Shown piece by piece: positions 1 to 60,055 of a stretch of DNA of 60,055 nt. The stretch spans positions 1 through 60,055 of the forward strand of contig PUNJ01000104.1 in assembly GCA_003551705.1 (NCBI GenBank), given 5' to 3'. Made by a program: the position numbers and the translations under genes. Within the stretch, counting starts at the first letter, position 1; every line of letters begins with the position of its first letter. The DNA is from Chloroflexota bacterium. Lineage in GTDB: Bacteria; Chloroflexota; Dehalococcoidia; UBA2247; RBG-13-53-26. Below the pieces are notes generated by a model that was not told the origin of the DNA, made no database searches, and saw only the letters and a list, made by a program, of their open reading frames with translations.

Positions 1-1
1 A

Positions 2-772
2 GAACCGTTTGCCGGTGGAGGGATCATCAGCATTACAGCCTTAGCAGAAGACCTTGTAACGCGTGTTGTCATGGCCGAGATCGATGAGAATGTTGCGGCA
101 GTATGGCAAGCCGTGATCGATGGAGATGCGGATTGGCTCGCGAAGAGGATTCTTGACTTTGATCTCACCGAGCAGAAGGTAATAGATGAGCTATCAAGGG
201 AGAGTGTCAGCAACAGAGAGAGAGCCTTCCAAACCATCCTGAGGAATAGAACGTTGCATGGAGGCATCCTGGCGAGTGGGTCAGGTTTCATTAGAAGGGG
301 CGAAAACGGGAAAGGAATTGCGTCTCGTTGGTATCCGGAGACCATTGCACAGAGATTTCTTGATCTTAACGCTATTGCCGGTCGGATGGCATTTCGCAAA
401 GGAGATGGATTGGCCCTCATCAGGGAATACTCGGCATGTGAAAACGCTGTCTTCTTCCTGGACCCTCCTTATACTGCAGGTGGCAAGAAAGCGGGAAGGC
501 GACTCTACACACATTTTGCGATAGATCATGAATACCTGTTCAAGGTGTGTCAATCGGTGAAGGGCGACTTCCTGATGACCTACGACGACGCGGATGAGGT
601 TAAGGCCTTAGCACGCAAGCATGGATTCCAAATGCGCATAATGCCTATGAAGAACACTCATCATGCGACCATGGAGGAACTGGTTATTGGTAGGGAGCTT
701 TCGTGGATGGATCACTATCCCGCAGTCCATGAACCGTCTGTGCATTACAAGGTCGATGATGATGGAGAGTAA
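2..772 (+). CDS. D12-class N6-adenine DNA methyltransferase, 5' end cut by window edge
   Basis: Reading frame is open from nt 2 (EPFAGGGIISITALAEDL...), giving motif I-like PFAGGG; catalytic DPPY in FLDPPYTAGGKKAGRRLY; stop at 770-772. Confidence 0.85.
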   Translation, partial: EPFAGGGIISITALAEDLVTRVVMAEIDENVAAVWQAVIDGDADWLAKRILDFDLTEQKVIDELSRESVSNRERAFQTILRNRTLHGGILASGSGFIRRGENGKGIASRWYPETIAQRFLDLNAIAGRMAFRKGDGLALIREYSACENAVFFLDPPYTAGGKKAGRRLYTHFAIDHEYLFKVCQSVKGDFLMTYDDADEVKALARKHGFQMRIMPMKNTHHATMEELVIGRELSWMDHYPAVHEPSVHYKVDDDGE

Positions 773-781
773 ATGCTCTCC
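764..781 (+). terminator. Possible weak terminator hairpin at the methylase stop
   Basis: GGAGAG-taaatg-CTCTCC inverted repeat followed by pyrimidine-rich ttctttcctc. Confidence 0.3.
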
Positions 782-1042
782 CTTCTTTCCTCGACGGCCG
801 ACTATCTGAAGAACCCGCTCGCCCATTTGGAATCATGGCCTCGCGTAATCCTCCTATCCCTTCGGATATGTTTGCCACGTTAGATTGCACTCCGTCGCAG
901 AAACGCTTTGATTCCTGTGGTTCTCGTTCAGAGGCGACAATGCAGCCCAGCCCAAGCCTTTGGGCGGCTGCACTACTACGTATGGCATTCCATTAGCCCT
1001 GCCAACCCCCCAGCAGTTATAATGGTACCTTCTGGGGGTTTG

Positions 1043-2854
1043 ATGTCTTATCCTGACAGCATTCTGCACAAAGTGACGCGCCCCGCCCGCTATACGGGCG
1101 GCGAGTGGAACGCCATCCACAAAGACTGGGACACCACCGAACTCAGGATTGCTCTGTCCTATCCCGACGTCTACGAGATTGGCATGTCCAACATGGCCAT
1201 ACCTATCCTCTACGACCTGCTCAATCACATGGATGGTGTCCTGGCGGAACGCGTCTTCGCCCCCTGGGTGGACATGGGTGCCGCCTTGAGACATGCCGGC
1301 ATCCCCCTGCTCAGCCTGGAATCAAAGCGGCCCCTCAGTGAATTCGATATCATCGGCTTCTCCCTCGGCTACGAACTCACCTATACAAATGTCCTCAACA
1401 TGCTGGATATGGCAGGCATCCCGGTCCTTTCAGAGGACAGAAATGGCGGCCACCCTCTTGTCATCGCCGGCGGCGGCTGTGCGCTCAACCCGGAACCGAT
1501 GTCGGCTTTCATCGATGCCTTTGTTATCGGCGAAGGCGAACAGGTGACCGTCGATCTCGCGCAGACTTCCCTCCGGTGGAAACGTGAAGGAGGCAGCAGG
1601 CATGACCTGCTGGCAGCCCTGTCCAGGATTCCCGGTGTCTACGTGCCCAGCTTCTACAACGTTGATTACACCCCCGCCGGCCAGGTGGCTGCAGCGCGTC
1701 CCGTTGACCCGGCCGCCGGCCCCACCGTCCGCCGACGCATCATGGCCCAATTGCTCGAACCAGTGACCAGGCCGGTGGTGCCCTTTATCGAGGCCGTCCA
1801 CGACCGGGGCGCGGTCGAAATACAGCGAGGCTGCACCAGGGGTTGCCGCTTCTGCCAGGCCGGCGTCATCTACAGGCCCGCCCGGTACCGCCCGCCCGAA
1901 GAGGTCATGAACGCCGTGGACGGACTGATCAGGAACTGCGGCTATAACGAAATAGCCCTGGTCTCTCTTAGCACCACGGACTATCCCGGCATAGAGAAGC
2001 TGGTGGACAGTCTGGCCAGGCGGTACAGCGACCAGTCTCTCACCCTGTCCCTGCCCAGCCTGCGCATTGACAAGTTCTCGGTGGAACTCATGGACAGCCT
2101 GCACTTCGCCAAGAAACCCGGGCTCACCTTTGCCCCTGAGGCGGGCACCGAACGGCTGAGACAGGCCATCAACAAGGCAGTCCCTGACGAGGAGATCATG
2201 GCGACCGTAGCCAACGCCGTGAGCAAGGGCTGGTCCAATATCAAGCTATACTTCATGGTGGGACTGCCCACAGAGACGCTGGAGGATGTAGAGGGCATTG
2301 TTATACTTGTCAACAAACTGCGCCGCCTGGGGAAAGGCGGGCAGTTGAGGATCAGGATCACGGCGGCCACCTTCATCCCGAAGGCCCATACCCCCTTCCA
2401 GTGGGTCGCCCAAGCCGGTGCCGAGGAACTCAATGCCAAGCAGGATGTGCTCAGGAGGGGCTTGCGCCAGGCCAAGACCAAGCTGTCGTGGCAGAACCCG
2501 GAGACCAGCCTTTTGGAGACGGTACTATCCAGGGGCGATCGCCGCCTGGGCGCGGTCATCCACGAGGCCTGGAAGCAGGGCAGCACTTTCGATGCCTGGG
2601 ATGAAAGATACAGACACGACAACTGGATGCGCGCCTTCGACAAGGCGGGCTTGGACCCGGCCTTCTACGGCGCCCGCGAACGCCCCCTGGAAGAGGTGCT
2701 TCCCTGGTCGCACATTGATACCGGAATGTGCGCCGAGTTTCTCAAACAGGAGTACAAGAACACCTTCAAGGGCCAGATGACGGCGGGATGTTATGAAACG
2801 TGCAGTGCTTGCGGGCTGGAACGGTTCCCTGAAGCTTGCGCCGCCATGGCCTGA
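1043..2854 (+). CDS. B12-binding domain / radical SAM protein (TIGR03960-like)
   Basis: N-term ParYtGGEWNAIHKDW...SYPDVYEIGMSNMAIPILYDLLN; radical SAM RGCTRGCRFCQAG (CxxxCxxC); start trimmed from ORF 908 to ATG 1043, preceded by a G-rich SD-like tract. Confidence 0.85.
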   Translation: MSYPDSILHKVTRPARYTGGEWNAIHKDWDTTELRIALSYPDVYEIGMSNMAIPILYDLLNHMDGVLAERVFAPWVDMGAALRHAGIPLLSLESKRPLSEFDIIGFSLGYELTYTNVLNMLDMAGIPVLSEDRNGGHPLVIAGGGCALNPEPMSAFIDAFVIGEGEQVTVDLAQTSLRWKREGGSRHDLLAALSRIPGVYVPSFYNVDYTPAGQVAAARPVDPAAGPTVRRRIMAQLLEPVTRPVVPFIEAVHDRGAVEIQRGCTRGCRFCQAGVIYRPARYRPPEEVMNAVDGLIRNCGYNEIALVSLSTTDYPGIEKLVDSLARRYSDQSLTLSLPSLRIDKFSVELMDSLHFAKKPGLTFAPEAGTERLRQAINKAVPDEEIMATVANAVSKGWSNIKLYFMVGLPTETLEDVEGIVILVNKLRRLGKGGQLRIRITAATFIPKAHTPFQWVAQAGAEELNAKQDVLRRGLRQAKTKLSWQNPETSLLETVLSRGDRRLGAVIHEAWKQGSTFDAWDERYRHDNWMRAFDKAGLDPAFYGARERPLEEVLPWSHIDTGMCAEFLKQEYKNTFKGQMTAGCYETCSACGLERFPEACAAMA

Positions 2855-2880
2855 CCAGTTGTCAGGAGAAGGAGGAGAGA

Positions 2881-3615
2881 ATGTCTCTGGTAGTCACGAG
2901 TTACGTGCCCGAGGGAATAGTATTGGCCTCGGATAGCCGCCAGTCGATCACCGTCGAAAGGAAGGGCCAGGCCGACAAGGGCTTCAAGGTTGAGACGGTG
3001 AACTCCGATAATGTAATGAAGACCTTTCTGGTGGAGCAGCATGGCATAGGTATATCAACCTTCGGGGTCGATTTGCTGGAGGGTGCGCCCATGTCCAGTC
3101 ACATAGAGAGATTTCTTGAAGAGGAGTGGAGCAATCTGGAGTCTGTGGCGTCCATGCCTGAGAATCTGATTGCCTACCTGCGCAGATCCTTTCCCAATGC
3201 CGACGTGGGTTTTCACGTGTGCGGCTATATGAAGACGGGCAAGGTCAGTGTGCCCCACGTCTATCACTGCCACGTAAGCAAGAACATAGTAGAGAGAAAG
3301 AACGTGAAGCCGGACGGGGCCATCGCTTATGGAGCCCTTTGGTCCGGACAGATCGACATCATCACGTCCATAGTCAACCCGGTCATGGCCAAGGATGCAT
3401 CCGGCGCCGAGAAGGTACTGCGGGCTCCAGCACCCATCCTGTGGAATGCCATGACCATCCAGGATGCCATAGATTTCTCCGTTTACGCCATCAGGACCAC
3501 GATCGATACGATGCGGTTCCAGGCTCGGCCCAAGAACGTGGGCGGCCCAATCGATATCCTGTTGTTGACTGCAAACGGTGCCAGGTGGATTGCCAGGAAG
3601 GAATTGCACGCGTGA
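2881..3615 (+). CDS. Proteasome-fold Ntn-hydrolase-like protein with candidate N-terminal Ser nucleophile
   Basis: Start at 2881 after AGGAGGAG; mature N-term SLVVTSYVPEGIVLASDSRQS aligns by eye with proteasome beta T1...D17xR19; C-term VGGPIDILLLTANGARWI resembles the proteasome beta C-terminal strand. Confidence 0.6.
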   Translation: MSLVVTSYVPEGIVLASDSRQSITVERKGQADKGFKVETVNSDNVMKTFLVEQHGIGISTFGVDLLEGAPMSSHIERFLEEEWSNLESVASMPENLIAYLRRSFPNADVGFHVCGYMKTGKVSVPHVYHCHVSKNIVERKNVKPDGAIAYGALWSGQIDIITSIVNPVMAKDASGAEKVLRAPAPILWNAMTIQDAIDFSVYAIRTTIDTMRFQARPKNVGGPIDILLLTANGARWIARKELHA

Positions 3616-3806
3616 TTATCGACCTACATCTGTCCGGCTGGACCGGGAACTTGAAAGGTGAGGCCAAAGCTTCCTCCGTGGTATGGGAGGGCGCCTCAGG
3701 CATGTCCCGGCACCCGACCCGATCATGTATTTGCCGGATGTAACCAGGGGCTGTCCGTGCGAGTTTTAGAAAGAAAAGAAAAAAGAGAAGATGTTTTTTT
3801 TGATTC

Positions 3807-3827
3807 AGGCGTCGATGGCGCCTTTTT
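3807..3827 (+). terminator. Possible Rho-independent terminator
   Basis: AGGCG-tcgatgg-CGCCT followed by TTTTT; short 5-bp stem. Confidence 0.4.
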
Positions 3828-3912
3828 GGACGAGACCTTAGCTCACAGACGTGGTATACTATACCCTGACGAATTAATGAAGCATTAGATCGGACAGTAA
3901 ACTTAGCCAGGT

Positions 3913-5238
3913 ATGAGTCAGACAAGCAAGGTAATCAAAGACATAGCCACCGGGGAAGCATACACGCAGTTAACTTCGTCTATCGAGCAGAACGACTACA
4001 AGTCCATGTTCGAGGCCTATGCTCTAATCGAGGCGGAACTCCAAGAGGGCAAAACCAAGATAGAGGAAGGCATCGAAAACCTCCCCGTCCGGAACATCAG
4101 AGATCACCGCGAGAAATTTCAGAAGGCCTTTGATCAAGCCAGGGTCCGAATGTTGCCTCTCTGGGACCAGATCCGGCGCCAGCTAGAAAAAGGCATGCAA
4201 AGCAATGGCGTGCTGGAGGGCGAAGTCTTCGGAGCCGGCAAGAAGGGTGATTCTTTGGTTAAGGCACCGGATGGGGCTGTCGTAGTCTTGGGTGGTGCAA
4301 AGATCGAGCCGGGTAAGAGAGTGAAATTCACGATCATGCAGGAAGCCGGCAAGGTGAAGTTCGGACGCGTTTTCAATCTGGAAGCGCAGAACTTTTACCT
4401 GATGGTTACCCAGGAGACACGGGACAGGGTCAGGGCAATGCTTGCTTCTATCGAAGAGGCCGTAGACACCTTCCAGGAACGGCTTCAGGAAGACCCATGG
4501 CCGGAACTTGGCAGACTCCTGGAGGACTTGGAGGCTGTCAAGAGTCTCACCGCGGCTCTTCAGACCGAAGAGCGACGGAGAATCTTCAACCAAATTACCC
4601 GGTATCGAAGGGTATTGATCCACCAGGCTGGCACCAGGTTCATGTTCAAGTATATCGCTGAACGTGAAGAGAACGAGATCCAGCAGTTCTACCAGGATGG
4701 CCAAGAGGAACGAAGCAGGGCACTGTCGGCGCTGGGACTTTTCCGTCGTTATACATACGACAGCGTGAAGCAGGAGATTCTTTCCGGCGAAAAACCTGAA
4801 GGGTATACTGAGATCGTCAATCAGTTGAACGAAGAAGTGGACTCCATGGATTCCGCCATGCGCCTGCTGGACTTTGAATCGGCTATGGACGAGGTCCATC
4901 CGCGGGCCAAGGGCTATCTGGAGCGAATGGACAAGTTCTTCGACGCTCTTGCACAGAAGGCGCGCAGGGTAACTGAGACCCTGGCGGAGAAGGGCATTAC
5001 GGACCATCAGGAGATCAGGCTGGCAATAGAAACGGCTTTCACGCCTGAGGCCTTATTGCGTGAGTTGCGGTACACGTTCAGAAGCCCCAGGGATTTCCTC
5101 AGTTCTCGGAAGGCGTTTCTGGAATTGAATCGCATGCTGAAGAACGAAGAAGCTGTGACTGCGGAGTCGACGTTCCGGCCCTACCTGAACTACAAGGTCC
5201 AACAAGCTTTCAATTCCCACAGACAGAGTCCGGGATAG
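3913..5238 (+). CDS. Uncharacterised helical/coiled-coil protein with internal TRAM-like beta-barrel segment
   Basis: 441-aa ORF; Glu/Lys/Arg-rich helical N and C regions flank GVLEGEVFGAGKKGDSLVKAPDGAVVVLGGAKIEPGKRVKFTIMQEAGKVKFGRVFN. Confidence 0.7.
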   Translation: MSQTSKVIKDIATGEAYTQLTSSIEQNDYKSMFEAYALIEAELQEGKTKIEEGIENLPVRNIRDHREKFQKAFDQARVRMLPLWDQIRRQLEKGMQSNGVLEGEVFGAGKKGDSLVKAPDGAVVVLGGAKIEPGKRVKFTIMQEAGKVKFGRVFNLEAQNFYLMVTQETRDRVRAMLASIEEAVDTFQERLQEDPWPELGRLLEDLEAVKSLTAALQTEERRRIFNQITRYRRVLIHQAGTRFMFKYIAEREENEIQQFYQDGQEERSRALSALGLFRRYTYDSVKQEILSGEKPEGYTEIVNQLNEEVDSMDSAMRLLDFESAMDEVHPRAKGYLERMDKFFDALAQKARRVTETLAEKGITDHQEIRLAIETAFTPEALLRELRYTFRSPRDFLSSRKAFLELNRMLKNEEAVTAESTFRPYLNYKVQQAFNSHRQSPG

Positions 5239-5608
5239 GGCCAGCGGGCTCCGGGTTATCGTCGTTATTGCTTCCTCGGTCTTTCGTAAACACCCTTTGC
5301 GGGGCGTTCCTTGCATGGGGTGCGATATACAGTGGCTTGTTTTAGGTAAGGGACGACCAGCGGGAGCATTTAATTGCTTTTCTTGCTCGACCGTGAGCTC
5401 CAGTGCCGGGCTCTCGCGCAGATGATATTTGGTTACTCAGGTGGGAGCGGGACCCAGGCCCTGAGTCCTCCCGAATACGGCGGCGTGCGGTCGGGTGTTT
5501 AGGATGCTATAATAACCTGTGATCACGGTGTACAAGCCGGCCTGAGCACGCCAGGTCTACATAAATCCCCCTATGAAACTCTTTAGACATCGCACCAGGA
5601 GGTCCAAA

Positions 5609-6481
5609 TTGACAAGCAAGGGTTTTGACCAATTCCAAGGCTCGAATGAGTATGTTTCCGACGAAATGCTGAGGAATGCTGTAAATGTCTGCATAGCTCT
5701 CAAGAGGCCATTATTGGTCAGGGGCGAACCGGGTACGGGCAAGACCATGCTGGCCCATAGCATCGCCAAGGGATTAGACAAGTCCCTTCTTATCTGGAAC
5801 ATCAAGTCCACCACCAAGGCGCAGGAAGGCTGTTACGTTTATGATACCGTACAAAGGTTGAATGACAGCCGCTTTGGCGATAGGGACATCTCGGATATCA
5901 AGCAATATATCAAACTGGGGAAACTTGGGCAGGCGTTCGCCTCACCGGAGCAGGTGGTCCTGCTGATCGACGAGGTTGACAAAGCGGACCTTGAGTTTCC
6001 CAACGACCTGCTCAATGAGCTGGACGAGATGAGCTTCTTCATTCCCGAAACTCACGAGACGATCAAAGCTATACAACGGCCCATAGTCATCATCACCAGC
6101 AACGCTGAGAAGGAACTGCCGGATGCCTTCCTGAGACGGTGTGTCTTTCACTATATTGCTTTTCCGGACCCGAGCCTTATGGAGCAGATTGTCAAGGTGC
6201 ACTTCCCGGAAGTGCAGGATAACCTGTTGCGTGAAGCACTGAAAACCTTCTATCGGCTGAGAGAGTTTGAAGACCTCAAAAAGAAACCCTCCACCTCCGA
6301 GCTATTGGACTGGCTGAGGGCGCTCATAATGGGAGGAATAGCTCACGACAGGGTATTCAAGGAAGTACCTTACCTGGGCAGTCTCCTGAAGAAGGAATCC
6401 GACCACGACCTGTTTCTGGTCCAGCACCTGGGCAGGAGACGGCCCGGACGCCAGGGCGATCTCTACCGGATGCTGTATTAG
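5609..6481 (+). CDS. MoxR-family AAA+ ATPase
   Basis: Walker A GEPGTGKTML, Walker B VVLLIDEVDKAD, sensor VIITSNAEKELPDAFLRRC; TTG start at 5609 preceded by AGGAGGT; the ORF-track ATG is 5573. Confidence 0.85.
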   Translation: MTSKGFDQFQGSNEYVSDEMLRNAVNVCIALKRPLLVRGEPGTGKTMLAHSIAKGLDKSLLIWNIKSTTKAQEGCYVYDTVQRLNDSRFGDRDISDIKQYIKLGKLGQAFASPEQVVLLIDEVDKADLEFPNDLLNELDEMSFFIPETHETIKAIQRPIVIITSNAEKELPDAFLRRCVFHYIAFPDPSLMEQIVKVHFPEVQDNLLREALKTFYRLREFEDLKKKPSTSELLDWLRALIMGGIAHDRVFKEVPYLGSLLKKESDHDLFLVQHLGRRRPGRQGDLYRMLY

Positions 6482-6490
6482 GATTTTCGC

Positions 6491-7657
6491 ATGTTCACTG
6501 ACTTTTTCTACATTCTGAAGAAAAGGAAAGTGCCTGTTTCCATCACGGAGTGGATGACCTTGATGGAGGCCCTCTCCAAAGGGCTTATTTCCAACTTGGA
6601 CGATTTCTACGTGCTGGCCAGGGCCATCCTGGTCAAGAACGAGGTCTTCTTCGACGACTATGATCTGGCTTTTCAGGAGTTCTTCACCGGCCTGGAAATG
6701 CCGGTTGATCTGGACGACAAGTTCATGAAATGGCTCAGCGATGGCAAGAAGCTTGAAGAGATCATGACGCATCCAGGTGAGTTTGATATGTGGGAACTCG
6801 AAGAGATGATGCGTGAGTTTGAGAAGAGGATGGCCGAGCAGAACGAGCAACACGATGGAGGTGGTTACTGGATAGGCCGAGGCGGGACCAGCCCCTTTGG
6901 CCATTCGGGCACTCATCCTGCCGGAATCAGGATAGGCGGGCAATCCAAGGGGCGGGGAGCTATCCAGATAGCCCATGAGAGACACTTCAAAAACTATCGC
7001 AACGACCTGACCCTTGATGTTCGCCAGATCAAGGTGGCCCTGAAGCCGTTGAGAAAGCTCAACCGCATAGGGCCCGAAGATGAGTTGGACCTGGACGGTA
7101 CCATAGATGCCACAGCCAAGAATGCCGGAGACATAGAGATGCGCTGGATGCGCAGTCGCAGGAACGCCGTTAAGGTCCTGCTATTGATGGACTCGGGTGG
7201 CTCCATGGAACCCTTTGCGGATGTATGCAACCAGCTCTTCTCCGCAGCCCATTCCAGCGCCCATTTCAAGGACTTCAAATACTACTACTTCCATAACTGC
7301 ATTTATGAAAATGTATACGAGGACATGGAAGGCCAGGTCCTGGTGAGCACCGACTCTCTTTTACACAACTTGGACAAGGACTATAAGGTAGTGTTTGTCG
7401 GCGATGCAAGGATGGCCATGTCCGAGTTGACGGCACGTTACGGCGCCATATACTACTACCACCGCAATGAGATTCCCGGTATCGTGTGGTTGAAGAAGCT
7501 GGCGGACCATTTTACGCATTGCATCTGGCTGAACCCCGAGGGAGAGCGCTACTGGAACCATCCTACCGTCCAGATGATCGGCCAGATCTTCCCGATGTAT
7601 GAAATGACTCTGGATGGCCTCAATGACGGAGTCAGAAAACTCATCAAGAAGAAATAG
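6491..7657 (+). CDS. VWA domain protein, CoxE-like
   Basis: 9 nt after the MoxR gene; MIDAS-like LLLMDSGGSMEP, FVGDARMAMSEL, C-terminal GIVWLKKLADHFTHCIWLNPEGERYW. Confidence 0.8.
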   Translation: MFTDFFYILKKRKVPVSITEWMTLMEALSKGLISNLDDFYVLARAILVKNEVFFDDYDLAFQEFFTGLEMPVDLDDKFMKWLSDGKKLEEIMTHPGEFDMWELEEMMREFEKRMAEQNEQHDGGGYWIGRGGTSPFGHSGTHPAGIRIGGQSKGRGAIQIAHERHFKNYRNDLTLDVRQIKVALKPLRKLNRIGPEDELDLDGTIDATAKNAGDIEMRWMRSRRNAVKVLLLMDSGGSMEPFADVCNQLFSAAHSSAHFKDFKYYYFHNCIYENVYEDMEGQVLVSTDSLLHNLDKDYKVVFVGDARMAMSELTARYGAIYYYHRNEIPGIVWLKKLADHFTHCIWLNPEGERYWNHPTVQMIGQIFPMYEMTLDGLNDGVRKLIKKK

Positions 7658-7720
7658 GCTCCCGGGGCTTGCAGGATGCCGGGATGATCGGCCTTCTCGC
7701 CGAGGTCGGGCCGGTTCCGA

Positions 7721-8296
7721 TTAGCGAAGCTTATTCATAAGCCAGGCCATATTCCGACCAAGTGTGGCCATGGTCTGCATTCCCTCGTCGTCCTTCTCAA
7801 CGTCGCCCTTCTCCAGGCCGAAGGCGAAGTTCCAGTAGGAAGAGCCGGGTACAATCATCTCATTGATGAGGAAGAAATTGTTGAGGGTCTCGAAAGTGTG
7901 CAGTTGACCGCCACGGCGTACAGCTACTACTCCCGCACCGACCTTGCGGCGGAGCATATTCCCGTTGGCTTTGGCCACGAAAGCCGATCGCTCCATGAGG
8001 GCTTTCATACCGGCGGTCACATCTGCGTAAAAGGTGGGCGAACCCAGGACTATGCCATCGGCCGCAAGCATCTTCTCCACATAAAGGTTCAGATCGTCAC
8101 CTTTCTGGACGCATTTTTGGTCGGCATTGACCCAGCACTGATAGCAGGCACGGCAACCGGCCAGCGTTCCGGATGCGGCTAGCTGGACCAACTCCGTTTC
8201 GATTTCTTCCTTTTCCAGTTCTTCGAAAACATGCCGTATCAGCATTGCAGTATTACTGTCTTTGCGCGGGCTGCCGTTAAAGCCGATGACCTTCAT
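7721..8296 (-). CDS. Flavodoxin-fold NAD(P)H-dependent FMN reductase / iron-sulfur flavoprotein-like
   Basis: MKVIGFNGSPRKDSNTAMLI FMN-phosphate loop; GCRACYQCW Cys motif; GSPTFYADVTAGMKALMER. Confidence 0.85.
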   Translation of the reverse strand: MKVIGFNGSPRKDSNTAMLIRHVFEELEKEEIETELVQLAASGTLAGCRACYQCWVNADQKCVQKGDDLNLYVEKMLAADGIVLGSPTFYADVTAGMKALMERSAFVAKANGNMLRRKVGAGVVAVRRGGQLHTFETLNNFFLINEMIVPGSSYWNFAFGLEKGDVEKDDEGMQTMATLGRNMAWLMNKLR

Positions 8297-8495
8297 TTCG
8301 ATTGGACCCCCTTTTCTCGCGAACATGACACCAAGCCAATACGTGGCCGGGTGGCTTCGAATATACTAACCGTGGCAGAGATATGCGTCAATGGCGGAAA
8401 GAGCACGACCTCTTCATCTGGGCATTGGTTACAGAAAGCGTGCTTCCAGTGACAATGGATTCACACGACGGAAATCTGGATGGGACCGGACGGAG

Positions 8496-8921
8496 CTAGG
8501 CCTTATTCAGTGCTTGAACGGTCAATGCCTTCTGCGGGCAGAGTTCAACACAGGCGGGCTCGCTCAAGCCGTAGCAGACGTCGCAAACAGCCACCGTCTT
8601 GGTGCGGCCGTCCAGCACCATGGCACCGAAGGGACAGGCCTCGATGCACCACCCACAGCCCGCACAGCGCCCCTTATCGAGTTCGATTGTCGCGGTGTCC
8701 GCACTATAGGTCAGGGCCTGCCTTGGGCATGCGTTCACGCAGGACAGGTTCCTGCAAAAGCGGCATAACGTGGCTGTTGTTTGGCCAAGACCCGCCTGGA
8801 CTATCCTGATCCTGGATAATTCCAGGGCGAATTGCCGTTCCTTGGTCAGGGAACAGGCGAACTCACAGAGACGGCATCCGGTGCAGAGTTTTGCGTCACA
8901 AACGATACGGCGTCGCTCCAT
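8496..8921 (-). CDS. 4Fe-4S polyferredoxin, probable AOR electron carrier
   Basis: Repeated CxxCxxC..C motifs (CTGCRLCEFAC, CRFCRNLSCVNACP, CAGCGWCIEACP, CDVCYGLSEPACVELCP); adjacent to AOR. Confidence 0.85.
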   Translation of the reverse strand: MERRRIVCDAKLCTGCRLCEFACSLTKERQFALELSRIRIVQAGLGQTTATLCRFCRNLSCVNACPRQALTYSADTATIELDKGRCAGCGWCIEACPFGAMVLDGRTKTVAVCDVCYGLSEPACVELCPQKALTVQALNKA

Positions 8922-8923
8922 GG

Positions 8924-10771
8924 TCAGCTGTTTCCTTCCTCCAGTATGTCAGCCATTCCCAGTTCCCGCATTTTTGTTACGGGCACCAGGCCTTCAGAAG
9001 TCCATCCCCTGGCAGTATAATAGTCTTCAATCAAGGCACGTAAGACTTCGGGGGACAGGACAACGCTCTGCGATTCCCGGAATGTGACGGGGTCTTGGAG
9101 CAGGCGCGGCGGCAGCCAATCGTCTGCCTTCTTCCATCCATGCTTGATGTTGAAGACTTTCTTGAGGTTGTTGATACGCTCACCAGCAAGTCTCAAATCG
9201 CCGGCGCTCATCTCGATTCCTGTGGCCACTGTATAGAGGCCGGCGGCCTCGGGAAGGAAGTTGGTGAAACTGTCGCGCATGGCCTTGCAGGTGATGAGCG
9301 AATCGAAGATGGCTGCGAGGTCCTCCTGTTCCATGTTGAGCTTGCCCCAGCCTGTCTGCGATTCCATCCTGTCCAGGATGTGGACCATGTCAAGCTCATA
9401 TGAAGAAGACCGGTTGTAATAACCCCCACGCAACCCCACGGCCAGAGCCAGGGCTTGCGTCTTCATGGTCCTGGGATCGTAGCCAGGCAGTTCAAGGCCC
9501 TTGGTGTGCATGGCCCATTGATCGGAGTCCCGGCCGGTGACTGTTGCTGCGCGCATGACTCCTTCAGCCAGGAGGCTGCCCAGCCCGGCTCGCCGCCCTA
9601 TCAAATCGATCATCTGTAGCAGGGCCTCGCCGTTTCCAAAAGCTAGGTCGACGCCGTCGGTATCATTCCTGTCCAGGATACCTTTTTGGAAGGATTCCAT
9701 GGCCCACGCGATGGCGTTGCCTGTACTGATTGTATCGATGCCATGAGAGTGACACAGGAGGGCGGCCTTGAGAATGGTTGAGATATCATTGATTCCGCAC
9801 ATGGGACCCAAAGCGGATAGACTCCCGTAGTCCAACGCCGTTTCAATATTGGAGTTGTCTCTGTCTCTGTGACTGGCACTGTAGAGATGCTCACATCCCA
9901 AAGGACAGGTGGGACAGGCGACCACCCTGGCAAGGCAGGTGTCGGCCAGTTTCTCGCCGCTGACGTCTTCTGCGCCCGGGAAGGCGCCCTCCTGGAAGTT
10001 CCAGGTGGGAAGAGCGGCAATGCGGTTAAGTAGCATGACATTGTAAGGGGTACCAAGTCCCCGGAAGTTCTGCTTCCTGGCGGCCTGAGATCTGGAATAT
10101 AGACCGGCGCATGTCCGGCGCATCTCGTCCCCATCAAAAACGGATACGGGTTGGGTTCCTCTTATGGCTATGGCCTTGAGTCGCTTGGAGCCCATTACAG
10201 CGCCGCAACCGGTGCGGCCTGCCTGGCGGTAGCCATCGTTGCTTATGCAGGCGTAACGGACCAGGTTCTCTCCTCCGGGTCCGATGGCTGCTACCTGAAC
10301 GCGGCCGTCGCCCGCCTGGCTGCGGATAGACTTTGAAGTTTCCGAGGCCCCTTTGCCCCATAGACCGTCTGCCTGGCGGAAGTGTACATAATCGTCATCT
10401 ATCCAAAGATAGACCGGAGTATCTGACCGGCCGGTGATGACCAGTGCATCATAACCGGCCGATTTGAGAGACAGCGACCAGTTGCCGAAGGAGAGTGAAT
10501 CACCCAGCAAGCCGGTCAGAGGGGATTTTGTCACCACCGCATGTGCCGCCGAGGCAGGGGACATGGTCCCCGTCAAACTACTGGAGGCGAAGATGAGCGG
10601 GTTGCCGGGATCCAGGGGATCTGTCCCTTCCGGGCACCTTTCATAGAGCAGCCGGGTGCCGAGGCCGACACCACCGAGGTAGTCCTTTAGCAGACTATGG
10701 CCGAGTTCTGCGACCTCCGCTGTGCGCGTTGTAAGGTCTATGACGAGGTACCGGCCTCTATAAGAATACAA
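8924..10771 (-). CDS. Tungsten-containing aldehyde ferredoxin oxidoreductase family
   Basis: N-term YRGRYLVIDLTTRTAEVAEL...YLGGVGLGTRLLYE; HAVVTKSPLTGLLGDS; 615 aa; characteristic AOR layout. Confidence 0.92.
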   Translation of the reverse strand: MYSYRGRYLVIDLTTRTAEVAELGHSLLKDYLGGVGLGTRLLYERCPEGTDPLDPGNPLIFASSSLTGTMSPASAAHAVVTKSPLTGLLGDSLSFGNWSLSLKSAGYDALVITGRSDTPVYLWIDDDYVHFRQADGLWGKGASETSKSIRSQAGDGRVQVAAIGPGGENLVRYACISNDGYRQAGRTGCGAVMGSKRLKAIAIRGTQPVSVFDGDEMRRTCAGLYSRSQAARKQNFRGLGTPYNVMLLNRIAALPTWNFQEGAFPGAEDVSGEKLADTCLARVVACPTCPLGCEHLYSASHRDRDNSNIETALDYGSLSALGPMCGINDISTILKAALLCHSHGIDTISTGNAIAWAMESFQKGILDRNDTDGVDLAFGNGEALLQMIDLIGRRAGLGSLLAEGVMRAATVTGRDSDQWAMHTKGLELPGYDPRTMKTQALALAVGLRGGYYNRSSSYELDMVHILDRMESQTGWGKLNMEQEDLAAIFDSLITCKAMRDSFTNFLPEAAGLYTVATGIEMSAGDLRLAGERINNLKKVFNIKHGWKKADDWLPPRLLQDPVTFRESQSVVLSPEVLRALIEDYYTARGWTSEGLVPVTKMRELGMADILEEGNS

Positions 10772-10804
10772 TTGCCTCTCCTGTGTGCAATCTCATGATG
10801 GTCA

Positions 10805-11194
10805 TCAAGCGCCTAGTATTTGCTCAGCACGGTCGGGATCGCTTACCTTGAAAACTATGCTGGCTGTGCCCGGCGTCGGGTCAACAAAAGCGTAGAAATA
10901 CTCTACGTTTATTCCTGCCTTGGCCAGGGGTTCGATGATTTCCAGAAGCCCGCCCGGCCTGTCCGGCATGTCTCTTTGTAAGACCGTGGTCTCTCTAATG
11001 GTAAAACCTGCTGTCCTCAGTGCTTCGACGGCCTTGGGGACGTCCGAGAGAATCATGCGAGCAATACCGAAGTCCGAACCCTCGGCTATGGACAGCGCTT
11101 GGATGCTGATTTCTCTGTCCTTCAATGCTTGCAGCATGGCCACAAGCCTCCCGGGCTGGTTCTCCACGAAGACGGATACCTGTTTTATCTTCAT
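10805..11194 (-). CDS. Tandem ACT domain protein
   Basis: KQVSVFVENQPGRLVAMLQALKDREISIQALSIAE and a second DRPGGLLEIIEPLAKAGINVEYFYAF. Confidence 0.88.
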   Translation of the reverse strand: MKIKQVSVFVENQPGRLVAMLQALKDREISIQALSIAEGSDFGIARMILSDVPKAVEALRTAGFTIRETTVLQRDMPDRPGGLLEIIEPLAKAGINVEYFYAFVDPTPGTASIVFKVSDPDRAEQILGA

Positions 11195-11218
11195 GCCATT
11201 GCCCTCCCTGTATAGAGT

Positions 11219-12517
11219 CTAAAGCTCCCTCCGGTCAATGACCCGTTTGGCTTTGCCCTCCGTACGAGCCAGGGACTTGGGCTCCACCAGTTTGATGCGA
11301 GCACCGATTCCCAGAGTCCCCTCCATTTCGTCCTTGACCTTCTTCTGCAACGCTTCCATCTTGCGCATTTCATCCGAGAATACGGCCTCCGAGACCTCCA
11401 CCCAGATTTCCAAATCGTCAAGGTGGCGTTCACGATCGACGATGATCTGATAATGAGGCTCCACTCCTTCTACGTCCAGGAGCACGCTCTCAATCTGGGA
11501 TGGAAACACGTTTACTCCCCGGATTATCAGCATATCGTCGGTCCGGCCCAGGACCTTGCCCATTCTGACCAGGGTGCGCCCGCACTGGCATGGTTCGGCA
11601 TTGAGCGAGGTTATGTCCTTGGTGCAAAAGCGGATTACAGGCATTGCTTCTTTGGTGAGGGTCGTGAATACCAGTTCGCCGACCTGGCCATAGGGAAGTC
11701 TCTCCCCTGTCTCTGGATTGATGATTTCAGGTAGGAAATTGTCTTCAAAAATGTGCAGGCCGCACCTGTGAGAGCATTCCACGGATACGCCGGGCCCGAG
11801 TATCTCCGTGAGGCCATAGATGTCCACCGCTTTGATGGGGAGCTTGATCTCGATCTCGTTTCTCATTTGTTCCGACCATGGTTCGGCGCCCAAGACGCCC
11901 AGTCTAAGTCTGGTAAGCCCCAGGTCAAGGCCAATCTCGGTTGCCGCTTCAGCGAGTATCAAGGCGTAGGAAGGGGTACAGGTTATGACCGTAGTGCCCA
12001 AGTCCTGGATCAGCATGAGTTGTCGTTTGCTGTTGCCCGTAGAGGAAGGTATGACGGTCGCCCCTACCTTCTCCCCGCCGTAGTGGAAACCCAGTCCGCC
12101 GGTGAACAGACCGTAGCCATAGGCGTTCTGCATAACGTCATTCTTGCCCATGCCGGCACAAGTCAGGGTCCTGGCCATCATATCCGTCCATAATCGCAAG
12201 TCGTTTGCGGTATATGGCGCTATGACTGGCTTGCCGGTTGTGCCACTTGAGGCATGGATACGGCACACCTGTTCCATGGGGGTGGCCACCAGGCCGAGGG
12301 GATAGTTATCACGGAAGTCTTGCTTGCTGGTGAAGGGTAGCCTGCCTATGTCAGCGACAGACTTTATGCTGTCCGCTGTAACTCCGCGTTCCTTGAAGGC
12401 GTTTCGATAGAAAGGTACCTTTTCGTAGACACGGGCTACAAGCGATTTCAATCGCTCGACCTGAAGCTGTTCCAGGCTCTCTCTGGGCATGGTCTCATAT
12501 TCAGGGCTCCATATCAT
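11219..12517 (-). CDS. paaK: Phenylacetate-CoA ligase
   Basis: [17 protein letters not shown]-loop; [26 protein letters not shown]; 432 aa. Confidence 0.92.
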
Positions 12518-12520
12518 GGT

Positions 12521-13135
12521 CTATGCCTCCCGATCGTGGTCTTTTGCCTGTCTGGTCCTCGCCTCTTCTCTTCCCCTGGCAAACGCATCCAGGTTCAAGT
12601 CCAGGAACTTGGCGGGGACACGCTGGGAAAGGTCCTCAACATAGCTCTTTTCCTCGATGGCCAAGAAGGATGACAGGAAGCCAACAAGCAAGACATTGAG
12701 TACCTGGGGGTTTCCCAATTGGTTGGCCAGGCTCGTGGCAGGGATAAGATGGATCTGGTCCGTTCTTTCTTTTAGAATGGCGACGGTTTCCTCTACAGTA
12801 GGGTAGCCATAAGCACCTCCCATGGTTGAGAGAGGTGGTATAGCGTGATCATTGATTATGGCTATGCCGCCCTGTTTCAGATAACCTGCCCACCGGGCTC
12901 CCTCAAGCCGCTCAAAGGCCAGCAGGAAATCTACCTCGCCCTTCTTAATGACCGGGGAATGGATTTGATGTCCGAAGCGCAGGTGGCTTACCACGCTGCC
13001 GCCTCTCTGAGACATGCCGAGGGAATCAGACTTCTTGACATCGTAGCCGCCCTTGACGGCGATCTCGGCCAGGGCATCGCTGGCCAGGACCACCCCCTGT
13101 CCGCCGACCCCGGTCATGAGTATATTAGTCGTCAT
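12521..13135 (-). CDS. iorB: Indolepyruvate ferredoxin oxidoreductase beta subunit
   Basis: MTTNILMTGVGGQGVVLASDALAEIA; SDSLGMSQRGGSVVSHLRFG; 4-nt overlap with iorA stop. Confidence 0.9.
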   Translation of the reverse strand: MTTNILMTGVGGQGVVLASDALAEIAVKGGYDVKKSDSLGMSQRGGSVVSHLRFGHQIHSPVIKKGEVDFLLAFERLEGARWAGYLKQGGIAIINDHAIPPLSTMGGAYGYPTVEETVAILKERTDQIHLIPATSLANQLGNPQVLNVLLVGFLSSFLAIEEKSYVEDLSQRVPAKFLDLNLDAFARGREEARTRQAKDHDREA

Positions 13136-14955
13136 TGCGCGTTCACCTTGATTGCCTGCCGGTGACAGACCTGCAGGCAGACGGAGCACTTGTCACCAAC
13201 GCAAGCGTTATTGTCGATGGTTATGGAATCGTCGTTCCTGTTTATGGCCGCACAACCGACCCTGAGGCAGTTGTAACACTGATCGCAGGCTTCTTTGTCG
13301 ACCATCATGGGCCTGCCCTTGGAACGGACCCGGAGCGGGCAGTTACCGCGCACGATCATGACAGAAGTTTGGTCTGTTTCTAGACACCGTTTGAGGGTGG
13401 ACTCTATCTCCTCCAGATCGAAGGCACTGACTACGTTCACATCTCGTACGCCGCAGCCCCGGGCAAGGTCTTCCAAGACCACTTTGGGAGCGTCGTCACC
13501 CCTGGCCGAGAAACCAGTACCGGGGTGTCCCTGGTGCCCCGTCATGGCGGTTGTTTCGTTGTCCAGGATGATCACGGTACCCTGGCCTTTGTTATAGACC
13601 ATATCTACAAGACTCGTGATGCCGGAATGCAGGAAAGTCGAGTCCCCAATCACACTCACAGTCTTCGTTCTAACACCGGCTTTCTCCAGCCCGTGAGCCT
13701 GCCCGATGCTGGCGCCCATGCAGGCACAGGTGTCGAGGGCGAGGAGAGGGGGGTACACGGCCAAGGTATAGCAACCGATGTCGCTGGTAACTATGATTCC
13801 CTGGCGCGCCAGCTGCCCAGCCCGTTTTTCGGACTCGTCGTCAACGGGAGGGGTATGGTAGAAACCCAGCCGTCGCAGCGCGTAGGATGTGCCCGCGTGA
13901 GGGCATCCCGGGCACAGCAGGGGAGGACGCACCGGTAGCGGGGGTGGCACCTTAGGCGAACTCTCGGCTATTGCCGGGCGAGAAATCAGTTCCAGTTTCA
14001 CTGCCTGCTCCTGCAGTAGTTCCGGACTGAGTTCGCCTACTATGGGCACAAGGGCCTTGCCCAGGACCTCCAATCCCCAGGCACGCAGCTGTTCCTCGAT
14101 GAATGGGTCCAGTTCCTCAATCACGACGAGCTTCCTTACCTCACCGGCGAAGTGGCAAACCAGTTCCCTGGGCAGCGGGTAAGTAGTCACCAGCTTCAGA
14201 AAACTTGCTCCGGGGAAGACCTCTCGAGCATACTGGTATGCAGCCCCGGAGGAGACTATTCCCAGATTACGGTCCTCCAGAATAATTTCATTGAAGGGGA
14301 AGGTCTCGACATAGGATGCAAGCTTGCTGATCCTCTCCTCCATAAGCGGATGCCTGGGGCGTGCATTGGAGGGGACCATTACAAACTTGTACGGGTCTCT
14401 GACAAAATGCGCTTTCCGGCGCTTGATATCAGGGTTGTCTTCGACATCGGCGACGGTCTTACAATGCGATATTCGGGTGGTGCTGCGGAAGATTACGGGG
14501 GTGTCGAATTCTTCGCTTATGTCGAAAGCCAAGGACATTAGACTGTAGGCTTCCTGGCTGTCACTGGGTTCCAGAATGGGCACCTTGGCGAACCTGGCGT
14601 AATGCCGGTTGTCCTGTTCGTTTTGCGAACTGTGCATGCCGGGGTCGTCGCAGCATATGACGACGAGTCCGCCCCGGATACCGGTCACGGAGGCGGCGAA
14701 GAAGGCATCGGAGGCGACGTTCAGTCCCACGTGCTTCATGGATACCAGGGTTCTGACGCCGCCATAAGAAGCCCCGAGGCCCACCTCCATGGCCACCTTC
14801 TCGTTGGTGGACCATTCTACGTAAATACCATCCATCCTGGCCAGGTTCTCGAGTATCTCCGTACTGGGTGTACCAGGATAGGCGGCAGCAACGCTCAGGC
14901 CGGCATGATATGCACCCAGGGCCATTGCTTCGTTGCCTGACAGTAGTTTCTTCAT
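13132..14955 (-). CDS. iorA: Indolepyruvate ferredoxin oxidoreductase alpha subunit
   Basis: MKKLLSGNEAMALGAYHAGLSVAAAYPGTPSTEI; RPPLLCPGCPHAGTSYAL; TPP site GDSTFLHSGITSLVDMVYN; C-terminal Fe-S domain. Confidence 0.93.
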   Translation of the reverse strand: MKKLLSGNEAMALGAYHAGLSVAAAYPGTPSTEILENLARMDGIYVEWSTNEKVAMEVGLGASYGGVRTLVSMKHVGLNVASDAFFAASVTGIRGGLVVICCDDPGMHSSQNEQDNRHYARFAKVPILEPSDSQEAYSLMSLAFDISEEFDTPVIFRSTTRISHCKTVADVEDNPDIKRRKAHFVRDPYKFVMVPSNARPRHPLMEERISKLASYVETFPFNEIILEDRNLGIVSSGAAYQYAREVFPGASFLKLVTTYPLPRELVCHFAGEVRKLVVIEELDPFIEEQLRAWGLEVLGKALVPIVGELSPELLQEQAVKLELISRPAIAESSPKVPPPLPVRPPLLCPGCPHAGTSYALRRLGFYHTPPVDDESEKRAGQLARQGIIVTSDIGCYTLAVYPPLLALDTCACMGASIGQAHGLEKAGVRTKTVSVIGDSTFLHSGITSLVDMVYNKGQGTVIILDNETTAMTGHQGHPGTGFSARGDDAPKVVLEDLARGCGVRDVNVVSAFDLEEIESTLKRCLETDQTSVMIVRGNCPLRVRSKGRPMMVDKEACDQCYNCLRVGCAAINRNDDSITIDNNACVGDKCSVCLQVCHRQAIKVNAQ

Positions 14956-14968
14956 GTGCATGTATTGT

Positions 14969-15727
14969 TCAAGTCAGCGCTCTGCCGAGGTAGGCATGTT
15001 TTACTTCATCATTGCCAAGCAGTTCTCCGGCCGTGCCTTCCAGAACAATGCGTCCCCTTTCCATCACGTAGCCGCGATCGGCGATCTTGAGGGCAGCCAC
15101 GGCGTCCTGTTCGATCAACAATATGGTCAGTCCTTCTTCTCTCAGCCTGCCCAGTAGCTGCAAAATTTCCTTGACCAGGTTGGGCGCCAGCCCCAGAGAG
15201 GGCTCGTCCAGGACCAAGATCTTTGGTGAACACATCATGGCCCGGCCGATCGCCAGCATCTGCTGTTCTCCGCCGCTCAGGCTTCCAGCCTTTTGCGACT
15301 GTCTCTCATGGAGTTTCGGGAAAAGACGGTACACTGATTCCAGATTAGTGCGTATGTCGGCACGGCGCGTGAACCAACCGACGTATCCGAGCAGGCTCAG
15401 ACGATTTCGTGCAGACTTAGGATATGCCCCCAAAATAAGGTTGTCAATTACAGGCATGTCCCCGAACAATTGCCGCCCTTCGGGTACGTACCCGAAACCC
15501 AATCTGGCAGTTTGATGCAAGGACAGGCCGGAAAGTAGGATGTCGTCCAGCCAGACTGCGCCGCTCTTGACGGGCACCAGACCGGCAACAGCATTCAATA
15601 GGGAAGTCTTGCCGGCTCCGTTGGAGCCGATCAGGGTGACGATTTCACCGTCATTCACTGTCAGAGAGACTTCTCTCACGGCCGTGGCCCGCCCGTAGGC
15701 GACCGAGACATTCTCAACTCTCAACAT
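14969..15727 (-). CDS. livF: Branched-chain amino acid ABC transporter ATP-binding protein LivF
   Basis: Walker A GSNGAGKTSLL; signature LSGGEQQMLAIGRAMM; FGYVPEGRQLF. Confidence 0.93.
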   Translation of the reverse strand: MLRVENVSVAYGRATAVREVSLTVNDGEIVTLIGSNGAGKTSLLNAVAGLVPVKSGAVWLDDILLSGLSLHQTARLGFGYVPEGRQLFGDMPVIDNLILGAYPKSARNRLSLLGYVGWFTRRADIRTNLESVYRLFPKLHERQSQKAGSLSGGEQQMLAIGRAMMCSPKILVLDEPSLGLAPNLVKEILQLLGRLREEGLTILLIEQDAVAALKIADRGYVMERGRIVLEGTAGELLGNDEVKHAYLGRALT

Positions 15728-16496
15728 ACTCGACTTCCTCACCCAGGTACGCGGATATCACCTTGGGGTCTCTCTGTATCTGTGAAGCCGTTCCCTCGGC
15801 TATCTTCTTTCCGGAGTCCAGAACGAATATCCACTCGGCCAGGCCCATTACCAGTTCCATGTCGTGCTCCACCAGCAGTACGGTTATGCCCATCTCCCGG
15901 ATGCGCCGTATCAAGTCACTGAGTTCCATCTTCTCGAGCTTGTTAAGCCCGGCGCCGGGTTCGTCCAAGAGCAGGAGGGAAGGCTCGCTGGCCAGAGCTC
16001 TCGCTACGGCCAGCAGCTTCTGCTGTCCGAGGGGCAGGCTCATGGCATCCTGTTCAGCTTTCATTCCCAGTCCTGCCAGGTTGAGGTACTTCATGGCCTT
16101 CAAGTTTACGGCCTCCTCTTCCTTGCGTGACTTGGGAAGTCTCAGGGCAGCCTCAAAGAAGCCGTAGCGGCTGCGGGTGTGCTGGCCCACCATGACATTC
16201 TCCAGGCATGTCATGTGGGGAAAGAGGAGGATATTCTGGAATGTGCGGGCTATACCCATCTGTGTTCTCTTATGAGCAGGCAGTTTCTTCAGAGATGTGC
16301 CCTGGTAAGATATCTCTCCTACTGTGAAGGGGTATACTCCGGTAATCAGGTTGAAAAGGGTTGTCTTACCTGCTCCGTTGGGCCCGATTATGGCGGAAAT
16401 CTTGCCTGCATCAATGGCAGCCTCGACCCCGTCGAGAGCGGCCAGCCCGCCGAAATATTTGGTGACCCCGGTGACCTGAAGCGCGGTGTTGGTCAC
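15714..16496 (-). CDS. livG: Branched-chain amino acid ABC transporter ATP-binding protein LivG
   Basis: GTG start at 16496 overlapping the livM stop (GTGA); GPNGAGKTTLFNLITG; ARTFQNILLF. Confidence 0.92.
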   Translation of the reverse strand: MTNTALQVTGVTKYFGGLAALDGVEAAIDAGKISAIIGPNGAGKTTLFNLITGVYPFTVGEISYQGTSLKKLPAHKRTQMGIARTFQNILLFPHMTCLENVMVGQHTRSRYGFFEAALRLPKSRKEEEAVNLKAMKYLNLAGLGMKAEQDAMSLPLGQQKLLAVARALASEPSLLLLDEPGAGLNKLEKMELSDLIRRIREMGITVLLVEHDMELVMGLAEWIFVLDSGKKIAEGTASQIQRDPKVISAYLGEEVEYVES

Positions 16497-17485
16497 AGTT
16501 CCACCTCGCCGAGCCGTCCCGTTTGCCATCGGCGATAATAGCTCTTCAAGCGGACGAACAGTCCCTCTGGAGTGAATATCATGACCAGCATCAGTATGAG
16601 GCCGTATATAACGATGTCCAATTCGCCGAACCTTAGCAGCAGCTCATCGCTCAGTATTCGTACCATGGCGGCGCCGAAGATGGCACCCCAGATACTGGCC
16701 AAGCCTCCCACCACAGCCATAACTACGATCATTACCGATCCGAGGAAGCCGAAGGGTTGGGGGTTAACGAAGCTAAGGTGATGGACAAAGAGGCTGCCCG
16801 CGAGGGAGGCGTAGACGGCGGCCAGAACGAAAATCTTCATCTTGAACTGGGCCACGTTAATGCCCAGGGATGCAGAGGCCGCTTCACTGCCGTGGATGGC
16901 CCGCAAGGCGCGACCTGTCCTGGAGTTCACGATGTTTTGAGACAGCAGCAATATGGACAGGCAGAAGAACCATACCAGGTAATAACGTTTGAAGGGCGTA
17001 TCGAAGACAAAGCTGCCTATAGCCAGTTGTGGTATGCCTCCCATACCGTCGGGTCCGCCGGTGTATTGCGCCATCTGCCGGAACAGGACGTACATGATGA
17101 TACCCAGGCCCAGGGTGGCCATGGCCAGATAGTTGCCCTTCAGCCGGAAAATGGGGTAGGCAATGACATAGGCAAAAGTCCCGGTAGCAATGGCGCCTAT
17201 GATCATGGCAAGCCAGGGATTGACGCCGTATGTCTTACTGAGTACCGCTGAGAAATAGGCCCCCAGGCCGTAAAAAGCTGCTTGGCCCAACGAGACCTGC
17301 CCGGTATACCCAAGCAACAGGCACAGGCCGACGGTGACCATGGTATGCAACCCGATAAAGACCAGCAGGGTGGTATACTGGCCCATAAACCAGTTAAAGG
17401 GCATCAGAAGCAGCAGGACCAGCAGGAACCCAATAGCGACTGGCCTCCAATTGAATCGCTGCAGCCTTTCAACGTTCATCATCAA
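16493..17485 (-). CDS. livM: Branched-chain amino acid ABC transporter permease LivM
   Basis: LLLGYTGQVSLGQAAFYGLGAYFSAVL; multi-TM; GLASIWGAIFGAA. Confidence 0.92.
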   Translation of the reverse strand: MMMNVERLQRFNWRPVAIGFLLVLLLLMPFNWFMGQYTTLLVFIGLHTMVTVGLCLLLGYTGQVSLGQAAFYGLGAYFSAVLSKTYGVNPWLAMIIGAIATGTFAYVIAYPIFRLKGNYLAMATLGLGIIMYVLFRQMAQYTGGPDGMGGIPQLAIGSFVFDTPFKRYYLVWFFCLSILLLSQNIVNSRTGRALRAIHGSEAASASLGINVAQFKMKIFVLAAVYASLAGSLFVHHLSFVNPQPFGFLGSVMIVVMAVVGGLASIWGAIFGAAMVRILSDELLLRFGELDIVIYGLILMLVMIFTPEGLFVRLKSYYRRWQTGRLGEVEL

Positions 17486-18369
17486 CTGGGCCTCTCTTGC
17501 GCAGCCAACTGGCCCGCTCTCAGGAGAAGGATGGCCAGCAGAACTATGAGGGCTATGGCGTCCTTATAGGCGGAACTGAAGGGACCCCAGCCGATAGCTA
17601 CGGCCATGGCCTCAACTATACCCAGGGTGAGCCCACCTATAACCGCCGCTACCGGACTCTTGAAGCCGCCGATTGAGGCGGCTACGAAGCCCTTGAGGCC
17701 TATCATGGCCCCCATACCATAGGTGATGGATGTCAAGGGCGACATAACTGTCCCGCCGATAGCGCCCAATGCCCCCGCCATCACGAAAGCGGTCAAGGCC
17801 ATGGCCCTGGCATCGATGCCCACCATGCCGGCGGCAGACCGGTTGATGGCACAGGCCTTGAGGGCTTTTCCCATCATGGTGAAGTTGAAAAACAGGTGCA
17901 GCAACAGGGTCAGGACCAGGGTGATGCCGATGAGCCAGACTGCTTGAGGTTGGATATATGCGCCTGCTACCAACCATGATGTGGTGCCCGTGAAAGCAGG
18001 CGGCCTGACAGCATCCACTCCCCAGACTTCGGCGGCAATACCGCGTATGAAAATGGATGCTCCTATGGTGATAATGATCAGGCTGACAACGGAGGCTTGT
18101 CTAGCCGAGCGAATGGCGAGCAAATACAGGAGGGCGCCTACGACGGCGGCGACGATTATGGCGAGGATGACGGCCATGGGGAGTGGCACGCCCATGCTGG
18201 CGAAAAGGAAGAAGGATAGCATGCCGCCCAGCATCACAAATTCGCCCTGGGCGAAGTTGATTATGCTGGTTACAGCATAGATGATGGTAAACCCAACCCC
18301 CACCAGGGCGTAGATGCTGCCATGGGTTAGCCCCGAGAAGAGGTATTGGAGTAACTGGTCTGAAGCCAT
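17482..18369 (-). CDS. livH: Branched-chain amino acid ABC transporter permease LivH
   Basis: LTHGSIYALVGVGFTIIYAVTSIINFAQGEFVMLGG; 4-nt overlap with livM. Confidence 0.93.
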   Translation of the reverse strand: MASDQLLQYLFSGLTHGSIYALVGVGFTIIYAVTSIINFAQGEFVMLGGMLSFFLFASMGVPLPMAVILAIIVAAVVGALLYLLAIRSARQASVVSLIIITIGASIFIRGIAAEVWGVDAVRPPAFTGTTSWLVAGAYIQPQAVWLIGITLVLTLLLHLFFNFTMMGKALKACAINRSAAGMVGIDARAMALTAFVMAGALGAIGGTVMSPLTSITYGMGAMIGLKGFVAASIGGFKSPVAAVIGGLTLGIVEAMAVAIGWGPFSSAYKDAIALIVLLAILLLRAGQLAAQERPS

Positions 18370-18400
18370 CCTATCCTATTCTGATTGTCCAAAACAGCAA

Positions 18401-18426
18401 TAAGGGGAAAGTTGCCTTTCCCCTTA
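18401..18426 (-). promoter_or_regulatory. Strong hairpin between livK and livH (attenuator or mRNA-stabilising element)
   Basis: Perfect inverted repeat TAAGGGGAAAG-ttgc-CTTTCCCCTTA in the livK-livH gap. Confidence 0.6.
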
Positions 18427-18459
18427 TTAGCATAGTCATTTGTGTTTTATTCTACTCTC

Positions 18460-19662
18460 CTAGTACTGGTACCAGGTCCATTCCCCTTCGACGACTTTGA
18501 TCATTACGAAGGGGTCGGGAGCCATCCCGAGATGGTCCGTAGGCGACATGGTGAAGATTCCGCCTGTGCCGGCGAAGTTCTCCGTCTTCTCTATTTCATC
18601 TCTTAGCATTTGACGGGCCTCTGCCAGGCTCTTCCCATCCATGTCATCGCCGAGTCGCTCGAGAGCCATGATGATCATCATCAGGGCGTCGTAGGCATGC
18701 CCGCCGAAGGTGCTGGACGATCCAGTCCCGTGGAGTGCTTCATAAGCATCTCTGTAGGTGACCAGGACCTCTTTTTGGGGGTCGGTGTCAGGCAACTGAT
18801 CGCAAACGAGAAGCTTGCCAGCCGGGAACATGACGCCGTTGGCAGCATCGCCGGCACTCTCCAGGAACGCTCTATTGGCAACCCCATGACTGCAGAACAG
18901 CGGGATGGTCATGTCCTGGGCCTTCATGTCCCTGGCGACCTGGGCGGACTCTTTGTCCGTGGCCCAGGATACAACGGCCTGGGCATCGCTGCCCCTGATC
19001 TTGGTTACCTGTGCTTCCATGGAAGGATCACCGGTGGAGAAGGTCTCATCTTCGACTATGGTCAGGCCAAACAGGTCGGCCTCGGATATCAGGTATCCCC
19101 TGCCGGAGGCCCCGAAGCCGGAAGTATCAGTAAGCAGGGCGATCTTGGTTATGCCTTCGGCTTCCAGGTAGCTATAGATTTCGTGTATGGCATCCTGATC
19201 ATTTTGGGGTGTCTTGAATACCCAGTAGCTTTCCTCGATTGGAGTAATGATGCCTTTGTGGGCCGCGCAGGAAATCAAAGGAATCTCTGCCTGTGTCACG
19301 ATGTCTTTGATGCCCAGCGTGGGGCCGGTGGCACTGGGACCGACGATAGCCAGCACCTTGTCCTGCTCAATCAGCCTTGTGGCGAGCGTGGCACATCTTG
19401 AGGTTTCGCTCTCATCGTTGTAGAAAACGATCTCGAGGGGACGGTCATTGATGCCCCCGTTGGCATTTATCTGGTCTCGCATCATCATGACCGTATTTCT
19501 TTCCGGCACGCCCAGATTGGAAAATGCGCCAGTAGTCGAGAATATGGCGCCTATGACGTATGACTCTTCATCCCACATTTCCTCCGAGGCGCATCCCAGC
19601 GCTGGGATTACCATGGCCAGCGCCAGTAGCGCCGGCAGCATCACCAACAGAACCTTCCTCAT
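18460..19662 (-). CDS. livK: ABC transporter amino acid-binding lipoprotein (LivK-like)
   Basis: Signal peptide and lipobox MRKVLLVMLPALLALAMVIPALGC; IGAIFSTTGAFSNLGVPERNTVMMMRDQINANGGING-type periplasmic binding fold. Confidence 0.92.
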   Translation of the reverse strand: MRKVLLVMLPALLALAMVIPALGCASEEMWDEESYVIGAIFSTTGAFSNLGVPERNTVMMMRDQINANGGINDRPLEIVFYNDESETSRCATLATRLIEQDKVLAIVGPSATGPTLGIKDIVTQAEIPLISCAAHKGIITPIEESYWVFKTPQNDQDAIHEIYSYLEAEGITKIALLTDTSGFGASGRGYLISEADLFGLTIVEDETFSTGDPSMEAQVTKIRGSDAQAVVSWATDKESAQVARDMKAQDMTIPLFCSHGVANRAFLESAGDAANGVMFPAGKLLVCDQLPDTDPQKEVLVTYRDAYEALHGTGSSSTFGGHAYDALMMIIMALERLGDDMDGKSLAEARQMLRDEIEKTENFAGTGGIFTMSPTDHLGMAPDPFVMIKVVEGEWTWYQY

Positions 19663-19957
19663 AAAGTCGCCCTCCCTTGATGTCAAAATATGAGCGCATT
19701 ATATCAGGTGTGCAGGGAGTCCGCAAGAAGCCCGAAAGTTCATCAACTTCGTGTGCGTGATACGAAAATCGGAAAAATATCATCTAAGAATGTCTTTACA
19801 GTTGTTCCAAGAGAATGTGGACTCCTTCTCGCTTGGAACTGTCCATGAGACAAAAGGTTCACGCAACTGGTTGATCGATCGACTTTTGCATCGCCCGTCC
19901 ACCATATTGACCGCTCTGGATACCGAAACTATGATAGAATAGACGATTGGCGGGAAT

Positions 19958-21070
19958 ATGGTTGCTAAGAAAGACTACTACCGAATACTTGGAGTTTCGA
20001 GGGATGCTTCCAATGAGGACATAAAGAAAGCTTTCAGGAAGCTGGCTTTTGAATGGCATCCTGATCGCAATTATGAAGACGGGGCTGCTGAACGGTTCAA
20101 AGAGATCAACGAGGCTTATCAGGTCCTGGGCGATTCGGACAAGAAGGCCCAATACGACAGGTGGGAGCACAATGGTCGTGGCTTCGTGGGATTTGATGAC
20201 TTCGTCAGCGGGCTCGGAGATGTCTTCGATGCCTTTTTTGCCGGCACGAGCCGGGTGAGAAGCCGGGTACCTCAGCAGGGCGCGGCCCTTCACTATAAGA
20301 TCACCATAGCTTTCGAGGAAGCGGCCTTTGGCTGTGAAAAGGACATAGAGATATCTCGGACGGAGTACTGCTCCCACTGCCGAGGACAGGGTGGTGAACC
20401 AGGCAGTCAACTGGTAAGGTGCCCTGATTGCAATGGAGCGGGCGAGGTACGACGCGTTCAACAGAGCCTGTTCGGACGTTTCGTTAACCGGGTAGTGTGT
20501 GAACGTTGTTATGGAGAGGGTAGCGTAGTCACGGAGTCCTGTCATCAATGCAAAGGTACCGGCAGGGAACGAAAACGCCGCAAGATAAATGTCAAAGTAC
20601 CGGCGGGGGTCGATAATGGGGCCCGCATACGCTTGAGAGGAGAGGGAGAGGCAGGTACATGGGGTGGGCCGGCAGGAGACCTTTACGTGACACTGGCGGT
20701 TGAGGAGCACAGCCTGTTCAAGCGGGATGGCAACGATGTTCTCTATGATCTGCCCATCAATTTCGCGCAAGCTGCCCTGGGCGATGAGGTTGAGGTGCCT
20801 ACATTGGAAGGGACCGCCAAGATCAAGGTGCCGTCGGGTACCCAAACGGGTAAGGTCTTCCATCTGAAGGGCAAGGGTCTACCAAGCTTGCAGCAGTCCT
20901 CAAGCAAAGGAGACCAACTTGTCACTGTACGCGTGGTTACACCTGACAAGCTGGATGAGGAACAGCGCCGGCTTTTCCAAGAATTGTCCAGGAAACTGGG
21001 TAAGACCAAGATGCCCGAACAGGGTGGCAAGGGTTTCTTTGAACGGATGCGGCGGGGTGGTAAGGACTGA
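19958..21070 (+). CDS. dnaJ: Chaperone DnaJ
   Basis: J domain DYYRILGVSRDASNEDIKKAFRKLAFEWHPDRN; four CxxCxGxG repeats (CSHCRGQG, CPDCNGAG, CERCYGEG, CHQCKGTG). Confidence 0.96.
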   Translation: MVAKKDYYRILGVSRDASNEDIKKAFRKLAFEWHPDRNYEDGAAERFKEINEAYQVLGDSDKKAQYDRWEHNGRGFVGFDDFVSGLGDVFDAFFAGTSRVRSRVPQQGAALHYKITIAFEEAAFGCEKDIEISRTEYCSHCRGQGGEPGSQLVRCPDCNGAGEVRRVQQSLFGRFVNRVVCERCYGEGSVVTESCHQCKGTGRERKRRKINVKVPAGVDNGARIRLRGEGEAGTWGGPAGDLYVTLAVEEHSLFKRDGNDVLYDLPINFAQAALGDEVEVPTLEGTAKIKVPSGTQTGKVFHLKGKGLPSLQQSSSKGDQLVTVRVVTPDKLDEEQRRLFQELSRKLGKTKMPEQGGKGFFERMRRGGKD

Positions 21071-21078
21071 TCGCGGTC

Positions 21079-22182
21079 CTATTTGATCTGCAGGTTATCC
21101 AGCCCTGCGAGCCAGCTTGGAGGCTGGTTCCACCTGGTCCGCACATAGTCCAGCATGAAGCGCAGCAGTTTGGTGATTTCAAGCGACTTGCCATCAACGG
21201 GATATTCGACAAGCTCTCCGGCAGCTTTTCTCACGTCCGAACCCTCGTAAATGACCTTGTAGATCTGTTCAATTATGGGCAGGCTCAGGCCGGCTTCCTG
21301 GCCTAGTTGTCGGGCGGCGAATACGGTGGTGACCCCCTCGGCCACATTAGGCATGGAATCCCTTATCTCACTTATGGTCTTGCCGCCGGCAAGCTGTCTG
21401 CCAACGTAGAGGTTGCGGCTGAGCGGACTGAAGCTGGTAACCACCAGGTCTCCGAGGCCGCTCAGTCCTATGAAGGTAAGTGGATTGGCACCAAAGGTGG
21501 TACCCAGCACGATTATTTCACTCAACCCCCTGATGATCAGAGCTGCCTTGGCGTTGTTGCCGTTGCCCAGTCCATCGATCATGCCTACGCCGAGCGTGAT
21601 CACGTTCTTGAGGGAACCGCCCAACTCAACACCGATCACATCTGTGCTGGTAAAGACATAGAAGTTGTTTGAGTTGATAAACTGCTGTGCTTTCTCGGCG
21701 ATCGAAACATCTCGAGCGGCAACCACGGTTACGGACAGCAGGCCTTGAGCGGCTTCCTTGGCCATGTTCGGACCGGACAGGATACATATGTTGCCATGCT
21801 GGCGAGGATCGAGTTCCTCAGAGATCACTTGGGACATGCGTTTGCCTGTACCCACCTCGAGGCCTTTGGATGCGCTTATCACCAGAGCGGAATCAGGTAA
21901 GTAGTCTCTTATGATTCTCGCATTGCGTCGCATGCTCTCTGAAGGCACAGCCAAAATGACCAAGTCCACCTTCTCCATTGCTTGCTCCACGGAAGCGGTG
22001 GCGGTCAATCGAGGAGGAAACCGACATCCAGGAAGGAAGACGGAGTTTTCCTTTGCCTGGTTGAACTTGTCTGCTGTCTCTTGGTCCCGTGTCCAGAGTT
22101 TAACTTGTATACCGTTTCGCGCCAGAACCATAGCCAGGGCAGTACCCCAACTGGCGCTGCCGATCACGGCCGCCTTAGGCAT
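21079..22182 (-). CDS. gpsA: NAD(P)-dependent glycerol-3-phosphate dehydrogenase
   Basis: AAVIGSASWGTALAMVLARNG; LSGPNMAKEAAQG; GLSGLGDLVVTSFSPLSRN; 8-nt overlap with plsY. Confidence 0.95.
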   Translation of the reverse strand: MPKAAVIGSASWGTALAMVLARNGIQVKLWTRDQETADKFNQAKENSVFLPGCRFPPRLTATASVEQAMEKVDLVILAVPSESMRRNARIIRDYLPDSALVISASKGLEVGTGKRMSQVISEELDPRQHGNICILSGPNMAKEAAQGLLSVTVVAARDVSIAEKAQQFINSNNFYVFTSTDVIGVELGGSLKNVITLGVGMIDGLGNGNNAKAALIIRGLSEIIVLGTTFGANPLTFIGLSGLGDLVVTSFSPLSRNLYVGRQLAGGKTISEIRDSMPNVAEGVTTVFAARQLGQEAGLSLPIIEQIYKVIYEGSDVRKAAGELVEYPVDGKSLEITKLLRFMLDYVRTRWNQPPSWLAGLDNLQIK

Positions 22183-22834
22183 TCTTGCTCCTTATCCCGA
22201 TTCGAGAAGGATCTTGTTTTGCTCCCTTCTCACCAAGCCGGCGTTCCGTCCCGGAACGAAGTCGCTGTATATTATCACGGTGATGGTATAAAAGCAAGCT
22301 TCCTCCCACTCCCGTATAAAGCAAATATACAGCCGGTTGTATACCCAAAAGTATCACTGTTAGCATAGCCAGAAATGAGCTAACGGCTATCAATATCGAG
22401 GCTAGTGAGACATACCGGGTTAACGCGATCATTCCCACACCCATGCAGAGACCAAACAGCAGTCCTATAGGCCAGTAAATAGTCAGCAGTCCTCCTACAT
22501 AGGTGCCGACTCCGCGTCCACCTCTAAACTTCGTAAATACAGGCCACGTATGGCCTGCTATCCCGGCCAGTCCGCCGGCGACTTGTGCCATCTCGGTGCC
22601 TATCACAATCCAGCCAAGATATACGGCCAAGGCACCTTTACCAAAATCCAGCAGGAGGGTAGACAATCCAGCCACCTTGCCTGCAGAGCGGAGCACATTG
22701 GTTGCCCCTGTCTTGCCGCTGCCATATTCCCTGACATCTATGCCTCTAATTAGGCGTCCCAGGATCAAGCCCACCGGGATGGCGCCGATACAATATCCCG
22801 CTAAGATGATCCCTAAGTATTGGATAATGAGCAT
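22175..22834 (-). CDS. plsY: Glycerol-3-phosphate acyltransferase PlsY
   Basis: YCIGAIPVGLILGRLIRGIDVREYGSGKTGATNVLRSAG; FRGGRGVGTYVGGL. Confidence 0.93.
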   Translation of the reverse strand: MLIIQYLGIILAGYCIGAIPVGLILGRLIRGIDVREYGSGKTGATNVLRSAGKVAGLSTLLLDFGKGALAVYLGWIVIGTEMAQVAGGLAGIAGHTWPVFTKFRGGRGVGTYVGGLLTIYWPIGLLFGLCMGVGMIALTRYVSLASILIAVSSFLAMLTVILLGIQPAVYLLYTGVGGSLLLYHHRDNIQRLRSGTERRLGEKGAKQDPSRIGIRSKNA

Positions 22835-22873
22835 CTTGGTCTATTCGGTTTGTTGAAACACGCCGTGTCGGGT

Positions 22874-24208
22874 CTATCGTTTCCTTTTGTTATCGTCTTC
22901 TCCCTTGCTCTTGAATACGAGCCTGATAGCCGTACCCTGAAAACCAAAGGACTTTCTCAACATGTTCTCCAGATAACGGCGATAGGTGAAATGTACCAGG
23001 CTTGCCCTGTTGACTATGAACGTGAAGGTTGGTGGATTGACGTCTGTCTGTATGGCTTTGAAAAACTTCAATCTCAAATGGCCTCTGCTGGGAGGAGGGT
23101 GGGCTGCCAGGGCTTCTCGGAATACGCGGTCCAGTGCTGTATCGGAAATACGTCTCTGCCGCTGGGCGTACACTCTCTTGGCCGTTGTCAGGATACTGTC
23201 CACACCGTATCCCGTCATGGCCGATACAAAGACGATTTCCATGTAGGGCATGAACTTCACCTTTTGCCGGATGAGGCTTGCCCATGCAGTGGTATCGGGG
23301 TATTCAGCCAGGTCCCATTTGTTCACTCCCAGGATGGCTCCTTTATGGGCCTTCTGTATGTACCCTAGAATGTGCAAGTCTTGGGAGGTGAGCCCTTCTA
23401 CGGCGTCAATCAGGAGAAGTCCGATGTCGGCACGCTCAATAGCCTGCTCGGTGCGAGCCCAGCTGTATTTCTCCACTCCCGGTTCGATCTTGCCCCGTCG
23501 CCTGATGCCGGCAGTATCGATCAGTGTTATCGTTTCACCATTGTACATCAAGACCGAGTCCACGGTGTCTCTTGTTGTACCCGGTATTTCATGGACTATC
23601 TGCCGTTCTTCACCAAGCAACGTGTTGGTGAGCAAAGACTTGCCCACATTAGGCCTGCCTACAATGGCAATCTTTATTGCTTCGGGTTCAGGGACTTCCT
23701 CAACGGCCGGGGGTAAGTTTTCGACTATGGTGTCGAGTAAATCATCGATACCCTTGCCATGGTAGGCGCTTATGGTCTCCGGTTCGCCGAGTCCCAATTC
23801 ATGGAACTGGTGGAGTTCTCGACGCTGGGCGGCCGTTTCAACCTTGTTGGCGACAAGTATAAGGGGCTTTTCCGTGCGTCTCAGCAGGTCGGCGACATCC
23901 AGGTCTCCCGGAAGAAGTCCGTCCCTGGCGTCGACCAGGAACAAGACCAGGTCCGCTTCAGCGATGGACCTTTCTACCTGCTCTCTGATCTTCTGTCTCA
24001 AACCGGCCAGCCTGCCCTCGGTTTCCAGCCCTCCCGCGTCCACCACAACAAACTCTCGCCCCTCCCAGGTCACGTCTGCCCGGATTCTGTCCCGTGTAGT
24101 ACCAGGCAGGTCCTCGACTATTGCTTGTCTGGTACCAAGCATCCGGTTAAAGAGTGTGGACTTGCCCACATTGGGCCTGCCAACAATGGCTACTCTGGCT
24201 TTGTTCAT
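22874..24208 (-). CDS. der: GTPase Der (EngA), two G domains
   Basis: Two GRPNVGKSTLFNR / GRPNVGKSLLTNT G1 motifs, NKVE / NKWD, C-terminal KH-like region. Confidence 0.96.
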   Translation of the reverse strand: MNKARVAIVGRPNVGKSTLFNRMLGTRQAIVEDLPGTTRDRIRADVTWEGREFVVVDAGGLETEGRLAGLRQKIREQVERSIAEADLVLFLVDARDGLLPGDLDVADLLRRTEKPLILVANKVETAAQRRELHQFHELGLGEPETISAYHGKGIDDLLDTIVENLPPAVEEVPEPEAIKIAIVGRPNVGKSLLTNTLLGEERQIVHEIPGTTRDTVDSVLMYNGETITLIDTAGIRRRGKIEPGVEKYSWARTEQAIERADIGLLLIDAVEGLTSQDLHILGYIQKAHKGAILGVNKWDLAEYPDTTAWASLIRQKVKFMPYMEIVFVSAMTGYGVDSILTTAKRVYAQRQRRISDTALDRVFREALAAHPPPSRGHLRLKFFKAIQTDVNPPTFTFIVNRASLVHFTYRRYLENMLRKSFGFQGTAIRLVFKSKGEDDNKRKR

Positions 24209-24224
24209 GGTAATCCCAAGGCGG

Positions 24225-25139
24225 CTAGCTGAGCACTTTCTGCAATATGGCCTTCTGGATATGTAATCTGTTCTCCGCCTGATCGAAAACCACAGATCGC
24301 GGGTCTTCCAGAATGCCTTCGGCTAATTCTTCACCGTGATGAGCAGGGAGAGGATGCATGAACAGGGCGTCCGTTCTGGCCGCGCCTAACAGGTCCTTAT
24401 TGACTTGATAAGGGGCGAATATCCTGCGGCGAATGTCTGCTTCCGGCTCCTGTCCCATACTCGTCCATACATCAGTATATACCACATCGGCCTTTTCTAC
24501 TGCTGATTTCGCATGGAGAGTGGCGGTGACCTCGCAATTGTTTCTGGCTGCGTTTTTTCTGGCGGTCTGCCACGTGCTTTCTGGAATACCGTAATTGGCT
24601 GGGGAAGCAATGATGAAGCTCGTTCCCATCAATGAGGCGGCGAGGAGAAGGCTCCTGGCGACGTTATTTCCATCGCCTATATAGGCTAACTTGAGGCCCT
24701 TGAGGGTTCCCTTTTTCTCCTGAATGGTTAGGAGATCGCCCAGTGCCTGACAAGGATGTTCTTCGTCTGAAAGGGCATTGATTAAGGGTATGCCGGCATG
24801 CCGTGCCAGCTCTCGGACGGTCTGATGGGAGAATGTACGGGCGGCGATCACGTCCGCGTACCTGCTGAGAACCCTGGCCACATCTGATATTCTTTCCCGT
24901 TTGCCCAAGCCGACTTCCTCAGGCGAGAGGTACAGGGAAAAACCACCCAGTTGCCGCATTGCCACCTCGAAGCTGACGCGGGTGCGCAAAGACGGTTTCT
25001 CAAATAAAAGGGCAAGGGTTTTGCCGGCGAACTCAGGGGCAATCGCCCCTCGCTTCATTTTCAGGGCGTTGTCGATGAGATTCCGGACATCGTCACTGGT
25101 CAGGTCTCCTATTGAAAGTAGGTATCTTGAAGCTGCCAA
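24225..25139 (-). CDS. argF: Ornithine carbamoyltransferase
   Basis: RYLLSIGDLTSDDVRNLIDNALKMK; FEKPSLRTRVSFEVAMRQLGG; FMHPLPAHHGEE. Confidence 0.94.
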   Translation of the reverse strand: MAASRYLLSIGDLTSDDVRNLIDNALKMKRGAIAPEFAGKTLALLFEKPSLRTRVSFEVAMRQLGGFSLYLSPEEVGLGKRERISDVARVLSRYADVIAARTFSHQTVRELARHAGIPLINALSDEEHPCQALGDLLTIQEKKGTLKGLKLAYIGDGNNVARSLLLAASLMGTSFIIASPANYGIPESTWQTARKNAARNNCEVTATLHAKSAVEKADVVYTDVWTSMGQEPEADIRRRIFAPYQVNKDLLGAARTDALFMHPLPAHHGEELAEGILEDPRSVVFDQAENRLHIQKAILQKVLS

Positions 25140-26257
25140 GACTTGCCTTCTGTCCTTATAGCAGGGGCGATTACCATTTCGACCTGGTGCATCTGGGCCA
25201 TGTTAGCAGCCCCGCATACGCCCATGGCGGTACGCAACGCCCCCACCAGATTCTGACTGCCGTCGGCCACTGTAGAGGGGCCGAAAAGAATGGTCTCCAG
25301 AGATGCCCTGGTGCCCACCCTGATGCGCTTGCCCCTGGGCAAAGCCGGGTGCGGGCTGGCCATACCCCATTGGTAGCCGTTTCCGGGTGCTTCTTCTGCC
25401 TGGGCCAGGATGGCGCCAAGCATCACGCCGTCGGCGCCAGCGGCGAATGCCTTGCACATGTCGCTGCCATAGCGCATTCCACCATCGGTGATGACGGCGA
25501 CGTACCGGCCCGATTCGTCGAAGTAGTCGTCACGTGCTGCGGCGCAGTCCATAGTGGCCGTAATCTGGGGCACGCCTATGCCGAGTACCTGTCTAGTGGT
25601 GCAGGTGGCGCCTGGACCGACGCCGACGAATATCCCTGAAATACCCGTTCTCATGAGTTCCAATGCGGCTGTGTAAGTTACGCAGTTGCCTACCACAACC
25701 GGGATTGGCAATGACTCAATCAGTTCGGAGAATATGAGCCCTTTAAGGCTCTTGGAAAAGTGGCGGGCGCTGGTGACGGTGGACTGTACGACCAGTATAT
25801 CGGCCCCTGCCTCAGCTATGATGGGGGCGAAACCTTTCGTATTGGCAGGGGTAACCGAAGCAGCACACACTCCCCCCCTGTCCTTAACTGCACGCACCCG
25901 GTCACCGATCAGGTTCTTTTTTATGGGTTGCGTATATATCTTCTGCAGCAAGGTCGTGACCTTGTCCTCTGGTGCCTGGATGATCTCATTGATGACTTCC
26001 GCCGGGTTCTCGTATCGGGCTTGGACGCCTTCGAGGTTCAGTACCGCCAGGCCCCCAAGTTTGCTGAAGAGGGCGGCGAAATCCGGGTCCACAACCGCAT
26101 CCATTGAAGCGGCTACAATGGGGGTGGAAAAGGTCAATCCGGCTATTTTGAGGTCTATGTTTGTCTGGTCCGGGTTGATAGTCGCATCGCCTGGCACGAT
26201 GGCTACTTCATCAAATCCATAGGAACGTCGTAATTCTCTAGGTCTAAATGCGGGCAT
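25109..26257 (-). CDS. GuaB3-family IMP dehydrogenase-related protein
   Basis: FDEVAIVPGDATINPDQTNIDLKIAGLTFSTPIVAASMDAVVDPDFAALFSKLGGLAVLNLEG; short 382-aa form. Confidence 0.85.
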   Translation of the reverse strand: MPAFRPRELRRSYGFDEVAIVPGDATINPDQTNIDLKIAGLTFSTPIVAASMDAVVDPDFAALFSKLGGLAVLNLEGVQARYENPAEVINEIIQAPEDKVTTLLQKIYTQPIKKNLIGDRVRAVKDRGGVCAASVTPANTKGFAPIIAEAGADILVVQSTVTSARHFSKSLKGLIFSELIESLPIPVVVGNCVTYTAALELMRTGISGIFVGVGPGATCTTRQVLGIGVPQITATMDCAAARDDYFDESGRYVAVITDGGMRYGSDMCKAFAAGADGVMLGAILAQAEEAPGNGYQWGMASPHPALPRGKRIRVGTRASLETILFGPSTVADGSQNLVGALRTAMGVCGAANMAQMHQVEMVIAPAIRTEGKSWQLQDTYFQ

Positions 26258-26509
26258 ACTGTTCTCTCCGGGGATGCTATTTAGTCCTTGAATATATCAA
26301 AGGGGATATTGAAAGTCAATTTGGTGCTTTCCGGGTGCCGCCCGTCCCGTGCCAGCAAGACGGCAATTTGGTCACGACTGTGCTTGTACCAAGGCCGCCC
26401 CGTGAACCGATGAAAGCGATGACCTTGGCCGGAGCCAATTTGTACTTATTGGTGCTGTGACAAAGTATCTGCACTGCGTCAAGCAATGCAGCACGGTCTA
26501 TGAGTTTGG

Positions 26510-28756
26510 TCAGGTATTTCTCAACCAGCGGTTGTCGAACCATACCACCAGCGGCGGCAGAACGATGATAACGGCGACGAGCGAAAGAAAAACTATCATG
26601 ACGGTGACCAGGCCGAAGTCCCGGAGCATTACAAAGCCTGAGGCTATCAGAACGGCAAATCCTCCCAGTGTCGTGATGGCGGAGGCTACTATGGCCCGAC
26701 CCAGATTGGAGGAGGCGGTTAGCATGGAATCACGAGGCGACCTTCCCTTGTTCAGCTCTTCCTGATAACGCTCCGTCAAAAGCACTGCGAACTCTGTAGC
26801 GATGCCGATTATGATAGCGGCAAGTATGGCAGTCAGGGGATTGATTGGAATGTTGAATATTCGCATGGCCAGTGAGGACCATCCGATGATCAAGACCATG
26901 GGTAGTATCACAAACAGGGCCCGCCTGAGACTTCTGTATATGAGTAAGACCGCCCCGAATACCCCCAGGACACCGGCCACGATCATAGGGAGTCGAGTAC
27001 CTACTACGGCTTCTACCGTCTGACTGCCCATTACAAGGCTGCCCGTAGGGCTAACGCTGACATCCGGTGGAGACTCGATTTCGGCCGATATCTGCTGTAC
27101 GAGGTCGTTGATACTCTCGAGAGGCATCGGTCGTACCGGGAAGGAGACAGCTGCAGCACTCCTCTCCGGGTTGATCACCCTCTGGCTCAGTGGAGAAGGG
27201 ATAGCGTTCAGTACCTGTTCTGCTTGCTGTTCGTCTGTGGGGAGTACACCCCCGGTGACCTGGACAATATATGCTGCTGGGCTGGAAACTGTTGTAAGCT
27301 CCTCATGCTGGGTTACCTGTTCCTGCCCGAAGGTAAGCATCCAGGCCAGGACCTCGGGATGCAGCACGTTGTCGTTCTCGATCAGGAAAGTGAGTTCGCC
27401 TGCATAGCCGGTCGCGTTCCGAATCGTTTGAAGGTCTTGAAGCTCCTCAACGTCCTGAGGCATCAGTGCTTCCCAATCAGTTGTCACCGGCAAGGTATGG
27501 TCCAAGCCTGCGCCGGCGAAGAATAGAACGAGCGCAACACACCATACCACCAGGACGTGCCCGACGACACGCCGGTTGATAGTTCCCAGGACTCTTTCCT
27601 CGCGGTGGCTGCCCTCTCTTGCCTCAAACTTGAGCTCAGTCAGTAATGCCTTCCGATCACGGATGGCCAGAATGGCGTTTAGCAGGAAGTAGGCCACCAG
27701 GTACGATAGAAAGATGCCCAGTATGAGGAGGATCCCGAAGTCCCTTACCATGGGCACGTTCGAAATCATGAGGGTGAGAAAGCCGATTGTGGTGGCTGCC
27801 CAGGCTATGCCCACCGCGGTGGACATGCCGGCGATGGAGTTGGACAGGGCTTCGGGAATGGAGTTTCGCCGCCGCAATTCCTCCTCGTACCTGTTCTGGA
27901 ACTGCACTGAATAGTCTATTCCCAGCCCGATAATTATGGGCAAGACGCCGAGGGTGGCCATCGATAGCGATATGCCAAAATATCCCATAAGCCCAAAAGT
28001 CCATAGTGTGGCTATCAAGACCATGAGAAGAGGCAACAGCCGCCACCGGACGCGAAAGATTGCGTAAAGAAGGAAGAACATGACTACGATGGCTAAGCCA
28101 AACAGTATGACGAAATTCTGGCGTATATTGTCATTGATGGCCTGAAGGGCCGCAACCTCGCCCGATATGGTCGACTCCGCACCTTGGATGCGTTCTACTT
28201 TGAAGCGCTCCTCGACTTCCTCCAGCATACCAGCCAAGTCCTCGTCCGTAACGTCGCTGGATGGTACCAGGGTGATGAGGATATGGTCAGGCTTAGGTAT
28301 TACTGGGTTTAACTCGGGCCTCACCTTCATGTCCTCGAACACGATTGCCCTGATAACCTCGGGGTTATCAAGCATGCCGGGGTCCAATGGCGGCGTGATT
28401 TGCTCCAGGGCGAACGTCAGAAAGGTTGCGGGGCTCAGAACGTTCACGTAGCGGGGATCCCGGGCGATATCCTCTTCCAGTTGGGCCAGGGTCTGCCGGT
28501 TCTGGGGGCTGGCCAGTATCTGAGGCACGTTGCCTTCCAGCAACACCAGAATCGGTTCTCCCCCGAAAATGTCATGATATCTATCGTAGGTCTTGAAGGT
28601 GCGAGAATCCCTGTCCAAAAAGAGGTCGAGCCCGGATGATATTTCTATCATGAATACACCCGGTACTGCTCCAACTACGAGGGCGGTAACCAGCAGCAGG
28701 AAGAGCAGGGGGTACCGCTGGAGAAAGAGTGCAACCTTCCAGGCAATTTTCTGCAT
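26510..28756 (-). CDS. RND/MMPL exporter, HAE3-like
   Basis: 748 aa, two-fold repeated RND layout, GLGIDYSVQFQNRYEEELRR and IGIATEFAVLLTERYQEE. Confidence 0.88.
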   Translation of the reverse strand: MQKIAWKVALFLQRYPLLFLLLVTALVVGAVPGVFMIEISSGLDLFLDRDSRTFKTYDRYHDIFGGEPILVLLEGNVPQILASPQNRQTLAQLEEDIARDPRYVNVLSPATFLTFALEQITPPLDPGMLDNPEVIRAIVFEDMKVRPELNPVIPKPDHILITLVPSSDVTDEDLAGMLEEVEERFKVERIQGAESTISGEVAALQAINDNIRQNFVILFGLAIVVMFFLLYAIFRVRWRLLPLLMVLIATLWTFGLMGYFGISLSMATLGVLPIIIGLGIDYSVQFQNRYEEELRRRNSIPEALSNSIAGMSTAVGIAWAATTIGFLTLMISNVPMVRDFGILLILGIFLSYLVAYFLLNAILAIRDRKALLTELKFEAREGSHREERVLGTINRRVVGHVLVVWCVALVLFFAGAGLDHTLPVTTDWEALMPQDVEELQDLQTIRNATGYAGELTFLIENDNVLHPEVLAWMLTFGQEQVTQHEELTTVSSPAAYIVQVTGGVLPTDEQQAEQVLNAIPSPLSQRVINPERSAAAVSFPVRPMPLESINDLVQQISAEIESPPDVSVSPTGSLVMGSQTVEAVVGTRLPMIVAGVLGVFGAVLLIYRSLRRALFVILPMVLIIGWSSLAMRIFNIPINPLTAILAAIIIGIATEFAVLLTERYQEELNKGRSPRDSMLTASSNLGRAIVASAITTLGGFAVLIASGFVMLRDFGLVTVMIVFLSLVAVIIVLPPLVVWFDNRWLRNT

Positions 28757-29014
28757 TCTATATCAAGCTTGAAATTCTACTTCAGTCCCCCGGCCGGATC
28801 AGGAAGGAAAGAGGAAGGGTCCGGCATCTATCAAGCATTGTACCTTACCAAGTAATTAGAATCCACCTTGACATTTGGCAATTCGAGGTGTGGTTTGCCA
28901 AGACAAGCAATGACGAAAGCCACATTAGAACCGGAGCAACTGAATGACTGGTCATGGGGTTCCGGCTAGAGCAGAGCTTTGCTCAGTCTGTTTGGAGCAT
29001 ATCTGCCATGGTAG

Positions 29015-31267
29015 CTACCGCTCTGTCTTCTTGGCTCGCCGGTCATCAAACCATACTACCAGTGGGGGCAGCACGATGATGACCGCCACCAGTGCCATGA
29101 AAACGATCGTTATAGTGACGATGCCGAAGTCCCGGACCATGGGGAAGGTCGAGGCAATCAATACGACAAAGCCGGCAAGTGTGGTAAGCGCGGAGACCAC
29201 GATAGCCCGGCCAAGATTGGAGGAGGCGGTTATCATGGACTCGCGGGGCGGTCTATCCTTGTCCAGCTCCTCCTGATAGCGCTCCATGAGCAGTACCGCG
29301 TATTCAGTCGCGATGCCGATGATGATGGCTGCCAGCACGGCGGTCAGGGGATTGATTGGGATACCAAAGAGGCGCATCGCAGCCGACGACCAGCCGATGA
29401 CCAGGACCATGGGCAGAACGACGAAGATGGCCCGCCTGAAGCTCCGGTATATGAGCAGAAGTGCGACAAAGACCCCGAGAACGCCGGCTATGATCATGGG
29501 CAGCCTGGTACCCAGGACCGCATCTATGGTTTCGCTCCCCATGACCATGTTCCCGGTCGGGGTCACGGTAATACCTGCCGGAGGTTCAACGTCAGCCTCG
29601 ATCTCCTCTATGATATCATACAGCTCTTCCATGGGTATGGGCACGACCTGGAAGGAAACCACGGCTGTATCTTGCTCCGGATTGATCACCCTCTGCACCA
29701 GGGGCGCCGGCATGGCGGTGAGTGCCATTTCCGCCTGTTGCTCATCGGGGGGGATCAAGTCCTCCGTCGCCTGAGCGATGAGTGAGGCGGGACTCGATAC
29801 GGTGAGGAACTCGTCGTATTGGTCAACGTGCTCCCGGCCGAAGTCCAGCATCCAGGCGAGTATCTCCGGGTCCAGCATGTTCTCATCCTCGATCATGAAG
29901 ATTACTTCACCGGCATACCCCGTGATCTGGCGTATTTCGCTGAGTTCTCGGAAAGTTTCTATGTCCTCCGGCACCAGTTCCTCCCAGCTGGTCTCGACCT
30001 GCAGGGTGTGGTCAAGGCCTGCACCGGCCAAGAACAGGGCAATGGCTATGCTCCAGACAATGAAGGGGTGGCGAGCGACGCGCCTGTTGATTCCAGCCAG
30101 TATCCTCTCCTGCGGCCGCCCTCCCGCCGCTGCCTCAGCTTTCAAATCCTCCAGGGAAGCCTTTCGATCACGGATGGCCAGGATGGAGTTCAGCAGGAAG
30201 AAGGCTACGAGGTACGATAGGAAGATGCCCAGTATTAGGAGGATGCCGAAGTCCCGCACCATAGGCACATCGGATATCATGAGGGTCAGAAAGCCGATGG
30301 TGGTGGCTGCCCAGGCTATGCCCACAGCCTGAGAAATGCCGGCGATGGAGCTTTCCAGTGCTTCGGCAATGGAAGCTTTCCGCCTCAGTTCCTCCTCATA
30401 CCTGTTCTGAAACTGTACGGAATAGTCTATGCCGAGGCCGATGATTATGGGCAAAACTCCCAGCGTGGCCATGGACAGCGGTATTCCCAGATAGCCCATC
30501 AGTCCAAAGGTCCACAAAGCAGCTATGAGCACCATCAGGAGGGGCAGCAGGCGCCACCGGACTCGAAATATCAAATACAGGACCACGACCATGGCAGCTA
30601 CTGCCATGGCCAGGAGTGTAACGATTTCCCAGCGAATTTCCTCGTTAACTGCCTGTAGTGCTGCTGCCTGCCCCGATACGGTTATTTCGGCGTCGATGAC
30701 CGGTTCTTCCTGAAAGCGCTCTTCCATTTCGTCCACCATGTTCCCCATCTCCTGGATGGTGATATCTCCAGAGGGGACCAGTGTAATGAGGATGTAGCCG
30801 GGTCTTGGTATGACCGGTGCGAATTCGGGCTCCACCACCTGGTTGTCAAAGATCAGTTCCCTGACAAAGTCGGGGTTATTAAGCATTTCGGGTTGGAAAG
30901 GAGGTGGCATCTGTTCGACAGCTAACATGAGAAAGGTCATGGGCCCCAGGATGTTGTCATACCGGGGATCAGCGAGAATCTCCTCCTCGAATCGGGACAG
31001 GTTGTCCCGATTTTCGGGTTGAGCGAGTACCTCGGCGACGTTCCCCTCCAGCAGGGCAACAATGGGTTCTCCGCCAAATATATCCTGGTAACGCTCGTAG
31101 GTGATAAAGGTGGGAGAATCCCGGTCAATGAACAGATCTATGTCAGTTGTCACTTCCACCAGGAAGACACCAGGTATGGCCGCCAGGACCAGAATGATGA
31201 CTAGCGCCATGAAGAGCAAAGGATGGCGCTGGAGGAACATGGCTATTTTGCAGGCGAGTTTTTGCAC
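29015..31267 (-). CDS. RND/MMPL exporter, HAE3-like; tandem paralogue of 26510-28756
   Basis: 750 aa, collinear with the preceding gene (GLGIDYSVQFQNRYEEELRRKASIAEALESSIAG; IGIATEYAVLLMERYQEEL). Confidence 0.88.
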   Translation of the reverse strand: MQKLACKIAMFLQRHPLLFMALVIILVLAAIPGVFLVEVTTDIDLFIDRDSPTFITYERYQDIFGGEPIVALLEGNVAEVLAQPENRDNLSRFEEEILADPRYDNILGPMTFLMLAVEQMPPPFQPEMLNNPDFVRELIFDNQVVEPEFAPVIPRPGYILITLVPSGDITIQEMGNMVDEMEERFQEEPVIDAEITVSGQAAALQAVNEEIRWEIVTLLAMAVAAMVVVLYLIFRVRWRLLPLLMVLIAALWTFGLMGYLGIPLSMATLGVLPIIIGLGIDYSVQFQNRYEEELRRKASIAEALESSIAGISQAVGIAWAATTIGFLTLMISDVPMVRDFGILLILGIFLSYLVAFFLLNSILAIRDRKASLEDLKAEAAAGGRPQERILAGINRRVARHPFIVWSIAIALFLAGAGLDHTLQVETSWEELVPEDIETFRELSEIRQITGYAGEVIFMIEDENMLDPEILAWMLDFGREHVDQYDEFLTVSSPASLIAQATEDLIPPDEQQAEMALTAMPAPLVQRVINPEQDTAVVSFQVVPIPMEELYDIIEEIEADVEPPAGITVTPTGNMVMGSETIDAVLGTRLPMIIAGVLGVFVALLLIYRSFRRAIFVVLPMVLVIGWSSAAMRLFGIPINPLTAVLAAIIIGIATEYAVLLMERYQEELDKDRPPRESMITASSNLGRAIVVSALTTLAGFVVLIASTFPMVRDFGIVTITIVFMALVAVIIVLPPLVVWFDDRRAKKTER

Positions 31268-31637
31268 TTTTCACTCCAGAAACGCACGACAGTTGAGTCT
31301 CACTCCGGCCGGAAGGTGGCAGGGGAGCATGAATAAGAGGGAGACTATCTAATATTCTAGCTTAGCGGATGCCGGGGTAAGCCCTGACAGCATCAAATAT
31401 TTATGACTAACTCTTGCACATCTACAACTGAGTCTGTATTGGTTAGCTCCATGCTATGGATGGGAGCCGATCAGCGAGCGGTACTCGAGTACTTGGCCGG
31501 GTAGGCTAAAATATCTATTGACGAAGTCCATCCTGTAGATCGTAAATCTCATCTCACCGTTTGAGACCGCGACAGGGTTCGTAACGCCCATACTGCATCA
31601 ACGCCGTCATGAATGAAGACAGGACAAGGAATGAAGC

Positions 31638-34325
31638 GTGGCTGAAAGACCGTGGCACAGTAGAAGCCCTGACGAAGTTTTGTCGGCCTTGGAGTCTTCT
31701 CATTCGGGCTTGAGTTCCTCCGAAGCCCGGTCCAGGTTTGAAGGATACGGGCCCAACCAGCTGGAGCAAAAAAAGAAAACTCCTCCCTGGGTCCTATTCG
31801 TCAGGCAATTCGCAAGCCCCCTGGTTTACGTGCTGCTGGCGGCTTCCATACTCAAGTTCGCCATCGGCGCCTACCTGGACGCAGGCGTTATTCTTGCCGT
31901 GCTCGTATTCATGGCTATGACCGGCTATGTTCAGGAGTCGAGGGCCGAACGAGCCATGGAGGCGCTCATGCTTATGGCTGCCCCCAAGGCAAAGGTCAGG
32001 CGTGATGGGGCCGTGCAAATGATACCGGCAAGAGAGGTCGTTCCCGGTGATGTGCTCGTTCTCGAGGCCGGGGATAAGGTCTCTGCCGACGGAAGGCTTG
32101 TCGAATCGTCCAATTTGCAGATCACGGAGGCCTCGCTCACGGGAGAATCGGTACCCATCGATAAGCACAAAACAGTTCTCGAAGCAGATACTCCGCTGGC
32201 GGACCGGAAGAACATGGTCTTCAGCGGCACTACTGTGACGCGCGGACGGGCCACAATAGCTGTTGTCGCAACAGGCATGAAAACAGAAATAGGCAAGATC
32301 GCCGGCGCCATAGGTGAGATGGAAGCGGGCAAGACCCCCCTGCAGAGAGGAATTGCGAAGTTGAGCAACTACATTCTCCTGGCTGTCTTGCTGGTCGCGG
32401 GCTTGTTAATTGGTGTCGGCTTGTGGAGGGGTCTGGACTTGACGGAGACCCTCCTGCTGGCAGTTGCTGCCGCTGTGGCGGCGGTCCCCGAAGGCCTACC
32501 GGCTGCGGTGACCGTCGTTCTGGCGACGGGAATGCGGTTTATGGCGGGAAGGAATGCCATAATCCGTAAGCTGGTGGCCGTGGAGACGCTCGGTTCAGCC
32601 ACGGTCATTTGTTCGGACAAGACTGGAACACTGACACTGGGTGAAATGACCGCTAGAAGGATATTCACAGGAAATCGCTGGTTGGAGATCACGGGTAGCG
32701 GCTACAATCCTGAGGGAGATTTTCGCGAAAATGGCGCCAAAATTGATCCGAATGACGACATCGATCTGGAGACCATGCTCAGAGTCGGCGTTCTATGCAA
32801 TGATTCCCTGCTTGTAGCGGACTCCGACTGGAGCATAATGGGTGATCCTACGGAAGGCGCGATCGTGGTCGCCGCGGCCAAGGCCGGGATTGAAAAGGAA
32901 AAACTCGAATCCGCCCATCCCCGTTTGGATGAAATACCCTTCCAGAGTGAACGGCGCTATATGGCGACCCTTCATCATGTCGACGGTAAGCGTGTCGCCT
33001 ATATCAAGGGGGCGCCGGAACGAATCCTGTCCATGAGTTGCCACTATCTTCGAAACGGGGATATGGCTCCCCTGGAAGACGCAGACAAGGAAAGGATCGA
33101 GAAAGCCAGTAACCAGATGGCGGAGCAAGCGATGCGGGTGATGGCCATTGCTTATGCGGACCATCCTGGTGAGATGGCCGAGTTACATGAGAAGGAGATA
33201 ACAGGTTGCATCGTGTTTTTGGGCCTGATCGGTATGGCGGATCCCCCGCGTGAGGAGGCAAAAAGGGCCGTCAAGGCCTGTAAACGGGCCGGTATCAAGG
33301 TGGTAATGGTTACCGGCGATAACAGGGTCACGGCCAGCGCCATAGCCCAGCAACTGGAGTTGCCGAAAGGCGAGACGCTGACGGGAGCGGAACTGGAGAG
33401 AATGAGCGATGAGGCCCTGGAGGCGGAAATCGATGACGTCTCTGTTTTCGCCAGGATCGATCCGTTACACAAGCTAAGGATCGTAAAGTCCTTCCAGAGC
33501 ATGGGACATACGGTGGCCATGACAGGGGATGGCATAAATGATGCTCCTGCCTTGAAGCAGGCTGATATCGGCATAGCCATGGGCGTTACCGGGACGGATG
33601 TGGCCAAGGAGGCCTCACAGATGGTCCTGGCCGATGACAACTTCGCTTCGGTGGTGGCTGCAGTTGAGGAGGGCAGGGCCATATTCACCCGGCTGCGGAA
33701 TGTAACGTTATTCCTTTTGAGCGCCGGTATGGGCGAGTTACTGGCGATAGTCTTCGGTGTGCTAATTCTAGGAGAGGCACCCCTTCTGGCGTTGCAGGTA
33801 CTCTGGATAAACCTGGTCACCGGCGTGATCATGGCCATCCCTCTGGGGTTTGAACCAAAAGCCGGGGACGAGTTGGAGTATCCTCCGCGTCATCCCAGGG
33901 TCGGGCTGCTGTACCGCGGCATGATGTTACGCATAGCCTTTCTGGCGACGATGCTTGGTGGCGGAGTCCTTGTCCTTTTCGATTGGACACGGGCCGGCGA
34001 GCTGGGAGAAGCGAGGACCATAGCTTTCTGCAGTGTTGTCGTCTTTGAGTGGCTCATGGCTTTTAACGCCCGGTCCGATCGGTACACAATGTTCAGATTG
34101 GGCATACTGGGCAATCGCTCGTTGCTCATTGCAGTATCCGCAGCTTTACTATTGCAGATAGCCGTTGTCTACGTTCCATTCTTGCAGGAGGCGTTTGGCA
34201 CTGTTCCCCTCGGCATCAGGGAATGGGGCATAGCCATCATACCCGGACTGGCCATATTCATAATCGAGACTTTAAGGAAACTGGCATTCCCGGACCTCTT
34301 CGCCATGGGGAAGTGGCGACCTTAG
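31638..34325 (+). CDS. Cation-translocating P-type ATPase, P2 (Ca2+/Na+-ATPase-like) group
   Basis: CSDKTGTLTLGEM, TGES, VPEGLPAAVT, KGAPER, TGDGINDAPALKQADIGIAMG. Confidence 0.92.
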   Translation: MAERPWHSRSPDEVLSALESSHSGLSSSEARSRFEGYGPNQLEQKKKTPPWVLFVRQFASPLVYVLLAASILKFAIGAYLDAGVILAVLVFMAMTGYVQESRAERAMEALMLMAAPKAKVRRDGAVQMIPAREVVPGDVLVLEAGDKVSADGRLVESSNLQITEASLTGESVPIDKHKTVLEADTPLADRKNMVFSGTTVTRGRATIAVVATGMKTEIGKIAGAIGEMEAGKTPLQRGIAKLSNYILLAVLLVAGLLIGVGLWRGLDLTETLLLAVAAAVAAVPEGLPAAVTVVLATGMRFMAGRNAIIRKLVAVETLGSATVICSDKTGTLTLGEMTARRIFTGNRWLEITGSGYNPEGDFRENGAKIDPNDDIDLETMLRVGVLCNDSLLVADSDWSIMGDPTEGAIVVAAAKAGIEKEKLESAHPRLDEIPFQSERRYMATLHHVDGKRVAYIKGAPERILSMSCHYLRNGDMAPLEDADKERIEKASNQMAEQAMRVMAIAYADHPGEMAELHEKEITGCIVFLGLIGMADPPREEAKRAVKACKRAGIKVVMVTGDNRVTASAIAQQLELPKGETLTGAELERMSDEALEAEIDDVSVFARIDPLHKLRIVKSFQSMGHTVAMTGDGINDAPALKQADIGIAMGVTGTDVAKEASQMVLADDNFASVVAAVEEGRAIFTRLRNVTLFLLSAGMGELLAIVFGVLILGEAPLLALQVLWINLVTGVIMAIPLGFEPKAGDELEYPPRHPRVGLLYRGMMLRIAFLATMLGGGVLVLFDWTRAGELGEARTIAFCSVVVFEWLMAFNARSDRYTMFRLGILGNRSLLIAVSAALLLQIAVVYVPFLQEAFGTVPLGIREWGIAIIPGLAIFIIETLRKLAFPDLFAMGKWRP

Positions 34326-34496
34326 TCTCAAGGTGGTGTTGATTCTGGACCACGCATAGGAGGCAGTCGGGGCCGCATGCAATTGCTCGATCCATGGTAC
34401 TGCGACGATCTGGTCTTTCCCTGCCGCTTGCATCGAGCCAGGATATTTGTAATGGTGACTATTGGTCCTGTAAATGAGATAGGCGATCATACTTCG

Positions 34497-34916
34497 TCAA
34501 CCAACCTCTTCCACCTCGAATACGTCATTCCGGATTATTGCAATGGCTGTTTCGACTTCAAGCTGCGGAAACAGGCTACGCATCACAGTCTTGGCTCTTC
34601 TCAGTTCTGTTAGGTGAAAGCTCTTCTCTTCTTCAAGGGAAGAGAAATTGTCGCTACCGCCGTATGCGCCACAATCAACGTGGTTGGACAGGATTACCTT
34701 GTAGATCTTGTGTAACTCGAAAGACGTCTTAACCTGCGATAAAATACTGTGATTGCTTTGCAAATCTTCAGGTCCTATTATGTTCTTAACCGCGCCCGCC
34801 ACGGAAATGATGTCGCAGTCGCCCAGCAACCCTTTGCTTTCCATATAAGCTTTCATCGGTCCGGCAAGACGGAAATCCATGCAGTTTATGATTAGAGCGG
34901 AGCATTGACAACTGAT
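34497..34916 (-). CDS. Beta-carbonic-anhydrase-like protein; proposed AUC start at 34914-34916
   Basis: Upstream in-frame extension KISCQCSALIINCMDFRLAGP... restores CxDxR; SNHVDCGAYGG supplies HxxC; AGGAGG (34924-34929) sits 7 nt before ATC. First in-frame ATG is 34880. Confidence 0.6.
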   Translation of the reverse strand: MSCQCSALIINCMDFRLAGPMKAYMESKGLLGDCDIISVAGAVKNIIGPEDLQSNHSILSQVKTSFELHKIYKVILSNHVDCGAYGGSDNFSSLEEEKSFHLTELRRAKTVMRSLFPQLEVETAIAIIRNDVFEVEEVG

Positions 34917-35095
34917 CTTCTTGCCTCCTGATGCTATTTGGTCTCAGATTAGAGTAATGGCGCTATACTTGCAAGAGGGCAGTTTCGAAATCAGGCTTAC
35001 TAGGTGCTGTGTTCGGATAGCGTTTGGCTAAATCCTCTAGGTGCAAACGGGGTAACAGGCTTGTTGAGTGATTTTACCTTGGTCTGTTTCTGGAG

Positions 35096-35126
35096 GTTTG
35101 CACCTCAGTTGACTCATTGTTATAAT
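35096..35126 (+). promoter_or_regulatory. Candidate sigma70 promoter for rpsO-pnp
   Basis: TTGCAC (35098-35103) - 17 nt - TATAAT (35121-35126), 50 nt before the rpsO start. Confidence 0.5.
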
Positions 35127-35175
35127 TGGACTTTAATAAATCGTTGAGCACGATAAATACTAACTGGAGCTAAAA

Positions 35176-35439
35176 TTGGAAAAGGAAACTAAAGGGACTA
35201 TTATTGAAGCGTATAAAATGCACGAAAAAGACACAGGTTCTGCAGACCTTCAGGTAGCCTTGCTAACCCGGAGAATCAACGACCTTACTGAGCACATGAA
35301 GCAACATCATCATGATCACCACACGCAACGTGGACTTTTGAGGTTGGTAGGACGGCGGAGAAGGCTCTTGGCCTATCTGCGACGAGAGGACTTGGCTCGT
35401 TACAGAGACCTGATCAGCAAACTTGGCCTGCGCAAATAA
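35176..35439 (+). CDS. rpsO: 30S ribosomal protein S15
   Basis: [54 protein letters not shown] start. Confidence 0.96.
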
Positions 35440-35504
35440 TCTGCCCTGCCCCGGTCCATGGTTTTTCACTACCTGTGGTATTTTGGGAGGAGGACTACCT
35501 AGTT

Positions 35505-37688
35505 ATGGCTTTAGTCATCGAATATCCCCTCGGGGATAAAAACATCACTCTGAAATCCGGGGACTTGGCTTTCCAGGCATCCAGTGCGGTAACGATCTCA
35601 CTTGGTGAGACGGTTGTACTTGTCACGGTTTGTATGGCCCCTGAACCCAGGGAAGGGGTCGATTTTCTGCCGCTGACGGTGGACTACGAGGAAAGGCTCT
35701 ATGCTGTCGGGAAGATCCCCGGCAGTTTTTTCCGTCGGGAAGGAAGACCGGGCCAGGCGGCGATTCTATCGGGCCGCCTAACGGACCGTCTGCTCCGGCC
35801 TCTGTTTCCCAAGGGTTTCTCCAATGAAGTCCAGGTTATTGCTACGGTGCTATCTGTCGACCAGGAGAATTCGCCCGAGGTTCTGGCTTCGTTGGGTGCT
35901 TCAGCAGCACTTGTGGCCTCGGAGATTCCTTTTAACGGCCCGGTAGGGACTGTGCGGATCGGAATGATAAACGGCGAGTTTATCATCAATCCTTCCTATT
36001 CGCAGCTTCAGGTGAGTAGCCTGGATCTCGTAGTGTCCAGCACGAAAGATGCAGTGGTCATGATAGAAGCGGGGGCCAAAGAGGTCAGTGAGGAAGTGAT
36101 CTCGGAGGCCATAGCCTATGCCCACGACGTAAATCAGCAACTGATTGCTCTACAGGACAACTTCAGGGCGCAGATAGGTAAGCCCAAGGTAGAATTCAAG
36201 CCCAAGAAAGTAGATTCTGCCCTGGAAGCGGCCGTATTGCAGGCAGTCGGTGACAAATTTACCAGCTTCTTCGGTAAGAACAAGATTGAGCGCGATATCT
36301 TGGTTGAAGAATTCAGGAAAGAGATTATAAGGTCTTTTGCTAACGGGTACCCTGAACAGGATGTAGCCGCTGTTCTTGAGGCCAAGCTAAAAGCTGATTT
36401 ACGGAGTAGCATACTCGATAGGGGAATGCGGCCGGACGGTCGTAAGCAAGAGGATATTCGATCTATTCAATGTGAGGTAGGAGTTCTGCCGCGCACGCAT
36501 GGCTCGGGCCTATTCACTCGCGGCCTGACCCAAGTCCTGAACATCGCTACTCTGGGTTCAGTTGGCGATGAGCAGACTCTTGATGGTCTGATCCTGGAAG
36601 AGACGAAGCGGTTCATGCACCATTACAATTTTCCTCCTTATTCCACAGGAGAGGCCAAACGGGTAGGAACTCCAGGTCGCCGTGAGGTAGGCCACGGTGC
36701 ACTGGTAGAAAAAGCTTTGTCAGCCGTCATCCCGCCCGAGGGGGATTTCCCATATACTATAAGGCTGGTGTCCGAGGTCTTGAGTTCCAATGGCAGCACT
36801 TCAATGGCCTCGGTCTGCAGCGGGACACTGTCATTAATGGATGCCGGGATCCCTATCAAAGCTCCTGTTGCGGGCATAGCCATGGGGCTGGTAACTGGTG
36901 AGGACAGCCGCTTTGCTGTGCTCACCGATCTCGAAGGTATGGAAGATGCCTATGGGGATATGGACTTCAAGATTGCGGGAACTGCAGCAGGAATCACGGC
37001 TGTCCAGCTGGATATCAAGATCCGGGGATTGCGGCACGAAATTATCGTGAAGACCTTGGAACAGGCAAGGACAGCGCGGCTATACATACTGGAGAGGATA
37101 CGGGAGACAATCGCTGCCAGCCGGCCCACCTTGAGCAAGTATGCACCACGAATGGTGAAGATAAATATAGACCCCAGCAAGATCGGGGCTGTCATAGGGC
37201 CGGGCGGTAGAATGATAAGGGCTATCATTGAGAAGACGAAAGCCTCGGTGGACGTGGAAGATGATGGCTCCGTTTACATTGGTGCTACAGACGTGGAAGC
37301 GGCGGAACGTGCCATAGCCATGATCGAAGCATTGACCAAGGAAGTTGAAGTGGGCGGTATATATACAGGAAAGGTTACTCGCATACTGCCGTTCGGCGCC
37401 TTGGTTGAGATACTACCTGGAAAAGAGGGCATGGTCCATATAAGTGAACTGGCCGACTATCGCGTGCCCAGCGTAGAGGATATCGTCAAGGTTGGTGACG
37501 AGATAACGGTTATGGTCAAAGAACTTGATAGGGCGGGTGGAAAGATAAGCCTTTCACGCCGGGCTGTGTTTCAGTCCCCTGAAGAGGCTGCGAGGCCCAG
37601 GGGGCCGAAGGAACCGCCTCAGCGAAGACATGAGGAGCGGGGGCCAAGGCCGGGTGGAAGAGGGCCGGAATCTCGTCCCCGAGAATAA
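35505..37688 (+). CDS. pnp: Polyribonucleotide nucleotidyltransferase
   Basis: PNPase core, KH domain ([18 protein letters not shown]), S1 domain ([30 protein letters not shown]). Confidence 0.96.
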
Positions 37689-37723
37689 GACTTCCTATTG
37701 TGAATGAACAAGGAGGTGGACGG

Positions 37724-38518
37724 ATGTCCATCCGGGTCTTGGTTAATGGTGCTCTGGGAAAGATGGGACTGGAAGTGATAAAGGCTGTGTGCAATGACAC
37801 GCAGACTGAAATCGCTGGCGCAGTTGATATCAAGGCCACGGATAAGCTTCTTCTCTGTCCTGACCAATCCGGGTCTGTGCAGCTTTTTGTTGACTTGGAG
37901 ACGGCCATGGGCAAGACCAAGCCTCATGTAATGGTCGATTTTTCGCAAGCTGATGGCTGCATGGCGGCAACTCGGATGGCGGCGCAGCAAAAGGTGAACC
38001 TTGTAATTGGCACTACAGGTTTGGCATCGCATGATCTGGTAGAGATCGATCAATTAGCGAAGGAGAATGGTATAGGGGTTGTTGTGGCGCCCAACTTCGC
38101 CCTGGGTGCTGTACTGATGATCCACCTGGCGAGGATCGCAGCCAAGTATTTTGACTACGTGGAGATCATTGAGAAGCATCACGAGCAGAAACTCGATGCT
38201 CCATCGGGCACTGCCATGTCTACGGCACGAGCCATGCGAGAAGCAAGAGAAGGATTATTCAAGCATCCCCAGGTCCACAAAGAGATCCTGAGCGGCACCA
38301 GAGGTGGCGAGATGGAGGGTGTTGCCGTGCATAGCGTCCGCATGCCAGGCTTGCTGGCACACCAGGAGGTTATTTTCGGTACATCCGGGCAGACGCTCAC
38401 CATCAAGCATGACAGCATTAACCGGGAATGCTTCATGCCTGGCGTGATTATGGCCATTAAGAAGGTGTCCGAACACAAGGGCCTTGTCTATGGACTGGAC
38501 AAACTTCTTGGGATATGA
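37724..38518 (+). CDS. dapB: 4-hydroxy-tetrahydrodipicolinate reductase
   Basis: VLVNGALGKMGLEVIKAV; IGTTGLASHD; EIIEKHHEQKLDAPSGTA. Confidence 0.95.
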   Translation: MSIRVLVNGALGKMGLEVIKAVCNDTQTEIAGAVDIKATDKLLLCPDQSGSVQLFVDLETAMGKTKPHVMVDFSQADGCMAATRMAAQQKVNLVIGTTGLASHDLVEIDQLAKENGIGVVVAPNFALGAVLMIHLARIAAKYFDYVEIIEKHHEQKLDAPSGTAMSTARAMREAREGLFKHPQVHKEILSGTRGGEMEGVAVHSVRMPGLLAHQEVIFGTSGQTLTIKHDSINRECFMPGVIMAIKKVSEHKGLVYGLDKLLGI

Positions 38519-39522
38519 TGGCTAAACGCGTTGCCATAGTCGGCGTTACCGGTCTGGTTGGGCAGCAGTTTGTCAAGGTACTGGAGGAACGATGCTTTCC
38601 TTACTCCTCACTCAAGCTCTTAGCCTCTGATCGCTCCACGGGGCGCAAGCTCAATGTGAATGATCGCGAGCTTGAAGTTGAAGAGACCTCGGACAGTTCT
38701 TTTCAGGACATTGAAATTGCATTATTTTCCGCCGGCAGCGACATAAGCGAGAAGTTCGCACGAATAGCAGCGCGAGCGGGTGCTGTCGTGATAGATAACA
38801 GCGCCGCTTTCAGGATGGACCCCGATGTTCCTTTGGTGGTACCCGAAGTGAACCTCGAAGATGTTTACCAGCACAAAGGCATAATAGCCAATCCCAATTG
38901 TTCGACCATACAAATGGTCGTTGCACTCAATCCTTTGCACAAGCTGAATCGAATCACCCGTCTGACGGTGTCTACTTATCAGGCGGTTTCAGGTACGGGA
39001 ACTGCAGCTATTGATGAACTGGCCCAGCAGAGTTCCATGGTGCAGCAGGGACGAGAACCTGTAGCGGCGGTGTATCCTTACCAGATAGCCTTCAACTTGC
39101 TGCCGGAAATAGATGTCTTTCTCGACAATGGGTATACGAAGGAAGAATGGAAAATGGTCCAGGAAACACAGAAGATAATGCATGCCCCCGACATGGCGAT
39201 ATCCGCAACCTGCGTGCGTGTGCCCGTGTTTGTTGGCCATAGCGAGACCGTCCAAGTTGAATTTGAACGCCCCATGTCTGTTGAAGAAGCCAGGGAGATA
39301 CTTGCCCAGGCCCCGGGCATCAAGCTGGTAGATGATCCCCCCAACAGAATATACCCCTATCCGGTTATGGCAGCCGGTCGCGACGAAGTCTTCATTGGTC
39401 GCATTAGAAAAGACGCCTCTCATCCCAACGGTTTGGTCCTTTGGATCGTGAGTGACAATTTGCGCAAAGGCGCAGCACTGAATGCAGTCCAGATAGCAGA
39501 AGAGTTGGTAAGAGCGGGTTGA
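38515..39522 (+). CDS. asd: Aspartate-semialdehyde dehydrogenase
   Basis: RVAIVGVTGLVGQQFVKVLEER; IANPNCSTIQMVVAL; 4-nt overlap with dapB. Confidence 0.95.
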   Translation: MMAKRVAIVGVTGLVGQQFVKVLEERCFPYSSLKLLASDRSTGRKLNVNDRELEVEETSDSSFQDIEIALFSAGSDISEKFARIAARAGAVVIDNSAAFRMDPDVPLVVPEVNLEDVYQHKGIIANPNCSTIQMVVALNPLHKLNRITRLTVSTYQAVSGTGTAAIDELAQQSSMVQQGREPVAAVYPYQIAFNLLPEIDVFLDNGYTKEEWKMVQETQKIMHAPDMAISATCVRVPVFVGHSETVQVEFERPMSVEEAREILAQAPGIKLVDDPPNRIYPYPVMAAGRDEVFIGRIRKDASHPNGLVLWIVSDNLRKGAALNAVQIAEELVRAG

Positions 39523-39732
39523 GCACCAGGCGACGTTTATCTGCATCTTCCTGCTGGTCTCATCTCGTTCCCTGCAAGCAGGAAATGCGCCCCTTTCTGT
39601 AGTACGCCTGTCAAAACCGGGTGTGATTACCTGACCAAGCAGGGAAAATACCGGGTATTCCAGAGCAAGATTCCTTTCTAAGCTATATGGAACAATGGTC
39701 GAGATTGCTGCATGCTCATATAGGAAGCAAGT

Positions 39733-39762
39733 TTGGCAATTGCGAATCCAGTGATTTATAAT
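39733..39762 (+). promoter_or_regulatory. Candidate sigma70 promoter for dapA
   Basis: TTGGCA (39733-39738) - 18 nt - TATAAT (39757-39762). Confidence 0.55.
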
Positions 39763-39882
39763 GGGTAAGATTTCGTGACGCAGGCGTCACCTCTACTCTC
39801 TCCGGTTCCCGCCGGGGAAGGCGTAGTTAAGTCCTCAATACCGATTCTTGATGGGTAATCTGACCCAAAAAGGAGTGCAACG

Positions 39883-40770
39883 TTGGAAGAGCTGGGCCGT
39901 TTAATTACTGCCATGGTAACCCCGTTCGATGCTAGAGGTGAAGTTGATTACCGGCAGGCGAGAATACTTGCGCAGAGACTGCTGGCGTCCGGAAGCGATG
40001 GTCTGGTCGTTTCAGGGACAACGGGCGAATCGCCCACGCTCAGCAGGGAAGAGAAAATCAGATTATTTGCGGAACTCAAGGATGCCGTCGGCCAAGGAAT
40101 AATTGCTGGCACAGGGAGCTACAGCACCAGAGAGAGTATAGAACTGACAAGGGAAGCTGAGAAAGCAGGAGCTAGCGCAATTCTGCTTGTCGTCCCTTAT
40201 TACAACAAGCCCACACAAGAGGGTCTGTTCCAACATTACAAGGCGATAGCTGAAAACACCAGCCTGCCTTGCCTCCTCTATAATGTGCCCGGCAGGACCG
40301 TGACAAATCTGATGGCTGAGACCGTGATTAGATTGTCGCAAGTTGAAAACATAGTTGGCGTGAAAGAGGCCAGTGGCAACCTCGAACAAATTGCCAGGAT
40401 AATACAGGAAACGCCAGACGATTTCCTTGTGTATAGTGGAAACGATGCGGACACTCTTCCCATTATGCTACTGGGCGGCTATGGTGTTATCAGTGTTGCT
40501 TCTCACTTGGTCGGTGAACGAATAAGGGAGATGATGGACCGGTTTGATGCCGGAGACATTGGAGAAGCTGCTGAGATCCACCGGCGTCTTCTGTCTCTAT
40601 TCAGCGCTTTGTTCGTGGTAGCTAATCCTGTGCCGATCAAGCATGCCCTAAACTACCTGGGTTTTTCTGTGGGCAGCCCCCGTCTTCCCTTGGTGGAAGC
40701 TGATGAAACTAGCAAACGTGCAGTTGAGTCCGCAGTGAAAGCCCATTCCGTTTCTTTCCAGTCAGCCTGA
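39883..40770 (+). CDS. dapA: 4-hydroxy-tetrahydrodipicolinate synthase
   Basis: GRLITAMVTPFDARGEVDY; VSGTTGESPTLSREEK; YNVPGRTVTNL; TTG start after AGGAG. Confidence 0.95.
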   Translation: MEELGRLITAMVTPFDARGEVDYRQARILAQRLLASGSDGLVVSGTTGESPTLSREEKIRLFAELKDAVGQGIIAGTGSYSTRESIELTREAEKAGASAILLVVPYYNKPTQEGLFQHYKAIAENTSLPCLLYNVPGRTVTNLMAETVIRLSQVENIVGVKEASGNLEQIARIIQETPDDFLVYSGNDADTLPIMLLGGYGVISVASHLVGERIREMMDRFDAGDIGEAAEIHRRLLSLFSALFVVANPVPIKHALNYLGFSVGSPRLPLVEADETSKRAVESAVKAHSVSFQSA

Positions 40771-40804
40771 TCAAAAAACTATTCGGAGGAGGGAGATCAC
40801 CTAC

Positions 40805-43084
40805 ATGAAGATAGGCCTCAAGGTGATTGCATGGTTCAAAGAGATCGGAAAAGGTGATATTGCGATTGCCGGCGGTAAGGGCGCAAACCTTGGAGAGCTT
40901 ACAAGGTCGCGAATTCCAGTACCCCCGGGCTTTGTTGTTACAGCCAGTGCCTATTACCGCTTTCTTGAGGAAGCAGGGCTCATGGATACCATCAGCAGCC
41001 ATCTCGACAATCTTGACGTTCAGAACAGCCAGAAGTTGGACGAAGCAGCCAACCTTATCAAGGAAATGATTAATAATGTTGCAATGCCGGCTGAAATAGC
41101 TGCCGAAATCAGGAAGGCATATGAGAAGATGGGAGGAGGGCATGTAGCTGTCAGGTCGTCCGCCACGGCGGAAGACTTGCCCGAGGCTTCCTTCGCCGGG
41201 CAACAAAGGACCTTCCTGAATGTGAACGGTGCCGATAACGTGGTCAAGGCGGTCCAAGGCTGCTGGGCATCCCTATACGAACCCAGAGCTGTTTTCTACC
41301 GCGTGGAACAGGGTTTCGATCACCTCAAGGTCGGTATCGCCGTACCTGTTCAAAAGATGGTCCAAGCGGAGAAGTCCGGGGTTGTTTTCACCGTGGAGCC
41401 CATGAGCAGTGACAGGGATAAGATTGTCATAGAGGCGGCATTCGGATTGGGCGAAGCTGTGGTCTCGGGTGCTCTGACTCCTGACCTTTATATCGTTGAT
41501 AAGAAGTCCTTGAGGATCCTGAACAAGACAGTTGCCAGGCAGGAATGGCAACTGGTCCGTAATCCTGCCGGCACGGACTACGAAGACTGCAATTACGAAA
41601 CAACCGTGGCGGAAGATTTACAAAATGCACGAAAACTTAGCGACGAGGAAATCACGACCCTGGCGAAGATTGCCAAGTCAATTGAGGACCATTACCTATG
41701 GCCTCAGGATATTGAGTGGGCCATGGAAGATGGCAAATTCTATATTGTGCAGACCCGTCCTGTGACAACACTTAAAGAGCAGTGGGATGGCGAAGTAGAG
41801 GGTGTCCTGTACTTCACACGGGAGGAAATATTGTCGGGACTGGCTGCAAGTCCTGGGGTGGCGGCGGGGCAGGTCCAGATTGTCTACCACCCATCGGAGA
41901 TCCACAAGGTTGAAGCGGGCCAGATACTGGTGGCGGAGATGACCACTCCCGACTATGTACCTGCCATGAAGAGAGCGGCAGCTATCGTTACTGACAAAGG
42001 AGGGCGCACTTGCCATGCGGCTATCGTTAGCCGGGAATTGGGGGTGCCCTGTGTGGTGGGTACAGTTCATGCGACCAAGACCTTGCAGGATGGGCAGGTT
42101 GTTACGGTCCATGGCATGCAAGGCAAGGTGTATGAAGGTGAAGTCACGGAATTGATAGAAGCGGCCGCCCCTTGCGAAGACGATGATAGTGATGTCGAAA
42201 CTATGGCCAAGGTCTACGTCAATCTGGCTAATCCTGACTTCGCGGAACGCATGGCAACTAAGCGGGTGGACGGTGTGGGACTCTTGCGGGCTGAGTTCAT
42301 GATAGCAGGCATGGGTGAGCATCCACGCTACATGCTCAAGGAGAACAGGGGCCATGAGTTTGTGGACAAACTCGTGGAGGGGTTGACAACTTTTGCGGCG
42401 GCATTTAATCCGCGTCCGGTTGTCTACCGAATGACGGACTTCAAGACCAACGAGTATCGTAATCTCAAAGGCGGGGAGGAATTTGAGGAAGAGGAAGAGA
42501 ACCCCATGATCGGGTACCGGGGTTGCTCACGTTACGTATGTGAACTCGACCTTTTCAAGCTGGAGATCGAAGCCATCAAGAAGGTGAGGGAGACCTACAG
42601 CAACCTTTGGGTCATGCTCCCGTTTGTACGGACGGTGAAAGAACTCGAACAGACGAAGATGTTGATGGAGCAACAAGGGCTTGTGCGATCTGAGGACTTC
42701 AAGCTATGGATGATGGTAGAAGTACCCTCGAATGTCATATTGCTGGATAAGTTCATAGACGTAGGTCTGGATGGCCTCTCCATAGGGTCAAATGACCTTA
42801 CTCAGCTTATCTTGGGCATTGACCGGGAAAGCTCCAAGCTGGCTGATGGTTTTGATGAGCGAGATGAGGCTGTCCTCTGGGCGTTAGAAAAGACCATTAC
42901 AACAGCCAAAGAAAGAGGTATATCCTGCTCCATCTGTGGCCAGGCGCCGTCGGTGTATCCCGAGTTGACTAGAAATCTGGTCGAGTGGGGTATAACCTCC
43001 GTATCGGCCAATCCTGACATGGTGGAACAGACAAGGAGAATTATTGCTGAAGCCGAGCAGAAGTTGGGCCGCTCATCCGGGTAG
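40805..43084 (+). CDS. ppsA: Phosphoenolpyruvate synthase
   Basis: GGKGANLGELTRSRIPVPPGFVVTASAY; swivelling His motif TDKGGRTCHAAIVSRELGVPCVVGT. Confidence 0.94.
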   Translation: MKIGLKVIAWFKEIGKGDIAIAGGKGANLGELTRSRIPVPPGFVVTASAYYRFLEEAGLMDTISSHLDNLDVQNSQKLDEAANLIKEMINNVAMPAEIAAEIRKAYEKMGGGHVAVRSSATAEDLPEASFAGQQRTFLNVNGADNVVKAVQGCWASLYEPRAVFYRVEQGFDHLKVGIAVPVQKMVQAEKSGVVFTVEPMSSDRDKIVIEAAFGLGEAVVSGALTPDLYIVDKKSLRILNKTVARQEWQLVRNPAGTDYEDCNYETTVAEDLQNARKLSDEEITTLAKIAKSIEDHYLWPQDIEWAMEDGKFYIVQTRPVTTLKEQWDGEVEGVLYFTREEILSGLAASPGVAAGQVQIVYHPSEIHKVEAGQILVAEMTTPDYVPAMKRAAAIVTDKGGRTCHAAIVSRELGVPCVVGTVHATKTLQDGQVVTVHGMQGKVYEGEVTELIEAAAPCEDDDSDVETMAKVYVNLANPDFAERMATKRVDGVGLLRAEFMIAGMGEHPRYMLKENRGHEFVDKLVEGLTTFAAAFNPRPVVYRMTDFKTNEYRNLKGGEEFEEEEENPMIGYRGCSRYVCELDLFKLEIEAIKKVRETYSNLWVMLPFVRTVKELEQTKMLMEQQGLVRSEDFKLWMMVEVPSNVILLDKFIDVGLDGLSIGSNDLTQLILGIDRESSKLADGFDERDEAVLWALEKTITTAKERGISCSICGQAPSVYPELTRNLVEWGITSVSANPDMVEQTRRIIAEAEQKLGRSSG

Positions 43085-43086
43085 GT

Positions 43087-44160
43087 TTGTCGGGACAAAA
43101 CAGGCAAGATGTGATTTCACCCCATTATAACGTTCGCCTTTGGCTGGAAGAGCGGGAAGAAGGACTCTCTCCGCATGCGCAGAAGAGCCGTTCTTCCTTG
43201 GGCCGGCTCAAGCCTGAAGATCCATGTCCCATGAGAACGGCTTTTCAACGTGACCGGGACAGGATCATACACTGCAAAGCTTTTCGCCGTCTCAAACACA
43301 AGACCCAGGTGTTTATCGCTCCACTCGGCGATCACTACGTGACCAGGCTGACGCATACCCTGGAACTGGCACAGATTGCGCGGTCCATCGCACGATCACT
43401 GAATCTCAATGAAGACCTAGCTGAAGCTATTTCTCTGGGGCATGATCTCGGGCATACGCCTTTCGGCCATGTAGGAGAAGAGGTCTTGGATGAGATTTCA
43501 CCCTCCGGCTTTCGGCATAACGAACAGAGTCTCAGGGTTGTGGACCTGCTTGAAGCGGAAGGTAAAGGGCTCAATCTGACCCTGGAGGTCAGGGAAGGCA
43601 TTTTGAAACATTCGAAGTCTCGGGGTGAGATCATGGGCAAGGACTGGGATGACCCCGAGACACTGGAAGCTCAAGTCTGCAAGCTTGCGGATGTGATCAC
43701 ATACGTGAATCATGACCTTGATGATGCCCTTAGAGCCGGTGTTATTCACGAACGAGATTTGCCTGACTCAGTACTGCCCTGTCTAGGGGGAACAAGATCA
43801 AAACGCATAAACGCCTTCATATCGGATGTTCTGGTGAACTCCTGGGCGGCCAGAGGAGAGTCGATCGGTCTCGATGCCCCACCGCTTATCAGGATGAGCC
43901 AGACAATGAATGAGAGTCTCAACACCCTGCGGGAGTTTCTTTTTGATCAAGTCTATCATTCCGCCGAGGTGGAAAGGGAGGCTGGAAAAGCGCGTGCCAT
44001 CATCTACCTTCTTTACGAGTATTTCACCAAGAATGAAGACAAGCTGCCCGGCAGCAACCAGTGTGGCGACACTGTTCCAGCCAGAGTAGTGGACTACATT
44101 GCAGGCATGACCGATCAATATGCCCTTCATGTAGCTACAGATGCAGGATTGTATCCTTAA
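43087..44160 (+). CDS. dgt: dGTP triphosphohydrolase-like HD protein
   Basis: FRRLKHKTQVFIAPLGDHYVTRLTHTLELAQIARSIAR; LGHDLGHTPFGHVGE; TTG start. Confidence 0.92.
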   Translation: MSGQNRQDVISPHYNVRLWLEEREEGLSPHAQKSRSSLGRLKPEDPCPMRTAFQRDRDRIIHCKAFRRLKHKTQVFIAPLGDHYVTRLTHTLELAQIARSIARSLNLNEDLAEAISLGHDLGHTPFGHVGEEVLDEISPSGFRHNEQSLRVVDLLEAEGKGLNLTLEVREGILKHSKSRGEIMGKDWDDPETLEAQVCKLADVITYVNHDLDDALRAGVIHERDLPDSVLPCLGGTRSKRINAFISDVLVNSWAARGESIGLDAPPLIRMSQTMNESLNTLREFLFDQVYHSAEVEREAGKARAIIYLLYEYFTKNEDKLPGSNQCGDTVPARVVDYIAGMTDQYALHVATDAGLYP

Positions 44161-44178
44161 TTTGAGTATAATAACAAC

Positions 44179-46020
44179 GTGGGTACCAAAGGTATGACTG
44201 CGGGCATTATTGACGAGATAAAGCAGAGAGTTGACATAGTAGAGGTAATCTCTGAGCAAGTTCCAGGTTTGAAGAAGGCGGGCCGCAATTTCAAGGCGCC
44301 CTGTCCTTTTCATGCGGAAAAGGTCCCATCATTCTACGTCTTCCCTGACCGGCAAAGCTGGCATTGCTTCGGAGCTTGCGCCACTGGTGGGGATGTGTTC
44401 TCCTTTATAATGAAGCGGGAGGGCATAGATTTCGGCGAGGCTCTCCAGCTACTGGCGCGAAGAACAGGGCTTAATCTGGCATCCACCCCAGAAAGCGCTC
44501 AGAAGCAGAAAGAAGCTAACGAGCTCAAGGACATAAATGATTCTGCAGCGCAGTATTATCATCGCCTATTGTTGAAATCCGGAGAGGGACTCGCAGCCAG
44601 ACGGTACCTTGAGACGCGGGGAGTGTCGGAGAGTGCCATCAAGGACTTTCAGCTGGGTTATAGTCCCGATGGATGGGAAATACTGAAATCGTACCTGGTC
44701 CAGAAAGGGTATGCGCATAGCAAGATTAAGGCGTCGGGACTTCTTATCGAGAAAGAGCAGGGGCGGCCCTTTGATCGCTTTCGAAATCGGCTCATGTTTC
44801 CTATCCGAGGCACGGACGGAAAAGTAAGCGGATTTGGTGCCAGGGCTCTTGATGATGCGATGCCCAAGTACTTGAACTCACCCCAGACGTCGATCTTTGA
44901 CAAGAGCGGCAGCCTATACGGACTGGACAGGGCCAGGGCGGCCGTGAGGCAAGAGGACCTCCTGGTCATTGTGGAAGGCTACATGGATGTATTGGTCGCT
45001 CACCAGTATGGTTTCAAGAACGTAGTGGCTTCTCTGGGCACGGCTTTGACGGAAAAGCAGGTACGCTTGATTAAGAAGCTGACCAAGAATTTGACTCTGG
45101 CTCTTGATTCAGATGTAGCGGGGCAAATGGCAACTTTGCGTGGGATCGAGGTGGCCAGCGGGGCTTTTGATAAGAGGGTTGCAGCTCTACCGGGTCCACA
45201 AGGGATGATCAGGTTCGTAGACATGCTGGATGCCGGGATCAAAGTGATGGTTATGCCGGAAGGCATGGACCCTGATGACGTAATCAAGGCTGACCCAGAG
45301 CATTGGAGACGCTTGTTGCGGGATGCGGTATCCGTGGTTGATTTCACATTCAACCTGGTTGTTGGGAACCTTGATTTGAACAAGGTGGAGGCCAAGACCA
45401 CAGTAAAGGAGCGTCTCTTACCCGTAATTGCTGAAATCAAGGAACATGTCAGCCAGGCCCACTATCTGCAGAAACTTTCACGCCTGGTGGGTGTGGACGA
45501 GAGAGATCTTAAATCTGAGTTGAGGCAGCTCAAGTCGTCATCGCAGCATGCGAGGGCTCCGGTGGACAAAGCACCAGTAAAGGCATTGAGAGACCCGCTC
45601 GCGGAGTATCTGATTGCACTACTGGCAAGATATCCTGCTCTCAGGTCGCACGTAGAGAAACTGTCGGCAGATGTTTTTCCGAACAGTGAGAGTCGTGAGC
45701 TTTATCTGGCATGGTGTAGCAGTCCAGCCTCTGATCTGGCCCAGGTAGAATTAGAACCGTCGCTACGGGAGTACGCGAATTCGATCTTGCAGAAAGAAAT
45801 CCCTCCAATGATCGGTGAAGAGCAGGAGGGAGCTCTGCATGAGTGCATTCGCCGCTTGGAGAAGCGGTGGTTGCAGGAATTGAAAAGAAAAGAGATGGCG
45901 CTATTTACCGATGCGCAGGCAGAGGGCAAGGATAACGAATACGAACAGTTGCAGGAGTTGGGAATCGAGCGCAATAGCCGGTTGCTACAAGTGTTCTTGG
46001 ACCAGAGGACGAGAAAGTAG
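44179..46020 (+). CDS. dnaG: DNA primase
   Basis: Zn finger [51 protein letters not shown]; alternate start ATG 44194. Confidence 0.95.
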
Positions 46021-46043
46021 CCGGTTTTCCTGGGGGTTATAGG

Positions 46044-47588
46044 ATGGTATCAGAAAAGAACGATCTTTATCCGGAGTTTCCTTATTCTGGAGGTGGCGGC
46101 TGGAGGATGAAGGAAGTGGGTTCGACTGGAGAGGTGGGGCCCGATGCTGATCAAGAAACCGTTCAGGATGATTACGCGGCCATCTCGAGTGAGGCTGATG
46201 ATCTGGAAGAGCTGGCTTCGGCTGCTCTGAATGATGTAGCGGTCCTCGAAGAAGAGAAGGCGGTGGAAGGTCCTGTCCCTCTGGCACCCAGGGTCGATGT
46301 TGAGGAACTGGAGGCGGCTGATGATCCGGTCCGCATGTACTTGCGACAAATCGGGAGAGTTCCCTTGCTCACGGCGGAGGAAGAGAAGAGTCTGGCTCGC
46401 AACAAGGAAGAGAAAGACCACGTCCTGGAAGTAGAGGAAGAAGCGTCTTTGCGCCTCATGAGGCAGCCAACATCTGCTGAAATTGTCAGGGGAATTCTGG
46501 AACGATTGGAACAGAACATCCCCGTATTGCTGGCAGCGGAACAGCACTTTGGAATAGTTCCTGGTGAGCTGTTGAGTGAGAGGATGTTCAGTCCCGAGTT
46601 GCGTTCTCATTTGGACCGCGAGCTAACCGAGGAATTGATCAACTCAATCGCTGAGCAACTGGAAAAGAGCCCGGGCAGAATCGAACAGGCGTTGAAAGAC
46701 CTGTCTCTTGTAGGAACCCTCATACCTGATGAAATACTGCAGATAATTGGTCTCAAGCCTTTGTCCGGTTTTCCTGATTTGTTAAGAGACCCTGAATTCG
46801 TTGTAACTACCGACGCTCACGAGAACCGGTTTCGGAGACACGTGGAAGGGATAATACAGAGGGGAAGAGTGGCCGAGGACCGTTTGGTGGAGGCCAACCT
46901 CAGGCTTGTTGTGAGTGTTGCCAAGAAGTATGTGGAAAGGGGCATGTCTTTTCTCGACGTAATTCAGGAGGGCAATATAGGGCTGTTGCGCGCCGTAGAG
47001 AAGTTCGACTACCGGCGCGGCTACAAGTTTAGTACATACGCAACTTGGTGGATACGACAGTCCATCACACGAGCTATAGCTGACCAAGCCAGAACCATTC
47101 GTATTCCCGTACACATGGTAGAGACCATTACAAGGCTGTACAGGGCGACGCGGCGGCTGGCCCAGGAGTATGGGAGAGAGCCTACCATTGAAGAGATCAG
47201 CGAGCAGATGGAAATGCCTCCTGAGAAGGTTGAGGAGATACTCAAAATATCTCAGGAGCCGATCTCGCTGGAGACCCCCATAGGTGAAGAAGAGGATACT
47301 CATTTGGGCGACTTCATTGAAGACCGCAAGATCATGTCTCCTGTAGAGACTGCATCCTACGAGTTGTTGAAGGAACAGATAACCAAGGTCCTGGATACTC
47401 TGACTCCGCGCGAGCAGCGGGTCCTGAAGCTGAGGTTCGGTCTTGAGGATGGACGCAGCCGCACCCTGGAAGAGGTAGGCAGGGAATTTAAGGTGACGAG
47501 GGAAAGAATCCGTCAGATCGAGGCCAAGGCGTTGCGCAAGCTGCGGCATCCTACTCGTAGCCGGCGGCTTAAGGACTATCTGGAGTGA
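46044..47588 (+). CDS. rpoD: RNA polymerase primary sigma factor
   Basis: [68 protein letters not shown]; region 4 [19 protein letters not shown]. Confidence 0.96.
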
Positions 47589-47715
47589 ACATTACCAAGC
47601 TTTCCCCGGTAATATGCCTGAGTAATCCTTTTGGGTGATTTGGTGTTGTGGAGCTATTCAAAAGCTATGGGCAGGTGTATACTAAGTGTTTAGTTACCTA
47701 GCAAGGGGGAAGTAA

Positions 47716-48345
47716 ATGGGATGCTTGCTTGGCCCAATATTCGGAATCATTAAGAATATACTGGCGTTCATCGGTCTTCTCACCCTCATAGTCGGTATAG
47801 TGATCGGTGTAGGCGTATGGCAGCTAACCCAACCATCGGCTATTGAAGGCAGAATGCATTCCGTAGTCTACACTGTGGCTGATGCCGTGGCGTTCGATCA
47901 GAAAGTAGAGGCCTTGGCCGACTGGCTGGCAAACCCCGAAATACCTGCAGGCTCCGAGACGGAACTCGTCTTGACCGAGGCTGAAGTAAGTGCCAAGATA
48001 GCGGCCGAGCTGGAAGGCTCGGACATGCCGGTGGATGTTAGCGACGTCTATGTCAATTTTGGCAGTGTCCTGGTTCTGGCCAAGGTTACAGCGGGCGGGA
48101 TGACGTTCAATGCCGGTCTTGAGCTTGACATCAAGGTGGTCGATGGTGAACCCAGGATTGAGATCATCGAGATCTCCATAGGCAGGGGCTTCGGCGTCCC
48201 CGGCTTCTTGAAAGAGCAACTGGCAAGCGTGATACCAACCGAAGAGGGTCTGACGAAGATGCTGCGAGACCTGCCCGTAAAGATTGACTCTGTTGAAATA
48301 GACCCTGAAACCGGGGTGATAGTTTTCTCTGTGACGAAGCTGTAA
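47716..48345 (+). CDS. Hypothetical membrane-anchored protein
   Basis: 209 aa; N-terminal TM GIIKNILAFIGLLTLIVGIVIGVGVW followed by an extracytoplasmic domain. Confidence 0.7.
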   Translation: MGCLLGPIFGIIKNILAFIGLLTLIVGIVIGVGVWQLTQPSAIEGRMHSVVYTVADAVAFDQKVEALADWLANPEIPAGSETELVLTEAEVSAKIAAELEGSDMPVDVSDVYVNFGSVLVLAKVTAGGMTFNAGLELDIKVVDGEPRIEIIEISIGRGFGVPGFLKEQLASVIPTEEGLTKMLRDLPVKIDSVEIDPETGVIVFSVTKL

Positions 48346-48380
48346 GGCTCTGAGCCTGGAAACTCTAGAAGCTTGAAACC

Positions 48381-48413
48381 AAGCGGTCCGCTTTCAGCGG
48401 ACCGCTTTCTTTC
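48381..48413 (+). terminator. Rho-independent terminator between convergent genes
   Basis: AAGCGGTCCGCT-ttc-AGCGGACCGCTT followed by TCTTTCATT. Confidence 0.8.
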
Positions 48414-48449
48414 ATTCATTTGATACATTCGAGGTCGTATGTTCCGGTC

Positions 48450-49775
48450 CTACTTGAGTTTTGACAACAGCCCTCGGCCCTTGCCGGCATCCAGTTGCTT
48501 CATTAATTTCTGGGCTTGCCGGAACTGGTTCAATAGCTGGTTTATATCCTGCGGGGTAGTGCCGCTACCTTTGGCGATGCGGCGCCGGCGACTGCCGTCG
48601 ATAAGCTCGGGGTGCTGGCGCTCCTGTGGTGTCATCGAGTAGACAATTGCCTCAACCTTCTTGACCTGGCTCTCGTCCACTCCCTCGGGCAACTTCTTGG
48701 TTAATGAAGAAAGACCGGGAATCATGTCCATTATCTGGCCCATGGTGCCCATTTTCTTGACCTGCTGGAGCTGTTCCAGGAAATCTTCCAGATTGAAAGT
48801 GGCGGTCCGGATCTTCTTTTGCACTTCCTTGGCCCTGTCCTCGTCCATTACCGCTTCCGCTTTCTCGATAAGCGTAAGCATGTCGCCCATTCCGAGGATG
48901 CGAGAGGCCAGGCGATCCGGATGGTAGGGCTCCAAGGCATCCACTTTTTCCCCTACGCCCATGAACTTGATGGGCACGCCCGTTACGGACTTGATGGACA
49001 GTGCCGCACCGCCCCTGGCGTCGCCGTCCATCTTGGTGAGGATAAGTCCGGTCAGTCCTACTCTGGCGTTGAAAGCTTCGGCAACCCGTACTGCTTCCTG
49101 TCCCGTCATGGCGTCCACAACCAGGATAACCTCTGTGGGCTGCAGGGCCTTCTTGACGTCTTCCATCTCACCCATCAGGACTTCGTCTATGTGTAGCCGC
49201 CCCTGGGTATCGACGATAATCCAGCTTGAGGCAAGTTCCTTGGCTCGTTTCAGTGCGTTATTGCAGATGTTGGCCGGCGACATTTTGGGGTCCTCAGCGT
49301 GGACCGGTATATCCAGCTGTTTGCCCAAGACCTTCAACTGGTCTATGGCTGCAGGTCGACGGGTATCGGCAGCTACCAGTAACGGTTGCTGGCCGGAGCG
49401 TCGCAGATGGAGGGCAAGTTTTGCCGCTGTTGTCGTCTTGCCGCCGCCCTGAAGTCCTACCAACATCAACCGGGATGGGGGATGTCCGGCGGGGGTCAAG
49501 TGTGTCTGTTTTCCGCCAAGGATGGCGACCAGTTCCTCATTAACGATCTTTACGACATGCTGAGCGGGCGTAAGACTCTCCAAGACCTCTCCTATTAGAC
49601 ATCGCTCCCTTACCCTGGCGGTGAACTCCTTCACCACCTTAAGGTTAACGTCTGCCTCGAGCAGGGCCAGCCTCACCTGGCGCAGGGCCTCGTCAACATC
49701 TTTTTCGGTAAGCTTGCCCTTGTTTCCCAGCTTGCGAAAGACCTCGCTGATCTTTTCCGTAAGAAGTTCGAACAT
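48450..49775 (-). CDS. ffh: Signal recognition particle protein Ffh
   Basis: VGLQGGGKTTTAAKLALHL; DTRRPAAIDQL; M-domain with MIPGLSSL and RRRRIAKGSGTTPQDINQLLNQF. Confidence 0.96.
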   Translation of the reverse strand: MFELLTEKISEVFRKLGNKGKLTEKDVDEALRQVRLALLEADVNLKVVKEFTARVRERCLIGEVLESLTPAQHVVKIVNEELVAILGGKQTHLTPAGHPPSRLMLVGLQGGGKTTTAAKLALHLRRSGQQPLLVAADTRRPAAIDQLKVLGKQLDIPVHAEDPKMSPANICNNALKRAKELASSWIIVDTQGRLHIDEVLMGEMEDVKKALQPTEVILVVDAMTGQEAVRVAEAFNARVGLTGLILTKMDGDARGGAALSIKSVTGVPIKFMGVGEKVDALEPYHPDRLASRILGMGDMLTLIEKAEAVMDEDRAKEVQKKIRTATFNLEDFLEQLQQVKKMGTMGQIMDMIPGLSSLTKKLPEGVDESQVKKVEAIVYSMTPQERQHPELIDGSRRRRIAKGSGTTPQDINQLLNQFRQAQKLMKQLDAGKGRGLLSKLK

Positions 49776-49964
49776 AATCCTTTAAACTCTCCAGAACAAT
49801 TGTAATTGAACAAGTATACTCATACAAGGGATATCGGAACTACCAAGGTAACCACTTTCTGCCCGGATGTGGCCTCTAACCGGACTGGTACCGGGGTTGC
49901 TGGGTCCTGTCGATGGCATGTAGAATACAAGTTGGTGGCTGCCCAGCCACGGCGAAAGGATGGA

Positions 49965-50699
49965 ATGCCTCGAAAGACCATTTCCGGGACTCCTCCACTG
50001 GAAGCCGAGATCACTCTCGATGGTACGGCCATTCCCTATAAGGTCAGGTACAGTTCCAGAACGAAATACCTTAGAATGGAGATAACCCCGGGCACCGGTC
50101 TGCTTGTAGTGCTCCCCAAGGGAAGGGCTCTGGAGGCGGCTGTTGACTTCCTGGAGAGAAGAAAAGACTGGGTCCTTAAGACCATGGCCGTGTATGGGCC
50201 CGTGCATGCTCAGAAGGATTGGGACCACGGTAGGAGGGTCAGGTACCTGGGCCGGGAACTTGCTGTCGAGGTGCGCCGGGAAGGTAAGGTCGATGGCGTC
50301 AGGTTGGTCAAGGACAAGCTGGTCATAACCCTGGTATCGGGAATCCATCCCGAGGTGCTTTTGGAACACTGGTGCCGCTTGAGAGCGTCCCAGGTCATCA
50401 AGGAACGTGTCCAGGCGCAGAGCAGGAAGATGGGAGTGACCTATAACAAGCTGCATATTCGTGCTCAGAAGACCAGGTGGGCGAGTTGTTCGGCCAAAGG
50501 CAATCTCAGCTTCAACTGGAGGCTGATAATGACTCCGGCAGACGTCATAGACTATGTTGTTGTTCATGAGTTGGCCCATTTGAAGGAACTGAATCATAGC
50601 CGGCGGTTCTGGGCGCTGGTGGCAGCGCACTGCCCCTCGTGGCAAGGGCAACGCAAGTGGCTGCGCGATAATGGCAGGCTGATGATTGAACAAGGCTAA
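49965..50699 (+). CDS. YgjP-like zinc metallopeptidase (M48/DUF45-type)
   Basis: HELAHLKELNHSRRFW zincin motif; RTKYLRMEITPGTGLLVVLP; start trimmed to ATG 49965. Confidence 0.88.
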   Translation: MPRKTISGTPPLEAEITLDGTAIPYKVRYSSRTKYLRMEITPGTGLLVVLPKGRALEAAVDFLERRKDWVLKTMAVYGPVHAQKDWDHGRRVRYLGRELAVEVRREGKVDGVRLVKDKLVITLVSGIHPEVLLEHWCRLRASQVIKERVQAQSRKMGVTYNKLHIRAQKTRWASCSAKGNLSFNWRLIMTPADVIDYVVVHELAHLKELNHSRRFWALVAAHCPSWQGQRKWLRDNGRLMIEQG

Positions 50700-51005
50700 G
50701 AGATATGATTTGCTTTGGATGCTGTCCCCATCCGGACCCTCGAAGAGGCTTTGAGGGTTAGGTTACTTGTTCGCAGCTTGCCGGCAAGTGGGCCCGTCCA
50801 TAAGAAGATGAATATAAGCGGCGCAGTGAATACCGGTCCTTGGACATCCTATAGTCGGGCTCTCTTGGTCACCGGGTTTTTCGTTTTGCGATAGAACAAC
50901 AGTCATAAGAAGGGGGGAGAATGACCAATTGAGAATAAGTGCAGGCTGCCAAACATGGGGACACCCCGGCTCTTCTTCAGAAGAGGCCTTAGCAGGTCGT
51001 GACTA

Positions 51006-51785
51006 TCATTCAGCTTGCTCCAGCTCTTCCTGTCTGTGTTCGCAGAGGTCCATGTCGAGAAAGTCCTGGTTGCCGGGCAATTCCATGTAGAATCTGGACG
51101 TGTAATCGATGTGCACCGTGACATTGGCCAGGCTGCATCCGAGCACATGACCACCCCCCTGACGGTCAGCCGTTATGAAGTGCAGGTGATATCCGGGCAG
51201 GTTTACGCCCTGAATGTAACAGGGGGTCCAGAACCCTACCATGACGCCCTCCACGTCCTCAAACTCAAAGATCGACTGGTCTTTCACAACATCGATCAGC
51301 GGAGGATAAGGTACCTCCTGCTTGGCCACGCTGCGTGCCTTTACATAATCGAATCGTCCCTCTATTTTGATGGCGTAGAACAGGTTCCGGCTGGGTAGCA
51401 GATCGTCCAGGTAGGCTTCCAAGGCCTCGAAGTTTGCGGCCGATTTCAAGATGAGAGAGGTGTCGGGTTCAAAGAATGTGACCATGGCAAAGGGTGCGGT
51501 TTCCGCACCTGCAAGCAAAAGCGCCTGACCGTCGAAGGCAACCTTGTAGAACTCTCCGTCCAGGGCCACCAGCTCGCCATCGAGACCATGCAAAGTGCCT
51601 ATGCCAAAGTCGCCCTTCTTACCCAATTCATCAATGGTTATTTCTCCGTGGTAGTGTCCGTCAAGAAGAGCGTTTATGGTTGAGAACTGATACAGTGTGT
51701 CCCTGTCCTGGGTCGCGGTAGCGGCGCAGCCCAGGATGCACGCGGTGACAAGCACGAGGGCCATCAGGCAGCGAAGCATGCGCAT
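51006..51785 (-). CDS. Alpha-acetolactate decarboxylase, predicted lipoprotein
   Basis: LYQFSTINALLDGHYHGEITIDELGKKGDFGIGTLHGLDGELVALDGEFY; YHLHFITADRQGGGHVLGC; lipobox ILGC. Confidence 0.9.
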   Translation of the reverse strand: MRMLRCLMALVLVTACILGCAATATQDRDTLYQFSTINALLDGHYHGEITIDELGKKGDFGIGTLHGLDGELVALDGEFYKVAFDGQALLLAGAETAPFAMVTFFEPDTSLILKSAANFEALEAYLDDLLPSRNLFYAIKIEGRFDYVKARSVAKQEVPYPPLIDVVKDQSIFEFEDVEGVMVGFWTPCYIQGVNLPGYHLHFITADRQGGGHVLGCSLANVTVHIDYTSRFYMELPGNQDFLDMDLCEHRQEELEQAE

Positions 51786-51983
51786 AGTTTCCTCCGAGAC
51801 CGGATTTGGCGATCATGGTGTCCCAAGGAAGATCCTTGGCGGGGCCTTGGGCCAGAGCCTGCCGGTAGTCTATCACTTCTCGCATGGCAGTGCATGCGTA
51901 GCTGGTTATGCAGAGTTGCGGGGCCTCTTCGATCTCCGCAGAGAGGAGTGTTGAGGTGCGCTGGTATCGTTGTCCCCCTTCCT

Positions 51984-54149
51984 TCAGCGTGTCTTGTGCT
52001 CTTCATGCCCTGCCAGGTGCTTGCGGGCACGGCCCAGCAGCCGGGCATTGATAGCCACTATGACTGTGGACAGGGACATAAGGATGGCACCCACGGCCGG
52101 GGGCAGTATTATGCCCACCGGCGCTGCCACACCGGCCGCCAAAGGGATGGCCACGACGTTGTACCCCGTAGCCCACCACAGGTTTTGGACCATCTTCCCA
52201 TAGGTGGACCTGGAGAGCTGGACTATTGCTGTGACGTCGCGGGGATCAGAACGGACCAGGACGATGTCGGCGGATTCCATCGCTACATCTGTTCCGGCAC
52301 CTATGGCTATGCCTATGTCGGCCTCTATCAGTGCCGGTGCATCATTGATGCCATCACCGGTCATGGCCACTCGCAGTCCCCGGTCCTTGATTTCCTTTAT
52401 CTTCTCCGCTTTGGCCTCCGGCATCACCTGTGCAAAGTACTCATCCAGCCCCAGTTCCCCGGCCACCCACCGGGCCACGGCCTCTGAGTCACCGGTAAGC
52501 ATCATGACCCTGACCCCCATTTCCTTCAGTTGCTGCAAAGCCTCGTGAGACTCGGGGCGAATGATATCCGCCAGGGCGATGGCCCCCTCTACCTTGTCGT
52601 TGATCATGACAAATACAACAGTCTTGCCTTGGCCGGCAAGTTCCTGCAGTTGTGGGCTGTCAATCTCCTGTTCCTTTTCCTTCAAGTAGCTGGGACTGAC
52701 AATCTTGACCGGCTTGTCATCAACCCTTCCTTCTACACCCTGGCCGGCTATGGCCTTGAAGTCCTTCGGCGCCGGGAAGTCGATGCCCTGTTCTCTGGCT
52801 GCCTCGACCACCCCGGCGGCTATGGGATGCTCTGACTGGCTCTCCAGGGATGCTGCCAGGGCCAGCAACTCTTTATCACGCGTTTGCCCCAGAACAACCG
52901 TGTCTGTCACGCCGAAACGGCCTTCGGTGAGGGTGCCGGTCTTATCGAAAACCACGGCATCAAGTCCCCGTGCTCGCTCGAAAGCTGTCCGGTCCCGGAT
53001 GAGCAGTCCCACACCCGCGGCCAGGGTAGTGGACACGGCGATCACCAGCGGAATGGCCAGTCCAAGGGCATGCGGGCAGGAAATGACCATTACGGTCACC
53101 ATGCGTTCAATGGAGAAATCGGCAGGCTCGCCCAAGCTGAGCCACACCAGCAGAGTCGTGATGCCCACGCCTAAGGCAACCAGGACCAGCCCAAAGGCCA
53201 CTCTGTCAGCCAGGAACTGTGTTCGTGAACGTGTCTCCTGAGACCGGCGCACCGTTTCCACCACCTGCGCCAGATAGGTCTCCTCCCCTGTCTTACTTAC
53301 CTGTACGGTGATGGCCGAATCCCCGTTGATGGCACCGCCGAATACCTGATCGCCTGATTTCTTTTCCACGGGGCGGCTCTCGCCCGTGAGCAAAGCCTCG
53401 TTGACGCTGCTACGTCCCTCAAGGACGGTGCCATCTATTGGTATCTTTTCCCCGGGCTTCACCAGCACCCTGTCTTGCTTGTTCAAATCGGAGACTGAGA
53501 CCTCTCTGGTGGCACCGTCATCCATAATCAAGTGGGCCTCTGAGGGCATTATCTTGACCAGTTCCTCGAGAGCTCCTGAGGCGCCCATGACCGAGCGCAT
53601 CTCCAGCCAGTGGCCCAGCAGCATGATGACGATCAGGGTGGAGAGTTCCCAGAAGAGCGGCTCACCTTCCAGACCGAAGACTATGGCGGCACTGTAGACA
53701 TAGGCCACGGTGATGGCCAGTCCGATCAGGGTCATCATGCCCGGCTGGCGGCGGCGTATCTCGCCGATGAGGTTGGTAAGGAAGGGCCATCCGCCGTAGA
53801 AATAGATGATGGAGGCCAAGCCCAGGGCCACCCACTGGTCGCCGGGGAAGTCCACTATCTCCTCGATGCCCAGGAGTTCCTGGATAAGGGGCGACAGAAT
53901 CAACACGGGGATGGTGAGCGCCAGAGATACCCAGAAACGCCTGCGGTAGTCCTCCACCATGTGTGCATGATGCTCCCTGCCGGGGGAACCCTGGGGCGCT
54001 CCGCCGCCGGCATACCTCGTGCCGTGTTCACCATGGGTCGTCTGCTCCTTCTGGCCATGGTTACCGTGCGGTCTCTCTTCCCCATGCTGTCCTGGTTGAC
54101 TGTGGCCCGGATGTGACTGACGATCGTTGCCATCCTGGTTCTTTGGCAT
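51984..54149 (-). CDS. copB: Copper-type P1B ATPase, CopB-like, His-rich N-terminus
   Basis: CPH transmembrane motif (VISCPHALGLAIPLV), DKTGT, TGDGINDAPAL; His-rich N-terminal ~65 aa. Confidence 0.9.
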   Translation of the reverse strand: MPKNQDGNDRQSHPGHSQPGQHGEERPHGNHGQKEQTTHGEHGTRYAGGGAPQGSPGREHHAHMVEDYRRRFWVSLALTIPVLILSPLIQELLGIEEIVDFPGDQWVALGLASIIYFYGGWPFLTNLIGEIRRRQPGMMTLIGLAITVAYVYSAAIVFGLEGEPLFWELSTLIVIMLLGHWLEMRSVMGASGALEELVKIMPSEAHLIMDDGATREVSVSDLNKQDRVLVKPGEKIPIDGTVLEGRSSVNEALLTGESRPVEKKSGDQVFGGAINGDSAITVQVSKTGEETYLAQVVETVRRSQETRSRTQFLADRVAFGLVLVALGVGITTLLVWLSLGEPADFSIERMVTVMVISCPHALGLAIPLVIAVSTTLAAGVGLLIRDRTAFERARGLDAVVFDKTGTLTEGRFGVTDTVVLGQTRDKELLALAASLESQSEHPIAAGVVEAAREQGIDFPAPKDFKAIAGQGVEGRVDDKPVKIVSPSYLKEKEQEIDSPQLQELAGQGKTVVFVMINDKVEGAIALADIIRPESHEALQQLKEMGVRVMMLTGDSEAVARWVAGELGLDEYFAQVMPEAKAEKIKEIKDRGLRVAMTGDGINDAPALIEADIGIAIGAGTDVAMESADIVLVRSDPRDVTAIVQLSRSTYGKMVQNLWWATGYNVVAIPLAAGVAAPVGIILPPAVGAILMSLSTVIVAINARLLGRARKHLAGHEEHKTR

Positions 54150-54198
54150 AGGATACGCTCCGCTGTTACGTGATTGGCTATCAGTACGTCTGGTCTGA

Positions 54199-55578
54199 TC
54201 AGGTTGAGGGAACGGGAGCTTCGATACGGTTCAGAGTGCGCTGGATGAGTTCGGTAAGGGCCGGGTGGATATGCATGGAACCCAGGATCTCGTCGGTATG
54301 GCCACCTGACGTCATGGCATTGACCACTTCCTGGATGATTATGGAGGCATGGGGTCCGATGATATGGAAGCCCAGGATTCTGGCTGATTCCAGCTCGATT
54401 ATGGCCTTGGCGAAGCCTGCCTCCTCCATCATGGCTTCACCCTTGGCCACGTCGGAGTACTTGGCCCTGCCGATGCCAATTTCGAATTGGCTGGATGCTT
54501 GAGCTTCGGTCAAACCTACGGATGCTATCTGTGGCCAGGAGAAGATGGCACGAGGTGCGGCACTGTAGTCCATGTCAAGATGTGCACCGTGAAAATGGTT
54601 ATGCGCCGTCAGGCGGGCCTCCTGGTTGGCCACATGCGTAAACATGTAGAGGCCGTTGGCATCTCCTACAGCATAGATGTCTTTAATATTGGTTTGAAGC
54701 CGGGGGTTCACCTTGATGAAGCCTTCGTTATCAAGTTTCACCCCGGTCCAATCGACGTGGAGAAGGTCGGCATTGGACCTGCGGCCGGTTGCAACAAGGA
54801 GCGTATCAGCCCTGACGTCCAACCTTCCTCCTTCTTTGTTCCTGGCCAGAATGGCGATGCCACGCTTGCCATCCGGCCTTACCTCTTCCACCTCGGTTCC
54901 CACATGCACCTGCATGCGGGTTTTCATGCGTTCCTTGAGAAGGCCTGATATCTCCGGTTCTGCATAGGGTATGAGCCGGTGTTCTTTCTCTATCAGTGTC
55001 ACACGGGTTCCCATGGCGGCAAAGAAGTGGGCATATTCCACACCGATATAACCACCGCCGAGAATGACCATGCTTTCCGGTGTCCGGGTGAGCTGAAGAA
55101 GGGTGTCACTGGTCAGGTACTCAATTCCGTCCAGGCCGTTTATCGGAGGTATATTGGGCCTGGAACCTGAGGCGATGAAGATGGTGTTTGCCCGAATCTG
55201 CCGGCCCCCAACATCCATCGCATAATGATCGATGAACCGGCCCTGTACCTCGTAGAAGTCGATCTCGTCCGAGCCCTCTATGCTTTCTCTGACATAACTT
55301 GCACTGCTTCCTATGCTCTGCCTCATCCGGTCCATGATGGAGCCGAAGTCGATGCTGTTAACCTGGGCTGCGATGCCCAGTTTGCCGGATTCCTGGGTCT
55401 CCATGACCTCGTCGGCAGCCTGGAGGAGCATCTTTGATGGAATACAGCCGAGATTGAGGCATGTTCCACCAAGGGGACCTCTGTCAACAAGGGCGACCCT
55501 TTTCTCATGGGCCAGGGCCTCATCCACAAGGATTAAGCCGCAACCGGAGCCGATGACAATGACGTCGTATTCCTTCAT
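54199..55578 (-). CDS. Dihydrolipoyl dehydrogenase-like flavoprotein disulfide reductase
   Basis: GGTCLNLGCIPSKMLLQAADEV redox disulfide; GGGYIGVEYAHFFAAMG; AVGDANG; C-terminal HIHPALTELIQRTLN. Confidence 0.88.
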   Translation of the reverse strand: MKEYDVIVIGSGCGLILVDEALAHEKRVALVDRGPLGGTCLNLGCIPSKMLLQAADEVMETQESGKLGIAAQVNSIDFGSIMDRMRQSIGSSASYVRESIEGSDEIDFYEVQGRFIDHYAMDVGGRQIRANTIFIASGSRPNIPPINGLDGIEYLTSDTLLQLTRTPESMVILGGGYIGVEYAHFFAAMGTRVTLIEKEHRLIPYAEPEISGLLKERMKTRMQVHVGTEVEEVRPDGKRGIAILARNKEGGRLDVRADTLLVATGRRSNADLLHVDWTGVKLDNEGFIKVNPRLQTNIKDIYAVGDANGLYMFTHVANQEARLTAHNHFHGAHLDMDYSAAPRAIFSWPQIASVGLTEAQASSQFEIGIGRAKYSDVAKGEAMMEEAGFAKAIIELESARILGFHIIGPHASIIIQEVVNAMTSGGHTDEILGSMHIHPALTELIQRTLNRIEAPVPST

Positions 55579-56036
55579 CCCTCCTCCAATGTGCACTCTG
55601 CCGGTGTACAAGGCTGACTATGGGTGCGCGTGTGGTCGCAGACACCTCAAGGGTCGACTCTACTATGATAGGCGGGATAGAATCGAGAAATCATAAAGTG
55701 ACCAGGTAAAAGATTGAAAAGGTATAACACTTGGCAGGAACAGCCGGGGATGCTGCTTCGGTGTGGTCTTTTTTTGACGGCCGGCCCAAGAAGGGGCCAG
55801 ACAGCACTGATTCCGGAAGGCTTCCCGGATTGCCCAGGTAACTGGGCGTAGATCGGCCAAGCAATCGTGGACATACGCAAGAATGATCAGGTCTTGACGG
55901 TTATGGGCTTTTGCAGGATCATCATAACACGCAGCAAAGCGGATTGATCGCCACCTGGTACAGGTCACGGCTCTAATCCTGCAGACATACTCGAGGACGG
56001 TACCTGAAGGACAACTCATGCTACGAAGGAGGTGGA

Positions 56037-56633
56037 ATGGGCCACGCAAGAGACGTATTCAGCAGCTATGATCCAACTACAAGGCTGGAAGACTGCCCGG
56101 CTGATTTTCTGGCCAAGCTGGCGAGAGAGTACGCCAGATCTTATCTGGCCATGGACGGCATCTGGAACGGATCGGTAACTCGCAGAGTCGGGGAGAACGA
56201 GGCCATGGAGTGCGAACTTGTTGTGTGGCAAAGGATGGCCAACTACCTGCTTCCCAGGATTGCCGGACTCCTGGGCATCGAATTGCCTGTCACAGACCTC
56301 GTAGAGGCTCTGAGAGTGTGGCAGATCACACCCGATCAGGTGGTGCCGGATGTCTACACGATCGAATACGATATCAAGAACAGGTACCACGTTGTTGGGA
56401 CCGTGACGAAGTGTGCCACCCTGGACAGGTTCGAAAAGAACGCTCCCGGCATGATCAAGACTCTGTGCCATGGAGTGGAGGTGGCGGCCGTTGTTGCGCA
56501 GTGCCAGATACTTCATCCGAGGATGGGCGTCACACCTTTGAAACTGCCCCCTCGGGCTAATCCCGGCGACGTAGCCTGCCAGTGGGAGTACAAGCTGGAC
56601 CTGCGTTCCGGTGGGAGCCCAGAAACTGCTTGA
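56037..56633 (+). CDS. Hypothetical protein (possibly DUF6125-like)
   Basis: ORF MGHARDVFSSYDPTTRL...ARSYLAMDGIWNGSVTRRVG; family recalled by pattern only. Confidence 0.5.
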   Translation: MGHARDVFSSYDPTTRLEDCPADFLAKLAREYARSYLAMDGIWNGSVTRRVGENEAMECELVVWQRMANYLLPRIAGLLGIELPVTDLVEALRVWQITPDQVVPDVYTIEYDIKNRYHVVGTVTKCATLDRFEKNAPGMIKTLCHGVEVAAVVAQCQILHPRMGVTPLKLPPRANPGDVACQWEYKLDLRSGGSPETA

Positions 56634-56815
56634 TTCTACGGGTCCTGCAGGTCGGTGATTTCCGGCACAGGTGCCATCGGGTCTGTCTATTCGGTAGTCC
56701 GGGGACTTCTGCCCTTTCTTTGCCCTCTCCTGCGTGGCATAATGTATGTATGCGGAACGAGGGCGCTTTATTATCGTGCATAGCCCTTGGATAACCTAGC
56801 AAGGAGGCCCCCAAA

Positions 56816-57310
56816 ATGACGCCGGATAATGCAAACCCCCATTCAGCGCCCTGCGGCTTGTACTGTGGGGCGTGTACCATGTACCTTGCGGGGCGGCGAA
56901 ATGACCGCGCACTTCTTGAGCAGATTGCCCAGGTGTTGACGGAACGGTTAGGGCAATCTGTCACCGCAGACGACTTGGCCTGTGATGGATGCATGGCCGG
57001 TGGCGACTTGGCGGTGATGTGCAAGGACTGCGATATCCGTTCCTGTGCTATCTCGAAGGAGATAGTTGACTGTGCAGACTGTGAGAAATTCGCCTGCCAG
57101 GTACTGCTGGACTTTACCAATGACGGTTTACCGCACCATGCCGAGGCTATCAGCAATGCCCAGAGCCGTAAGAGCAAGGGAACAAGCAAGTGGGCAAGAC
57201 AAGAAGAGGGCCGGTGGAGCTGTCCGTCGTGTGCTGAACCCACCTCGTGGTACGACAATACCTGCGCGTCTTGCGGAACGCGCCTGACCCGGACTTTCAG
57301 CCTGCCATAG
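56816..57310 (+). CDS. DUF3795-like Cys-rich protein with C-terminal Zn ribbon
   Basis: PCGLYCGACTMYLAGRRND...CDGCMAGG...CKDCDIRSCA; C-terminal CPSCAEPTSWYDNTCASCGTRL. Confidence 0.75.
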   Translation: MTPDNANPHSAPCGLYCGACTMYLAGRRNDRALLEQIAQVLTERLGQSVTADDLACDGCMAGGDLAVMCKDCDIRSCAISKEIVDCADCEKFACQVLLDFTNDGLPHHAEAISNAQSRKSKGTSKWARQEEGRWSCPSCAEPTSWYDNTCASCGTRLTRTFSLP

Positions 57311-57484
57311 CTCGTGCCCTGTTACCATGAAGGCCTGGGGGATACGGCAATCGCTATCCGAGCCGTCGATCGAGTTGTGCAGAGGGCGTTAACGACGAGC
57401 TGTGCTCGTTTGCGATTACTGTTTTCAGTCCAGCCCAAGTAACTTGAGGGCTCCAACAAGGGTCTCAGTCATGATGAGGCAAAC

Positions 57485-58402
57485 TCAACTCAACAGGACG
57501 TCCAAGTCCAGCGGCTTGCCTTTGGATGGTTCCAGCCTGAGCCTGACGGCCCCGGCCGGGCAGGCATCCTCGCAGACTCCACACCCCATGCATTTCGCTT
57601 CGTCAATTTCCGCCTTTTGCCCTTCGGCTTTGAGGATGATGGCGTCAAAATTACACACGTTGTCGGCACATACCGCACATCCGTTGCAATCCTGTGTAAC
57701 CTCCGCCACGTAGCCCGAAGGGGCCATTATGGGCACCGTGCCGCCCAGCATGTTCCACATCTTTATCCCCACACAGCAGCAACTGCAACAATTGCATATG
57801 GCCATGAACCTGTTACCCATTTCTTTCTTGAAGTATGCAGTATGGACGGCACCTTTCTCGTGGACGAACTCCAGAATCTTCACAGCCTCGTCTTGAGAGA
57901 TCTTGCGAAACAGTTTGTTCTCCTCAGCTATGAATGAAGCGAAAGGATCGCCTATAAAGAGACAGGCTTCCTGTGGAGAGGGTAAGCAAGGGTTTTCGGA
58001 CATCATTCTGCAGACACACGTACCCAAAGCGATGGAATCGTTACTCTTCAAAATGATATCCTTGGCCAATTTGAAAGGCATAACCTGCTCGGGCAGGCTC
58101 AAGTCAATATCGCGTTTCTGGCTGACCAGTTTGACCGCGTCCTGCAGCTTCACAACCTTGCCATGATAGGTGTTGGTGTCGAAACTTAGCGAGGCATCGC
58201 CCACTTGCTGTACGTAATACTTCAACATTTCTTCGATGGTCTCGTGCAACTCCTCAGGCGGGTTAGCCGGAAGCCCGGATGCCTGCATGGCGTAGTAAAT
58301 GAACCTGTCGATGTACTTCATGTAAAGGTAGGCGGGGAAGAAATCGAATTTGTCTTCAAGCGGATAAACGTCATAAACAGCCTTGACCAGTTCGTGATGC
58401 AT
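57485..58402 (-). CDS. 4Fe-4S ferredoxin-type protein with Cys cluster CNCCSCCC
   Basis: CNGCAVCADNVCNFDAI and CMGCGVCEDACPAGAV; upstream CNCCSCCC; also GTCVCRMMSENPC. Confidence 0.85.
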   Translation of the reverse strand: MHHELVKAVYDVYPLEDKFDFFPAYLYMKYIDRFIYYAMQASGLPANPPEELHETIEEMLKYYVQQVGDASLSFDTNTYHGKVVKLQDAVKLVSQKRDIDLSLPEQVMPFKLAKDIILKSNDSIALGTCVCRMMSENPCLPSPQEACLFIGDPFASFIAEENKLFRKISQDEAVKILEFVHEKGAVHTAYFKKEMGNRFMAICNCCSCCCVGIKMWNMLGGTVPIMAPSGYVAEVTQDCNGCAVCADNVCNFDAIILKAEGQKAEIDEAKCMGCGVCEDACPAGAVRLRLEPSKGKPLDLDVLLS

Positions 58403-58707
58403 AATCCCTCCTTTCCTGAGCTAGCAGCCAGGTACCGCAGAGATCTTCGCCCTTTTGTCTCTGAGGTGATGGGAAGAACCTACCACAGTGGCAAGGTCAT
58501 AGTCAATTGGCCAGGCGTTGGTTTCCTGGTCGGTTGGGAGCATTGCCGCCAGCTGGCGGGGCTGGCAACCAATATTGCTTGGCTTAGTTAATCTTGGCTC
58601 GTTCTGGGTCCGCACTTCTTGGCTAATACCATTGACGTAGAAGACCGGTTATAATCTGCCATATCTTCCTCACCTGACAATTACTGAAGGAAAGGGGGGC
58701 CAAATCG

Positions 58708-59337
58708 ATGGAGCAACTATGCTCTCTCGTCGTCGATCTCAATAGAGACGCGGTTGTGAATACTGTAAGGACCAGATTGGAGGTGGGTGAGGACGCCATG
58801 CAAATATTGGCCGAATGCCGCCGGGGCATGAGTGAGGTAGGCGATAGATTTCAGCAAGGTAACTACTATCTGGCCGAACTGCTGCTTTCGGCGGAGATCT
58901 TCAAGGAGGCAGCGGCCATACTCGAACCGCACCTGGCAGGGACGCGTTCTTCCGTAACGGCGGGCAAGGTTGTGCTTGCCACATTGCGGGGCGATATCCA
59001 TGATCTCGGCAAGAATATCCTGGCCACCCTCCTGCGGGCTCAAGGTTTCGAAGTCTACGATCTGGGAGTGGATGTGCCGCCTGCTCGGGTTGTTGAGGCC
59101 GTCCGGGAGGCATCGCCTGACTTCGTTGGTTTTTCCGCACTGATCACGACAGCCTTCCCGTCCATGAAGGAAGCTGCCGACCTGCTCCGGAAGGAGGGTC
59201 TAAGGAACAAGACCAGAATCATGCTGGGAGGCGGTGTGACTACACGGATGGTTATGGACTTTGTGGGGGCTGATTTCCAGACTACGGACGCGATGGAGGG
59301 CGTAATATACTGCATAAATGCTATGGGGGTTAAGTAG
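58708..59337 (+). CDS. Corrinoid (B12-binding) methyltransferase protein, MtaC/MtbC-like
   Basis: Cap-domain helices plus GDIHDLGKNILATLLRAQGFEVYDLGVDVPPARVVEAV (DxHxxG). Confidence 0.9.
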   Translation: MEQLCSLVVDLNRDAVVNTVRTRLEVGEDAMQILAECRRGMSEVGDRFQQGNYYLAELLLSAEIFKEAAAILEPHLAGTRSSVTAGKVVLATLRGDIHDLGKNILATLLRAQGFEVYDLGVDVPPARVVEAVREASPDFVGFSALITTAFPSMKEAADLLRKEGLRNKTRIMLGGGVTTRMVMDFVGADFQTTDAMEGVIYCINAMGVK

Positions 59338-59338
59338 A

Positions 59339-60055
59339 ATGGCAGTGGAAAGCATGAAACCAGCCGAAAGGCTTTGGGCGGCCATGCATTTGGAGAAACC
59401 TGACCGTGTTCCGATAGTTCCCACACTGCTGCCTGAACCAGCTGCGTGCTTGACGGGCGTGAGTCTGGCGGAGGTGGCGGCTGACAACGAGGTGGCGCTG
59501 AAGGCCATTCTGCAGGTCTTCGATCAGTACGGCGGCTGGGATGCCATTTATCCTGGTTCCTACACGCCGCTGCAACTTCAGGCCAGCAACGTCAACCAGT
59601 TGAAGGTCAGGATCCCTGGCAGGGACCTGCCTGACGATTATATGTGGCAGTTGGTGGAAGAGGAAATACTCAAGCTGGAGGACTATGACAAGATAAGCGA
59701 AATGAGCATGGACCGCTTCTACTATGAGGACTACCTGTTCCGCATAAGCGAACTAACCCTGGAGGAGGCGGCCAAAGAAATTGAGGCTCTAGTGGCGACC
59801 TTTACCTCCTTCCTGGATGGGTGTGATGACAGGGGTGTACCGCCATTATTCATGGGCAATGGGATTCATCCATTTTTCGCTCTGTCACTGATGCGCTCTA
59901 TTGTTCCCTTCACCCAAGACCTCTATTACAATCCGGAGCCGGTGGAGCGGGCCATTAAGAGGATGACGGAGGACCTGATCGCCACCCAGCTTCCGCTGGC
60001 GAAGGCCTCGGGGCTGGGTACTTGGCTTTTCACAGAGGAACGGGCTTGTGGGTTC
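59339..60055 (+). CDS. Uroporphyrinogen decarboxylase-family methyltransferase, 3' end cut by window edge (absent from ORF track)
   Basis: Translated by hand from ATG 59339: MAVESMKPAERLWAAMHLEKPDRVPIVPTLLPEPAACLTGVSLAEVAADNEVALKAILQVFDQYGGWDAIYPG..., open to the window end. Confidence 0.82.
   Translation, partial: MAVESMKPAERLWAAMHLEKPDRVPIVPTLLPEPAACLTGVSLAEVAADNEVALKAILQVFDQYGGWDAIYPGSYTPLQLQASNVNQLKVRIPGRDLPDDYMWQLVEEEILKLEDYDKISEMSMDRFYYEDYLFRISELTLEEAAKEIEALVATFTSFLDGCDDRGVPPLFMGNGIHPFFALSLMRSIVPFTQDLYYNPEPVERAIKRMTEDLIATQLPLAKASGLGTWLFTEERACGF

Follow-up and report, generated by a model that had tools for sequence, protein, structure and literature searches.

We propose, at a probability of roughly 0.78, that the gene at positions 2881–3615 of the forward strand of the window (the whole stretch of DNA analyzed, 60,055 nucleotides) encodes a propeptide-less Ser/Thr N-terminal-nucleophile (Ntn) hydrolase of a proteasome-like family, placed in or beside the PMI group. 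The proposal for this protein of 244 residues draws on its fold, as predicted with AlphaFold2 (AF2) and compared by Foldseek, the conservation of the catalytic positions in 56 non-redundant homologues, a direct Met-Ser/Thr start, the relationships of the family and its operon contexts, which are of the housekeeping type in several lineages. The family is unannotated in the libraries that we searched, and it belongs to a broad set of proteasome relatives, nearly all uncharacterised, that has already been described.

Reading frame and predicted fold

The N-terminus of the product is MSLVVTSYVPEGIVLASDSR. A Shine-Dalgarno sequence (AGGAGG, 2870–2875, forward strand) lies 5 nt 5' of the ATG, and the start is kept across homologues; together these fix the start at 2881, and thus the protein has no propeptide. 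Indeed, an ATG, GTG or TTG stands immediately 5' of a Ser or Thr codon in all 56 non-redundant homologues, every homologue with an intact 5' end begins in this way, and a propeptide of the 20S beta type is absent. The suggestion of an earlier note on this DNA that there is no propeptide is thereby borne out. Comparison with the nearest homologue gives 63/37/130 changes at the three codon positions and a dN/dS of ~0.09 (with dS near saturation), indicating that the frame is under protein selection.

We found no match for the window protein in Pfam (PF00227 included), NCBIfam or PADLOC, and since a sequence search of the PDB returned nothing significant, the fold was settled by structure comparison alone. 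The AF2 model, built from a 62-sequence alignment, reached a pLDDT of 91.7 and a pTM of 0.88. Against the PDB, Foldseek returned 325 matches at E<=0.001, the best 50 of which are all proteasome entries, with TM scores of 0.48–0.61 by query and 0.50–0.72 by target; the top matches are 20S proteasome chains (best E 1.9e-8, probability 1.00), aligned over nearly the whole chain. Among viral models the best match is a siphovirus "proteasome beta type-2" protein (E 2e-11, TM 0.70). A superfamily profile that pools the window family and its more distant relatives gave matches to archaeal 20S alpha/beta subunits (E 8e-9) and Anbu (E 9e-9), and in its alignment D18, K47 and G62 (Met1 numbering) stand opposite their 20S counterparts. 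Thus, the proteasome fold proposed in the earlier note, and homology with it, are supported by two routes, comparison of the predicted structure and the superfamily profile. In PHROGs we obtained only a weak match to phrog_5990 (E 0.027), a family of uncharacterised function that all 18 members of the family alignment touch at E up to 1, and tblastn with the window protein gave no match in phages or plasmids.

The model contains helices 1 and 2 of the proteasome core (residues 71–81 and 92–103) and departs from it in two insertions. Residues 21–42 (2941–3006, forward strand) form a lengthened beta hairpin, with strands at 21–27 and 35–42 of lower pLDDT (76–78), which adds ~13 residues between Asp17 and the catalytic Lys: the interval is 29 residues instead of 16, exactly the insertion that had been anticipated from the sequence. 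Residues 168–181 (3382–3423, forward strand) form an extra beta hairpin (strands 168–171 and 177–181) between helices 3 and 4 (159–165 and 193–211), a position that argues against assembly into a standard double ring. No helix is predicted past residue 211, and the chain ends after its last strand, at residue 238 of 244.

Nucleophile, active site and proposed chemistry

The conservation observed in the 56 homologues (representatives sharing <90% identity) is far beyond chance. Invariant in all of them, in Met1 numbering, are D18, S19, R20, D43, G57, G156, Q194, D195, G221, G222 and D225. The N-terminus and the spacing of the catalytic positions are as claimed in the earlier note, in that S1, D17, R19 and K46 of the mature protein correspond to S2, D18, R20 and K47 counted from Met1, and all of the segments it had pointed to were found. 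Of the four positions expected to be invariant, D18 and R20 are so (56/56), and the other two admit exceptions.

Position 2 is occupied by Ser in 53 homologues and by Thr in the remaining three, with no other residue seen; a nucleophile that is "Ser, not Thr" therefore holds for the majority and not as a rule. The two residues together make up ~25% of the background at this position in ATG open reading frames led by a Shine-Dalgarno sequence at the same loci. In the window the codon is TCT (2884–2886, forward strand), which would become Ser1 of the mature protein and is the predicted nucleophile. Across the family the Ser is encoded by TCN and AGY alike, with six changes of codon class and three Ser/Thr changes on the tree. 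A single-base route between TCN and AGY passes through Thr (ACN) or Cys (TGY), and all three Thr members carry ACA. Methionine aminopeptidase also accepts Ala, Gly, Val, Pro and Cys at position 2, so the restriction to hydroxyl residues among the homologues points, indirectly, to this residue as the nucleophile.

The remaining catalytic positions can be assigned by alignment to the proteasome beta subunit. Asp18-Ser19-Arg20 (2932–2940), all on the forward strand as are the features that follow, supplies Asp17 and Arg19 in beta numbering and is invariant. Lys47 (3019–3021) is the equivalent of Lys33 and is a Lys in 55/56, with Arg in a single member (L029). Gly62 (3064–3066) is equivalent to Gly47 of the oxyanion hole and is kept in 49/56; the other seven (L069, L070, L072, L073, L078, L079 and L086), which belong to one Chloroflexota clade, have Asp in this column and still have Ser1, Asp17 and Lys33. 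Toward the C-terminus, the motif GGPID (3541–3555) ahead of the last pair of strands matches S10 of proteasome beta, with G221, G222 and D225 conserved throughout. The counterpart of proteasome Ser129 is not conserved (Gly, Ser or Ala at position 155), and the exact counterpart of Asp166 in the window family is uncertain.

A product that had lost catalysis and served as a structural subunit, as proteasome alpha does, might account for the higher score of the 20S alpha profile over the 20S beta profile against the window family, as well as for the Asp in place of the oxyanion Gly in one clade and the Arg in place of Lys in one member. We regard this as highly improbable, however, given that Asp17 and Arg19 are kept in 56/56 and Lys33 in 55/56, and that position 1 admits nothing but Ser or Thr, for which there would be no reason in a dead protein.

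The protein is instead most likely a Ser/Thr Ntn amidohydrolase matured by methionine aminopeptidase; from sequence and model we infer removal of Met, the chemistry, hydrolysis in preference to ligation and the kind of substrate. Methionine aminopeptidase would remove Met1 and expose Ser1, whose hydroxyl would attack an amide carbonyl, with its own alpha-amino group acting as the base and the Lys/Asp pair lowering the pKa. The backbone NH of Gly62 would stabilise the oxyanion, and the acyl-enzyme would then be released, most likely to water. By analogy this mechanism has good support. We would expect the protein to act on a narrow range of substrates, as a peptidase or amidase, and not as a bulk degrader. 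Several considerations tell against this reading: the oxyanion Gly is replaced by Asp in one clade, the counterpart of Ser129 is not conserved and that of Asp166 is uncertain, and published assays of BPH and Anbu detected no peptidase activity although their sites are intact.

Place among the proteasome relatives

Compared with the 20S beta subunit (PF00227), the window family shares the fold, the position of the nucleophile, Asp17, Arg19, Lys33, Gly47 and the C-terminal strand, but has no propeptide, mostly uses Ser, carries two insertions and does not match the PF00227 model. With HslV it has in common the class of fold and an N-terminal nucleophile; the profiles, however, give no usable match (hhalign E 0.62), and since the genome of the window encodes a separate HslV (L114), identity with HslV is ruled out. 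Like Anbu, the family lacks a propeptide and has Thr/Ser1, Asp17 and Lys (with the superfamily profile match given above), but the AF2 model is devoid of the C-terminal helix 5 that forms coiled coils in Anbu, which rules out this identity as well. BPH likewise has no propeptide, and Ser1 is reported for every BPH that does not come from Betaproteobacteria, as well as for one Anbu and for CodW/HslV (PMC5777263); by description, BPH is a compact protein of group I without inserts, unlike the window family. Neither Ser1 nor the absence of a propeptide is therefore new in the proteasome family.

The connectases (PF09894) require closer comparison, because a connectase-like enzyme would be a specific protein ligase or transpeptidase, in which Ser1 would take up a recognition sequence as an acyl-enzyme and transfer it to an amine. 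In all 11 connectases that we extracted, the start codon is followed at once by Ser and then by an xxGxVMASDxR stretch like that of the window family, with which they align over the N-terminal 20 residues (hhalign E 1.6e-4); moreover, the insertion between Asp17 and Lys33 falls at the site of the specificity insert of connectase (PMC8665760). The Pfam connectase model, on the other hand, does not match the window protein and is not significant for any of 18 members (best E 0.18). The AF2 model has helices 1 and 2, which connectase lacks, and its insert is a beta hairpin and not a helical pair, and no partner protein is conserved. The helices and the lack of a Pfam match exclude identity with connectase, and we consider such ligase activity very unlikely.

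The nearest proteins outside the core family start MTIVVTVKVNDGIVLASDSA (hhalign E 1e-48); further relatives are proteins that start MSLGVVIKGPEGIVLA (E 2.5e-34) and a MTLIINVTTPEGIVMASDSRQS protein of Methanosphaera (E 7e-27). A survey by Fuchs, Alva and Lupas in 2021 described 22 uncharacterised proteasome-like subfamilies, wrote their triad as Thr1/Ser1, Asp17 and Lys33, and located inserts of connectase and of PMI-5/6 in the interval between Asp17 and Lys33 (PMC8665760). Our nearest relatives, among them proteins of the pattern MTI..V.DGIVLASDSA.. and the Methanosphaera protein, carry inserts in the pore loop and also between helices 3 and 4, an architecture that agrees with what has been published on PMI ("multiple insertions"), and we have taken them to be PMI members. 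By its architecture set against that description, the window family would lie in or beside this group. It shares with PMI and group II the proteasome beta core, Thr1/Ser1-Asp17-Lys33-Gly47, the lack of a propeptide and a prokaryotic distribution, and with PMI the insertion between helices 3 and 4 (hairpin 168–181); it differs in having no long pore-loop insert and in being centred on Chloroflexota and Caldisericota. Identity with PHD of the Deltaproteobacteria is unlikely as the centre of gravity of the family, as close members were found in 2 of 297 genomes of the L084 phylum. Thus, the claim of a family "distinct from HslV, Anbu and BPH" stands with respect to the genome's own HslV and to Anbu, but not as a claim of novelty, further proteasome-like subfamilies having been described in 2021 (PMC8665760).

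Besides HslV, the genome of the window encodes a second uncharacterised proteasome-like protein (L115, contig C49:1863–2360) that starts MATTLLIGTRCADGVVIASDK; it matches PF00227 below cut-off (E 0.005) and, with Thr4 taken as residue 1, has Asp17 and Lys33 in place.

Distribution, gene neighbourhoods and possible partners

The Ntn gene was found in 16 of the 100 genomes of relatives searched (one of these, G031, having a distant relative only); the 16 include 9 of the 10 genomes sampled from the GTDB family to which the window belongs, its own genome among them. A scan of genome contigs yielded 127 confirmed relatives, 80 of which were retained, mostly from Chloroflexota (Dehalococcoidia and others) and Caldisericota. 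Singletons appeared in MAGs of Cloacimonadota, Patescibacteria, Aminicenantes, Actinomycetota, Thermoplasmatota and Desulfobacterales, and some of them may be binning artefacts. The core family forms one side of a well-supported branch separating it from the distant relatives (SH-aLRT 99).

In Dehalococcoidia the gene (X) sits in a tight operon, dapF-X-dapL-hflX; in another Chloroflexota clade (L068, L069 and L070) it stands between ribD and riboflavin synthase, with 2 nt separating it from ribD in L069 and L070 and 0 or -4 nt from riboflavin synthase; and in Caldisericota it follows ahcY (gene names being read from the sequences). An amidase acting on a small metabolite and not on proteins, as many other Ntn hydrolases do, would suit such metabolic operons and also the absence of peptidase activity in relatives with intact sites. 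The operons vary by lineage, however, with no single metabolite in common, and the fold is nearest to proteasome subunits and not to metabolite Ntn hydrolases, judging by the top PDB matches; we hold this alternative possible, if rather unlikely. That the partners differ between lineages suggests that these housekeeping contexts provide steady expression and do not mark a single pathway.

No window neighbour of the Ntn gene recurs at the locus of any homologue. A gene for an uncharacterised B12-binding radical SAM protein (TIGR03960; 1043–2854) lies 26 nt upstream. Farther downstream are a MoxR-like AAA+ ATPase (5573–6481), which the model for MadB family ATPases matches in part and below cut-off, and, after it, a CoxE-type VWA protein (6491–7657); as partners these two were rejected, being common to no homologue's neighbourhood. 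In a single Anaerolineales MAG a JAB/JAMM-domain gene (PF14464, E 5e-24; L051:1313–1705) immediately precedes the Ntn gene.

In three divergent members, a gene with a product of ~245 residues begins 6–35 nt downstream of the Ntn gene (L024:6051–6797; L050:1248–1982; L035:10775–11518). Two of the three exceed the cut-off of the Pfam model for Cthe_2314-like HEPN proteins (E 3e-7 and 1e-8), the third matches it weakly (0.07), and an Rx4H motif is present in each. A HEPN profile search of the 100 relatives' genomes recovered exactly two copies, both adjoining the Ntn gene, and none was present in 400 evenly drawn Chloroflexota genomes. Each of the three copies initially came to light through inspection of the surroundings of the Ntn gene; the genome searches then turned up none elsewhere. 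The window has no HEPN gene. In L024 the HEPN gene interrupts an operon, between the Ntn gene and dapL, whose counterparts in relatives lack it; this likewise argues that HEPN is tied to the Ntn gene. As few copies are known, the association remains a lead. We tentatively raise the idea, itself quite unlikely, that in this subset the Ntn hydrolase and the downstream HEPN protein (Rx4H) make up a two-gene module in which the enzyme would process or control the HEPN ribonuclease. The 2021 survey found no handle on the function of the uncharacterised subfamilies (PMC8665760). The HEPN-linked subset is a concrete one, and the module, if true, would give one uncharacterised proteasome-like subfamily its first functional partner.

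Prokaryotic proteasome-like homologues are widespread, and to our knowledge function is known only for the proteasome, HslV and connectase. The family described here is compact, propeptide-free and set within housekeeping operons, and almost every genome sampled from one GTDB family carries it. These features, together with its natural Ser/Thr swap, make it well suited to the question of why the proteasome settled on Thr.
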